Positions 1-64,000 of a stretch of DNA of 64,000 nt are shown one piece after another; positions within the stretch are counted from its first letter, which is position 1, and each line of letters begins with the position of its first letter. The notes beneath the pieces are model-generated. The model did not search any database. It worked only from the letters and a program-made list of their open reading frames with translations, and was not told the origin of the DNA. The position numbers and the translations under genes are program-made. Origin of the DNA: Cristatella mucedo (lineage: Eukaryota > Bryozoa > Phylactolaemata > Cristatellidae); NCBI GenBank assembly GCA_009760855.2, contig WPIO01000154.1:744001-808000 (forward strand). The letters are read 5' to 3'.

Positions 1-335
1 CGCAACACAAGGAACGGTATTTATTAAAGGTTCGCGGCATTAGGAAGGTTGAGAAGCCACCGGTCTAAATGATGCTTTCGCGAGGCTGGTTTATCAGCCG
101 CCGATAATTTGGACACCGATAATCCGGCGACGACTAAGTGCTTGAATGGAGCCACTTCTCTCCGAACCGAGTGGCAATCAAATAGTAATAATAGTAATAC
201 TAATAATGTAAGGAATGATAATATAATTCTTACGAAGCCGAGCGGCACTGTCACTTTGTTCAGCTAGGTCGGGAAAAGCCGCCCAAGAATGGACGCCATC
301 TTGACTGATCCGGGACGTCAACAGCTGATCGTAGC
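1..335. other. No gene or recognised repeat
   Basis: I see no coding signal, known repeat or RNA gene here. The short open frames have no recognisable motif and are interrupted by simple AT-rich sequence near 180-230. Confidence 0.5.
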
Positions 336-498
336 CGAAGGAGGTAGGTAAGGTGCTCGCTCTTCTCGACCCAGGCGGTGGGTTCGAGTCCTGAGCAGTG
401 GCCGGTCATTTATTGCTAACTGCGAGCGCTGGTTATGGCCACTAAGGCTCTTCTGCCGCTATACGCACGAGGCTGCTGAATCAGCGCGACCTTCAACT
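336..498 (+). mobile_element. SINE-B copy (tRNA-derived SINE)
   Basis: The left part has a tRNA-like internal promoter: an A-box-like GGTAAGGTGCTCG, then a B box GGGTTCGAGTCC. It is followed by the family body, with the key words AAGGCTCTTCTGCCGCTATA and GGCTGCTGAATCAGC. The same order recurs near 29.05, 30.25, 39.9, 43.35, 44.2, 51.3 and 51.5 kb, which makes this an interspersed family rather than a tRNA gene. No cloverleaf can be drawn through the whole unit. Confidence 0.8.
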
Positions 499-714
499 TG
501 AAGCTGCATCCTAGTCCAGGTACGGTGACCGGAGAGGCGAGCTGGGGCGATCGGATGGAGCCTCCGAAATCCGAGAGACGTTCTAAAAATTCTTGGGCTC
601 TCGCTCCAGCTTCTCCGTGGATGCTGAAACGTTAGCGGTTGCTTTCTACATCAGCCAGGTTGTGACTGCTGAGATATTATTCGCGGTTTCTGAATTATGA
701 CGGCTATTATATTA

Positions 715-781
715 TTAGTTATATATAAATATATATAAATATAAATAAATATAGATATATATATATATATATTAATTATTA
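715..781. repeat. (TA)n/(TAAA)n simple repeat
   Basis: Runs of ATATATAAAT units grade into pure TATATA, ending in ATTAATTATT. Confidence 0.9.
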
Positions 782-1139
782 TGACAGCTAGGAGCGCGGT
801 CGCGAGATGATCTGCGGTTAGCAAGCGTGAGGAATCCGAAGTAACGTCCGTCAGTCGAGCTCCTGGCTTTGCGCCAGGCAGGAGTGGCGCCCGCTGTTGG
901 CTTTTCGCTGGTCGCAACTTGAGCGGCGCTCGGCGCTCCGGGCTGAGATGCTAGAGACGCGGCTGCGGCTGCGGCTGGTGCTGCCGCCGCTGACGGACGC
1001 CTGCGACCCTTCGCCGCTTTCCAGAATGCTACTTCTCGGCGCTACTGCGATGCGGACTCGCTATCTTAACGTATTGTCACTCTTCGTTGCAACCGCGCTC
1101 CGAACGTGTCGGCGTGCGCGAGTGCGTGCATTTTGACCG

Positions 1140-1182
1140 GCCTGCGCTCACAAGCCGCAAGCCACGGCTTGTGAGCGCAGGC
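1140..1182. repeat. Perfect 18-bp inverted repeat, 7-nt loop
   Basis: The arm at 1140-1157 (begins GCCTGCGCTCAC) is the exact reverse complement of 1165-1182, with the loop at 1158-1164. It would form a strong stem-loop or small cruciform. No U-tract or gene end adjoins it, so a terminator role is not indicated. Confidence 0.9.
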
Positions 1183-1317
1183 TCGCAGCTGCGTCGGCGT
1201 TTGTCGCGCGTCGGCGTGGGAGCCAGCGCTGCTACGAGCGCTGCGTTTGAGGCCCCAAGTTGTATGCACGAGTGCACGAGTCGACTGAGTGCGTGCCGAT
1301 GAGCGTCGTTTGTGGCG

Positions 1318-1435
1318 GGGAATAATAATAATAATAATAATAACGATACATTTGTATGTCGCCCTCAAAGAACTCAATCTCTCTTAGCCACTTTACATTT
1401 GCCGCGCGAGGAAGCCTGATTGAACGGTCAACGGT
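1318..1435 (-). mobile_element. LINE-A 3' end fragment
   Basis: On the minus strand this reads the LINE-A terminus: 3' untranslated sequence, the hairpin (GCCCTC...AGAGAAC on the + strand), then an (ATT)n tail, seen as (AAT)n at 1321-1345. It is a short 5'-truncated copy with no coding sequence left. Confidence 0.8.
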
Positions 1436-1599
1436 TGCACGCTCAACGTCATCAAGTGTAGCATTGTTAGATGTGACGTGCATAGGGTGTTGTGTGTGTG
1501 CCTGTTGCTTTTCGGCCACTGGTGTGTGCCCCGCTCTCGGCGGGTGGTTGGACGGTTGTCTCGGTGCAGCCTTGGATGTGGGCTGCCGTTTGGGCGGTT

Positions 1600-2070
1600 G
1601 GCTCGGTGCGGCCTTCGTACCTAGCTGAACTGCTGCATCAGTTTCAGCCTGTTCGCGCCCTCAGGTCCTGTGTGGACAATAATTTAGCTGTCCCATTCCT
1701 CCACTTAAAGACAGTTGGCGACAGAAGCTTTAGCTCTGCAGGTCCTAGACTGTGGAACTCGCTTCCACAATTCTTACGCAACGACAACTACTCTCCAACT
1801 GCCGACTAAGGCATATCTTTTTCAGCGGTCCTGAACTGCTACTTCTATGCTACTCACTACCTCAACTGCTCTCCTGTCTCTGCTATGCTTCCGACTTTCT
1901 CTTTGTTGCGTGAGACAAAGTCTGTTGGCTACCGAATGCGTACCGAAAGCCGCTTAGGCTGTGAGTGCGCTATACAAAACTCTCCTGCGTAACACCCGCA
2001 TGGTCTTTATGACTTTGTGGAGTTACTGACGGAGATACATGTGGGCACGTGGCCCACCACGGTGGCTCAC
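1600..2070 (+). mobile_element. LINE-B fragment: reverse transcriptase C-terminal end and 3' UTR
   Basis: A frame at 1615-1809 encodes a LINE C-terminal signature: YLAELLHQFQPVRALRS, then GDRSFSSAGPRLWNSLPQ, ending in a stop at 1807-1809. The following 3' sequence, with the word GTTGGCTACCGAATGCGTACC near 1925, recurs at 47.6 kb (+), and its minus-strand relatives lie at 51.8-52.3 and 55.3-55.7 kb. The wording differs from LINE-A, so I treat it as a separate family. It is truncated at the 5' end. Confidence 0.75.
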
Positions 2071-2128
2071 CACGGATGCACTCCATAATCTGTGGTGAGT
2101 CAGCCCGTAGCTTATATATGTACCCGCT

Positions 2129-2146
2129 GGGGGGGGGGGGAATAAA
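2129..2146 (+). other. G12 run followed by AATAAA
   Basis: Twelve consecutive G residues (2129-2140) are directly followed by a canonical polyadenylation hexamer (2141-2146). It lies ~60 bp after the LINE-B 3' match and might be its poly(A) signal, but other copies do not confirm this. Confidence 0.4.
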
Positions 2147-2154
2147 GATTGAGT

Positions 2155-2635
2155 CTCGTTCACCGCTCACGTCCGCCTGCTCATGTCTTCGCGTCTCCGT
2201 GAGACTCCACTAGCGCTGCGAGAGCCGGAGACACAGAAACATAACAAGGGTCAGCAGGCAAATGCGGTTAGCGGCAGCATTCGAAGTGTCAGCATCGCGA
2301 CACGAGACGGGAACAGATTAGCTGCATTCGCGCAGACTCCCCGCAAAGCGTGCTTTCACGGCGCGTTATCATGACTTCTGCCTTCTGCTGAGCGCTGGTC
2401 GTGCTGCCTTTCCCAGCTAGCTGTCTTCCTTGTAGGCCCCAAGTTGAGCACGACGTACTAGAGGCGCTCGGTTGATGACGTCATGTGGAGTTAGTTGCTG
2501 CTGCTGCTGTCGCTGCTGCTAGAAGCAGCAGCGACACAATCTTGTCGGTCATTCGTCGCTGGCGGCCCGGCCCGTCTCTTGAACAGTCCTCGGCCCTTCA
2601 CCTCTCTAGATTGGCGAGCCAAGCCAGCTAGGGAA
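2155..2635. other. No gene; contains 13-bp inverted repeat
   Basis: No recognisable coding sequence. A CTG/CAG-rich inverted repeat (arms 2508-2520 and 2524-2536, 3-nt loop) forms a tight hairpin. Confidence 0.5.
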
Positions 2636-2637
2636 TA

Positions 2638-2800
2638 TAAATATAAATATAAACAAATACAATTCATTTGTATAGTGCTACAAGAGAACTTAATCTCTAT
2701 TCAGGCGCTTGACGTATGCCTCGGGGCTCGAGCCCACGACCTCAGCTAGACCTCGGTCGGGGCGAGCACTTTGACCGCAGGAACAAACCAGCTCGGAATC
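2638..2800 (-). mobile_element. SINE-A copy
   Basis: Read on the minus strand: a tRNA-like head (degenerate A box at ~2795, B box GGGCTCGAGCCC at 2727-2738), then a linker with GAGGCATA, then a hairpin tail of LINE-A type (GCGCCTGAATAGAGATTAAG, AGTTCTCTTG) and an A/T-rich end. The TATAAATATAAAT repeats at 2638-2655 follow its 3' end. Confidence 0.85.
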
Positions 2801-3180
2801 CCACGAACCTCGCTCGCCGCAAGAAGCAGCGTCACGTTCATTCAGAACGGTGCAAAGAGCCACCTGCGTCGCTTCGCGCGCATCCACTAGCAAACGGCGG
2901 GGCCACGCTATCGTTTTTCGTTCGCACCGGCCTATCTTCGGAGTATTTGAGGAGTATCGGTGGGCGGAGCGGACCGCCGATAACGGCTCGGAAGCCCTCA
3001 AAGCAGTATTTAGCGGATGTACTCTTGGCCGAAGCGTGGCCGATTGCACAAATTCATACTTGCCTATGGGCAACTGTTTCTCAATTGAGATATAGTGTAA
3101 TCGAACCCGTCTGCAGCTCACACTCAGTGAGACGATTGTCTAGGCCTAGAGCGAAGCTGAGCTTACGGTGAGGTCATCTC
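2801..3180. other. No recognised gene
   Basis: Overlapping open frames of 80-150 codons occur on both strands, but none shows a domain, repeat or splice structure that I recognise. The leftmost parts read through SINE-A. Confidence 0.4.
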
Positions 3181-3272
3181 AACCTACCACGGCAGGGGGT
3201 TGTCATGTGGCTGGCACAGCACGACTTAGTTTCTCATTTTCAGAGTGACTCCCTTCAGAGGAAACGTATTAA

Positions 3273-3307
3273 CCAATGGCCAGAGGAAGAGGTTATGCAT
3301 ATATAAG
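3273..3307 (+). promoter_or_regulatory. CCAAT plus TATA promoter-like pair
   Basis: CCAAT at 3273-3277 precedes TATATAAG at 3300-3307, a spacing seen in pol II core promoters. A purine-rich leader and an ATG at 3346 follow, but that frame runs into a (CA)n repeat. It could belong to a lost transposon or be chance. Confidence 0.25.
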
Positions 3308-3439
3308 AGCGAGAACCAAGCCATCTCCAAGGAAGTTAACTAAACATGGTTTTTTTTAAACGCCTACGTATACTAGATACGGCAAGGTATTGTGGGTCCC
3401 TCCCGAGGGTACACACCGAAGCTGCGATACAAATGGATT

Positions 3440-3440
<1 letters not shown>

Positions 3441-3523
<83 letters not shown>

Positions 3524-3582
3524 GCACGCGCGCACACACACACACACACACACATACACACACATATATATATACAATACGC
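3441..3582. repeat. (CA)n microsatellite
   Basis: About 75 bp of pure CA is followed by impure CA/CG and then TATATA. Open frames reading HTHTHT or VCVCVC across it are artefacts of the repeat. Confidence 0.97.
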
Positions 3583-4147
3583 TTAATAAAGCGCCCTCGA
3601 AGAACTCAATCTCTTTCTAGGAGCTTTACATTAGCTGCAAAGGAAACACGGTCGAATGGCTAGTGGTAGCATCCCGGATAAAAAAAAAAAGAATAACATG
3701 TGTAGGGATTACTACGCACAGGGTAGCATGCAAGTGTCAAGGCTAATGGCAGCCTGCTCAGTGTCAGCACGCATGAGCACGTAAAGGACGAATCACGGGG
3801 ACCCACTGGAGGCTGTCGTAAATAGGTGCGTTTTTAGTTTGTTTTTAAATTTGGTCAAGTCAGGAGACGTCGTCATGCATACAAGTTAGAATTGAGTTCC
3901 TGGCTTTGGGAGCAAGCGAACTAAAGGCAAGGTCTCCAAAGGATTTGAGATTTGTACGAGGTATAGGTAAACAGTTAGATTCCGAAAAGCGGGTGTTACG
4001 ATGGTTGGCCTGGTGGGAGAGTAGATATGACAGGTTGGCTGGAGCCGAAGAATGAAGGGACCTAAAAGTCAGTGACAAAACCTTGAAGTCAATACGTTGC
4101 TTGGCTGATAGCTAGTGCATGTCAGAGAGAAGTGGTGTGACGTGGCA
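3583..4147 (-). mobile_element. LINE-A 3' fragment abutting another LINE-A
   Basis: The minus strand carries the C-terminal reverse-transcriptase region (RFSESNCLPIPRTNLKSFGD at 3925-3985), 3' UTR and hairpin. Its 5' end stops at 4147, exactly where the (AAT)n tail of the next copy begins. It is 5'-truncated and has frame breaks. Confidence 0.85.
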
Positions 4148-5209
4148 ATAATAATAATAATGCACTTGATAAAGCGCCCTCAGAGAACTCAATCTCTCTC
4201 TAGGCGCATTACATTTGCTGCAAAGGGAAGCAAATTGAAGGGTGAGTAATATCATGCTTGATAAACAAACAACATGAATAATATGGTTAGTGGTGACATG
4301 CACAGAGTCAGCATGCAAATGTGGTTAGTGGCAGCATGCACAGTGTCAGCACGCATAAGCACATGAAGGACGAATCACAGGGACCCACTAAATGCTGTCC
4401 TAAATAGTTGTGGCAACTGCGACGCTCACAACAGATAAGCCTAGCTGCAGAGTTTTGCACCAGCTGTCAGCGCCTGATTGCACATGCCGTTAGGCCAGCA
4501 AGCAGTGAGTTACAGAAGTCAAGACGGGATGTCACAAATGCATGGACCAACTTAGATGTGGTATCATTGTCTAAATAAGCCTAAATTGTAGCAATGTTAT
4601 GCAGTTCAAAGTAAACAGACTTGGCTGTGGAGCTGATGTGGTCGTCTAACGAAAGGTCACTTTGGAACACGACACCTAGATTTCATGCAGATTCAACGGA
4701 AGATATGCTGGCAAGCCGATTTTGAGGCTTAAACTTTCGAGTTTCCGAGTCAGATTTGGTTTGCTTATAACTAGTACGTTGGTTTTATTGTCATTCAATT
4801 TGAGAAAGCTAGCTGCCATCCATGTGCGGATGTCAACAACACATTCGGCAAGCAGTTGAGAGAATTCTACATGCTGGAGGGCTGGGAGGGATCAAAGCAA
4901 AGGTACAACTGAGTGTCATCCGCATAGAAGTGAAAGCCTAGATTGTGCTTGGCAATCACATCAGCAAGAGGGCGAGTGTAAACCGTGAAAAGAACCAGAC
5001 CTAGCACGGAGCCCGGAGGTACCCCATATGTCAGAGGTTCCTCAGAAGATCTTCGTCCGCTCACATCAACACTCTGGAGTCTCCCACTGAGATATGACCA
5101 GAACCATTGCAATGCAGTGCAAATAAGACCCAGGCGAGATGAGGGGTGCTCAAGAAGGACTTGGCGACCGATAGTATCAAAAGCTGCCGAAAGATCCCTC
5201 TCTCTCTCG

Positions 5210-5212
<3 letters not shown>
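4148..5212 (-). mobile_element. LINE-A copy with reverse-transcriptase core
   Basis: The minus strand encodes, in order, RT motif A (SAAFDTI near 5190), the GVPPGSVLG block (~5020), and catalytic FYADDTQLYLCFD (~4940), then the C-terminal part and the (ATT)n end at 4148. An internal deletion near 4412 joins 3' UTR to C-terminal coding sequence. The 5' end breaks at a CT/TA repeat. These motifs place it in the Jockey superfamily (L2/CR1-like). Stops and the deletion show it is dead. Confidence 0.88.

Positions 5213-5282
<70 letters not shown>
5213..5282. repeat. (TA)n microsatellite
   Basis: Pure TA for ~70 bp at the broken 5' end of the neighbouring LINE-A copy. Confidence 0.97.
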
Positions 5283-5287
<5 letters not shown>

Positions 5288-5679
5288 CCCAATAGAGGCA
5301 ACATCGTGATTGTGTGCAGAACTGCATATCTATGGCATGACAGTGCAGCCTGCTTTGGTCTTAAGACGTTCAGTGGTCATGACCTGAGCTAGCTTGGCTT
5401 TCATCATTCCATAGTTTGCGTAAGCCGGTGGGAAGTGAACTGACACCGGCCGCCTTTCATTGGTGCTGAATGGTCTCTTGAATGGAAATCGCATATGCAT
5501 ACATAACTAGATGTTTCGCTCAGCGAATTTCTTAGGGCATAGACATGTAACATTGTAAGAGAACACGGGACCTTAAAGGATGGTAAACAGGCAATGCACA
5601 CGGCTTTCATCGGTCCAAGCAAGCGTCGTTGCAATAAAAACAGGTTGAATTGTGCAAAAGAAAGCGATTCCACTAATCA
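5283..5679. other. No gene seen
   Basis: Unique-looking sequence with only short open frames. Confidence 0.45.
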
Positions 5680-5792
5680 TTTGGTCATGCTTTCTTTTTA
5701 CAGCAGTTGTAAAGTGCCTACAAAGAGATTTAGTTCTCTGAAGGTGCTATACCAATGTATTATTTTTAGTATTATTATCACTATTCAATAGC
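5680..5792 (+). mobile_element. LINE-A 3' tail fragment
   Basis: A 5'-truncated tail: AAAGTGCCTACAAAGAGAT, then AGTTCTCTGAAGGTGCTAT (the hairpin) and an ATT-rich end with TATTATTATCACTATT. Confidence 0.8.
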
Positions 5793-5836
5793 TTCGATAG
5801 CAACTAAGACTAGCGAACGCAAACGTCGGGTGGAGA

Positions 5837-5837
<1 letters not shown>

Positions 5838-5872
<35 letters not shown>

Positions 5873-5955
5873 GAGGAAGAGAGGGGGAGAGAGAGGGGGA
5901 GAGAGAGGGAGAGAGGGAGAGAGAGAGGGAGAGAGTGAGAGAGAGGGAGAGCAAG
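5838..5955. repeat. (GA)n/(GAGGGA)n repeat
   Basis: Starts as pure GA, then varies with GAGGGGGA and GAGGGA units. Confidence 0.95.
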
Positions 5956-7197
5956 TGGTAAGCGCGAAACCCACGAGTCCAGCCGGCGGTGGAGTGGCTT
6001 GCGGAGCGACTGTGGGTAGAATCAGCCTGCCTTAGCGTCGGCGCGCCGGCGTCTAGTCTCGTGACGTCATTGCTCTGTTACCATCTGCTCTTGGAGCTTC
6101 TCTTAAATGAAACAGCTTCCGGTGCACGACAAAACTATCGGTACAGCATGTGAATGCTGAATGTTTTCTAATTGTTCAGACTTAATTGTGTTTAGCCACT
6201 GATGAGAAAACTATGCAAAACCTCGGCGAAAAGCAAAAGTTCAAAACGTATGGTTGCATGCATCTGAGGTGGTGGTGCATTAGGTTAAAAAAACTGGTCG
6301 GTTCGATGAGTTTTCTCTTTGCATTCCAGAGGCGTTCTGCATTTAGAGACTGCGCTCGCTCAGGAGCGGCTGATACGTGAGCAATAGACGTAGACGGACG
6401 TCAGCCTCGTCCCTGGAAGCCACGGAAAGGTGCGCTAGCCCAGCTGACCGCCAGGCAGCCACCGCGCGATACTCTGCCTACACATCTGCCATCTTGGCGA
6501 TTAAGCAGCAAAATAAAGGTGTTTCCCAAACGCCGCTTTGATTGCTGCTGCAACTGGTTTATTCGAACTAATGTTACAAATTTTGCGCAGCAGCAGCAGC
6601 AGCAGCAACTCCGGACCTGCAGTCCTTAAAGGCAGCACGCGTAGCGGGTACTGTGTTTATTGCTGACACGCCACCCCTCCTACCTCTCACCTCTCATTGC
6701 CGCCGCCGCAGCAGCCGCCACCGCTTCGCGAGCCTCGCATCCAATCGGAGAGTCGACAATATAATCACTGTTTTAATTAGCTGCATCTCGTCACTTGAAT
6801 GCGAAAGCTTTTTTTTACATCAGGAATGGATAGCGTTGAAATGCAGAGCAACGGAGGCAGAGAAGAGAAATAGGAGATCCAAAGAGGCGGGAAAACTCGC
6901 AAAGTATCAGCCCGCCGCCGCTGCGGATTTCCCACCGGCGACTTTCGAGCCAACCACAGCCCCGCAATGTCGGCTGCTCCAGGTCGGCTCCGGCCCTCGG
7001 GTACTCGGCAACGCCGCACGCGACAGCCGCGTGACGTTAGCTACAATGACAGCTATCGTCGCGTCACGCGACTCCTCTCATGCTACAATTAGTATGCGAC
7101 CGGCGAAATATCGCGAGTGCTAGCAAGCTCGCGAAAGTCCATCGTGAGACTCCGTCGCGCGTCGTCTGCAGCTTTATCGGCAAGCCGAACAGTTACC
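5956..7197. other. GC-rich intergenic region, no recognised gene
   Basis: It includes a CAG run at ~6590-6606. A 156-codon open frame (6653-7123, +) has low-complexity composition and no recognisable domain. CpG-rich sequence here could be a promoter of an unseen gene, but I cannot support one. Confidence 0.4.
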
Positions 7198-7233
7198 ATC
7201 GGAGCTCGCGAGTAATTACTCGCGAGCTCCGAT
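7198..7233. repeat. Perfect 36-bp palindrome, no loop
   Basis: Bases 7198-7215 are the exact reverse complement of 7216-7233 (arm begins ATCGGAGCTCGCGAG). The centre is AATT. It sits directly beside an AT repeat. Confidence 0.95.
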
Positions 7234-7336
7234 TACATTATATCCGACTATATTATATATAGTATATTATATTATATATATTATATCATATATATATATA
7301 TATTATAATAATTATATAATATATATATTATAATAA
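7234..7336. repeat. Impure (TATA)n tract
   Basis: Alternating TATATTATAT units adjoin the palindrome. Confidence 0.9.
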
Positions 7337-9139
7337 GTAAGTGCATTATTGCGAATAATGGCGCCTAATGGCGCGAGCAGGCGAAAGGCGCGAATTTCGC
7401 GTCTTCGCGTCTGGAAATTACCCGGAATCCTTGAAATTATCAGTCTTAAGGCGAAGGTTGCAAAAGTTGCGATAAGCGGCTGCAATTGGCAGCCAGCGAT
7501 ACGGACATTTAGCGGGATGCGAGAGAGCGGAATTCGCTCTCTTCTTCCATGCGCGCGTTCGCGACGAGTTAGAGCGGCGGGTTGTAGTCCAATCTAGGTC
7601 ACATCCGCTGCGCCCTAAACCGGTAGCAGTCGCCGGCGTCGTCGTGCATTTTGCTGCTGCAAAAAAGAGCTACGTATCCGCACGAGTAACTTGCAGCGAC
7701 CGTCGGCCGCTGTAACTTGACGCATGTCTCTGGGTCTCTCGACTTAGCCGCATGTCTATGTCCACGTCTATGTCTATGAGAGCCAGAGCTGCCCGCGGCA
7801 GCTTCGGCTATCGGCATGCAACCGGACGCAGACGCGGTCAGTCCACCAATCGACTAACGGGCTGAGCCGACGCAAGCACCCTTGCCAGCATCGGCTTTGC
7901 CTTTTCCTAGCTTGGGGCGCCGCTGTCTGGCTGATCACGCGACTCTCGATTGCTTGCTCGCACACCGCTCTCTCCCGCTGTCCGGCTGGCCAGACGCTCC
8001 TTTTTCATCTGCCCGATTTCTCACTCGCTGTACAGAGACGTCTGGCATTAGGAAAGGATTTCGTCTGAAGCACCGACTTGCAAATCATATCGTCTGGGAC
8101 ACGAAATTCCAACATGAACAGTGAACAGCCTCGCTATTCACAAGTGCGCACGCGCATCCACACGCCGCGCGAGCAGGATCAGCGGCCATTAAGCCCAGCG
8201 GGAAGACCCGCGTATTTCGATCCGGATACGGATATGGTTCGATACACATATATCTCGAACCGACCGGATATATAGTGGCTCGAGACCGGCAGCAGCGGCC
8301 AAAGTTGAATGGCTCCAGTCTTTTCATGCTTTGGGCCCTGTATGGCCCTTGAATGTCTACTTGCAGACGGCTGCCATCTGATGTCTGCTTGGTATTATGT
8401 ATGCTTGATGGTACTCTGCAGACGCAACTGGCTGAAGCATGCTCGCCAGAGTGCAACTGCTCGGACGGCTGCGACGACACGACCGTACGCGGCCATGTTT
8501 GTGCGGAAATGCTCGCGCCCCACGTGTTCGCTCCCCAGGCCTCTCGCCGCCGCAGCCGCCGCCGCTGCCGGGGCTGCAGGCGGTGAGAGAGTGAGAGTGC
8601 ACCGGTACGACGATAGACGCCGACGAGCGTCTGTCCTCGGATGACACATCGACTGGCCACTTACCGGACAGGTGGCGACGAGCGAGGCTGATAGCGAGGC
8701 TGATAGAGCGAGGCCTATGCCTAAGCGCTTAAGCGAAGCGGCTTTCGCGGCTCGTCCTCCGGCGGCTCGGCCCCCGGGGACCGATAGCGTATCGCTATCG
8801 GGTCCCCCTCAGCGAGATCAGCAAGACCGGGCGATAGCAATCTTCTCAGAGAGCACTCCTTGCGAGAGGCTCTCTCGTCCGACCGATCGTGCACGATTTC
8901 AGCGGGCGACTCGGATGCCGCACGTCTAGCGACGGGGCGTCGCTCGTCCGCGAGTTTCGGCCGGCCGTGCGGCAGCTGGTACGGCCGTCCGACTCTCCTC
9001 TCGAGCGACTTAGATGACTGCCAGATGGCACAAGGAAAGAGATTCGGTGTAGGGGAGGTCAAACTGGCCCTGGCTCCCACTTTGACCGTCCGAAAGTTGC
9101 GGTCGGGCTCCCTAGGGCGAGGCCGACACGTCTAACATT
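7337..9139. other. GC-rich region, no recognised gene
   Basis: Many overlapping frames occur on both strands (for example 8085-8660), as expected from CpG-rich DNA. None has a motif I recognise. A near-perfect inverted repeat lies at 8776-8807. Confidence 0.4.
8776..8807. repeat. Near-perfect inverted repeat, 3-nt loop
   Basis: Arm 8776-8789 (GGGGACCGATAGCG) pairs with 8793-8807 except for one extra G; the loop is TAT. Confidence 0.85.
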
Positions 9140-9545
9140 TTGTTAGACGACCCCATCAGCTCCACTGTCAAGTCTGCCTACTTTCAGCTACATAACATTG
9201 CTAAGATTCGGGCTTGTATAGATAATGATACCACATCTAAGTTTGTCCATGCATTTGTGACACCCCGTCTTGATTTCAGTAACTCACTGCTCGCAGGCCT
9301 ACCAGCATGTGCGATCAGGCGATTGCAGATGGTGCAAAACTCTCCAGCTAGGCTTGTCTGTCGTGAGCATCGCAGTTGCCACATCACACCACTTCTCGCC
9401 GACCTGCACTAGCTGCACTAGACATAGTCAAGCAACGGATCGATTTCAAGATTTTGTCACTGACTTTTAGGTCTCTTCATTCTTTTGCCCCAGCCTATCT
9501 CTCAGATCTACGCCCCCACCAGGTTAAGCACCGTACCACCCGCTT
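9140..9545 (+). mobile_element. LINE-A fragment (RT C-terminal part)
   Basis: Encodes SSTVKSAYFQLHNIAKIRAC, then LVCREHRSCHITPLLADL and SLTFRSLHSFAPAYLSDL with frame breaks. It stops at the codons for TRL, where an oppositely oriented LINE-A tail begins. Both ends are missing. Confidence 0.85.
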
Positions 9546-9665
9546 AATAATAATAACGCACTTGATAAAGCGCCCTCAGAGAACTCAATCTCTGTCTCGG
9601 CGCTTTACATTTACTGCAAAGGGAAACGCGATTGAACGGTGAGTAATATCATGCTTGATATCTCA
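9546..9665 (-). mobile_element. LINE-A 3' tail, opposite orientation
   Basis: An (AAT)n end at 9546-9555, then the hairpin and the first ~70 bp of 3' UTR on the minus strand. It interrupts the + copy to its left, giving an inside-out arrangement. Confidence 0.8.
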
Positions 9666-10098
9666 GAACAGCCTGCGGTGAACGCTTCGGGGCGGGCGGA
9701 CGCGATTGACGAACACCGACGATGACTGGCAGTAGCTGGCAAGCGACTCTACTGCCCGCCCGCCGAAGAATTCTATGCTCCAGCATCCGCCTTCTCGTCC
9801 GCAAAAACGCACCGCAAAATGGTTGCGGGGGCGCTCGACGATGCAACGATGCAACGGTGACTAAACGGAGAGCACTAGTTTGATTCAGCGGCGGACAGCT
9901 TAGCGAACGGAACTCGCTCGCGGGGGGAGGGTGGCTTCGGCGGCACTAGCAAAAGGCGACATAGCGTGCTATCTGCTGTGTGCTCTTGAGCTGACTGGCG
10001 TAGACTTTCGATATCGAGGTCAAGCGCTTGATTGCTATGTGATTTCAAACGCATTTCACCCAAACCATCGAACGAGCTATTTACTAAAACTCGTCTAT
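9666..10098. other. No gene seen
   Basis: No recognised coding or repeat signal. Confidence 0.4.
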
Positions 10099-10141
10099 TC
10101 ACTGTCCTCTCTCTCTCTCCTCTCTTTCATCCCATCTCTCA

Positions 10142-10210
<69 letters not shown>

Positions 10211-10520
10211 TATCTCTCCCTGTGTCTATGCCTCTGTCTGGGTCTCGGTCTCTGTCCCTGTCTCTGTCTCTGTGTGTGTCCATCTCTCTGTCTCTCTCTC
10301 TCGCTCTCTATGTCTACAATCTCTATCTCTGTCTATGCCTCTATCTGTGCCTCCGTTTCTGTCTCTGTCTGTCAGTCTGTATCTCTTCTTTCTCTCTCTT
10401 TCTCTCTCTTTTCCCTTTCTCTTCCTCTCTCTCTATCTCTATCTCTCTCTCTCCGTGTGTCTATCTCTTTCTTTCTCTTCTATGTCTCTCTCTCTCCCTC
10501 TCGCTCTCGTCCTCGCCCTC
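10099..10520. repeat. (CT)n-rich polypyrimidine tract
   Basis: A pure CT core at ~10145-10208 is flanked by CTGTCTCTGTCT and CTATCTCTAT variants. The long Ser/Leu open frames here are reading artefacts. Confidence 0.95.
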
Positions 10521-10987
10521 GCGACCGTATACCCCAGCGTTGCACGTCCTTTAATAAATGCTTGTATGGCACCTGAAGATAACTTGATCTCGAAGCTTCC
10601 CTTCCGCAGCTCCGTGCAAGAGGGCAGATAAACAATAACTAATGAAAAAACCAAGGTTGCTGCTGAGTCGAGTATCCAAAAGCACACACTGCAAAAGCAT
10701 GCACACACCTCGGCAGCTGGTTAGTAGGACCTCGATTAGTAGCACTCACTCAATCGTACGCCGATAAGCAAAGGACACAGAAAAAGAAACAGGTACACTG
10801 GAGGATATAAAAAACATGTCGTGTTGCCCTTGATCACGACCTAAACAGCTTTGTAGGGTACTGTCACTAAAAGACGATTCATTAGAACAGAACAAAAGGT
10901 AATTAAAATTGAAATTAGAAGGTTTTCGGCTTCTTTTTTCAATGTCGTCAAATCAGAAGATGACATGATGTCAGTCGATAGTGAGTC

Positions 10988-10989
<2 letters not shown>
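10521..10989. other. No gene seen
   Basis: No recognised feature. Confidence 0.4.
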
Positions 10990-11021
<32 letters not shown>

Positions 11022-11900
11022 ACTTGATAAAGCTCCTTCAGAGAACTCAATCTCTTTCTAGGCGCTTTACATTTGCTGCAAAGGAAGCACTGTCAAATGG
11101 TTAATAATGCAGGGGTTAGCGTGAACGAAGACCCCCACAGGCATAAATTGTGCACCCTAGTTGCCCTATTTGGGGCAATCGCAGGCGTCAGCCCGATCGA
11201 TGTACAATGATCAGACCTCGTTCTGGAGACACCGCCGACATGACCGCGGTCGGCCCTATGCCAGGTAAGTATAAGCTTCGGGCAATAGTAACTGGCTCAC
11301 CATCAAGCAGCAATCGACTTCTAGGTTTGTCACTCACTTTGTTTTGTTTGCGATCGAAAAATCTAGCTGCCAATGTTTGCATCAATTTTAAGCGTGTTAT
11401 TGCACTTGCAAGAAGACGTGCAAACGGCGAGTTACGGAAGTTTAGTCGAAATGTCACAAATGCATGGACAAGCTTGGCTGTGATGTCCTTATTCAATAAG
11501 ATCCGATTTTGTGTGTGGAAATATTCCGTAGGTGTACAGACGTAGGTGAGCAGGCCCGACTTCGGAGCCTGCTTACCCTGCATCCCCTGTGACAACTCAT
11601 TTTGGATGAAGACCCCTAGATTCCCGGTAGCAGTGGCCCAGGAGATATGCTGGTAGTGCCAATTTGGAGGGCTGGGCCTTTCAGTTTCTTGGCAACACTT
11701 GGCTACCCGTAATTGGGAATTTAGTTTCGTCACCATTCAATCTAAGAAAGCTTGCTGCCGTCGTCTCGGTGCGAATGATGTCAAATGCAGGCTGTTAGGT
11801 AGCTGTGGGAAAGCTTGGGATGCTGGAAGGCAAGGGCAAGGTCGAAGTTCAGTACGGCCGCTAGTCTTCTAAGTAAAAATGAAAGCCTAGCCTCGAAGCC
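10990..11900 (-). mobile_element. Divergent LINE-A copy
   Basis: The (AAT)n end at ~10992-11019 and the hairpin at ~11030-11065 mark the 3' end on the minus strand. A frame at 11188-11736 keeps KLVHAFVTFRLNFRNSPFARL from the RT C-terminal region. Many changes and indels suggest an older copy or a different subfamily. Confidence 0.75.
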
Positions 11901-12004
11901 TGGGTGATCGCATCGCCGACAGCTAGAAACCACGAAAATCATCTATTCAGAGCCCGGGGTAACCCGGCATGCATCGCATGCTCACTGGCTGGTCGCTTTT
12001 CACT

Positions 12005-13080
12005 GACGTCTACTATAATGATAATAATTATAATAATAATGCACTTGATAAAGCCCCCTCAGACAACTCAATCTCTTTCTAGGCGCTTTACATTTGCTGC
12101 AAAGGGAAATGCGATTGAATGGTAAATAATATCATGCTTGATAAACATGAAAAACATGGTTAAGGGTGACATGCACAAGGTCAGCATGTAAGTGTGGTTA
12201 GTGGCAGCACGCACAGTGACAGCACTCATAAGCCCATGAAGGATGGATCACAGAGACCCACTAAATGCTGTCCTAAATAGGTGTGTTTATAAGTTCTTTT
12301 TAAATGTGGTCAAGTCAGGGATGTTCTGAAGAAAGTCGGGAGTGAGTTTCAGGCTTACGGAGCATACGAACTAAATGCACGGTCTCCAAAGGATTTGAGG
12401 TTTGTACGAGGTGCTGGTAGACTGTTGGATTCCGAAAGCGGGTGTCACGATGCTTGGCCTGGTTGGAGAGTAGATCAGAGGGATAGGCTGGAGCCAAAGA
12501 ATGAAGTGACCTAAAAGCGAGTGACAAAACCTTGAAGTCAATCCGTTGCTTGACTGGGAGCCAGTGCTGGTCGGCGAGTAGTGGTGTGGTGTGGCAACGG
12601 TCGACGCTCACGACAGACAAGCTAAGCCAAAAATCAAGACGGGATGTCACAAATGCATGGACCAACATAGACGTGGCATACTTATCTAAACAAGCCCGAA
12701 ATTTAGCAATGTTATGTAGCTGAAAGTAGGCAGACTTGATTGTGGAGCTGACGTGGTCGTCTAACGAGAGGCCACTTTGGAACATGACAACCAGATTTTG
12801 AGCTGATTCAACCGGAGATTTGCTGGCAAAGCCAATTTTGAGCGCTAGCCTTTCCAGTTTCTGAATCACACTTGATTTTCTCATAAATAGTAAGTTATTT
12901 TTATCATCGTTTAGTTTAAGAATATTTGCTATCATCCTATGCGGATGTCAACAATGCATGCAGCAAAGGGGTAGAGAGAATTCGACGTGCTTGAAGGCTG
13001 GCAGGGATCAAAGCAAAGGTACAACTGAGCGTCATTCGCATAGAAGTGACAGCCTAGGTTGTGCTTGGCAATCACATCAG

Positions 13081-13157
<77 letters not shown>

Positions 13158-15284
13158 ATAAACCGTGAAAAGAACCGGATCTAGCACGGAGCTCTGAGGT
13201 ACCCCATATTTGAGAGGTACCTCGGATGATCTTTGTCCATTCGCATTAATACTCTGGAGTCTCCCACTGAGATAGGACCTGAACCATTGCAGAGCAGTGC
13301 CAGTGATGCCCAGGTGAGATGAGAGGCGCTCTAGAAGAACTTTGTGATCGATGGTGTTAAAGCTGCCGAAGGATCAAGCAAAACAAGCAGAGACACTCTA
13401 CCCATATCTGCATTCCTAAGTAGGTCGTTGCACACCCTAAGCAATGCTGAGTCTGTAGAGTGATTAGCTCTAAAGCCAGACTGAAACTTACTAGCAAGGT
13501 GTGAAGTTTCAATATATGAGTTCAGCTGGTCTGCTGCGACTCATTCCAGTGTCTTTATAGGAATGGTAGAAAGGAGACTGGGCGGCAGTTGCTCAAGTTC
13601 TCTTGGTCTAATGTTGCTTTCTTGAGAAGTGGCCTTACTACATTTTTTTAAAGTTGCTGGGACATGACCTGAGGCTAATGACATATTAATGATGTTAGTT
13701 ATGCATGGCAGCAGCAGATCAATGCAACGTAGGAGCAGGACAGTGGGAACAGGGTCCAAAGGGCATGTAGTCTTCTTTGATTGGGATATGAACTTCAGGA
13801 CGAGATCACTAGTGACTTGCTTAAATGTAGACATTGAGTTGCAGCCAGAAATCGAGGAGCAGCATTCTGGGGGAGGGGTGGTTGTCATCGCAGGGATGGA
13901 CTCCGTGATCTTGTCTGATCTTCTAGATAGAGAATCGAGAGAAGCGATCGGTTCTATCATCACAAGGGAATAGTCAGGTAAGGAGCTACTCTGGCAATGG
14001 TTGAGGAGATGGCTGATCGTCGACATCAGCATTTTTGGATTGTGCATCTGTGATTTAACAATGTTTTTTAGAGAAGCTAGACTTGGCCTTTGCTAGGATC
14101 GATTGATACGACCAACAGTAGTCCTCGTATGTCTGTCAATGGACAGTCAGTCCTGATCTTTTGAATGCGTTTTCAAGCTTGCGCTTAGTAAACCTAGCTA
14201 GTTTAATGTCCGTGGTAAACCATAGGCCGTCTGGGCGAGAGCGCACAGTGCGCTTAGTCAGAGGTGAAAACTAGTCGAGCGTGTCTGCTAGTGTCGTGTT
14301 ATAGCTGTCTACCAATGATGACAGATCGGAGGGTGGACTGAGCAGCAGAGGCGAAGCAGATATTCTTGCACGGAGAGCATCTATGTTAAGGGTATTTAGG
14401 TTTCGCGATTCACAGGTTATTGATTTTAGAGGAGGGGAGACGGGCAGATACTGTAGATTGAATGAGATCTGCATGAGGTCAGATAAGCAGGATTTGATAG
14501 TAGTTGGCGATGAGAAAGTGCAGTTGTATGAGAAAATCTGGTCGCGTGTGTTACCTTTGATGTGAGTAGGGCCGTGCTCATGAGTCACAAGAGACAATGA
14601 GTCAGCCAATGCACGAAGTAAAGTGCTGAAGGCGTCAGATGATAAGCTATCAGAGTGAACGTTGAAATCACCCATAACAAGGATGGATTGATTTATGTCA
14701 CATAGAATCGAAACGAGATTGGAGAAATCTGAGATAAAGGAGGATTTGGTACCTGGTGGGCGATAGACTACTGCCACCATCGGTAGCTTGTTTTCGGATG
14801 AGACCAAGACAGTCGATTCAAAAGACTGCTTCGAGGGTACTGCAAATGGCTTGAAGTTTAATTTCGAGCGCACGATAACAACAGCTTCACATCCAGCTTT
14901 GATTGATCTAGGGGTGTGAGAGAATGAGAAACCAGTTTGGGTCTTTAATTGTCGGACAGTTTATCAATTTTAGCCAAGTTTCAGTTAGGGCGAGCTGGTC
15001 CAGACCATTGTCAGAAATAAGGTCGGTTATTACCAGAGGTTTATTGCATATGAGCGAGGATTTAAAAGGCAAGCGATGAGTCTCGCCGATGGAGTTATAA
15101 AAGGCCTGATGACCACTAAGTTAGAGAGATTCACAGTGACGCATGTGGGGGGAGCGTGCTGAGCGGTTCTAGACAATGCTAGGAACGGCAAGTCTAGAGC
15201 CAATACTCGTGGGCGAGTGCTACGATTGATTCCGCTCGAACTCGGCGCACTCGCCAACTCGCGGAACACTCGACGTCTCTCCAT
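12005..15284 (-). mobile_element. LINE-A, longest copy: endonuclease plus reverse transcriptase
   Basis: Read on the minus strand, the 5' part (15284 to ~14271) is an apurinic-like endonuclease. It has LALTETWL (catalytic Glu region, ~14970), VVYRPPG (~14760) and GDFNVHSD (~14670). A linker follows (~14270-13560), including CPLDPVPTVLLL (~13760). The RT part (~13560-12315) has FNTIDH (motif A) and the C-terminal block ITPLLADQHWLPVKQRIDF. The 3' UTR, hairpin and (ATT)n end at 12005-12035. Length ~3.3 kb with one visible ORF region is typical of L2/CR1-like elements; a separate ORF1 is not evident. Frameshifts, stops and an internal GA array make it inactive. Confidence 0.9.
13083..13157. repeat. 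(GA)n array inside LINE-A RT domain
   Basis: It lies between LINE-A codons for VYT and LADV, where unexpanded copies have only CTCCCTCTT. The same site is expanded at 37070-37116 and 30480-30600. Confidence 0.95.
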
Positions 15285-15314
15285 TTCTTTTCGCGCCCGT
15301 ACGCCGATGTAAAC

Positions 15315-18185
<2,871 letters not shown>

Positions 18186-18869
18186 GAGATTCCAAGGCAA
18201 GCTACAGTGCGCGTTGCACGTGCGCTCGGCGCTGATGCCGGCCGAGTGCGAGCGGAAAGAGTCTGTACCCTGTCCTGCCCGCTTGGAGCGGCCGCAGTAC
18301 GCCAGCGAAGGCTGGCGCACACTTCAGCAGGACCGACCTAGGTCACGACCAAGGTCGCTCGGTTATGCCCCGGGGCTAAGCGGGTGCATTTCCGAAATCT
18401 GCTGAATCGGACGCTAGCGACGATACCGGATTTGTTTGAACAGCAGCGGCTGCGCTAGTTTCGAGACTGCTTCCGCATTCACTCATCGCATACACTCCTC
18501 GCTGGCCGTCCGTCGCCGCTCGCTCGCGGCCATGAGCGTCGCTCGCAGGGCTGAGTCCCACGGGTCGCTGAGCCCCACGGGTCGCTGAGCCCCACGGGTC
18601 GCCACCGCCGCCGCCGCAGCACCGCCGACGCCTACTGCGAGCGTCGCGCGGGAGGCGCGACCGAGCACTTCGGGGCTGCATAAGCCGCCAGCCCGCCGCC
18701 GCCGCCACCGCCGCGGCATTACAGGTGCCTTCGCGAGGCCTCGGGGAAGCGAGCTCGGCGAGCGTGACTTGGAGAAGCCTCTGGTCCAAAGCTTGGAGGT
18801 CCAGACTCCCCGATTGCTTCCGCGACGTCCCTTGACTTGACGACATTTTAAACAAGTTACAGGTGCGCC
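18186..18869. other. GC-rich region, no recognised gene
   Basis: Frames of up to ~236 codons on the minus strand are Ala/Arg-rich, from CCG/CGG content, without a domain. Contains a 17-bp triple repeat. Confidence 0.4.
18550..18600. repeat. 17-bp unit tandem repeat, three copies
   Basis: Three consecutive units GCTGAG(T/C)CCCACGGGTC at 18550, 18567 and 18584, with one difference in the first unit. Confidence 0.95.
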
Positions 18870-19200
18870 TGCTTCTCGCAGCATTTGGTCGGTCCTTCGG
18901 CGACCGCGCCTTCAGTTCGTAAGCTCCCAAAGCCTGGAGCTCACATCCGACTTGCGTCAAGACACCTCCCGACTTGTCCACATTTAGAAGAAAACTAAAA
19001 AAGCCTCTATTTATCGCGGCATTTAGTGGGTCCATGTGATTCGTCCTTTGCGTGCTTATGCGTGCTGACACTGTGCATGCTGCCACTAATCAAACTTATA
19101 TGCTGACCCTGTGCATGTCACCCCTAACCGATGTAATGTTTGCTGTTCATCGAGCACGCTAACCATTCGATCATGGTTTCTTTACAGCAAATGTAAAGTA
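18870..19200 (+). mobile_element. LINE-A 3' part
   Basis: RT C-terminal end and 3' UTR: GDRAFSS-like, then STFRRKL, followed by the conserved 3' words GTGCATGCTGCCACTAA and GCAAATGTAAAGT. The hairpin is interrupted here; its right arm and (ATT)n appear at 19572-19615. Confidence 0.85.
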
Positions 19201-19250
19201 CTAAATAATGTAAAGTAGTAAATGTAAATGTAAATGTAAAGTACAAATGT
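19186..19250. repeat. AAATGTAAAGT short tandem variants
   Basis: AAATGTAAAGTA and AAATGT units repeat irregularly, apparently seeded by the LINE-A 3' end word. Confidence 0.8.
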
Positions 19251-19252
19251 AT

Positions 19253-19253
19253 A

Positions 19254-19294
<41 letters not shown>
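19253..19294. repeat. (GA)n microsatellite
   Basis: Pure GA between the LINE-A fragment and a SINE-A copy. Confidence 0.95.
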
Positions 19295-19298
<4 letters not shown>

Positions 19299-19299
19299 T

Positions 19300-19615
<316 letters not shown>

Positions 19616-21320
19616 TATAGTAACTTGCATGGGCTCAATACATATGCAAAGTACTTACAGAGAGTTACACGGTCGTGTTGGCCGCACGGTCGCAGCCAGC
19701 GAAGGTTGGTCTGTCGCTCTGGAGGATGTCTCCAACTAATTCTGGCCCTGCCGCTAGGATGTTTCTGGCGAAGCTGAGCCTCTAGCCACTGCCAAACAAT
19801 GTTCGCGGTGCTTGCTAGCATTCGCTTGCTTATCTGGAATCGGTTTCTAGCTAATCTATGCTTTTCCGACACGCTGTGCACCTCTGGCACCCAGAGGGGC
19901 AGACGTGACAATGACACTGTGTCATTGCACTATTGACGCGCTGCTTCGCCGAATTGATTGCCTAGGTCTACATCTCGCAGTCGTGCTGTAGCACAACCCT
20001 TCGCAGCATGCAGTTTTTAGTGCCAACGAACGGGCAAGTGAGAAGGTCAAGGTGCAGTCTGCTCTGGGTGGTGGGACGCTGCTGTCAGTGCTAGCAGACG
20101 CTGGCAGACGCCGGCCCTCGGCCCCACGGAAAGTCGCACGGTTAGGTTTAGCGAGACACCAGTCGGGCGACCGCTGCCGATATCGTTTCGTGGGCGCCAG
20201 AATTCCTATCAGGTGACGATCGCCGCGCCGCTTAGCCACTGAACAGGAGCGCGCGACGTCAGTCGGGCGAGCGACTGCATTTTGAATGAGACTTGGCTCG
20301 CGCGCAGGCGCAGTGCCTGATCGCAAGACCGGGTGGTACGGTCGTCGTTAGTTAGGTGCGCTGCACCGCCGCCGCTATTATTTATCCGACCGCGCTCCCA
20401 GGCGACTTAAACGCCGACCGACGCAGCTGGGAGTGATTACTCGCAGGTGCATCCGTTGCATCCGTATCCGCGGCGGCCGACAGGCCAAGCCAGCTCTTGT
20501 TTTTTTAAGACTGAACCTTGGAGTGAGGACCTTTAGGTGACGCGCGAGGCGAACGCTCCGCCGCTCGGAGCGCAGCCGTCAGAGCCGAGCAAGAGCCTGT
20601 CCGCAGAGAGAGAGAGAGAGAGCCGAACCTTGACTTTGAACGTAACCGACCGCCCGTAATAGAGGCCGATGAGTAGACAGATTTATATAGCTCTGCGCCG
20701 CCGCTCCAAAAATGTTAACGTCAACCACCTTAATCCCTCCAAAGGCCACCGGGGTACACAATGGTCTCTCGTGAGATCTTGGCGATCGTTTTTGTAGCCC
20801 TTTTAAAAACCAGATAGCTCAGATTAGAGAGACCTGCCCCAGCGTAGCGTCCTCCTTAGCGTCCTCACTCTTCTTCCATAGTTCTATTCATACATCCATT
20901 TTCTCTATTCATCCTACTACGACGATACAACTATGAGGATTGTTATGAATACAGCAAGGGAGGTAATTTGCTAATCTGGATACGCTGCTATGGCATGCAC
21001 AACCGTTATGGAAATTGAACGTTGACTCCTGTATTGAATTATGAAATAGTGATAAGATGGCTTTTGATATACGAATTGTTTAATGGTATATTTAAACACT
21101 CGTCAACAAAGTTGAGGAAAATGTTCGTGCGCCGTGATTTAATAATAATTTAATGAAATATATTATAATTTAATGAATTTGGTAATGATTTATTGAAAAC
21201 CATGGCGCATGAAATCTTTCCTCAGCCTTATAATTACCTCTCAGTAGAACGAATCAAAATGGATAGCTTGACCGGGATAGTTTGATTTAGCAAACGTTTG
21301 TCCTTCGGGGAGTCATTTTT
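19616..21320. other. No recognised gene; GC-rich at 19.9-20.6 kb
   Basis: CpG-rich sequence at 19930-20620 could be regulatory, but no exon is identifiable. A short GA run lies at 20605-20622. The AT-rich section 21060-21240 is unremarkable. Confidence 0.4.
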
Positions 21321-21337
21321 CAGTGGCGGAGCCAGGG
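21321..21337 (+). mobile_element. hAT-like terminal sequence (possible)
   Basis: CAGTGGCGGAGCCAGGG resembles the CAGTGGCG...CCAGG termini of many animal hAT elements. I could not find the matching inverted end in the window. Confidence 0.25.
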
Positions 21338-21424
21338 TTTTCATCAAAGATGCAAAAACCGCTATTTTGTATATAGGGGGAAAGACCACCAGGATTTGTC
21401 ACTTCCTAGAAACTAGAAACGTCC

Positions 21425-21490
21425 TAAAAGGTTAAGCATCGTAACACTCGCTTTTTGGAATCCAACTGTTTACCTCTACCTCGTACCTCT
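21425..21490 (+). mobile_element. Small LINE-A fragment
   Basis: About 65 bp encoding VKHRNTRF-ESNCLPLPRT, cut off on the right where satellite sequence begins. Confidence 0.6.
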
Positions 21491-22270
21491 AGATTGACGC
21501 GCGAGAAATGGGTTGAAAGTGTGTGCGCTCATAGTGAACGTTATTTGGCATCATAATTGGAGCTTCGAACAGCCAATGTCTAGTCAATCTGAAACATATC
21601 TCGATCGAAGCTGGGCCATTTCCGTCGATTGCCATGCATTGCCCTCGATTATGCGCTCTCGATTGTTTAAAAAGATGTGGTTGCAATTTTAATGCAGTGT
21701 ACTGCAATACGCAAAAAAGTTGGAGCTTCTTTCTGCTACTGTCTGTCCATTTGTAACGGATCGTTATAGATTGGCGTATTTTCCCGGGTCATTGCCGTCG
21801 ATTGAACACGAACAATGGGTGAACACTTCGCGTGCACAGTTACATATTACGTGGAATGAGAGCTGCAGTTTCTTGCAGCCAATCATGTCGATTTTCCACG
21901 GATTGCACTATTGGCCCCGACTATTGCTGTAGATTGCCGTGTATTGCTTACAGTTAACGAGCAAAGCATCTTGAAAACGCCACGAATTGACTTTGGATGC
22001 AGCGGAATGTTATGTGTAATGACAATCGAGGCTTCACACTGCCAATTCCTCTTCGATTTGCCGCTTTTTGGGTTTGGCATGTGCCATTGCTGTCAATTTT
22101 CATTCATTACTCGCGATTTTACCTACACGATCGGTTGAACGGATATGATTGCACTTTAAACGCAGTACACTGTGACACGCAAGAAATTATTGGTCGTGGC
22201 CCAGCCAATTTCCGGGATTTGCGATGGATCATAATGGATTGCCGTATTTTCCCGGGCCATTGCCGTTGAT
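21491..22270. repeat. Degenerate ~175-bp satellite, block 1a
   Basis: A core word like GCCATTGCCGTCGATTGCC recurs at 21615, 21788, 21920, 22082 and 22256. Between cores, other words recur in fixed order: TTGGAGCTTC...GCCAAT, then GGATTGCGGTA, then TTTTCCCGGG. Units are strongly diverged and spaced 130-175 bp. No coding capacity. Confidence 0.75.
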
Positions 22271-22640
22271 TGCCATGACACCAAAGATTCGCGAGGCAGC
22301 AAACGAAGAGAGTGCTTTTAGGGCCACTTTTTATTAATCGGGCGACCCGAATCCGTCGATATTACTTCCTTGATCTTCTCGGGCTTCGATTCCAAAGATG
22401 GCGCATTCCGCTGCGAGAGCCTCCTCTCTCCTCACGAACCAATCCAACCGAGATGTCTTTGCCATCCTAAAAGCACTGCGGCTGATTAAGGCAGAGTTCG
22501 GAGAAACCTTCACGTGCTATAATCGGTCATCTGTCAACGAGAAGCCTAAAAAAATCATTCCCTGTCTTTTGGACATCGTGTGACAGCACTTGAGATCATG
22601 CTATTTGCATTTAGGCAAGGCCTACACCTTGAACTTAAGG
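22271..22640. other. Non-satellite interruption, unknown
   Basis: Lacks the satellite words. A 61-codon frame (22398-22583, +) begins MAHSAARASSLLTNQ and has no recognised homology. It may be an inserted element or unique sequence. Confidence 0.35.
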
Positions 22641-22910
22641 GGGCATTGACGGTTCTGCGATTTCACTTTTAGCACAAAGAAATGCGAAATGCGATGACAA
22701 TTGGCACTTCGTGCTGCTAATTTGTTGTCATTTGCCACGAATTGTATGTGGATTGCTGCTTTGAGCTGAGTCGTTGCCATAGATTTTCAGGCATTGCCCG
22801 AAATTGTTCGAGCGCAATTGCTTAAAATATTGTGGTTGACTTTAACCAATGTGCTTTGTAACATGCATTCAAAATTGGAGCATTGCGAAACCAGTTTAAG
22901 GGCATTTTGC
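22641..22910. repeat. Degenerate ~175-bp satellite, block 1b
   Basis: Core-like GTCGTTGCCATAG near 22770 and the unit words TGTGCTTTGTAACATGC and AATTGGAGCATTGCGAAACC continue the satellite up to the SINE-A insertion. Confidence 0.65.
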
Positions 22911-23058
22911 ATCGAGCTGATTTGGTCCAGCGGTCAAGATGCTCGCCCGGATCAAGGTCTTGCTGAGCTCGTGGGCTCGAGCACCGCCGTGTATGTAGAG
23001 CGCCTGAACAGAGATTAAGTTCTCTTGGGGCACTATACAAATGAGTTATATTTTATCA
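22911..23058 (+). mobile_element. SINE-A copy inside satellite
   Basis: Head TTGGTCCAGCGGTCAAGATGC (A box), B box GGGCTCGAGCAC, then GAGCGCCTGAACAGAGATTA and AGTTCTCTTGGGGCACTATA. The satellite resumes on the far side, so this inserted after the array formed. Confidence 0.9.
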
Positions 23059-24224
23059 CATTGCTTTATATTGCCGTATTGGCCCGCACCATTGCAGTCG
23101 ATTGCAGTGCATTGCTGCAGAATGCTCGAGGCAATTACAGTGAAATTATGCGATTAGACAATAAACAAAGAGTAGAGAAGCGTGTAATCATATTTAGATC
23201 ATAATTTGAGCTAATAATCACAATCACAATTATATATAATGAACACCAATCATAATCAGAGCTTCTAATGCATGCTCTCTGGTCGCTGTGCGGGGACTTG
23301 CAACGGATTGTGGCGGATTGAGGTGGATTTCGTCATGGGAACGGGCCGTTGCTGTCGATTACAGTGCATTGCATGAGAACGAATGTGCACAATTGGGCGA
23401 AATTTTGTGGATGCACTTTGAGCTGAGTCTAATCTTGTATGCAATGTCAATTAGAGCTTTGCAATCGCGATTTGAGGATGATTTGCATAGGAATACAGCC
23501 GATTGCGGTATTTTCCCAGGTCATTTCGGCGATTGCCGCTCAATGCCAAAGTGCGAAGATGTACAATTTCTTTTATTTACGTGGGCAGTGTGCACGCAAC
23601 ACTGTGCACTTTAAGATGCAATAGAAGCTGGAGCTCGGCGAAACCTGTTTCTAATTGTGTTTTTGTTGTATTCCGTGGATTGAAGTGGGTTGTGATATTG
23701 GCCCGGGGTGATGCAGTCGATGGCAGCGTATTGCACGAGAACGGCCGTACCAATGCAAGTGAAATTCTTTGCGATTTTCGCAGTGTTTTCTGTCATATGC
23801 AATCAAAAAAGTGCTTTTCGAACATAATTTCTTACGTTGCGTGGTGAAATTCAGTGGATTGTGGTGGATTGCGGTATTCGCCCGGGCCACTGCAATCTTA
23901 CTTCACTGGACTTCGTGAAAACGCGTGAGCGGAATCGATTGCGTGAATTCTTTCTGGATACATTGTACATGTAGCGTAGTTTGATATTCCACGCTTTTTG
24001 GAGCTTTTCGCTGCTGATTTCTGGTGGATTAGAAGAGAGCTAAAATGGATTGCGGTACAGGCCCCTGGAGTTGAAGCTCATTTGCATAAGTGCGCGTGCG
24101 CAAAGTGACATGAAAGTCAAACGTTTACTACAATATCAGCCTCAAGTGTGAGCTCGGCAATGCCAATGTCGGGTCGATTTGAGCCTAATTAGAGTGAATA
24201 GCAGTGAATTTCGGTAGTTTGTCG
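23059..24224. repeat. Degenerate ~175-bp satellite, block 1c
   Basis: Cores at 23088, 23345, 23520, 23708, 23886 and 24067; most spacings are 175-188 bp, with one of 257. The word TGCATTGCA(T/C)GAGAACG follows several cores. Confidence 0.75.
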
Positions 24225-24512
24225 AACCCGATCAAAGCAACCGAGTGTCATCTGGATAAAACTAGAAGCCTAGATTGTGCCTGGCAATCACATCGGAAAG
24301 AGTGAGAGTATTAACCGTAAAAAGAAACGGATCGAGCACAGATCCCTGAGGTACCCTATACTTCGGCGGTTCCTCGGATGTTCTTTTACGTTCACAGCAG
24401 CAAGACTCTGGAGTCTTCCACTATGACAGGACGTAAATAAATGCAGTGCGATGCCAGAGACGCCGAGACAAGATGAGAGACTTCCGAAAAATGTTTGGGG
24501 ATCTATATTGTG
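24225..24512 (-). mobile_element. LINE-A fragment (RT core)
   Basis: The minus strand carries the RT region between motif A and the FYADD box: the GVPQGSVLD-like block near 24340 and DVIA-H near 24290. The 3' end is missing at the satellite junction. The 5' end breaks at a GA array. Confidence 0.8.
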
Positions 24513-27181
<2,669 letters not shown>

Positions 27182-27294
27182 TTACAGGCTTTGCACCGCG
27201 ATGCGAGCGGCAATATGGCACTGCAGGCTCTGCATGGCAAAATGGCACTGCAGGCTGTACAAGGAAAATGGCGCTATGGGCTCTCTGCGGTAAA
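27182..27294. repeat. 27-bp tandem repeat, about three copies
   Basis: Units beginning ATGGCACTGCAGGCT at 27215 and 27242 and a variant at 27268, with a diverged partial unit upstream. Confidence 0.85.
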
Positions 27295-27527
27295 ATGACA
27301 TGGTTTTAGCATTAAAGACGGCTGAAAAATCAGGCGTTATTGTGCTCCGGCAGCGACCCAGGCTTCGAATGACCAAAATAATAGAAACGGTAGGGTTTTT
27401 ACAAATGCAAGTAAAAGTGAGGACACAGAAAGAAAGAGGTAGACTGAATGAGACAGACAGAGATTGAGACTGTGGGGGTGTGCACACTCACGTGCACATG
27501 CGTGAGGGATAGTGACTATGAGTTGCT

Positions 27528-27985
27528 AGTGATGAAAGGAGTGCATGGAGCGCATAGCGAGTGAGAGGAGTGCACGGAGCGCTTAGGCGATTGAGAGAAG
27601 TAGTGCATGGATCGCACAGGCGATTGAGTGAAGTAGTGCGTGGATCGCATAGGCGAGTGAGAGACGGGGTGCACGGGGCGCATACGCAAGTGTGAGAAGG
27701 GGTACATGGAGCGTATAAGCGAGTGAGAGGAACGCATGGTGAGTGCATGGAGAGTGAATGGAGCGCATTGGCGAGTGGAGTGCATGGAGAGTGAATGGTG
27801 CGCACTGGCGAGTGAGAGGAGTGCATTGAACGTGTAATAATAATAATATTAACAGACTTGATAAAGCGCCCTCAGAGAACTCGATCTTTTCCAAGGCGCT
27901 TTACACTTGCTGCAGAGGAACCATGATCGAATCGTATAAGCGAGTGAGAGAAGGAGTGCTCGAAGCGTATAAGCGAGTGGGAGGA
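27528..27985. repeat. ~33-bp minisatellite, split by a LINE-A tail
   Basis: Units of form GGAGCGCATAGGCGAGTGAG plus AGGAGTGCAT recur about ten times; common unit lengths are 29-33 bp, with 22 and 37 also seen. The array is broken at 27838-27935 by a LINE-A tail and resumes with two units. Units are contiguous, with no unique spacers, so this is not a CRISPR array. Confidence 0.9.
27838..27935 (-). mobile_element. LINE-A tail inserted in minisatellite
   Basis: (AAT)n at the left, then the hairpin, then ~40 bp of 3' UTR on the minus strand; about 100 bp in total. Minisatellite sequence flanks both sides, so both insertion boundaries can be seen. Confidence 0.85.
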
Positions 27986-28689
27986 CAGAATCAAAAACTG
28001 GTTGATGAGATAAGGAGCTTAAGTAGATGATAAAAAATAGTAACAAATCATTTCTTTGGTGCTTTAAGAAAGCTAGATTTCCTTTAGAACACATCGCATA
28101 AGCTGGAAAGTTAGAGAGGAATCAGATAAACCAATTAGCGGTAGGGTTTAGCCTGGTTTGTCTGTCGATAGAGTAATTTGGACGTTAGGTCCAGGCATGG
28201 AAGCTGAACGCGTGATCTCCACACGCACTGAAGGCGCGATCATCTGTAAACGATTATATAGGTTAGAGGTAATGGATCAGAGCCTGAGGGGCGTGACGAG
28301 GGGGTATTCCAGAACGGCACGGCAAATCAAGAGAATGAAGAGATCTAGAAGTGAGTGGCAGGACATTGATAATAGAACCACATCGGGAGGCAGGAGGGCT
28401 ACAATGCGCTGCAAGGGAAGCGAGAATCAAGGGTGAATGACACGTAAGGTTACATGCTTGGGCGAGAATACAAAAGCAAAAAAAGGACAGGCCTAGATCA
28501 GCACGCAAAAGTGCACGCGAAGACAGTGGGAGGACGGTTGGCAAGTCTGACCCCTGGTAGGTGACATGCACTGAATTGTGCACAAAGGAGAACGTGAATA
28601 GAAAACGTCTAAAGGCACAAAAGCAAGTAACGAGGAAGAAAAAAGATGTTCACTCTAGCGAAGACAAAGCTGAGTGGAACCCTCTATTG
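27986..28689. other. No recognised gene
   Basis: No motif or repeat that I can place. Confidence 0.4.
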
Positions 28690-29010
28690 CGTCTTTAGCT
28701 CAGATTTAAATCATGTGGAGTAAACGGCAGTGTCACAAGCCAGAAGTGAGTTCCAGACTATCGGTGTATGCCAACTCATGCCCCGATGACTGTAAGATCT
28801 CAATTTAATTGGACAAACGATAAGGCGACTGGATGCCAATAAGCTCGTGGCTCGAGAGATGACGCGTGGAGCTAGGAGATTGGTATGGTGGCGTGTGAGT
28901 CAAGGTCAAATTAATGAAGAAACCCGCAGGCCAGAGGGAGGATCTTGAAGTCGACGCTATGTATGATATTTAGCCAGTTAAGCTCAGACTGAAGTGGCGG
29001 GATACTGCGA
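28690..29010 (-). mobile_element. Very divergent LINE-A-related fragment
   Basis: Scattered LINE-A words in the right minus-strand order: AGTGAGTTCCAGACT, then CTTGAAGTCGACGC...GCCAGTTAAG, then a block like GCGACTACG. Too decayed to translate. Confidence 0.5.
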
Positions 29011-29049
29011 CTACGCCTTTGACGACGACAGATCAAAAGAGCTCATGTG

Positions 29050-29205
29050 TCTTTACCAAGAAGGTAGGGAGCTCGATCTTCATCACCCAGATTGTGGGTT
29101 CGAGTCCTGCAGTGGGCGATTCTTTTTTGTCCATTGTAAGCGGTGGTGATGGACATTAAGGCTCTTCTATCAGCATACATTCGAGGCTGTTAAATCAGCA
29201 AACCT
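29050..29205 (+). mobile_element. SINE-B copy
   Basis: Contains GTGGGTTCGAGTCCTGCAGT (B box), AAGCGGTGGTGATGGACATT and GAGGCTGTTAAATCAGC. Confidence 0.85.
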
Positions 29206-29285
29206 TTTTTAAGAGCTTCTGAGTTTTTCAGAAACTGCAGAAAAATAAGGGAAGAGGTCGGGTAGTCTGAACAAGTGGAATTACA

Positions 29286-29577
29286 TTAATCTAGATGCGA
29301 TGTCGAAAACGCACAAAGTAGTTTGGCTGTCATACGCTTGTTCAAACAGGCTTTGATGTTGGCAACGTTCTTCAGCCGTGAGTGAACCGACTTGACAGTG
29401 GATGAGGCAATATTGTCATCGAATGACAAGTCCTTATGGGGCAGCTCGCTTAGATCGCGGGCAGATGTCACCGTAGAAACGGTAGACAGTGAAACTTTGA
29501 TGTTGTGGTCTACCAACTTAACGGCTACACCAGGCTTTGCAATAGATGTTAGGTTGTTCTTATTATGGCTAATCTTC
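29286..29577 (-). mobile_element. Divergent LINE fragment fused to LINE-A
   Basis: The minus-strand frame encodes LSFDDNIASSTVKSVHSRLK and NVANIKACLNKR, clearly related to the LINE-A block SLDDHISSTVKSAYFQLHN but much diverged. It joins directly to the next copy at ~29577 and keeps an open frame across the joint. Confidence 0.7.
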
Positions 29578-30225
29578 ACCTTGACTGGTAGCCAGTGCAG
29601 GTCGGCGAGAAGTGGTGTAATGTGTAAAGTGTAATGTGGCAACTGCGACGCTCACGACAGACAAGCCTAGCTGAGGAGTTTTTCACCAGCTGCAATCGCC
29701 TGATTGTACATGCCAGTAGGCCAGTAAGCAGTGAGTTGCAGAAGTCGAGACGGGATGTCACGAATGCATGGACCAACTTGGACGTGGTATCCTTATCTAA
29801 ACAAGCCCGAATTGTAGCCATGTTAAGAAGCTGAAAATAGGCAGATTTGACCGTGGAGCTGATATGGTCAACTAACGAGAAGTCACTTCGGAATATGACA
29901 CTTAGATTTTGAGCTGAGTCAACAGGAGATATGCTGGCAGAGCCAAATTTGAGCGTTAGCCTTTCCAATTTGTGAATCACACTGGGTTTGCTCATAACTA
30001 GTAAGTTAGTTTTATTATCATTTAGTTTTAGAAAATTTGCTGCCATCCATGTGCGAATGTCATCAATACATGCAACAAGTGAGTTGAGAGAGTTTGAGGT
30101 GCTCGAAGGCTGGGAGGGATCAAAGCAATGGTACAACTGAGTGTCACCCGCAGAAATGTGAAAGCCTAGATGGTGCCTGGCAGTCACATCAGCAAGAGGG
30201 AGAGTATAAACCGTGAGCTAGGCCT
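29578..30225 (-). mobile_element. LINE-A RT fragment, well kept
   Basis: The frame 29576-30187 on the minus strand reads DTQLYHCFDPSQPSS (after the YADD box, here GDTQ), then NFLKLNDNKTNLLVMSK, ISSTVKSAYFQLLN, LVHAFVTSRLDFCNSLL and LVCRERRSCHIT. It is one of the longest undamaged coding stretches in the window, but has no 3' end. In the YADD box the residues read SAGD, so the catalytic pair is altered. Confidence 0.85.
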
Positions 30226-30249
30226 AGAAAGGAGGATGATTATGAACCG

Positions 30250-30405
30250 CTGGGTCTTAGCACAGGAGTAAGGTGCTCGCTCTTTAGTCCAAAGTAGCGC
30301 GCTCGATGCCTGCAGTGAGTGATCCTTTATTGCCCTTTGCAAGCGGTGGTAATAGCCGTTAAGGCTCTCGTGCCGCTATATTAATGAGGCTGCTAAATCA
30401 GATTT
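30250..30405 (+). mobile_element. SINE-B copy
   Basis: Order: AGTAAGGTGCTCGCTC, then GCGCTCGATGCC (B box, decayed), AAGCGGTGGTAATAGCCGTT, AAGGCTCTCGTGCCGCTATA and GGCTGCTAAATCAGA. Confidence 0.8.
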
Positions 30406-30429
30406 GACCTATTTTTTAGAGCCAAGTGT

Positions 30430-30497
30430 CGTCGAGTAAAAAATGAAAGCAAGGACTGGATTATGCTTAAATGTTTTCCAGAGAGAGAGATAGAGAT

Positions 30498-30579
<82 letters not shown>

Positions 30580-30990
30580 GCAGGGAGAGAGACAGGGAGA
30601 GACAGACAGAGACAGAGTCAGAGACAGAGAATCGATAGTGAAGTGAATGGGGGCTTAATTCCGAAACCTGAGGTACCCCATACTTTAAGTGCTTCCTTCA
30701 TGACCGAGACCTTTTTACGACAGCTACATTTTGATGTCTCTCTCGGAGGTACAATCCAACTACTTTGTGCCACACTGTTCAAGTGATAAGTATACGTGTC
30801 TAGAGGCATTCCAAGAGGATCTGATGCTCAATTATTTCAAGCTGCTGAGAGATCTAGGAGAGCTTGCAGAGAGGCCCCCACGCCGTGCAGCATTTCTCAG
30901 GTCATTGTAAGCACAAATCGGAGCAGTTGGCAAGGAATAATTAACTCTACATCCCAAATCGAACTCGAGCTAGCAAGTTGTGATGAGCTG
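30430..30990 (-). mobile_element. Decayed LINE-A RT fragment with GA array
   Basis: ATGAAAGCAAGGACTGGATT at 30440-30475 matches the LINE-A YADD-proximal stretch, and CTGAGGTACCCCATACTTTA near 30675 matches the GVPQ block. The segment 30840-30985 follows the upstream RT region. A (GA)n array at 30480-30600 lies between them, at the same LINE-A position as in two other copies. Confidence 0.65.
30480..30600. repeat. (GA)n array inside LINE-A
   Basis: GA with GATAGA and CAGG interruptions, placed between LINE-A sequences on both sides. Confidence 0.9.
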
Positions 30991-31021
30991 ATTTTATTGC
31001 TGTCATGTCAACGTATCTCTT

Positions 31022-31132
31022 TCTGTAATAATGATAATAATAATAATACTAAATTTTCACTAGGCCTTCAGAAAAATTTCAAGGAGCTTTACATATGCTA
31101 TAACAGAAGCGAGTCAATGTTGTTAGTGGTAG
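31022..31132 (-). mobile_element. LINE-A 3' end, left half of split copy
   Basis: (AAT)n, a decayed hairpin and the 3' UTR up to GTTAGTGGTAG. The same copy resumes at 32157 after a 1,024-bp insertion. Confidence 0.65.
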
Positions 31133-32156
31133 TGTAACGCCAAAGGCTCGGCGGAGTCAGCTTAACCCGCCACTTACCTAGCGGCGTAACCTAGCGCCTA
31201 ATGTCGTTCGGTGCGCGTCTATGCGAAATAAGCAGGCCGTCACGAAACGAGCGTTTCTGGCGCCGACCTACTTATCATTACTAAAGGGGGTCGTGAGTCC
31301 GCGGCGTGTATCGGAAAGCGAAACGCACAAATTGGGGATTTTACTGAGCTTTATTCTCAAGCACACAAAGTCGCTGCGCGTCTAGCTCAGCTTTATCTTT
31401 ACACTCCTCACACACTCTCAACACCCCGCACTTATGCTACCTGCGTCTATTGTGGGGAATGACCCAAATAGGACGAGGAGCCCTCGATCCGCTTCCACCT
31501 TACCGCAGAAATACCTCATGCACTACACCAAGCACTCTTGGCGAGGCCACGTGCACGTGCACGCGCGCGCACACACAAAGCACAGAAGAAACGCAAAAAA
31601 GCGAGCTCGAGCGCTAGACAACGGCGGCGTTCGGTGGCGTCCGCCGAATCCTCCTGGCGCTGTCTCGTCCTGTCCCGTCAATCACCGGCGAACAGCCCGC
31701 CCTCCTCCATCGCTTTCAGAGAAACGAGTCCGGTAACTATCGGCGACGGCGTCGAGACGGAGCCGAAGGTGAAGAAGAGACTTAGCAAGCGTCGTCCTAT
31801 CAATATATAGCTAGCCGGGACAATTGGGTTGACAACCCAGCCAATATAAAAAACCTCAGCGACCTCGGCGTCGGCTTGCTCACAGCTCGAGAACGCAGAT
31901 GCTCTTCACCCACTTCCTTTGTTCTCATGGAAACCGTCCAGCGAATCTAGGATGGCTGGCGGCGACAGCGACCTTGGGCAAGCGTAGCCCCATTCTCAAA
32001 TTGCTAGCCGGGACTGTAGGGTGTACAGGCCAGCCAATATAAATCACCCCATCGCCCTACTACGACGGCTGCGTCCTCTTGCTCTAGGACAGAGGTGTTT
32101 CCTGCTGAGCAATTCTCAAGCGCTCTAAAACTGAGTCAGGCCGGCGCTGTGCTACA
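31133..32156. mobile_element. Solo LTR candidate nested in LINE-A
   Basis: The segment begins TGTAACGCC and ends GTGCTACA, giving TGTA...TACA termini. It interrupts a LINE-A 3' UTR whose two halves would join as GTGGCAGCATG. Flanks GTAG (31129-31132) and GCAG (32157-32160) look like a 4-bp target duplication with one transition. No gag or pol is present. An AATAAA lies on the minus strand near 31352. A ~50-bp module with CAGCCAATATAAA occurs twice inside. An MITE with short termini is the alternative. Confidence 0.55.
31805..32050 (+). promoter_or_regulatory. Duplicated CCAAT/TATA-like module in LTR candidate
   Basis: GCTAGCCGGGAC followed ~25 bp later by CAGCCAATATAAA appears at ~31811 and again at ~32003, a 192-bp shift. 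Each copy combines a CCAAT motif and a TATAAA motif in overlap. Such duplicated core-promoter blocks are common in LTR U3 regions; function here is inferred. Confidence 0.45.
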
Positions 32157-32945
32157 GCAGCATGCTCAGTGTTAGCACGCATGAGCGATTCACAAGTACC
32201 GTGTGAATGCTATAGAGGAACAGGCGCTGTTTTTTAGCTTCATTTTAAATGTTTTCCAACTAGGGGATTTCGTGACGTCAGTCGGGAGTAAGTTCCCGGC
32301 TTTGGGAGCATAATAACTGAAGGCACTGTCTCCATAGTATTTGAGGTTCGCATGAGGTATACCGTTGGGTCTGCTACACCGTGACGGTGACGATGCCAAA
32401 CCTGGTTGGAGAGTAGTTCTGACAGGTAGGCTAGAGCCCGAGGATTCAAAAACCTAAAATCGAACGACAGAACCTTGAAGTCATTTCGCTGCTTGACTGG
32501 GAGCCAGTACAGGTCGGCGAAAAATGGTGAGATGGAGCAGTTGCGACGCTCACGACAGAGAAGGCTAGCTGTAGAGTTTTGCACGAACTGTAAGCGCCTG
32601 ATTGCGCAGGCCTGTTGACCAGCAATCAATGAGGTGCACTAGAAGTCAAGACGGGGTGCTACCAATGCACGGGGCAATTTAGATTTAGTATCCCTGTCTA
32701 AGAAAGTATGCATTTTAGCAAAGTTATGTAGCTGAATATAGGCAGACTTGATTGCGGAGCTGATGAGGTCGCCTAGTAAAAGGTCACTTTGGAACAGGAC
32801 ACACAGAATTCGTGCTTATTCAACTGGAGATATGCTGGCAGAGCCGATTTCAAGCATAATACTTTCCACTTTCTGAGTCACACTTATATTGCCCGTAGCT
32901 AGCAAGTTGGTTTTATTGTCATTTAATTTGATGATTCAATAATAT
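32157..32945 (-). mobile_element. LINE-A, right half of split copy
   Basis: Continues from the 3' UTR into the RT C-terminal region on the minus strand: GDSAFSYYAPKAGN, CRERRNCSISPFFADLYWLP, VKQRNDFKVLSF. It ends upstream in a TCATTTAATTTG block at 32930. Frameshifts are present. Confidence 0.8.
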
Positions 32946-33655
32946 AATACTATATTTGGTAATTGGAAGTTTGCGAACAAGAGATGCAGATATGTGTCGG
33001 GTGACTAACGAGATGGTTCAAGCCCAAGTTATCTATAGAGTCAAGAAATTAGCTGACCGGTCTGTTGCTAGGATCATAAGCGTGAGTGTCAAGCTTGTAG
33101 CCGGGTTCACGAGTGCTAGCCTATTCCTGCTGCGGCCCCCCTACTATCTATGCCCGCTCTTGGTCGTTACGCGGGGCCCAGGCATCAGTAGTCCAAGGGT
33201 GGTCGACCGGGTACACACGCATGCGCCATACTAAAGGGGAACTAGATAAGTCCACAGGGAAAGGTCCTATACAAGGTAAACTACAGGGGTGCGAGATGAC
33301 GCCACAAGCGCTAACAAACATGTTAGTTTCTCAGTCGGCTTCCGCAGGCCCACCGTCGCACGGACTCCGTTCCACCAGTACAAGCGTACGCCGTCAAAGT
33401 CCCGGCTAGCTGAATACTCTGGGATAGATGGAGCCGACGTCTACCACCGTCGAGAGCTTTCGCCGAAAGAGAGCGAGCACGCCATCCCAAGTTCCGGTCA
33501 TCGGGCCTCTGGGAGCTGACCCAGGGTTTGTCCTTCCGGGGTAAGGCGACGCCGAGCCCGACGTATCGAATGTCGGTGGCTCCGCCTACATTAGGGTACA
33601 AACTCTCCTCAATCGCGAATGACCCCTCACATAAGAATTTTAAGTTGGTGAACTC
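32946..33655. other. No recognised gene
   Basis: Frames of ~75-100 codons on both strands show no motif. The sequence separates two LINE-A fragments and may be an unidentified insertion. Confidence 0.4.
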
Positions 33656-34140
33656 GGAAAATCTACTCCTACAATTAACATGGTTTGTTATATAAGCTAT
33701 ATTTGTTCTGCTGGCAAGAGCCCATTTTGAGCTTTAATCTTTGCAATTTGTTAGTCGCACCTGGTTTTCACATAACTAGTAAGTTGGTTTAAGTTTTACC
33801 TTCATTTAATTTGAAAAAAGTTTTCTGCCGTTCATGTTCAGTGTTCAGCAATACATGTAACAAGGGAGTTTGGAGAGATTGACGTGCCGGATGGCTGAGA
33901 GTGTTACAAGCATGGGCACAGATGTGTTACCTGCATAGAAATGAAAGCCTAGACTGTGCTTGGCAAATAAATCGGCAAGAGTTAGAGGATAGATTGCGAA
34001 AAGAAGCGGGCCAAGCATAGAGCTCTGAGTACCCTGGCTATAGTACCCCGTACTTTAGTATGCTTCATCGGAAAATCTTTGCCTACTTACATCAAATTTA
34101 AAGTAAGAATTAGCTGTCTTAATAGCCTCGATTGCATAGC
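33656..34140 (-). mobile_element. Decayed LINE-A RT fragment
   Basis: Minus-strand LINE-A words in order: AAGTTGGTTTAAG and TTCATTTAATTTG (KTNL, LKLN region), TAGAAATGAAAGCCTAGACT (YADD-proximal), then TACCCCGTACTTTAG (GVPQ block). Coding frames are lost. Confidence 0.75.
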
Positions 34141-34479
34141 GGAAAAAACAAGACTTAGCGTTTATCACTAACAGTTGCAGTGGGTAATATAAGATTGGCT
34201 GTTTTAGGTCTCGAACACACGACTTCTGTCTTGAAATAGGAAATCCTAACAGAAATGGCAGCGTGATAGATCATTCAGATTATCATGACTGCCAAAATAG
34301 GTTTCGCCGTTCTTTTTTTATAACAACGAGAACCGGCCATGTCATAATCAAATTTTACATGGTATAAGAATGGAATTAATTCATGCAGTATCCATTACTA
34401 TAAGCTTCACGCTTAGAGTCAGGCAGGAGTTGTGCTATAGGTTCGTGCTACGTAGTTCTGGGCGTCGTAAGATTTTCAG
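34141..34479. other. No gene seen
   Basis: No recognised signal. Confidence 0.4.
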
Positions 34480-35035
34480 ACCGGCACTAGCTCCCAATCA
34501 AGTAGCATATTGATTTCAAGGCTTTATCGCCCACTTTGAGATCCCTTCATTCTCTTGCTCCAGCCTACCTATCAGAACTACACCCCATTCAGGCTAGGCA
34601 TCCCAACATCCGCTCTTAAGAATCAAGCCCCATAGCTCTCATAGCTATACCTCACACGAACCTAAAATCTTTTAGAGACCGTGCCTTTAGTTTGTATGCT
34701 CTCAAAGCCTGCAACCCTGCTCCTGACTGACGTCATGACCTCCCTGATTTGACGAAATTAAATAAGAAGCTAAACACGAATCTGTTTATGACAGCATTTA
34801 GTGAGTCCTTGCGATTCACCCTTTATTGCTTATGCGTTCTGTTATTGCACATGCTACCACTAACCGTATTTTAGATGTTCACAGTGCATATGTCACATCT
34901 AACCACGGCACACATGTTGACATTGTGCATGTTGCCACTAACCGTACGATCGTGCTTCCTTGACAGTTTATTTAATGTGCCTAGAAAAGGATGAAGTTCC
35001 CAGCGAGAGCTGTAAAATGTATTTTTATTAGTGTT
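34480..35035 (+). mobile_element. LINE-A 3' part
   Basis: C-terminal RT words (SLAPAYLSELHPIQARHPN) at 34545-34610, the 3' UTR GTGCATGTTGCCACTAACCG, and a decayed hairpin ATGTGCCTAGAAAAGGATGA near 34975 ending in TTTTTATTAG. Confidence 0.8.
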
Positions 35036-35544
35036 TAATTACTACAAGAACTCAATGCCTGTGGAATCGCTTCGCCGAGTCATTGTAAAAGTAATCATAG
35101 TACGGGTGTGGAAGACATCGCTTCGCAATCTTGCCGTGTGACTGGACGGACTATCTCGCTTTAATTAGTAGAAATAATCTTTACTCTGAAATCATTATGT
35201 TGTTTGAAGGCATTAACATAAATATGGAGTGAAGATATTAAAAATTTGGGATTTTGATCTACGATTCAAAAATCTAATTTTTAAATTTAAACTTAGAATT
35301 GCTAAAATACATAAACACTCCATATAATAATCTTTTAGTGCCGAGCTTTGGACAGTTAAGACCCGAAGTTTAACCGCCTTTCACGACTGTGTATAGCGTT
35401 CCTTGCTTTCTCTAGGTCAGCCGTAAGCCAAAGTGTGTTTTGCCAGGGTTCTGTCGATTAGTCAGATTTGAAAACTCATATAGGACTTCGGCTAGCATCG
35501 TGTAGTAGCATTGCATCAAGGTTGAAAGATCTGCAGGATGGTCA
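35036..35544. other. No gene seen
   Basis: AT-rich with no recognised feature. Confidence 0.4.
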
Positions 35545-35635
35545 AGCAGAAGCACAAATGACGCTAGTTTGGCATTGACAGTCACAATTTTAAGTTTCTA
35601 GTCGCGGTGAGCTGCTTGATTGGAAGCCAGCGAAG
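35545..35635 (-). mobile_element. Short LINE-A-like fragment
   Basis: The minus strand encodes LRWLPIKQLTAT, equivalent to LHWLPVKQRID of LINE-A, ending where the next tail starts. Confidence 0.55.
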
Positions 35636-35960
35636 GTAATAATGATAAAACGACATTAGTATAGCACTTGAAGAGAAAAAATCTCTATTGATGCATTTGA
35701 CATATGCCGGAACGGAAGCATGCCAATTGGTTAGCATTAGCATTTGCATGGTTAGCATACATAAGCACCCAAAGGACAACTCACACTGACGTTGCAAATG
35801 CGGCCGCGAACAGCTGAAGCTTTTGCATTCTCTTTACAGGTCGTCAAGTCAGAGGTCAAGTTGTGACGTCAGTCAAGAGTCACTTTCAGGCTGCGTGCAA
35901 ACTGGAGGCAAGGTCCCAAGAAGATTAGGTTTAGACGTTAGAGACACAGCTAAGCGACCG
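35636..35960 (-). mobile_element. Divergent LINE-A 3' fragment
   Basis: A tail TAATAATGATAAA, hairpin-like AGAGAAAAAATCTCT, a 3' UTR with ATAAGCACCCAAAGGAC, then GACGTCAGTCAAGAGTCAC. A head-to-tail pair with the preceding fragment. Confidence 0.6.
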
Positions 35961-36066
35961 GCAGTTGCTACGATGAGAAGCGTGGTAAGAAAGCATTTCC
36001 GATTAAAAGACGTTTAAGTATATGACAGGACCATGAAGCTGAGCGCAGCTGTCAAACGCAGCCGGC

Positions 36067-36357
36067 TTGTTTCCGCAGGCAGTGCGGTCGCCCGCCTCCT
36101 CCGAGCAGTCGTTACTTAGCTTCGTGATTAAGGGGACAGGTACTGCCCCGGCGGTAGGATTTGGCATTGAAATTGATGGAATCCGCCGCCACCTAGCGGA
36201 CATCAGACCAGTACCGATCGCTAACGAACTCCTCGATGCACACTTCAATGCTGGCCCTGGTAGTATGGCCAGAGCAGACGAGCCCGTCAGACAGCTACGG
36301 CCAAGGTGTGGCCTTAGACCGCCGGCGCGCTGTGAGGACTATGTGCTCAATGTTTAG
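36067..36357 (+). pseudogene. Ty3/gypsy pol C-terminal end (integrase tail)
   Basis: The frame reads GIEIDGIRRHLADIRPVP and finishes CGLRPPARCEDYVLNV before a stop at 36355-36357. RRH-x-DxLRP followed by a basic/proline PPAR-x-DY ending is characteristic of integrase C-termini in Ty3/gypsy elements. The catalytic domains are absent, so this is only the last ~97 codons. A plausible 3' LTR follows 137 bp downstream. Confidence 0.6.
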
Positions 36358-36494
36358 CCTTCTCGCTGTCTAAGCAGTGGAGAGAAGAGCAGCTGCTTGC
36401 TTCTCTGGCTACTTCGTTAATTGATCTCCAGATCAGGCGGGCATGCGGTTTTATTAAATTGATGACACTGCCCTTGATCGCTGTACGAGTGGGC

Positions 36495-36688
36495 TGTGAC
36501 ACTCGATGCGGTAAGCAGCCGGGCCGTGCTATTAGTGGTTGTTTTGCCAAGGGAGTCGGGGGACTTCGGTGGGCGAGAGGGGCGAGGAGAGTCGTGCTTC
36601 GCCCTGCTCCGTGTGGAGGGAGAATAAACTGGTGGTGTTGCTCGTCGGCTAGCGTTCTGTGCCACTCGCGACGATAATTCAGACTACA
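36495..36688 (+). mobile_element. Candidate 3' LTR of gypsy remnant
   Basis: Begins TGTGACACTCG and ends CAGACTACA (TG...CA), about 194 bp, with AATAAA at 36623-36628. It sits just before a LINE-A copy. The matching 5' LTR is not in the window, so boundaries are inferred from termini and position only. Confidence 0.45.
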
Positions 36689-36689
36689 G

Positions 36690-37065
36690 CTTGACGGCAA
36701 GAACTCGTGTATTGAAACTTCAAACCTTGCTAGTAAGTTCCAGTCGGGCTTCAGAGCTAATCACTCCACAGAATCAGCATTGCTTAGGGTGTAGGACGAC
36801 CTACTTAAGAATGCAGACATAGATAGAGTATCTCTGCTTATTTTGCTCGATCGTTCAGCAGCTTTTGATACTATCAATCATCAACTTCTTTTAGAGCGCC
36901 TCTCATCTCGCCTGGTCGTCACTGGCACTGGTCTGCAGTGGTTCAGGTCCTATCTCAGTAGGAGACTCCAGAGTATTGATGTAAATGGACAAAGATCATC
37001 CGAGGTACCTCTGAAATATGGGGTACTTCAGGGCTCCGTGCTAGGTCCTGTTCTTTTCATGGTTT

Positions 37066-37118
<53 letters not shown>

Positions 37119-38268
37119 CTGATGTGATTGCCAAACACAACCTAGGCTATCACTTCTATGCAAATGACACTCAGTTGCATCTTTGCTTTGATCCATCCCA
37201 GCCTTCAAGCACTTCGAATTCTTTCTACCCCCTTGCTGCATGTATTGTTGACATCCGCACATGGATGATAGCAAATTTTCTGAAACTAAACGATGATAAA
37301 AATAACTTACTATTTATGAGAAAATCAAGTGTGATTCAGAAACTGGAAAGGCTAACGCTCAAAATTGGCTTTGCCAGCATATCTCCGGTTGAATCACCTC
37401 AAAATCTGGGTATCATATTCCAGAGCGGCCTCTCGTTAGACGACCACGTCAGCTCCACAATCAAGTCTGCCTACTTTTAGCTACATAACATCGCTCAAAT
37501 TCGGACTTGTTTAGATAAGGATGCCACGTCTAAGTTGGTCCATGCATTTGTGACATCCCATCTTGACTTCTGTAACTCACTGCTTGCTGGCCTACCAGCA
37601 TGTGCAATCAGGGGCTTACAGCTGGTGCTAACTCTGTAGCTAGACCTGTCTTTCGTGAGCGTCGCAGTTACCACATCACACCACTTCTCACCGACCAGCA
37701 CTGGCTACCAGTCAAGCAACTAATAGACTTCAAGGTTTTGTCGCTCACTTTTAGATCACTTCATTCTTTGGCTCCAGCCTATCTCTCAAATCTACTCCCC
37801 CAAAAGGTTAAGCATAGTACCACCCACTTTTCGGAATCCAACAGTTTACCAATACCTCGTACAAACCTCAAATCCTTTTGGAGACCGTGCATTTAGTTCG
37901 AATGCTCCTAAAGCTGGAACTCGCTCCAGACTTGCACAAAGACATCCTCTGACTCATCCTATTTTTAAAAGAATTTAAAGACGCATCTTTTATCAAAGCA
38001 TTTATTGGGTCTCTGTGATTCTTCATTCGTGTGCTTATACATGCTGACACTGTGCATGCTGCCACTAACCACACTTGCAAGCTGACCCCGTGCATGTCAC
38101 CCCTAACATGTTATTCATGTTGCTTATCAAGCATGATACTACTCACCATTCAATCGCGTTTCCCTTTGCAGCAAACGGAAAGCGCCTAGAAAGAGATTGA
38201 GTTGACTGAGGGCGCTTTGTCAAATGCATTATTATTATTTTTATTATTATTATTATTAAGTATGGTGC
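36690..38268 (+). mobile_element. LINE-A copy: RT domain to (ATT)n tail
   Basis: Encodes FQSGFRANHSTESALL, SAAFDTINHQLLLERLSSRL (motif A), SEVPLKYGVLQGSVLG, FYANDTQLHLCFD (YADD changed to YAND), NFLKLNDDKNNLLFM and SLDDHVSSTIKSAYF, then a stop at 37477-37479. The C-terminal region continues in other frames to SLAPAYLSNLLPQK. The hairpin (38180-38218) and ATTATTATT tail complete it. A CT array shifts the frame. It shares variants with the 12-15 kb copy (MIANFLKLNDDKNNLL), so both belong to one subfamily. Confidence 0.9.
37070..37116. repeat. (CT)n array inside LINE-A RT domain
   Basis: It lies between codons for VYT and LADV and shifts the frame downstream. Same site as the arrays at 13083 and 30480. 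Confidence 0.95.
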
Positions 38269-38737
38269 GTCAGATGAGATTGGCATCGAGCGACTGGCTA
38301 TGAGCGCTGCGTTTGCGCCCTAGTTTTATCGGGACGTGAAAGCCGCACACGAAATTTGAAACATTTGGTATCGGACGTGTGGAAAAACTACTAAGGACCC
38401 TTTGCGGTTGACTTGCTCTAGTCTCGACGCTTGTGACTTTATTAGTGAACGCTGAAAAATAAGATGGAGGTCTTTATCGGTGTGCTTAAGTTACGAACTG
38501 AACGCGCTACTGAGTCTTTGAGCGAATGATGAAATAGCTCAGTGCTGTGCCGAATTTCAGGATTCAAAAAAGTCCCTGCTCAACTTTTTGCAAATTTTGT
38601 CGCCGTGCTTAGCCACTATTAATCAAACTGGCAAATACCATACTTTTGACCTTAAGCATTTTATGACAAAAGGTTCAAGTCACGGATATCACGAGGCATT
38701 CATTATTGGCAGCTGAGCAGAATAACGCAGCATTTAG
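38269..38737. other. No gene seen
   Basis: No recognised signal. Confidence 0.4.
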
Positions 38738-39720
38738 ATGCACTTATTGCGGGGAGAGCATGGCTACTCCGAAGGAAGATGTACGCCAACGTCAAAGCAA
38801 AATTTAGAAGCACCTACCATAAATATCACTGCTAGCCAGCAGTCTGCTAATACTGCTACATGGCTAGAAATTGAGTTCGCTATAGACGGCAGCAGGCTTA
38901 AACGTATTACTGATAGTCTAGAAGATTGCAAGGGAGATAAGGTGACCAAAGTAAAACAGGTGCAGGCCATAGATAGAGCTCCTTGTGCTGAAATCGGGAA
39001 GCCTGATTTACGGCTCGAGAAGCCAGTGATTGTGATTTTACGTAAGAGCGTAAAAACGACTGCTGATAGTGTGCAGGTGTCGGGTACATTGGCCTTGACT
39101 GAAGATTTGAGGTGGAAAGTGATCGTTCTTGCTGAGTCGGTTAGAGCCACTGTGGAGCCTGTGACTGTTGTAATTTGCTTCGAGACTGCTACCCGTTCGA
39201 ACAGTTGAGGATGTGGACTGCCACTCTGACGCTGGACATGCTGCTTTCTCTGATTGCGAGCCTACTACTGACAATGGCCGCACTACAAGTAACTTAACTG
39301 TAGCCAAATCTTGCTAAATGCCAGACGAGGAACTATGTTTTGGCAATATCTAGTGCAGCCAAGCCGCTATATTTTGCGTGCCTCTGCTGCACAATGATGG
39401 AGAGGAATAACTGCCTACGTCGCAAGCTCTGCATTTGTGTGGTGACTATTCTTCTCGTCTTTGGAAACTTCAAGCAAACTCCTTCTATTGCGAGTCATAA
39501 CAATGCGTCACTTCTTCAGTGATAATGCCATTGACTGTGCAACCTAGTGAATGTGATGTCGTCTTGACCTCATCTTCCTCGCCAGAAGAAACTTGCTACC
39601 GAGAACTTTTGAGACGCCTTCTTCTAAGCCTTGGAGGAAGTCGTCGCGAAAATTCTCGGTACCAATTTGTGCTAGAGCCTGACGAAGTGGGAAGCCAAAC
39701 TTCGAAACCTAAAAAATAAA
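38738..39720 (+). other. Coding-like stretch of unknown origin
   Basis: A 156-codon frame (38738-39208) with even composition is followed by further open stretches in shifted frames, ending SRYQFVLEPDEVGSQTSK before a stop at 39717-39719. A CTYCGES motif lies in another frame at its start, suggesting a frameshift near 38780. It could be a broken transposon protein or a decayed gene. I recognise no family. Confidence 0.25.
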
Positions 39721-39721
39721 A

Positions 39722-39868
39722 ATATGTATAATTCATTTGTATAGCGCCATAAGAGAACTTAATCTCTATTCAGGCGCTTTACATATGCCTCCAGACTTGA
39801 TCGCACGACCTCAGCCAGACCTTGGTCGGGGTGAGCACCTTAGCAGCTGGACCAAACCAACCTACCAC
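39722..39868 (-). mobile_element. SINE-A copy
   Basis: Hairpin tail at 39745-39785 and tRNA-like head with A box TGGTCCAGCTGC on the minus strand; the B box has decayed (GTGCGATCAAGTC). Confidence 0.85.
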
Positions 39869-39904
39869 AGCTGCTTGTTAGGTTTTTATTACGTCAGAGG
39901 AGGG

Positions 39905-40046
39905 TCTTTAACAACCTCATTTTTATAGCGGCAGAAGGGCCCTAACGTCGGTCATCACCGCTTGCAGTTGGCTATAAGCGATCGACCCCTGCAGGTTTCA
40001 AACCCACGACCTCTGACTGAGTGAGCACCTTACCTCCTGGGCGGCC
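39905..40046 (-). mobile_element. SINE-B copy
   Basis: On the minus strand: GGAGGTAAGGTGCTCAC, B box GGGTTTGAAACC, then the AAGCGGTGATGACCG and GCCCTTCTGCCGCTATA words. Adjacent to SINE-A in the same orientation. Confidence 0.85.
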
Positions 40047-40067
40047 CAGCGGCATACGTGCGTGTAA

Positions 40068-40656
40068 TAATAATTGTAATAATGCACTTGATAAAGCGCC
40101 CTCAGAGAATTCAATCTCTTGCTAGGCACTTTACAATTGCTGCAAAGGAAACGCGATCAAATAATTTGGTATCATGCTCGATAAACAACATTAATAACAT
40201 GGTTGAGGCTGACATGCACGGTGTCAGCATGCAAGTGTGGTTAGTGGCAGAATGCATAGTGTCAGAACGCGAAAGCGCATAAAGGACGAATTACAGGGAC
40301 CCACTAATTGCTGTCATAAATAGGTGCGTTAAGTTCTTCTTAAATGTGGTCAAGTCGGGAGGATGTCGAGACGCAAGTCGGGAGTGAGTTCCAGGCTTTG
40401 GGAGCATACGAACTAAATGCGCGTTCTCCAAAGGATTCGATGTTTGTGCGAGGTATTGGTGAACAGTTAGATTCCGAAAAGCGGGTGGTACAATGCTTGG
40501 CCTGTTTGGTGAGTACATGTGATAGATAGGCTGGAGCCAACGCATGAAGGGACCTAAAAGTGAGCGATACAATCTCGAAGTCAATCCTTTGCTTTTGCTT
40601 GACTTTGCTTTTGCTTTTGATTTTGCTTGACTGGCATCCAGAGCGGCAGTCGGCGA
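40068..40656 (-). mobile_element. LINE-A 3' fragment next to Tigger
   Basis: (AAT)n end, hairpin, 3' UTR and RT C-terminal region (RFSESNCSPIPRTNIESFGERAF on the minus strand). A TTTTGC-type expansion lies at 40587-40633. The fragment breaks at GGCGAGAAG, where Tigger coding sequence begins. Confidence 0.85.
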
Positions 40657-41141
40657 GAAGTCAACAGCTGCCCACGGTGTGGTTGATAGAAAAGCAGCAT
40701 GCAGGAGATACCGTGACGGAAGCTATAATCATTCAGAAGGCATGCACTATTTTATGATTATTTACTGCTGCGAACCGCAGGCACTTCAACGGACGAGGCA
40801 TCGGGCGAGCCGTTTAAAGCCAGCCGGGGCTGGTTCGAGAATTTTAAAAAGAGCACCGGCGTTGCACTCCGTAGTCAGGCGTGATGAGGCAGCTAGCGCC
40901 GGTGGGAAGGCAGCTGAGAGTTACCTCAAAACATATACTGGAGTCATAACAGCAGAAGGATAAGGATCCTCCAGAAAATTGTCAAGCGTGACAAGACAGT
41001 AATCTTCTGGAAGAAGATGCCAAGGAGGACGTATACAAAGGCAGAGGAGAAGAGATGTCTGGAAACAGAAGCGTGAAGGACAGGGCACACCCCATACTTT
41101 TCGCCAATGCCAGCTGCGACTGCAAGAGTGGCGACATATAC

Positions 41142-41190
41142 ATAGAGTGACGACATTAAGTGACGACATAGAGTGACGACATGGAGTGAC
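41142..41190. repeat. GAGTGACGACAT tandem repeat
   Basis: Four GAGTGACGACAT-like units inside the Tigger fossil, replacing conserved transposase codons. Confidence 0.9.
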
Positions 41191-41839
41191 GACACCGCTC
41201 GTTCATCATTCGGAAAGCCGCAGAGACTTTACATCGCATTGGATAATGATACACAGACTGCAGATAATGTCAAGGGCAAACCTGAGGGCGTGGGCCACTT
41301 GGCAATACTTTGAGGACTGGGTGAATTCGGTCTTTGGTCCTGCCATTAGGGAATATCTCCAGGAAAACAACCTATCCCTGAAAGCCCATCTCGTTCTTGG
41401 CAATGCACATGCTCACCCATATAGCCTCGAAAATGACATCTTCGAAGAGTAGAAGCCTGTAAAGGTTCTCTGCCATTAACCCAACACAACTCTGATCCTG
41501 CAGCCCATAGACCAGCACGTGATTTCTAAATTCCAGAAGCTCTTCACCAAGCACTTGTTCCACGCTGCTTTGAGGTGACGGATAGTGTAAACCTCACCCA
41601 TTGAGAGTTCTAGAAGGACCGCTGTAACATCCAGACATGCCTCGTGAATTTTTTATATATGGCTTGGCAGGGTGTTAAAAAGAAGACTTTGGTCTGTGCG
41701 TGAAAGAAGCTGTGGCCTGATGTTGTGTCTGAAACCGACTTTGAAAGATTCGAGCCCGATACAGCGAAGAGGTGGAGGATATTGTATCCATCGGCAAGTT
41801 CACGGGCCTAGACATGAATGAGAGTGACAATATTGAGCT

Positions 41840-41912
41840 CATCGAGGAGCTGAGCACTCTCCGATGAGCTGAGAACTCTCCGAGAAGCTGAGCACTCTCC
41901 GAGGAGCTGGCA
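41840..41912. repeat. ~21-bp tandem repeat in Tigger C-terminal region
   Basis: Three GAGCTGAG(C/A)ACTCTCCGA units in the acidic C-terminal coding region. Confidence 0.85.
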
Positions 41913-42214
41913 GCGGAGGAGCCAAAGGAGCTACAGACGGAGCAGCACATGGAGCTTTTGCTGAGATTAGGTGACGCGGAGGAGATAATCTCAACAAGTG
42001 AGAAAAAAAAAATGTTAGGAATGTGGGAGAAACTTTCTGACTTCTTAAAAAAACGCAGTAAAAGTTGCAAAGAGGCGCGCGACGGAGCTATTTTATGACA
42101 CTTTCCTAACTCCCTTCAGAAACATTCTGAAAGGGATTAAACATACCTCGTTGGACAGTTTTTTATTGAAATCCCTGCAGATGAAAGAGAGGAAAGCTTG
42201 GCGAAAGGGCACAA

Positions 42215-42775
42215 ATCAGCTATTTATTGTCCATAACGGATATGAGGGCACGAGGAGGCTGAAACAGGTGCAGCAGTTCAACTAGGTATGAAGGAGCTAA
42301 GCCATAGTGGGTCTTGTACGTCAGCATTAAAACTTTATTCTGTATCCGTCGATCAACTAGCAGCCATCCAAGCTCTTTCGGCAAAGGCGACCCATATTAA
42401 AAAAATCTGGGATCGGTAAAATAGTATTGAAGCCATGTTTATCACCAGGTTGCAGTAGCCTAGCAGTTTTTTCGGTAGCCCAGCCAAAATTGAATTGCAA
42501 TAATTTAGCCGAGACAGAACCAAGGAGCTTGGTAAGTTCTTGCAGGCCCCCGTGGGAGACAGCTCCTAATCTTAGATAGGAATCAAACGTGATGGCTAGC
42601 TGAGGAAGCAGTCTTCTTAACGGAGCTTTCAAAAGTTTGGCCGCTGTCAAAGACGATACCTAAATTTCGAGCACATGGTGAAGGTCGCACAACAACATCA
42701 CCTATTATTAGATGCTGTTGTGCGACCTTCAAAAGAAAGAAGAAAGATCTGCTAGAGAGATACAAGGATGCTTAA
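42215..42775 (-). mobile_element. LINE-B fragment
   Basis: The minus strand encodes VVVRPSPCARNLGIVFDSGQ, typical of the C-terminal part of L2/CR1-like RTs. Downstream is a block matching the LINE-B words of 52.2 kb (GAGGCTGAAACAGGTG, AAGGAGCTAAGCCATAGTGG). A 21-bp inverted repeat sits at 42679-42731. Confidence 0.7.
42679..42731. repeat. 21-bp inverted repeat, one mismatch, 11-nt loop
   Basis: Arms 42679-42699 (TGAAGGTCGCACAACAACAT...) and 42711-42731 pair except at one position. Confidence 0.9.
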
Positions 42776-42779
42776 ATAA

Positions 42780-43334
42780 GATGCTGACCTTCGAGCCGTT
42801 TAGGAGATGGTCCATTGTCAGCATCAGCATTTTTGGGTTGTGCATATGTAATTACGTTATGCTCATTTAAAAGCTAGAACTATTTCACTTTATTGGAATT
42901 TTTTGATACGACCAACATTGGTCGTCGGTATGCCAGCCTATGGACTGACAGACTTTATAGTTTCAGCATTCTCAAGCTTTCGCTTAGGAGTACTGGCTAG
43001 TTTTACGTCCACAGTAATTCATTAGCAATCTGGGTTAGAGGGTACAATGCACTTAGTCGGAGAAACAAACTTTGTTAAGTCATCAGCTATTTTTGCGTTG
43101 TATCATAGCACTAGTGATGGCAGGTTAAGATGGAAGATTGGGAGGAATGAGCAGAAGTTGGCGTGGAAGAGATCTCAATGCAGATACCATTGAAGTCAAG
43201 GGCTTTAAGATTTCACGATTCCCAGACAATGCTTGATACCAAAGAGAATGCTAATTGCAGACTGAGATAGCTTGAGCGTGTGGTCAAGCTAGCAGAACTT
43301 TAATAATAAAAAGAGCTTACAAATATAGTCTTAT
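42780..43334 (-). mobile_element. LINE-A linker/endonuclease region, left part
   Basis: Follows the 14.0-14.5 kb part of the long copy in order: CATCAGCATTTTTGG, GATACGACCAACA, GTCCACAGTAATTCAT, GGGAGGAATGAGCAGAAG. Interrupted by a SINE-B copy at 43335. Confidence 0.8.
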
Positions 43335-43498
43335 GAGAATATTTAATGTATGAGGCGATTTCTCTTCATGATCTTGGTCTGAGGTCGTGGGTTCGAATCG
43401 TGTGCTGGGCTATCCTTTTTTGCCGCTGCAAGCAGTGGAAATAGCCGTTAAAGCTCTTCTGTCGCTGCACAAAAAAAAGGCTGTTGAATCAGCTGGAA
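43335..43498 (+). mobile_element. SINE-B inserted in LINE-A
   Basis: GAGGTCGTGGGTTCGAATCG (B box), GCAAGCAGTGGAAATAGCCG, AAAGCTCTTCTGTCGCTGCA, GGCTGTTGAATCAGC. LINE-A continues on both sides in register. Confidence 0.88.
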
Positions 43499-44000
43499 TT
43501 TTTTTCAAGCCATTATGGTGTGAGTGTGGAGCCTTTGCTATGAGGTGAACCATAAACCAAAAGACGAGACAATAAATCAGTCAATGTAGGAAATTCTCGC
43601 ATTGGAATCAGCAAAAAGAATTTTGAAACCCCCTCGTACAAGGAAGAGGTTATTTCTGGCAAGCGAAATCAAATTAAATCAGGAAAACCTTAAATAGTTT
43701 CAAACTCTGTAGCTGGAGGCGGGGCGGGGCGACGCATAGCTCCCACCGTTGGAAGTTTGCAGTCGGAGAGACTAAATACAAGAAAATTCAAAACAATGCC
43801 TGGAGGAAGTTGCAGACGGATAGAATGTGAGGGAGGAACGACCAGCAAAGGCCATTCTACCACCTGTTTTCAGCGACATGTGAACGAGAAAGAAAGAGGT
43901 CATAGTTTCGGCGGCATTCGCTACGGCAGGGCATTGGTCGATTTCCTCTGGTCTCAGTGGTGGCAAACAGGTCACTGGCGGAGTCGCGCAGAATCATTTC
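43499..44000 (-). mobile_element. LINE-A endonuclease region, right part
   Basis: Resumes the same LINE-A: CAATAAATCAGTCAATGTAGG matches the long copy at ~14600, and CGCATAGCTCCCACCGTTGG matches ~14765. The right boundary is uncertain. Confidence 0.65.
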
Positions 44001-44204
44001 GCCTATTATCAGGGGTCAGAGTGCACGTCGGCCGAGAGTGCATTCCATAGGCACGCAGCAAGAGTGCCCCGCCCCACCCCGCCGGTAGTTATAGCCAGCC
44101 TGATGATCGCTGAGTTAGACTGATTCACTGCACTGCTTGAGGGAGAGAGCACTGGGCGCCATGAAACTATTAAGGAAACACTGACTTTGCCTGGGCTTCC
44201 TGCG

Positions 44205-44368
44205 GGAGATGGCACACTAGGTAAGGTGGTTGCTTTCACGACCTCGGTCCCGAGGTCGTGCGTTCGATTCCTGCAGTGGGCGATTCTTTATCGCCACTGC
44301 AAGCGGTGGTGATAGCCGTAAAGGCTCTTCTGTCGCTATACAAAAAGAGGCTGTTTAATCAGCTAGGA
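44205..44368 (+). mobile_element. SINE-B copy, best preserved
   Basis: The tRNA-like head has a perfect anticodon-like stem (CACGACCTCGG/TCCCGAGGTCGTG) and B box CGTTCGATTCC. The body is complete to GGCTGTTTAATCAGCTAGG. It sits directly before satellite block 2. Confidence 0.9.
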
Positions 44369-44369
44369 A

Positions 44370-45648
44370 TTAAATTGCACTGGACTACGGTATTGACCCG
44401 GGCAATGGCTGTCGATTGCATCGCTGCAGCCACCCCCCCCCTGTGACAGAGTGATCGAAGTAGCGTTCCTTGGGTGCACCGTAAATAGAGTAAACTGCAG
44501 CGAGTAAATACAAACAAGGACTTCGCGAAGCCAATCTCTGCTCGATTTGAATGAGATATCGGATGTCGGCATTGGCCTCCGCCATTCCTGTCTATTGCCA
44601 ATCACTGCTTGGAGATTAACGTGCGAAATGGTTTTACGTTTATAGAAATTCTACGTGAAATGCTGCATGAAATAAAAATTGGAGCTTCACGAAACTAATT
44701 TCTAGTAGAGTTGAGGCGGCTTGTTGTCCATCGCATCACGGGCGCGGGCTTCCGCAAACGATTGAAGCCCAGTGCACGAGATTTACAGTACCACGTGTGA
44801 CGGTTTTACATTATGCGCGTTCACTTTTAACACAGTGCTCTGTAATGTGCTTTCACAATTAGAGCGATCAAAATCCAATTTCCGGGTATTTTTATGGTGG
44901 AATGTAGTGGATTTTGGGATCTATTCGGACCATTTAATATATTGCAGCACATCACACAAAAAACATACAAGAAAAGTGCAGTGTACTTGGGCAATTACAC
45001 TTGAAAAAGAAAAATAGAGTAATTTTCATTCAAAAATAGAGCTTCACCGGACGATTTTAGGTCACTTTAAGGCTGATGGCTGTAAAATTTTGTTAGATTG
45101 CGTTACTATTCGGTGGAATGCGGAACTAGACTGGGTCGTTGCAGTCAATTGTAAAGCAGTTTCTGAAAAATTGAATTGTCTGAGGACGCACTAGCGCAAC
45201 GGCGGGAAATTTTGTAGCAGCACTATAAATTGAGTCCAATATTATGTCGCTGGCATCTACATTGAAGCTTCACGTAGCCGAACTTGTCTGTGATTTCGCT
45301 AGATAAGAGTGGATTAGAGTATATTCTCTGTCCGTTTCCGGAAATTGCAGTGCATTGCAAAAGATTGCCAAGCTCGATGGCTTGAATTCTCTTGGGTTCA
45401 CACTGAATATCGCGTGCTTTAAAATATGCAATAAAAAAATTGTACTTACGCTTCACCAATTCTTGGGCATTCTGCGCAGTGAATGCTTTAGCCGTACCGG
45501 CCCGGACCATTGTGGTTGATTGCAGTGCATTGCATAAGAACTCCCAAGCCTATTCTCGTGATATTTTTGAGCACACGTGCCACACAGTGTGCTTTAATAA
45601 GCAATCAAAGCTAGAGATTTCTGCGATAAATATTTCTTTCGCTTTAGT
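44370..45648. repeat. Degenerate ~175-bp satellite, block 2a
   Basis: Cores at 44402, 44581, 44748, 44929, 45135, 45331 and 45506 (spacings 179, 167, 181, 206, 196, 175). The same accessory words as block 1 recur: TTGGAGCTTC, CACAGTG(C/T)(G/T)CT, GATTGCAGTGCATTGCA. Separated from block 1 by ~20 kb. Confidence 0.75.
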
Positions 45649-45649
45649 A

Positions 45650-45959
45650 ATAATAAGGCATTTTAAAATATTGCGCCCTTGGAGAACTCGCTCTCTTTCT
45701 AAGCACTTTACATTTGATGCAGGGAAAGCACGATTGAAAGGTTAGCGGTAGCGTTCTCAATAAACAAGAAGAATAAGATGGTTAGGGGTGATATGCACAG
45801 GGTCAGCATGCAAGTGTGGTTAGTGGCAGCAGGCACAGTGTCAGCACGCATAAGCACGTAAAGGACGAATCACAGGGACCCGTTAAATGCTGTGATAAGT
45901 AGGTTCATTTTTAGCTTCTTTTTAAATGAGGACAAGTCTGGAGATGTCGTGACACAAGT

Positions 45960-46040
<81 letters not shown>

Positions 46041-46590
46041 CAGGCATTGAGAGTATACGAACTAAAGGCACGGTCTCCAAAGGATTTGAGATATGTACGC
46101 GGTATGGGTAAACAGTTAGATTCCAAACAGCTGGTGGTGCAATGCTTAGCCTGGTGGGGGAGTAGGTCTGATAGGTAGGATGGGCCATTGACTGAAAAAA
46201 CCTAAAAGGGAGTGACAAAACCTTGAAGTCAATGCATTGCTCGACTAGGAGCCAGTGCAGGTCGGCAAGAAGTGGTGTGATGTGGCAACTGCGACGCTCA
46301 CGACAGACAAGCCTAGCTGCAGAGTTTTGCACCAGCTGTAAGCGCCTGAGTGCACAGGCTGGTAGGCCAGCAAGCAGTGAGTTATGGAAGTCGAGACCGG
46401 ATGTCACAAATGCATGGACCAATTTAGATGTGGACGTGGAATCCCTTTTAAAGCAAGCCCGAATTTTAGCAATGTTAAGTAGCTCGAAGTAGGCAGACTT
46501 GACTGTGGAGCCGATATGGTCGTCTAATGAAAGGTCAATTTGGAACAGGACGCCTAGATTTCGTGCAGATTCAGCAGGAGATATGCTGAC
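45650..46590 (-). mobile_element. LINE-A inserted in satellite, with GA array
   Basis: (AAT)-type end and hairpin at 45648-45700, 3' UTR, and the RT C-terminal region encoding SCHITPLLADLHWLLVEQCIDF and LVHAFVTSGLDFHNSLLAGL. It ends at the DLTFH...ISPAES block (46590). Satellite flanks both ends. A GA array at 45961-46038 replaces GTCGGGAGTGAG. Confidence 0.88.
45961..46038. repeat. (GA)n array inside LINE-A C-terminal region
   Basis: Pure GA flanked by LINE-A words GACACAAGTC and GTTCCAGGC. Confidence 0.96.
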
Positions 46591-46735
46591 AGTTTATTGC
46601 GTGAGAACGCGCTCAAGTTAAAGCTCGAAATTTTGCGGTTATGCTAGAACGTTAGCGTGCAGTAATATGCAATTGAAGTTGGAGCCTCGCCGACTCTTTG
46701 TAGATTCGTGATGATTTACTGTGCCCCAATATATA
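46591..46735. repeat. Satellite unit, block 2b
   Basis: GTTTATTGCGTGAGAACG, then GAAGTTGGAGCCTCGCCGA continue the satellite right of the LINE-A insertion. Confidence 0.65.
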
Positions 46736-46882
46736 TAATATATAATTCATTTATATAGCGCCCCAAGAGAACTTAATCTCTATTCAGGCGCTTCACATGT
46801 GCCTCGGGGCTCAAGCCCACGACCTCAGTCAGACCTTGGTCGGGGCGAGCACCTTAACCGCTAGACCAAACCAGCTCGACAC
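46736..46882 (-). mobile_element. SINE-A copy, best preserved
   Basis: On the minus strand: TTGGTCTAGCGGTTAAGGTG (A box), GGGCTTGAGCCC (B box), GAGGCACATG, hairpin GCGCCTGAATAGAG...CTTGGGGCGC, and an AT-rich tail. Confidence 0.92.
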
Positions 46883-46894
46883 GTCAAGGTATCG

Positions 46895-47395
46895 AAAGAA
46901 ATGCGATAATGCTGATGAGTATAAGGATGATGGATGAGGCGGTGGATACTGCCGTGGGGTACGGCTCTCTGATTTTATCTTGCTGACAGAGAGGCCAGAA
47001 AAAGATCAGCTAGATCATAGATTGCTAGGTAAGATCCTGGCCTGGGAGCTGTTAAAGAGATAATCGATGGTCGACATCGGCATTTTTGGGTTGTGCATAC
47101 GTACACGAGTCTACTATGCTCAATGAAAAGCGACACTTTGCCTTGGTTAGAATTTTGCTGGTACGACCAATAATAGCTGTCGCGTGTTAGCATATGGACA
47201 GCCGTCTTGATCTTTGCAGCTTACTTTCTCAAGTTTCACTTATTAGTCCTAGCTAGTTTTACGTCTGCAGTAATTCATCGGCCATCTGAGCGAGAGGTAA
47301 AATGTACTTTGTGGAGGAACAAAGTCACTCAAATCATCGGCTAGTGTCGCGTTAGTAGCATACCACTGGTGATGGCAGGTCAGATGGAGGATGGA
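46895..47395 (-). mobile_element. LINE-A linker fragment
   Basis: Matches the long copy near 13.87-14.35 kb: CGATGGTCGACATCGGCAT, GGTACGACCAATAATAG, TAATTCATCGGCCATCTGAG, GATGGCAGGTCAGATGGAGG. Both ends are missing; satellite follows. Confidence 0.8.
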
Positions 47396-47525
47396 TCACG
47401 TGGATTGTGGTGAATTGCAGTGGATTTTAGTAGGGTCAAGCGTATTTGCAGCCAATTGGCATGAGAAGTCATATGCGCAATGACGTGAAGTTTAGGGAAT
47501 GCATCATAACATGGACTCTGCTGCT
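47396..47525. repeat. Satellite unit, block 2c
   Basis: GGATTGTGGTGAATTGCAGT and the following CAATTGGCATGAGAAG resemble the satellite unit. Confidence 0.5.
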
Positions 47526-47559
47526 GCCGACTAGCAATCATTATTCCAGCCGCCCTGAG

Positions 47560-47770
47560 CTGCTACTTTCATGCTACTCCTTACCTCAGCTGCTCTCCCG
47601 ACTCAGCTATGCTACTCACTTTCTCTTTGTTGCGTGAGTCGAAGTCGGTTGGCTACCGAATGCGTACCGAAAGCCGCCTGGGCTGTGAGTGCCCCACACG
47701 AAACCTTTCAGCGTAACACCCACACAGTCTTTCTGGCTTTGCCCAAATACAGACGAAGAAACGTTACACA
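47560..47770 (+). mobile_element. LINE-B 3' fragment
   Basis: Shares ACTTTCTCTTTGTTGCGTGA and GTTGGCTACCGAATGCGTACC with the copy near 1.9 kb. No coding sequence. Confidence 0.7.
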
Positions 47771-48024
47771 ACGATGGCGTACTTCAGTATACTCTGAATT
47801 TGAGTTTCTCGCAGCCTATATACGATCAATTTTCTCTTAATTTGAGCTCGTTGCTGTTGATTACGATAACTTGTTGCACCCGGTCACTCCATCCCTACGA
47901 GAAAATCCTAGCTCCGTCCGTGGATGTACACCCCGCGTACGACAGCGTACGGCGACGTTCTCTATACTACAGATTATGATTGCCGAGATATTATATGCGG
48001 TTCATTAATTCGAATGACTGTAAA

Positions 48025-48158
48025 AGTATAATTAATTTTTACAACGTTCTAAAAGAGCTTAATGTCTATCCAGGAGCTGTGCATATTCCGCCGCAGGGCG
48101 CGAGCTCGTGACCTAGATCATTAAAGGGGGAACACCTTACCCCTAGGCCAAATCAGGG
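48025..48158 (-). mobile_element. Decayed SINE-A copy
   Basis: Minus strand: TTGGCCTAGGGGTAAGGTGT head, AGGTCACGAGCTCGCGCCC (B box region), and a hairpin-like tail TAGACATTAAGCTCTTTTAG. Confidence 0.7.
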
Positions 48159-48564
48159 CCACTGGGAACCTGGTTGTATAGTACTTTATCGTTAGGCGGC
48201 ATGAAAGTGCCTTAGTCACGTAACAATCTCTTAATGTGTGCTGTAGGCTATATTCCAGATAGAGTGGTTGCTCTGGACGTCGAACAGTGAGTTTAGCACT
48301 GAGGCCGACTTTTCCGACTTTTTCTGGTCGCTGTAGCTGCCAAATATACACACTGCTCTACGCTAAAGATATAACAACAAATACTTACTAGTGCATGTTC
48401 TTTTGTGCTGTTAACAGTATATCATGATTAATTGGTTGGTAGTCACAATAGTTCATGAAACAAGTATAATATCTCTGCAGTCATGGTTGGGCTGATATAT
48501 TACGCCCCCCCCGTGTCAATTACGTTGAGCGTTAGCTGCTCTGAGAATTGTAATGTGTCTGCGT
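48159..48564. other. No gene seen
   Basis: No recognised feature. Confidence 0.4.
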
Positions 48565-49636
48565 CATGGTGCAATCTAGGCTTTTACTTTTATGCAGATG
48601 GCACTCAGTTTTACCTTTGCTTTGATCCCTCCGAGCTCTCCAGCACGTCAAATTCCCTCAACACCCTTGCGGCATGTATTGATGACACTCGCACATGGAT
48701 AGCAGCAAACCTTCTTAAATTTAATGGTGATATAACAAACTTGCTGGCCGGGGGCAAACCAAGTATGATTCAGAAATTAGAAAGGTTAACACTCGCAATC
48801 GGCTTTGCCAGCATATGTCTCGCTGAATCTGCACGAAATCTAGGCGTTCTGTTCAGAAGTGATTTTTCATTAAACTACCACATCAGCTCGAAATCTAGGC
48901 GTTCTGTTCCGAAGTGATTTTTCATTGAACTACTACATCAGCTCTACAGTCAAGTCTGCCTATATTCAGCTACATAACATTGCTAAAATTCAGGCTTCCT
49001 TAGGCAGGAATACCACGTATAAATTGGTCCATGCATCTGTGACATCCCGTCTCGACTTCCATAACTCACTGCTTGCTGGTCTACCAGCCTGTGCACTCAG
49101 GCGCTTACAGCTGGTTTAAAACTCTGCAGCTACTCTTGTCTGTCGTAAGCCTCGCAGTTGCCACATCACACCATTTCTTACCGACCTGCACTAGCTTCCA
49201 GTCAAGCAACTCATCGACTTCTAGATTTTGTCGCCCACTTTTAGGTCCCTTCATTTTTTGGCGCTTACCTACCAATCAGATCTACTACCCCACCAGGCTA
49301 AGCACCATACCACTGTCTTTTCGGAATCTAATCGTCTACATATACCTCACACGAACATTAGATCCTTTCGAGATCGTGTCTTTTATTCATATGCCCCCAA
49401 ATCAAGGAAATCACTCCCGACTTGCGCCACGACATTCTCCGACTTGACCGCATTTAAATAGAAACTAAAAACGCATCTATTTATGACATAAGTTAGTAGG
49501 TCCATGTGATTCGTCTTTTACAGGATATTACTCACGATTCAATCGCGTTTCCCTTTGCAGCAAATGTTAAGCACCTAGACAGAGATTGAGTTCTCTGAGG
49601 GCGCTTCATCAAGTGCATTATTATTATTATTATTAT
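48565..49636 (+). mobile_element. LINE-A copy from YADD box to (ATT)n tail
   Basis: Encodes FYFYADGTQFYLCFDPSELSS (YADD intact, then G), LLKFNGDITNLLAG, YISSTVKSAYIQLHN, LDFHNSLLAGLPACALRRLQLV, then frame-broken C-terminal sequence. The hairpin at ~49568-49605 and ATTATTATT tail finish it. A 55-bp tandem duplication lies inside. Confidence 0.9.
48834..48943. repeat. 55-bp tandem duplication in LINE-A
   Basis: 48834-48888 is repeated at 48889-48943 with about three differences (begins CGAAATCTAGGCGTTCTGTT). Confidence 0.95.
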
Positions 49637-49828
49637 TTACATGCTTATGCTTGCTGCCACTGTGCATTCTACCACTAACGATGTGATACTTGTTGTTATT
49701 GAGCATTCTACCTCTAACCATTCGATCGTGCTTTCTTTGCAGCCAATCTAATGTGCTTACAAAGAGATTGAGTTCTCCGAGGGCGCTAGATCAAAGGTAC
49801 TATTATTCTTATTATAATAATTATATTG
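49637..49828 (+). mobile_element. LINE-A 3' tail, head-to-tail with previous copy
   Basis: Starts within the 3' UTR (ACATGCTTATGCTTGCTGCC), then a hairpin (ATGTGCTTACAAAGAGATTG...GAGGGCGCT) and ATT-rich end. It begins directly at the (ATT)n of the copy before. Confidence 0.85.
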
Positions 49829-49860
49829 TCACTTACGTGTGCTTTCTCGAGGTCGGTCGT

Positions 49861-50840
49861 GTTGAGTTCGCCAACAAAATCGCGTAAGACAAATGAGCGC
49901 CGACAAAATCATGATTTACTATTTCGTCCAAAAAAAGTTGATTATTATTAATTTTGCGCCAGAAAATGCTCGCCAATAAAATTGTTAAAATGAAAAATAA
50001 GTCCTGCTATAATAAACACTGCTAAAATAGTATGTAATTATTCACTTCTAGCATATCGAACTAGTTAATAAAAATAAGTAGTTCTCTTAGTTTTTTAATC
50101 TATATTAAATAATTTTTTCAAGGAAAATTCATAATCTGGAAACATACTGGGACAGACAATTACTGGGACAGACAACTACATTCGTCGTTTACGTTGCAAT
50201 CGATGGGCTAGTCCGCCGTTTGCTACCGCGGCGTGGAACTTGTTGATATACTGCCCTGATTGAATGATTCAATCTATTGCTGGAATAATGCGTTGAAATC
50301 GTCTGTCGTGTGTCGTCATCCTGCCGTTTACGCATTTTTAAACCATTTCTGTTGTGAAAAAGACTTGACAGAACAGACCTTAAGTTGCATGCGTAGCGGA
50401 ATTTGCAGTCAAGTCGCAGGTAAGTCTAAATACGCTCAACCATGCATGCGTATTGCTGCGTTTCTTCCTAAATTTAATGGGCGTTATTCTAAGGAATATT
50501 AGCCCGAAGTGTCTTATAATGTTGACGTTTACATTAAATATGATTTTATTGAGGCTTGGTATGACATTTCAATGCGCAGAGTTATGTGCTAGTTAAGTTT
50601 ATTGTGATTATATTCTCTTGCGCTTTCCTTCGCGTTTTAATAATCAGAAATTTATTAACGTTTAAATTAAACATGATTTTAGCGAGACTTGGTCTGACAT
50701 TTTAATGCGCAGAGCTCTATGCTACTCAGTTTGAATAGTATCATTACATTGCCCTTTTTATCGCGCTTTTGTCGATCGCGAATTTATCGGCGCGGTTATA
50801 TCTTTCGCGCATTTGTCGGGTCACGATCTTGTTGATACAA
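49861..50840. mobile_element. MITE-like element with degenerate inverted ends
   Basis: Left end CAACAAAATCGCG...GACAAATGAGCG (49872-49900) matches the reverse complement of the right end CGCGCATTTGTC...CGATCTTGTTG (50807-50834). Inner words CCGACAAAATCATGA and CCGATAAATTCGCGA also pair. No transposase is present. Internal sequence is AT-rich and contains a 133-bp tandem duplication. Superfamily not assigned; target duplication not clear. Confidence 0.5.
50524..50790. repeat. 133-bp tandem duplication
   Basis: Words ACGTTTACATTAAA, GAGGCTTGGTATGACATTT, CAATGCGCAGAG at 50525-50585 recur in order at 50658-50715 with substitutions. Confidence 0.8.
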
Positions 50841-50984
50841 CTACTTGCGAAATTTTGAGTGTTCCCTCTGTATCGCATGTTACGAGCTTCCGTTATGTAC
50901 ACACTGCACGCGTTGCGGCACTACCTGAATTAGTGAGGGCTACCCGGACGTAATATTAGAGCATAGACTTTAGGATTCCGCCAC

Positions 50985-51235
50985 TGAGTTTAAAGTCCCT
51001 CCATTCGTATTGTCCGGCCAACCAGTCGGAAAGACTTTCCCATAAAGCTGGGCATTGTCGCGCCCATTCTTATGATTCAAGTCGCAAAGCCGACCTCAAA
51101 TCCTTTGGTGATCATGTCGTTTGATCGTATGCTCCCAGCTCATGGAATGCAGTAGCGACTGACGTCACACATTCACTCACTTGACGACATTTAAAAAGAT
51201 GCTTATATCTTATCTGTTTCTTGCTGAACTTGCTC
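50985..51235 (+). mobile_element. Decayed LINE fragment
   Basis: LINE C-terminal words: AAATCCTTTGGTGATCATG, then GACGTCACACATTCACTCAC and CTTGACGACATTTAAAAAGA, as in other LINE-A ends. No 3' tail. Confidence 0.6.
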
Positions 51236-51267
51236 AGTCTGCGTGAATGGTCTTTAATAGAGATACC

Positions 51268-51418
51268 AGCTTGTTTAACAGCCTCATTTGCATAGCGGCA
51301 GAAGAGCCTTGACGGCTATCACCACCGCTTGAAGTTGGCAATAATTGACCGCCCACTGCAGGATTAGAACCTCCTATCTGGGTCGTGAAGAGCGAGCACC
51401 TTACCTTCTGGGCTGTCA
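51268..51418 (-). mobile_element. SINE-B copy
   Basis: Minus strand: GAAGGTAAGGTGCTCGCTC, decayed B box GGTTCTAATCC, TTCAAGCGGTGGTGATAGCC, AAGGCTCTTCTGCCGCTATG. Head-to-head with the next copy. Confidence 0.85.
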
Positions 51419-51455
51419 CATTCCAGCAATTAAAGGATGTCGCACGGTAAGGAGC

Positions 51456-51622
51456 AGTGATGGAACACCCGGTAAGGCGGTTGCTCTTCACTATCTCGCG
51501 CCCGAGGTCGCGGGTTCGAATCCTGCCGGGGCAATTCTTCATTGCTGCTGCAAGCGGTGGCGATAACCTTTGAGGCTTTTCTGTCACTATGCAAAAAGAG
51601 GCTGCTTAATCAGCTAGGATTT
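51456..51622 (+). mobile_element. SINE-B copy
   Basis: GGTAAGGCGGTTGCTC, B box GGGTTCGAATCC (perfect), GCAAGCGGTGGCGATAACC, GGCTGCTTAATCAGC. Confidence 0.88.
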
Positions 51623-51627
51623 GTTTT

Positions 51628-51690
51628 TGCTCGAACCCACGACCTGGGTCGCGAAGAGCGAGCACGTTAAATCCTGCGCTAAGACCAAGG
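51628..51690 (-). mobile_element. SINE-B head fragment
   Basis: The minus strand has a head (GTGCTCGCTCTTCGCGACC and B box GGGTTCGAGC) without body. Confidence 0.6.
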
Positions 51691-51779
51691 GGCGATCCCA
51701 CGTGCTCGAGCTCTGCTCTGCTCAGCCGAGTGCGAACAGAGGGATCGCTGCGACGCGTGACCTACCGGTTTAGTGTGAC

Positions 51780-52330
51780 TACGCCTGCTGAAATTGGACC
51801 GTAATGAGCGTAATGTATCTCCGTCTGCAGCTCCACAAAGCTACCGAGACTAAGTGAGCGTTACGCAGGAGAGATTCTGTAGCGAAATCAAAGCCTGGGC
51901 GGCCTTTGATGTGCCTTCGGTAGCCAACAGACTTCATCTCACGCAACAAAGAAAACACGAGAAGCACAGCTGACTCGGCAGGGCAGTCGAGGAAGTGCGT
52001 AGCATGGAAGGGGCAACTCAGGACGGCTGGACAGGCTGCCCCGTAGTCGGCAGCCGGATAGCAGATGTCGTTGCGTAAGAAATTAGGGAAGTACAGTCTA
52101 GAGCCTGCAGAGAAAAATCTCGTGTCTCCAACGATCTTTAAGCACGGGAACGAACGGGACAGCAAATGTATCGCCCATGTAAAACCTGAGGGCACGAGGA
52201 GGCTGAAACTGGTGTCGCAGCTCGGCTACGTACGACGGAGCTACGCCGTGGCGGGCCTCGTGAGTCGCCGTAAGAACTTTGCTCAGCATCCGCTGATTCA
52301 ACCGAGAGCCATCTTAGCTCCTTGCGCGTG
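51780..52330 (-). mobile_element. LINE-B fragment
   Basis: The minus strand encodes SYVAELRHQFQPPRALRFYM and KIVGDTRFFSAGSRL, followed by 3' words CTACCGAAGGCACATC. Shares its layout with the 1.6-2.1 kb copy. Frameshifts present. It ends ~420 bp upstream of the GAK start codon. Confidence 0.78.
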
Positions 52331-52579
52331 TGCCGCTGGTGCAGGTTGCCATTGCAGAGTGCGGCGAAGACTCGCAAGCGTGCTCGAGCGTGTCAGTTTT
52401 GCAGTTGTGCAAAGGTGCGATCTCGAGATGTGAGCGTCGGCCACTGTCGGTTGCCCGCCGTCGTACGAGACCTACTCAGAACCAGCGCAAAATGCCGGAA
52501 ATGCTAGCTCCAGACCACACTGAGTGCTGCTACTGTGCGCTATCTTGCGGTTCAACGTAGCACGGTCGCCTCACCAAGA

Positions 52580-52749
52580 TAAAGCTAACTGTATTTCCTC
52601 CTAGGGAGAGGCAGAGTTGCATGCCGGGTAAAAGCTAAACAATAACCGGCACACCGAGTCGCGTTTAGCCACACACCCGGTATCCCCCGCCGGAACGGTG
52701 CCGTAGTTCCGGTGTCGGCGCGGTTCAGCTGGCGACGCCCGACGATATA
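52580..52749 (+). promoter_or_regulatory. Putative GAK promoter and 5' UTR, CpG-rich
   Basis: The DNA before the start codon is GC-rich with many CpGs and lacks an obvious TATA box at the usual distance, as expected for a broadly expressed gene. CpG-rich DNA continues through exon 1 into ~53.3 kb. The transcription start is not determinable from sequence. The context GATATAATGA gives A at -3. Confidence 0.5.
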
Positions 52750-52879
52750 ATGACAGACTTCTTTAAATCTGCGCTTGGCATCCTAGGCGGTGGCATCAAT
52801 AAGGAGGATAATCCATTCATCGGGCAGGCCGTAGAGATTGGGGAGCAGCGATTGAGGATAAGGAAGCTTATCGCCGAAG
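52750..52879 (+). CDS. GAK: GAK exon 1: kinase N-terminal end
   Basis: GAK is a Ser/Thr kinase of the NAK family. It phosphorylates clathrin adaptors and, through a C-terminal J domain, works with Hsc70 to uncoat clathrin-coated vesicles. Exon 1 encodes residues 1-43 plus one base: MTDFFKSALGILGGG, then FIGQAVEIGEQRLRIRKLIAE. This aligns with the animal GAK start, where FVGQ-VELG-LRLRVRRVLAEG leads into the glycine-rich loop. The donor is GAAG|GTACGC (phase 1). No in-frame ATG lies closely upstream. Only the first five exons are in this window; the PTEN-like and J domains lie beyond it. Confidence 0.9.
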
Positions 52880-53751
52880 GTACGCCGTCTTCTTGCATTG
52901 GCCCTCGGCGACCTGTGCGGCTTCTGTCCGCGCCACCATTACGCATACGCGGTGTCGCGGAAGCCCCCACCTCTTGCTTTGAAAGCCTTAAATGTAATAG
53001 TGCCGAGAACGCTTGACTTGGCCCGCTTCTCATTCGCCGAGCGCGCGCGCGCGCGCGAGGGCTCGCGCTACGCCCCCTCCCCGGCCGAATCGACCCCGGT
53101 TCACCTGTTAAGGGGCGGGGTGTGCTGATTCGAGAGAGGAACTGCTCACGCCTACCCGGATTGTAAGCTAGTCGAAACGCTATGCCGAGCGAGCGGCCTT
53201 CCGTCTCGCATCGCTTCGCTCACCGACGGACGTTTGGGCTGTGGGCGTGTCGGGGCTCGGCCGGTGGCTGCCGTCAGTCGGTCCTCATGCGTAGCCACAC
53301 GAGCGCACTCTTTGTCCGGCCTATTAATTTAGCCGCTTATGGGTGTTGGGTTTCATTCCATTCTTACACCTTTGGCCGGTGCTTTGCTTTCTAGGTCGGG
53401 CCAGCCCGACAAGACCAAATAAATCGATAGTGCTGACACAATTTGTTCTAACCCGGTAGACCTCAGGCAGATGCGTGTTCCAGCATCCGCGCAGCGCCAT
53501 AGATCTTTACCTGCTTCCGAAATTTAGCTGCTGACACCTCGGGGAGCAGCCTTAGTCGATATGGTTTTGAAATGTCATCGATAAGGCGAAATCGCGAGTA
53601 CTGGTACGACCCAGTCCCTCAAAGTGAATGCTGGCGTGTCTCTCAAAGAATTTTGATTTGCGAAACCAGCCTCATCACGACGACCTGAGTGAGAAAGACG
53701 GCGAGAGAGCAGTAGGGATAAAGCAGAGGGAGAGAGCACTGAGAGGTAGAG

Positions 53752-53755
<4 letters not shown>

Positions 53756-53848
<93 letters not shown>
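53756..53848. repeat. (GA)n microsatellite in intron 1
   Basis: Pure GA for ~90 bp with a GCGAGAG edge. Confidence 0.97.
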
Positions 53849-53849
<1 letters not shown>

Positions 53850-54039
53850 TGCAAGGATAACAAGAGAAAGATAGATGAGAGAATAAGTAGGCGAGAAGTG
53901 CATATCATTGCGAGTGGCCTCCTTCAAGGCTGCTTTGGTCAGACAGCTACTCAAAAAACGATTCACGTTTGTCCTTCACACACGCCCTCTACCTGCCCAC
54001 CAACTTGGTCTGGTAGCACTAAAGAGCCATTGGTGAACC

Positions 54040-54105
54040 GTGATGGCACACTGGGTAAGATGGTTGCTTTTCACGACCTCAGACCTCAGAGTGCGACACT
54101 AGGCG
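54040..54105 (+). mobile_element. SINE-B head fragment
   Basis: GATGGCACACTGGGTAAGAT and TTTTCACGACCTCAGACCTC match the SINE-B head, then the match stops. Confidence 0.65.
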
Positions 54106-54929
54106 AGCCATATGATCTAAGGTGATCATCGGTGCATCAAGCAGTGCCAAAGCATCGGCACTGCTTGTAAGAATGAAGCATGCTTGCAGCTTAATTCGAA
54201 CGCTCAACCGTTCAATTGCTGAAAGATTGAATGCGTATACGTAGTCAGCTGGTACGATTTTTTTCCAGTCGAATGTCAAGTGTACAGTCTCGAGAGATTT
54301 CATCCTCCTTGGGAGCTATATAAATTTGCTAGCACTGCTATTAGTCCGTGTCTATAATTCTGCATTGCCACGTAAACTAGGTTTGCGTAACGAGAGAGTT
54401 TTCTAGACAGCCGCAGGCACACACAAGGCCTAAGCCGCAGGCATTCGGCGACCTGCGCCTGTCAGTGGTCTCATCTCGCTCAGTAAAGTGACTCTGGGGA
54501 ACGTAGCAAAGTCAGGAGAGGAAGATCGAGGCATTGAGTTGCAGTTTCGGAGCGCCTACATTTGCTCACAAAACATTCCAAAAATGAATATAAAATTAAA
54601 ATTCTAATCGAAAGGTTGGGCTCAGCAGTAAAAAAGCAGCCAATGAAGGAGGCTAAGGCAGCTCATTGAAAAATGTGCAACTAATGTTTCGATGCAGCCA
54701 TGCCACTCAATAGAGTATTAAGGAACTAAACGTCGTATTGCTAAGAAATCTTGGCGATTCGCTTCGGATAACGTCCATATACAGTAGCTGCTCGTCAGGT
54801 TTTGGAGCTGGTTTTAAAATTAATTTCCTGGTGCTTCGTAGCCGGAGGGGTCTAGAAAAAGCTTAGCTCCCTCACTCTAGCTTAGCTTCCTCCCTCTAGC
54901 TATACCGAATCGGGTGAGCAACGTAAATG

Positions 54930-54988
54930 CGTAAGCCGTAAAGGCTCTTCTGTGGCTGCAAAAGAAACTTTTAAATCAGCTAGTATTT
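54930..54988 (+). mobile_element. SINE-B tail fragment
   Basis: GTAAGCCGTAAAGGCTCTTC, TGTGGCTGCA and TTTAAATCAGCTAG match the SINE-B tail. With the head ~830 bp upstream it may be one copy split by later sequence, although the middle ~55 bp are absent. Confidence 0.65.
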
Positions 54989-55124
54989 TTTATAGAGGAT
55001 TTCAGTTTGTTGGTTGCTCATGTTGCTCCAACTCTCTTCTCCTGCCTTCCTCCCTGTCTCCCACTCTTTTGCATCATGCTTCAGCACTCGGACATCCATC
55101 TCTGAGTCTCTCAGTGTTCGAGCC

Positions 55125-55162
55125 ACCCTCTCTCTTTCCCTTCTTCTCTCTCCTCTCTCCCA

Positions 55163-55195
<33 letters not shown>

Positions 55196-55205
55196 ATTGT
55201 CTCTC
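55125..55205. repeat. (CT)n tract in intron 1
   Basis: TCTCTCTCTC core at 55159-55194 with pyrimidine-rich flanks. Confidence 0.93.
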
Positions 55206-55289
55206 AACCCTTTCCCTCTGCTGTTCCTCGACAACTTTGTCCTTTGCTGGCAGGGCTTTAGTAATCGTTTGATGTAGTTCATCTTCGTC

Positions 55290-55684
55290 TGTGTCTCCGT
55301 AAGGTCTGGCACGCATGCGGAAGCCAACAGACTTAATCTCACTCAATCAAGAGATAGTGAGAAGCATAGCAGAGTCCGGAGAGCAGTCGAGGAAGTGAGT
55401 AACATGGAAGTTGCTGCTCAGGATGGCTGGAAAGGATGTGCCACAGTAGTTAGCAGGAGAGTAGGTATTATTGCATAAGAATGGTGAAAGTGAGTTTCAT
55501 CGTGTAGGACCTGTAGAGGAAACACTTGTTACCAAGTACCAAATACAAAATGTCTTTAAGCATAGGCATCGGGCAGCTAATATATTGTCCATAGTGGACC
55601 TTAAGGCACTAGGATGCTGGCACTAGGGTAGCAGTTCAGCTAGATATGAAGGAGCCAAGCCATGGCAGCATTGTGGGTCAATGT
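55290..55684 (-). mobile_element. LINE-B 3' fragment in intron 1
   Basis: GAAGCCAACAGACTTAATCTC and GAGGAAGTGAGTAACATGGA match the 51.9 kb LINE-B copy in the same orientation, continuing to CAGCTAGATATGAAGGAGCC. Confidence 0.72.
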
Positions 55685-56527
55685 AGGTGTTCAGTTCCAA
55701 AGTGACCTTTCATTGGACGACCATATCAGCAATCACTGTCGAGTCTGCTTACTGTCAGCTACATAACATTGCTAAGATGCGGATTGTTTAAACAGGAATA
55801 CCACATCTAAATTGGTTCATGCATTTGTGACATGATTTCCCGACTTCTGTAACTCACTACTTGCTGGTCTACCGGCATGTACAATCAGGCGCTTACAGCT
55901 GGTGCAAAACCCTGCAGCTAGGCTTGTCTGTCGTGAGTGTAACAGTTGTCTCGGCACACCACTTCTCACCGATCTGTACTGGTTCCCAGTCAAGAAAGGC
56001 ATCAACCTAAAGGTTCTGTCACTCACTTTTAGGTCCTTTCCTTGTTTGACTGAAGCCCACCTATTAGATCTTCTCCTACCACCAGGCTAAGCATAGTACA
56101 GCAGGCTTTTCGGAATCTAATCGTTTACTTATACCTTGTACGAACCTGAAATCCTTTGGAGATCATGCCTTTAGTTCGTATGTTCCCCAAAGCCTGAACT
56201 CACTTCCGACTTGCGTCACGACATCCTCTGACTTGACCACACGTGAAAAGAAACTAAAAATCCACCTATTTATTTCAGCATTTAGTGGGTCCATGTGATT
56301 TGTCCTTTACCTGGTTATGCATGCTGACACTGTGCATGCAGCCACTAAGCATATTTACATGCTGACTTTGTGTATGTAACCTCTAACCATGTTATGCTTG
56401 TTGTCATTGAGCATGCTACCACTAACCATTCGATCATGCTTCCTTTACAGCAAATGTAAAGTGCCTAGAAAGACATTGATTTCTCTGAGGGCACTTTATC
56501 AAATGTATTATTACTATTATTATGATT
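55685..56527 (+). mobile_element. LINE-A copy with complete 3' end in intron 1
   Basis: Starts at the FQSDLSLDDHIS block; encodes LVCRECNSCLGTPLLTDLYW and SLTFRSFPCLTEAHL; then 3' UTR, hairpin (AAGTGCCTAGAAAGACATTG...GAGGGCACTT) and (ATT)n. Both arms carry the same change relative to GCGCC/GGCGC, so pairing is kept. Confidence 0.88.
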
Positions 56528-56744
56528 ATCATGCACATTTAGTTCCGGCCAGAATAATTTGAGTATCAGAAGAAGGAAGATGCTATCCTAAACATAGGAA
56601 CCTTATCTTGTAAATTCCCAAAAAATTGTCACCATTCGTATGTGGAAGCAGTATTTATGGAAAACTGTGCATGTAGCCATCTCCTCTTGTTTACTTACCA
56701 TCTGTAGAAAACGTGCAAAGTGAACCAGTCTGGCAGTTTCAGCT

Positions 56745-56852
56745 ACATATTTGGTTATTGCTCCTTCGGTAAGCTGTAAAGTGCCTAGATACAGATTTGA
56801 TAGGGAGCTATACGAAATACATTACTATCAGTGTTATGGTTGTTATTGTCAG
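56745..56852 (+). mobile_element. Decayed LINE-A tail
   Basis: GTAAAGTGCCTAGATACAGA, then GGGAGCTATACGAAATACAT and ATT/GTT-rich end. Confidence 0.6.
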
Positions 56853-58129
56853 AACACACCAAAGGAAGGTTTAGTAGGTAGGACAAGTATTCCTTCCGGA
56901 AAATGTATCTCAACACTTGTAAGGTCAATATGTGGGATTGGGTTTTCTGAGATCGAACCAGAAATTAATGGTGAAGTTGGGATTATAAACCACTCAAATG
57001 CGTTTTCTCATAAAAAAAAAACTAGTTGAACTGTTTAAAATTGGAACACGAGTCTTGGTAGATAGCCGAGGCACTGAAGCTATGATAATATGAAAATATG
57101 AAAAAGGGTTTGTCGGTATTAAGAGATGCATTAAATTGCCTTGTTTCCTTGGTCTTGACTCGACAGAAGTTCAATTTAGCACCTGCATTCGGGTTCTGTA
57201 TTAAACTTCTGTCGATTCAATGTATAAAAAACACATTACAGTTGACTCTGCTTAAGAATACACTTGGCCGGCAAATAGGTATTCTTATATGCCGAGTATT
57301 TCCACATGCAAAGTGAGATTAATATTGCTGCTACTAAATCTGGAATGCAAAGCTGCTATTTCTTATAAGCAAAGCATTTATATACCCTTATACGTGGAGT
57401 CGACTGTGTGAGGTTTTAATACATTGCTTATGAGATAGCGTATTTGAGATGGGTTTCCATTGTTATTGCTGCCTCGATTTCTTGCATCGATTCTAGCGAT
57501 GTCTGGCACACAGCCGTGCATAAGTGAAATGCTCGTGCCTTCAAACCCTCGATTACTGCTGAGAAAGTGCCAGATACAATAATGCAGATGTATTTTTCGA
57601 GTGAGGCGCTATTTGGCGCAACCGATAAGCAACCTTACCGGAAGCGATCTGACGGGGCTCCAAAACACACCGTTTGATTATGGCTACTATGCTGCAAGCC
57701 GGATGCTACTTTGGATGCCAAAAAGTGAATAGGCTCATTGCACGTGTTTATAAGTTTTGGTAAGCAAACGAATGCATGCACCATCTATGTAAATATTGGC
57801 CAACTCGTGGAGTTGATAAACACTAGAATATTTGATATTGTACCCTGTTTCCCAGCAAGCATGGACTATTTAGGTCACCCGTTGTTCATGTTCAAGGTGC
57901 TAGTGTTGCAGTTATGCAGGTAGTCCAGTCACTGAAGTGCACACTCGTGTCGTGCGGTTTCTGTAGGGTTGCTCATGCAGAGGTGCTCGCCTAGACTTGA
58001 TCGATGCCAGGTCTTGTGCATGGCAGTCCTTGGTCTAGCAGGTCAGTATATGAAGTACCCTGGTCAGATCTGGCGTAGTTTTGAAGGCTCCTTTGATCTT
58101 CACCTGGCAGTTCATTTTTCGAAAGCCAA

Positions 58130-58157
58130 CATGCCACCCATTCCGATGGGTGGCATG
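58130..58157. repeat. 12-bp perfect hairpin
   Basis: CATGCCACCCAT, loop TCCG, ATGGGTGGCATG. Confidence 0.9.
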
Positions 58158-58242
58158 CTGGGGCAAATGTGGATGACTGGCCTTTGATGGCAGCTGCCGG
58201 GTGATCGTAGTTGCAGCAAAGTTGGCTAGCAAAGCCAGTGAG

Positions 58243-58300
58243 TACCTATTAATACAGTTGTATAGCACCCTCAGAGAACTTAATCTCTTTCTAGGCAAGT
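58243..58300 (-). mobile_element. LINE-A/SINE-A hairpin tail fragment
   Basis: CAGTTGTATAGCACCCTCAG, AGAACTTAATCTCTTTCTAGG: only the terminal hairpin survives. Confidence 0.7.
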
Positions 58301-58429
58301 AAGCAAGTATATACCATCCATTGTCCTAATCCTGTGCCGTTTCTTTGTCTTCAAAGAGTTCAACCAGCTCCAGTTGGGGTGGGCAGAATGGACGCGCACC
58401 CAGTATTGTCATCAGAGTGTTTAGAGTCT

Positions 58430-60165
58430 ACATAGTTGGTGCCCTAACTACGCAAAGGACGAATGACGCAAGACCCAATAAATGCAGTGATAAACAAGTG
58501 TCTTTTAAGCTTCTTTTTAAATCTCGTAATGTCAGGGGATGTCGTGACGTCCGTTGGTAGTGAGTTCCGGGTTTTACGAGCATATGAACTTAAGGCACGG
58601 TTTCCAAAGGTTTTGAGGCTCGTACGAGGTTTAGCTTAACGATTTAAGTCAGAGCAATGGGTTTTACGATTCTTGGCCTGGTGGGGCAGTAGTTTTGATA
58701 GGTAGGCTGTAGCCAAAGGATGAAGGGACCTAAACGTGAGTGACAGAACCGTGACGTCGATGCATTGCTGACTGGTAGCCAGTGCAGGTCGGTGAGAAGT
58801 AATGTGATATGGCAACTGCGATGCTAATGACAGACAATCCTAGCTGCTGAGTTTTGCACGAGCTATAAGCGCCTGATTGCTCATGCTGGTATACCAGCAA
58901 GCAGTGAGTTACAGAAGTCAATACGGGATGTCACAAATGTACAGACTAATGTAGACATGGTATCCCGGACTAAGCATCCCGAATTTTAGTGATGATATGC
59001 AGCTGAAAGAAGGCAGACTTGGCTGTGTACCAGATGCTCATCTAGTGAAAGGTCACTTTGAAACAGGACACCTAGATTAGGCAGCAGCAGATGTAGCAGA
59101 AGATATGTTGGCAGAGCCGATTTTGAGCAATGCTATTTCCAGTTTCTGAGTCACACTTAGTTTGCCTATAGCTTTTAAGTTGGTTTTGTTGTCATTTAAT
59201 TGGAGAAAGTTCGCTGCCATCCATGTACAGATGTCAGCAGTACATGCAACAAAGATGTTTAGCGAATTCGACATGCCCGAGGGCTGGGAGGGATCAAAGC
59301 AAAGGTACACCTGATTGTCATCTGCATAGAAGTGAAAGCCTCGATTGTGCTTGGCGATCACATCGGCAAGAAGGAGAGTATAAACCGTGAAAATAAGCAG
59401 ATCGAGCACAGATCCTGAGGTACCCATTACTTCGGTGGTTCTTTGGGTGGCCTTTGACTGTTCACATCAATACTATAGAGTCTTCCACTGAGACAGGATC
59501 TGAACCACTGCAGTGCTGAGAAGGTCGTTATACACCTTAAGCAATGCTGACTCCATGTAGGGATTAGCTCTAAATTCCGACTGGCATTTACTTGCTAGGT
59601 TTGAGATTCCAATGCCGAAACTCGGTCGAGTGTCTTTGAATACGAATGGTAAAAGGGAGACTGGGAGGAAGCTGCTTAAGTTAAAAGGGAGACCTGGCGA
59701 AAGCTGCTCAAGTTCTCTTGGTCCAGTATTGCTCTCTTAATTAATGGCCCAACAAAATCCTTTTTTGAAAGGTGCAGGGACATAACCTGAGGCTGAGGAC
59801 ATATTTATTATGTTAGTTATGCATGGGAGCAGCAGATCTATGCCTCCCAGGAGTAGGACCATGGGAATAGGGTGTACAGGACTGGTAGTTTTCTTTGACT
59901 GGGAGATGAATTTTAGGATGAGGTCAGTCGTGGCCCGCTGTCATATAAGCTATGAGTTAGTGCAGAATTGCGGGACAAGAGTCCTGTGTTAATGTTATAG
60001 ATGGACAGGAGTCCAGAGGGGTGCTGCCACCATAGGGATGGACTCTCTGATCGTGTCCATCTTGCTGACAAAGAAGCTAGAGGACCGATCGGCTAGGTTG
60101 TCTTAAGGGCTAGGTTGCCACAAGTACTGCTAGGGAAGGAGCTAACCTGGGAGCATTTAAGGAGA
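58430..60165 (-). mobile_element. Long LINE-A copy in GAK intron 1
   Basis: Minus-strand order: 3' UTR (hairpin absent), C-terminal RT region, ISSATSAAA..., NFLQLNDNKTNLKAIGK, FHFYADDNQVYLCFDPSQPS (YADD intact at ~59310), GTSGSVLDLLIFTVYT, then linker with ITNIINMSSASGYVP-like sequence near 59800. The endonuclease part is missing. Antisense to GAK, so it would not supply sense splice or poly(A) signals by itself. Frameshifts present. Confidence 0.87.
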
Positions 60166-60249
60166 ATTCGTTGCTAGCAGCTGCATCTCTTCGTTCATGA
60201 CTGCTGTTGCTGTATCGTGTGCGTAAGCCGGCTCACACGATGCCTGCTG

Positions 60250-60378
60250 CTTGCGGATGCTATCACCAATCATTTCATAATGCTTTCTATGCAGCATCTG
60301 TAAAGTGCCTAGAAACAGATCCAGTTCTCTGAGGGTGCTATGCATATGCGTTGTTATTATTAGTAGTATTATTATCAT
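60250..60378 (+). mobile_element. LINE-A 3' tail in intron 1
   Basis: AAAGTGCCTAGAAACAGATC, AGTTCTCTGAGGGTGCTATG, then TTATTATTAGTAGTATTATTA. It lies 240 bp before exon 2. Confidence 0.85.
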
Positions 60379-60620
60379 GCCGTCGCCTTCTTACAACCAC
60401 GTTGGCTTCGATGAGGACGAATATGCCATTACTCTGGCCCCGGCGCAGGTCTCATTAAGTGCAGTGGTGCCGCAACCTATTTTAGCCAGCCTTCTTGCCA
60501 CCGTATGCTCCGCGTGACGCCAGTGCCTGATCTTCGTGGCAGCACAGCTCCTAACAGACGAAATGGCTGTGATTGGCGGCTGCTGCCTTTGCTAGTGACC
60601 GAGTCAATTTTCTCCTCCAG

Positions 60621-60682
60621 GTGGATTTGCCTGCGTTTTCGTTGCTCAAGATGCTGTGAGCGGGAAAGAATTTGCCATCAAG
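60621..60682 (+). CDS. GAK: GAK exon 2: glycine-rich loop and catalytic Lys
   Basis: Residues 44-64, GGFACVFVAQDAVSGKEFAIK. It contains the NAK-type nucleotide loop (EGGFACVF with the preceding Glu) and the VAIK-type lysine, K64. Acceptor TCTCCTCCAG|GT and donor ATCAAG|GTATGG; enters in phase 1 and leaves in phase 0. At 62 bp it is a small exon. Confidence 0.92.
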
Positions 60683-60832
60683 GTATGGCACGCCTGCTAT
60701 GTACTGCATAGTCAGTTGCTTGTTTAGCACTTCATGCCTTCGTTGGGGGTGTGGCTTCGTGCAGTAGTGTTAGTGCAGCAGCTGCTGCCCACCAGCACTG
60801 CGTGTGCAATGGAACTTGATTGTGCATCGTGC

Positions 60833-60935
60833 AATAATAACAATACTAATATAGAGCCCAAGAAGATCCAAATCTCTATCTAGGTGTTTTACAACTTGCT
60901 GCAAAAGAATAAATAACCAAGGGTTATTTACATGC
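60833..60935 (-). mobile_element. LINE-A-like tail in GAK intron 2
   Basis: AATAATAACAATACTAATAT tail, CAAATCTCTATCTAGGTGTT hairpin arm and TTGCTGCAAAAG. Confidence 0.7.
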
Positions 60936-61124
60936 AAGCTATCAAGCTAAGACAAGCATGCACAAGTATCTTACTCGGCCATAATGCCAAAGCAAGCAAC
61001 TGAGCAGTCAATAGTCAATGGTCAGTGGGGCCTCTGGTTTTTAAAATGCACTGACTCAGGCTCAAGTAAGTACCCAAAGCACACAGGAACAAAAAAAAGA
61101 AGACACATTTATTGGGGCAAAGGG

Positions 61125-61270
61125 AAAGCCACCCGGGTTGGGCTCATTGGGTAAGGGACTCGCCTTTGACGACCAAGGTCGTGAGCTCGAGCCCTGTGGC
61201 ATATGTGAAGCGCCCGGATAAAGATCAAGTTCTTGTAGGGGGCTATGCAAATGAGTTAGATAATTGTTTT
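61125..61270 (+). mobile_element. SINE-A copy in GAK intron 2
   Basis: Head TTGGGCTCATTGGGTAAGGG (A box), GTGAGCTCGAGCCC (B box), GGCATATGTGAAGCGCCCGG, ATCAAGTTCTTGTAGGGGGC. Confidence 0.85.
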
Positions 61271-61446
61271 TCAAGCTGACCGGTGCAGATTTGTAATTAG
61301 CAGCAACTTGAACGTTAAAGACAACTGGGTTTATTTATTTAAATTTAGCTTCTGTCGATTCGCCGAGTTTTATGTTGTTCCAGGTACGACGAGCACGATT
61401 TCCTTACAGGTTCTTATAAGTGTTGCACACTGTCTCTTTGTTGCAG

Positions 61447-61506
61447 AGGCTTTTGGCAAGTGACGAAGCTAAGAATCAAGCGATCATGCAGGAGATACGC
61501 TTTCTT
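61447..61506 (+). CDS. GAK: GAK exon 3: alpha-C helix region
   Basis: Residues 65-84: RLLASDEAKNQAIMQEIRFL. E80 is the expected alpha-C glutamate that pairs with K64 (family knowledge; QEI context matches). Acceptor CTTTGTTGCAG, donor TTTCTT|GTATCC; 60 bp, phase 0 on both sides. Confidence 0.92.
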
Positions 61507-62883
61507 GTATCCTTGAAAAAATCGGTCATCATTTCAAGCGACGGTCCCAACTTCAGAGCAGGAATACAAAGCGTGGGCAGCGCTGATTGTGCTGATTATG
61601 CAGTGCATGCTGCTGCTAGGAGCCACTCCCTCCCTTTGCTAACGCGTGTGCAACTCTGTCCCTTGTTGTCACGGGCTGCATGCAAATTCTTTGTACTGCA
61701 GTGAGCACTGACCTAAGGATGCATCCTCTCGAAACAGTTCTAAGATGCTTGGTTGGGACGTGTCTTCGATGCAAGCTACCATGGGAATCTGCTGCTTAAC
61801 TCTATATGCTATTGACTTTTTTTATTAGCTTTTACATTCCAAAGGCTTTGCTAGCATGCTGTAGTATTGTCAATGAAAGACAAGGTCGCTGGATCCTGAT
61901 AAAGTGAGATCAAGTGCAGTTCGTCGTCATTGGCTTGTTGCGACTCTTGGTGTACCGATGGGCCACGAAAGATGTGGAGCGAGGGGAAGATAGGCGAGCG
62001 GTATTTGCAGCTGTCTAGCTGACTCTTTGTGACTCGTAGTCTGAGCTTCTCGGACAGGGTCGGTCAGTCAATCGCACGTGCATTAAGCATTAATGCGTTC
62101 AGCCTATATAATAATAAAAATAATAATAATAAGAAGAAAATGATGTTCCCTCATAAAAGTGGCATGCACTAGGAGGGTAGCATGCCCCTTTGGTCTTCCG
62201 ATATGATTATCTATCCCGGGCATGGTCGAGGCCCAGACATATCATTGAAAGGTTCAGCCCCCTTATAAACTTAACGGAGTAGCTCATGCTCAGAGAGTGG
62301 TTATAATCACTGTAGCAGAAAGCACAGCAAAACCGAAGTCTAGCCCTGCAGCAAGTGATTGGTTAGGCTATGGCCCATGCTGGTCAAGGAGTGATGCTGG
62401 TATGAAGGATAGCAGGCAAACAAATAAGCATTGTGCTTGCAAGTACAGTAATGCTAATGCACAACCACACGTCCACGTGCAAGTGTGCTCACACACTGGC
62501 GCATGTATACACATGCATGCCCAGACATGTGCACTTACTCTATTTCACGGCTTTTTTTAGTGCACGATGTACTAGTTCTCTATTAGATATACAGGGCCTG
62601 GTAGCTGGTGACGTGACCTGGTCACGTTTCATTACGTCCAAGCATGTGCTTGCATAGTGTGCATTTTGCTAGTGCTGGCTAGCTAAATATTACTCGGAAT
62701 CTTTGGTTAGTTGAAACTACTTGGAATCTTTCAGTTTGACTGGTAAATGCCTGCATCTGCTGCTGCTGCCTGAATCTGCTGCAGCAGCTGCTGCTTCTGT
62801 TGTTATTGTCAGTGGTGTCAGACCATTCGTGGTTGACATCATTCAAGCATAGGCACCATTTTTTCCCTGACGTCCTTCGTCAG
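61507..62883 (+). other. GAK intron 3
   Basis: Holds only an (AAT)n run (62107-62133) and a CTG/CAG-rich patch (62755-62800). No transposon recognised. A 94-codon frame (61420-61704) reads through exon 3 and is not a separate gene. Confidence 0.75.
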
Positions 62884-62998
62884 AAAAAGCTGTCCGGCCA
62901 TCCCAACATACTGACCTTTGTCGCTGCTGCCTCGATCGACAAGAGTGAATCGACGGCCGGATTCTCCGAATACCTTCTACTCACCGAGCTATGCAAAG
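62884..62998 (+). CDS. GAK: GAK exon 4: beta-4, beta-5 and hinge
   Basis: Residues 85-122 plus one base: KKLSGHPNILTFVAAAS (LSGHPNI is a NAK-family hallmark), then EYLLLTELCK, containing the gatekeeper Thr and hinge. Acceptor TCCTTCGTCAG, donor AAAG|GTACAG, phase 1. Confidence 0.93.
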
Positions 62999-63470
62999 GT
63001 ACAGGAGCAGGAGTGTCAGCAGCAATCCCCCCCCCTACAGACTACAGATCGCCCCGTGCAGCCCCCTCTCTCCTGCTGCGGCTGCAGCTGCCGTCAGTGA
63101 ATGCGCACACCGTGAATGGTCGCTATCGCAGTCTGATGCGGAGCTCCTCCAGACTGATGCCACCTGCCTCCTTGCCATTGCCTGTTCTCATCGTGCCATC
63201 GTTTGCTAATAAACCGTTCAATTTATGGCACGGCTGCTGCTTAATGCAGACGTGAATTGCCACCAGAGGTCGGCTCTGCATCTTTATGACTGCACGACTC
63301 TTCTCGTGCCATTGAGAAGCTTTACGTGCGCGTTCGTGGCACCTTGTAGCCTTTGATTTGCTGCTGCTGCCAAGGTTTTTTCTGCACCGTCTGACCTGTG
63401 ACACCAGGCTGGCACACGAGTGCAGCTTAGCAAGAAAGTTAATGATTTTTTTGTGTTTTATGTATCATAG
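62999..63470 (+). other. GAK intron 4
   Basis: 472 bp bounded by GTACAG and TATCATAG. A C8 run lies near 63029. Open frames are read-through of exon 4. Confidence 0.8.
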
Positions 63471-63610
63471 GTGCCATCGTTGATGTTTATAGAAGACGTA
63501 ATGGTACGCCGTTGCCATGCGACAGGATACTGCCCATCTTCTGCCAGCTGTGTTCAGCTGTTAGACATATGCACAGCCAATCACCACCGATCATTCACCG
63601 AGACCTCAAG
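63471..63610 (+). CDS. GAK: GAK exon 5: alpha-E and HRD catalytic loop
   Basis: Residues 123-169: GAIVDVYRRRNGTPLPCDRI, then FCQLCSAVRHMHSQSPPIIH and RDLK. The HRD-LK motif places the catalytic Asp at D167. HMH-Q-PPIIHRDLK matches GAK and AAK1 closely. Donor CTCAAG|GTAGGT, phase 0. The DFG motif would be in the next exon, outside the window. Confidence 0.94.
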
Positions 63611-63654
63611 GTAGGTCGAAGGCAGGCTGTTAAGCAAGCAGTCTTCCTGTTACA

Positions 63655-63765
63655 ATATTGACTATTATATAATACATATGATATAATATGCAATATATAT
63701 AATATATAATACATATTATATAATATATGTTAGTATAATATATACTACTATATAACACAACATTG
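63655..63765. repeat. (TATA)n-rich tract in GAK intron 5
   Basis: ATATAATATAT variants, impure. Confidence 0.9.
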
Positions 63766-63929
63766 ACTGATTTCTATCCCATTCAGGATCCTGAATTTTA
63801 CTGGAATACCTGTTGTATTTTCAATCAGTCTTTATCAAGCAGTGTGTGCAGTCCGTACCGATTTTATGCTTGGGCCAGAGCAATGCAATTATGTGGCCCT
63901 GTGCTGTTTTTAGATATGTAAAAGTAAAG

Positions 63930-64000
63930 GATAGCTGATTCCATAGCCTCATTGATGTATTGGTAGCAGCTATCACCCTACTTTCAATGGGCAATAAAGG
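63930..64000 (-). mobile_element. SINE-B tail running off the window
   Basis: AGCTGATTCCATAGCCTCAT and GGTAGCAGCTATCACC, CAATGGGCAATAAAGG match the SINE-B body on the minus strand; the head would lie beyond 64000. Confidence 0.75.

Follow-up and report, generated by a model that had tools for sequence, protein, structure and literature searches.

The short interspersed element SINE-A of the bryozoan Cristatella mucedo and the LINE-A lineage of the same genome appear to form a SINE/LINE pair, with the LINE-A lineage mobilising SINE-A, a reading to which we give a probability of about 80%. The first-pass annotation of this DNA had proposed that LINE-A mobilised SINE-A. Tail homology, the ages of the two elements, target duplications and the presence of U1 snRNA chimeras on both favour the LINE-A lineage in this role. 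The proposal narrows in one respect: the tails are about 85% identical, their terminal repeats differ, an older LINE-A form is slightly closer and internal-loop letters are never exchanged in exact copies, so that mobilisation by the present LINE-A is something we infer. Tail sharing between SINEs and LINEs is already known from other animals, and the U1 chimeras are the more interesting part of the result. The window discussed here is the whole stretch of DNA analysed, 64,000 nucleotides at positions 744,001 to 808,000 of contig WPIO01000154.1 (G000:C60:744001-808000), and genome-wide searches covered the 688 contigs of the assembly (572,011,866 bases).

SINE-A is a tRNA-like SINE of about 145 bp, the final ~62 nt of which are a LINE-A-related tail. 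Its consensus head matches 11 of 11 positions of the A box and 9 of 11 of the B box; no tRNA match was found in the window, either in Rfam at E values up to 5 or by ARAGORN. The element and its tail hairpin are present at all six places named in the annotation (46736, 39722, 19300 and 2638 on the minus strand, 22911 and 61125 on the plus strand). The uniform tail letters ascribed to these copies are found only in part. The 20-nt 5' half is exact in four of the six, with one mismatch at 22911 and four at 61125. Within the 3' half, the opening 16 nt match exactly at 46736 alone, the other five copies having one to four mismatches. Some SINE-A copies are 5'-truncated. The window contains the following copies:

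46736..46878, minus strand: the SINE-A copy under study, with a tRNA-like head, then the LINE-related tail with hairpin and an AT-rich end (consensus alignment 46741-46878, E 8e-40)
46757..46792, minus strand: tail hairpin of this copy, outer stem AGCGCC/GGCGCT, inner stem AGAGA/TCTCT, loop TTAAGT (consensus fold -19.0 kcal/mol, z -4.5)
39727..39861, minus strand: SINE-A copy (consensus search)
19315..19444, minus strand: SINE-A copy whose head lacks the first ~9 nt, beside a (GA)n stretch (consensus search)
2659..2796, minus strand: SINE-A copy (consensus search)
22913..23050, plus strand: SINE-A copy (consensus search)
61135..61258, plus strand: divergent, older SINE-A relative with internal loop GGATA (consensus search)
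48028..48156, minus strand: older SINE-A relative, a seventh copy absent from the first-pass list (consensus search)

The 5' internal loop of the tail reads GGATA in the older SINE-A relatives (61135-61258, 48028-48156 and an old SINE at L108) and GAATA in the young copies.

The likeness between the SINE-A and LINE-A tails exceeds chance. Against the A1, A2 and older LINE-A consensuses, the SINE-A tail shows 52, 53 and 53 identities over 62-63 nt and local scores of 38, 40 and 42, and none of 3,000 dinucleotide shuffles reached any of these three scores (shuffled maximum 18). The tail consensuses were built from the window and 20 unbiased 10-kb stretches and were partly set by eye. Used as a query against the window, the SINE-A consensus returned 7 SINEs and 14 LINE tails at E <1e-3, with all LINE matches lying within SINE positions 71-137. 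The two tails have identical outer and inner stems, and A2 also shares the apical loop TTAAGT with SINE-A; they differ in the internal loop (GAAT vs AGAA; TG vs GA), at single flank letters and beyond the hairpin. Chance resemblance, or convergence on a hairpin, is almost certainly not the explanation. Nothing other than the shortness of the stretch speaks for it, whereas the shuffles never approached the observed scores, the likeness reaches beyond the stems into the loop and unpaired flanks, and similarity is absent between the SINE head and the adjoining LINE 3' UTR. The terminal repeat (ATT)n is found in 35 of 39 LINE-A tails and 8 of 79 SINE-A tails. Near-identical tails and a common terminal repeat are usual in known pairs and are not seen in SINE-A and LINE-A; we did not take these features as defining for SINE/LINE pairs.

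The common fold proposed in the annotation is borne out by single-sequence folds, in which SINE and LINE consensuses share one two-step hairpin, with z from -4.1 to -5.55. The apical loop in the consensus folds is TTAAGT or TTGAGT, and not GGAUA as in the UnaL2-type hairpin. In an alignment of 62 copies, 88.8% of cells pair, yet the covariation score was reached by 368 of 500 shuffles, and RNAalifold returned no structure on the tail copies. This alignment excludes nine of the 71 listed tails, which were judged by eye to be broken, truncated or overly divergent. A null result for covariation is expected if most tail copies are dead.

LINE-A-type tails match the letters quoted in the annotation, with variation, and are commoner than SINE-A, with 19 in the window, a count that follows the transfer of one unclassified tail to SINE. 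Across the assembly, the 16-mer LINE arm AGTTCTCTGAGGGCGC occurs 26,469 times and the 16-mer SINE arm AGTTCTCTTGGGGCGC 4,817 times; the reversed patterns of both arms have no occurrence genome-wide. Twenty unbiased 10-kb stretches together held 57 recognisable tails, classified by BLAST on the upstream sequence as 29 LINE, 10 SINE and 18 unclassified. Over all sets, visual inspection moved three unclassified tails to SINE (one each from the window, a SINE-pattern locus and the random set), and the remainder were counted as older LINEs. In the window and the 20 stretches together, a LINE-type tail lies 136-299 nt downstream in 21 of 41 reverse transcriptase (RT)-coding clusters, the 21 including the tail at 11046 that belongs to the U1 chimera of the window; another RT cluster has a SINE-A 235 nt downstream. 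The C-terminus of the LINE-A RT appears to resemble that of L2 elements, and LINE-A may belong to the L2 clade. A LINE-A copy at L047, whose tail lies at 6018, has matches to Exo_endo_phos (PF03372, 1.4e-12) and RVT_1 (1.2e-14) in frames that overlap and are offset by frameshifts; its sole PDB match is human LINE-1 ORF2p (E 3e-4). LINE-A is represented in the window by, among others:

12028..14873, minus strand: broken LINE-A copy with an endonuclease-like ORF, RT-side ORFs, 3' UTR and tail (12028-12106), from ORFs and tail
38162..38240, plus strand: LINE-A tail, with RT-coding remnant 36849-37948 upstream
49552..49629, plus strand: LINE-A tail, with RT-coding remnant 48492-49320 upstream
4149..4226, minus strand: LINE-A tail, A1 form
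60289..60361, plus strand: older LINE-A tail (GTGCC...GGGTGCTATGCATATG), past the hairpin more like SINE-A

The endonuclease-like ORF at 14271-14873 (minus strand) matches Exo_endo_phos_2 with E 1.7e-5, which does not reach the Pfam cut-off, and Pfam scans of five other ORFs in the window gave no match.

The pairing was also to be judged by whether another LINE has a closer tail. Patterns and sampling turned up none outside the LINE-A lineage; within it, the older LINE-A form, at 42, ties with or slightly exceeds A2 (40) and A1 (38), so the SINE tail most likely descends from a LINE-A ancestor, judging from the sequences. Exact patterns joining the LINE upstream sequence to the LINE arm occur 13,473 times in the assembly and those joining the SINE upstream sequence to the SINE arm 3,016 times, and both swapped combinations have no exact occurrence. 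The LINE 3' arm followed by the SINE 3' end gave 549 matches at no more than one mismatch; among the 100 matches listed, 2 are exact, and most of the rest are variants of SINE-A or belong to the older LINE form. No young LINE with a SINE-type tail was found by exact or near-exact patterns and sampling. Recent copying of today's LINE-A tail onto SINE-A is ruled out, as the internal-loop letters are never exchanged in exact copies.

These searches bear on an unlikely alternative, that the SINE-A tail is kin to LINE-A and the mobiliser is an unsampled sister LINE that keeps the TATATAAATGAATTATA end and the AT-rich terminal repeat. Such a LINE might account for the different terminal repeats, for the closer match of the older LINE-A form past the hairpin, and for internal-loop differences that are fixed without exchange. 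Of 68 sampled SINE 3' arm loci (from the 4,817), 62 are SINE-headed by alignment score, five are 5'-truncated SINEs by reading and one, L022, is non-SINE. Around 672-760 of this locus, the exact SINE 3' arm stands in a LINE-like context without a SINE head and ends in ATTATC repeats. L022 could thus be a trace of a sister LINE, but by eye it has no RT reading frame within 700 nt upstream, and the same reading is opposed by the absence of the LINE upstream sequence joined to the SINE 5' arm and by the count of two exact joins of LINE 3' arm and SINE end among the 100 listed. It is still more improbable that LINE-A acquired its tail from SINE-A, or that SINE-A copies are LINE-A tails that have, of late and many times over, picked up a tRNA-like 5' end. 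This genome does contain template-jump chimeras, but in 62 of the 68 sampled copies one and the same head immediately precedes the tail, and exact matches show no case of the SINE head region next to the present LINE-A arm.

SINE-A and LINE-A are both young and of similar age. Median divergence from consensus in the unbiased set is 5.3% for young SINE-A (n=12), 4.5% for A2 (n=9) and 7.6% for A1 (n=22); the older SINE form stands at 16.3% (n=3). At SINE-pattern loci, which over-represent young copies, divergence goes down to 0%. SINE-A insertions also carry short target duplications. In 47 full-length copies, the string shared by the two flanks has a mean length of 5.17, against 3.97+-0.18 in shuffled pairs (0 of 300 as high), and in the 40 copies left once the three U1 chimeras and four copies lying within simple repeats are set aside it is 4.72 against 3.99+-0.15 (0 of 500).

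Because SINE-A carries a close relative of the LINE-A hairpin, it likely borrows the LINE-A copying enzyme. SINE-A would then be a non-autonomous, tRNA-headed parasite of the LINE-A lineage. Template switching during reverse transcription probably gave an ancestral SINE RNA the 3' terminus of an older relative of LINE-A. SINE-A would be transcribed by RNA polymerase III from its A and B boxes, and the LINE-A RT would recognise the common stem-loop, given the identical stems and the loop TTAAGT that is also present in A2. The enzyme would prime at a nick in the target DNA and copy the SINE RNA there, with short target duplications as the result. The current A1 and A2 elements, rather than an unsampled sister LINE, would be the source of this activity.

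A second type of evidence comes from copies of U1 snRNA fused to these elements. The window holds one such chimera:

11110..11272, minus strand: full-length copy of U1 snRNA with 91% identity to the U1 array of this genome (Rfam; the sole U1 in the window)
11008..11109, minus strand: LINE-A 3' UTR and tail, the last ~100 nt, directly after the U1 3' end, making a U1/LINE-A chimera

A search of the genome with the array U1 gave 27 matches, with all candidates scored: 15 on contig C652, which carries an eight-copy U1 array plus diverged neighbours, and 12 elsewhere. Ten of the 12 dispersed copies enter a retroelement within about 20 nt of the U1 3' end. Four continue into LINE-A (C60, C684, C665 and C99), three into SINE-A (C77, C441 and C398) and three into SINE-B (C166, C22 and C676), although the C684 and C665 chimeras are not independent. 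These loci are window positions 11008-11272 (minus strand), L052, L053, L055, L051, L056, L057, L059, L062 and L065; in an eleventh, L106, LINE-A begins about 77 nt further on. A copy on C656 was rejected as a direct fusion, since likeness to the LINE-A 3' UTR starts about 77 nt past U1, and C82, a U1 fragment, has none of these elements downstream. Nine of the 11 retroelement-linked copies start at U1 nucleotides 1-3, and none of the 12 dispersed copies has eight or more A within 40 nt of the U1 3' end. Chimeras of L1 with U1-U6 are known, as described in PMC13174262. U1 chimeras on LINE-A and SINE-A alike are what a common tail-dependent enzyme would predict, and by analogy they would lend independent support to the pairing. 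The chimeras alone do not single out LINE-A, because SINE-B, which has a different tail, forms them too. Our literature search recognised no published U1 case of such chimeras, and we make no claim that there is none in print.

The C684 and C665 chimeras (L109 and L110) can be aligned over a stretch that starts 47 nt ahead of U1 and finishes where the tail does. We considered these 47 nt as a U1 promoter and rejected this, as their match to the true U1 upstream sequence is no better than that of shuffles and they are antisense LINE RT. Antisense LINE RT runs on beyond the 47 nt in C684 and is present in the C665 flank as well; it is also found just before U1 in C99 (L056). The idea that the C684/C665 chimera moved as a unit is weakened by this extension of the antisense RT outside it: these 47 nt could belong to the target, and duplication or gene conversion would explain the shared boundaries equally well. 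The sharing might reflect duplication, gene conversion or renewed retrotransposition, and the antisense pieces might reflect twin priming. One U1/LINE-A chimera is present at two loci, and among the copies found here we see no U1-headed family.

The junctions between U1 and the SINEs have a feature of their own. In all three SINE-A chimeras, the interval reaching from 8 nt ahead of the SINE start to 4 nt past it contains four or more T, against 4 of 57 non-chimeric full-length copies, and both legible SINE-B chimeras have 4-5 T too. A run of 4-5 T separates U1 from the SINE start at L052, L053, L057, L059 and L062; at L059 and L062 the U1 copy ends before the Sm site. A T-run in C99 was dropped as a candidate U tail, being mostly explained by LINE sequence. 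We hypothesise that the T-run is the copy of an oligo(U) tail on U1. In mammals, uridylation of aberrant precursor snRNAs is described in PMC6053540.

SINE-B is a second tRNA-like SINE family, with copies at window positions 44206-44355, 51450-51606, 51275-51427 and others; it starts with GGTGAGCC, has the B box GGTTCGAATCC (11 of 11) and ends in CTATACAAAAAGAGGCTGTTAA. A third repeat, SINE-C, ends in GTGCGCTATACAAAACTC and is seen near window position 1960 and at L115, fused to a U6 copy. U6 has at least 11 matches in the genome (48 of 33,457 candidates scored), one of which we read as a true gene (L113). Among the other ten, five (L114, L116, L117, L119 and L120) match SINE-B, one of them weakly, one matches SINE-C and one enters LINE RT (L121). 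U2 has at least 45 matches (46 of 28,488 candidates scored), and one of 12 fetched loci is clearly fused to an old LINE-A-type tail. The numbers are small, and it is suggestive only that U6 occurs mainly with SINE-B and U1 mainly with LINE-A and SINE-A.

Similar pairs are known from fishes. Eel UnaSINE1/UnaL2 and the carp HAmo SINE and LINE, of the L2 clade, likewise have a stem-loop 3' tail common to a SINE and an RT-coding LINE, as described in PMC4176376 and PMC2653535. The tail of the carp HAmo SINE is given as one nucleotide different from that of its LINE (PMC2653535). Compared with the tails of both pairs as described there, those of SINE-A and LINE-A are about 85% rather than nearly identical, and their terminal repeats differ. 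In the known L2-type tails so described, GGAUA is the apical loop, whereas here it is the 5' internal loop that holds GAATA, replaced by GGATA in the older SINE copies. For zebrafish ZfL2-1 and ZfL2-2, the 3' stem-loop is described as needed for retrotransposition and its loop as recognised by the cognate protein (PMC4176376); the recognition step for LINE-A, by contrast, we infer here from sequence.

The chimeras also have parallels. In the account of Doucet et al. (PMC4476161), platypus U6 is fused to L2 or to its SINE Mon-1, and Anolis U6 to L1, L2, RTE and AnolisSINE2. The same account attributes the lack of U6 copies that are 3'-truncated or bear poly(A) in platypus to stringent, L2-specific tail recognition (PMC4476161). 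As described there, U6-L2/Mon-1 in platypus and U6-L2/AnolisSINE2 in Anolis are alike to our case in that an snRNA is fused both to a LINE and to a SINE believed to be mobilised by that LINE. The snRNA differs: in C. mucedo LINE-A and SINE-A carry U1, and U6 is found mainly on SINE-B.

Kojima is said to have described, in 2015, crocodilian SINEU elements, U1- or U2-headed units that reportedly arose via repeated addition of snRNA to 5' ends. In contrast to SINEU, what we see here are U1-headed copies rather than a U1-headed family.

Taken as a pair, SINE-A and LINE-A set the conserved parts of the tail, the stems and apical loop, against its drifting parts, the internal loop and terminal repeat. 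A more far-reaching and less likely reading is that a tail-dependent LINE and its SINE, though diverged in tail sequence, stay functionally matched via nothing but the stems and the apical loop. On this reading U1, apparently bearing a short oligo(U) at its 3' end, would serve both of them time and again as a second template. If this is true, such U1-headed units could seed U1-headed SINEs. The snRNA chimeras may also serve as a genomic sign of tail-dependent LINEs that requires no cell assay and could be sought in any snRNA-annotated genome.
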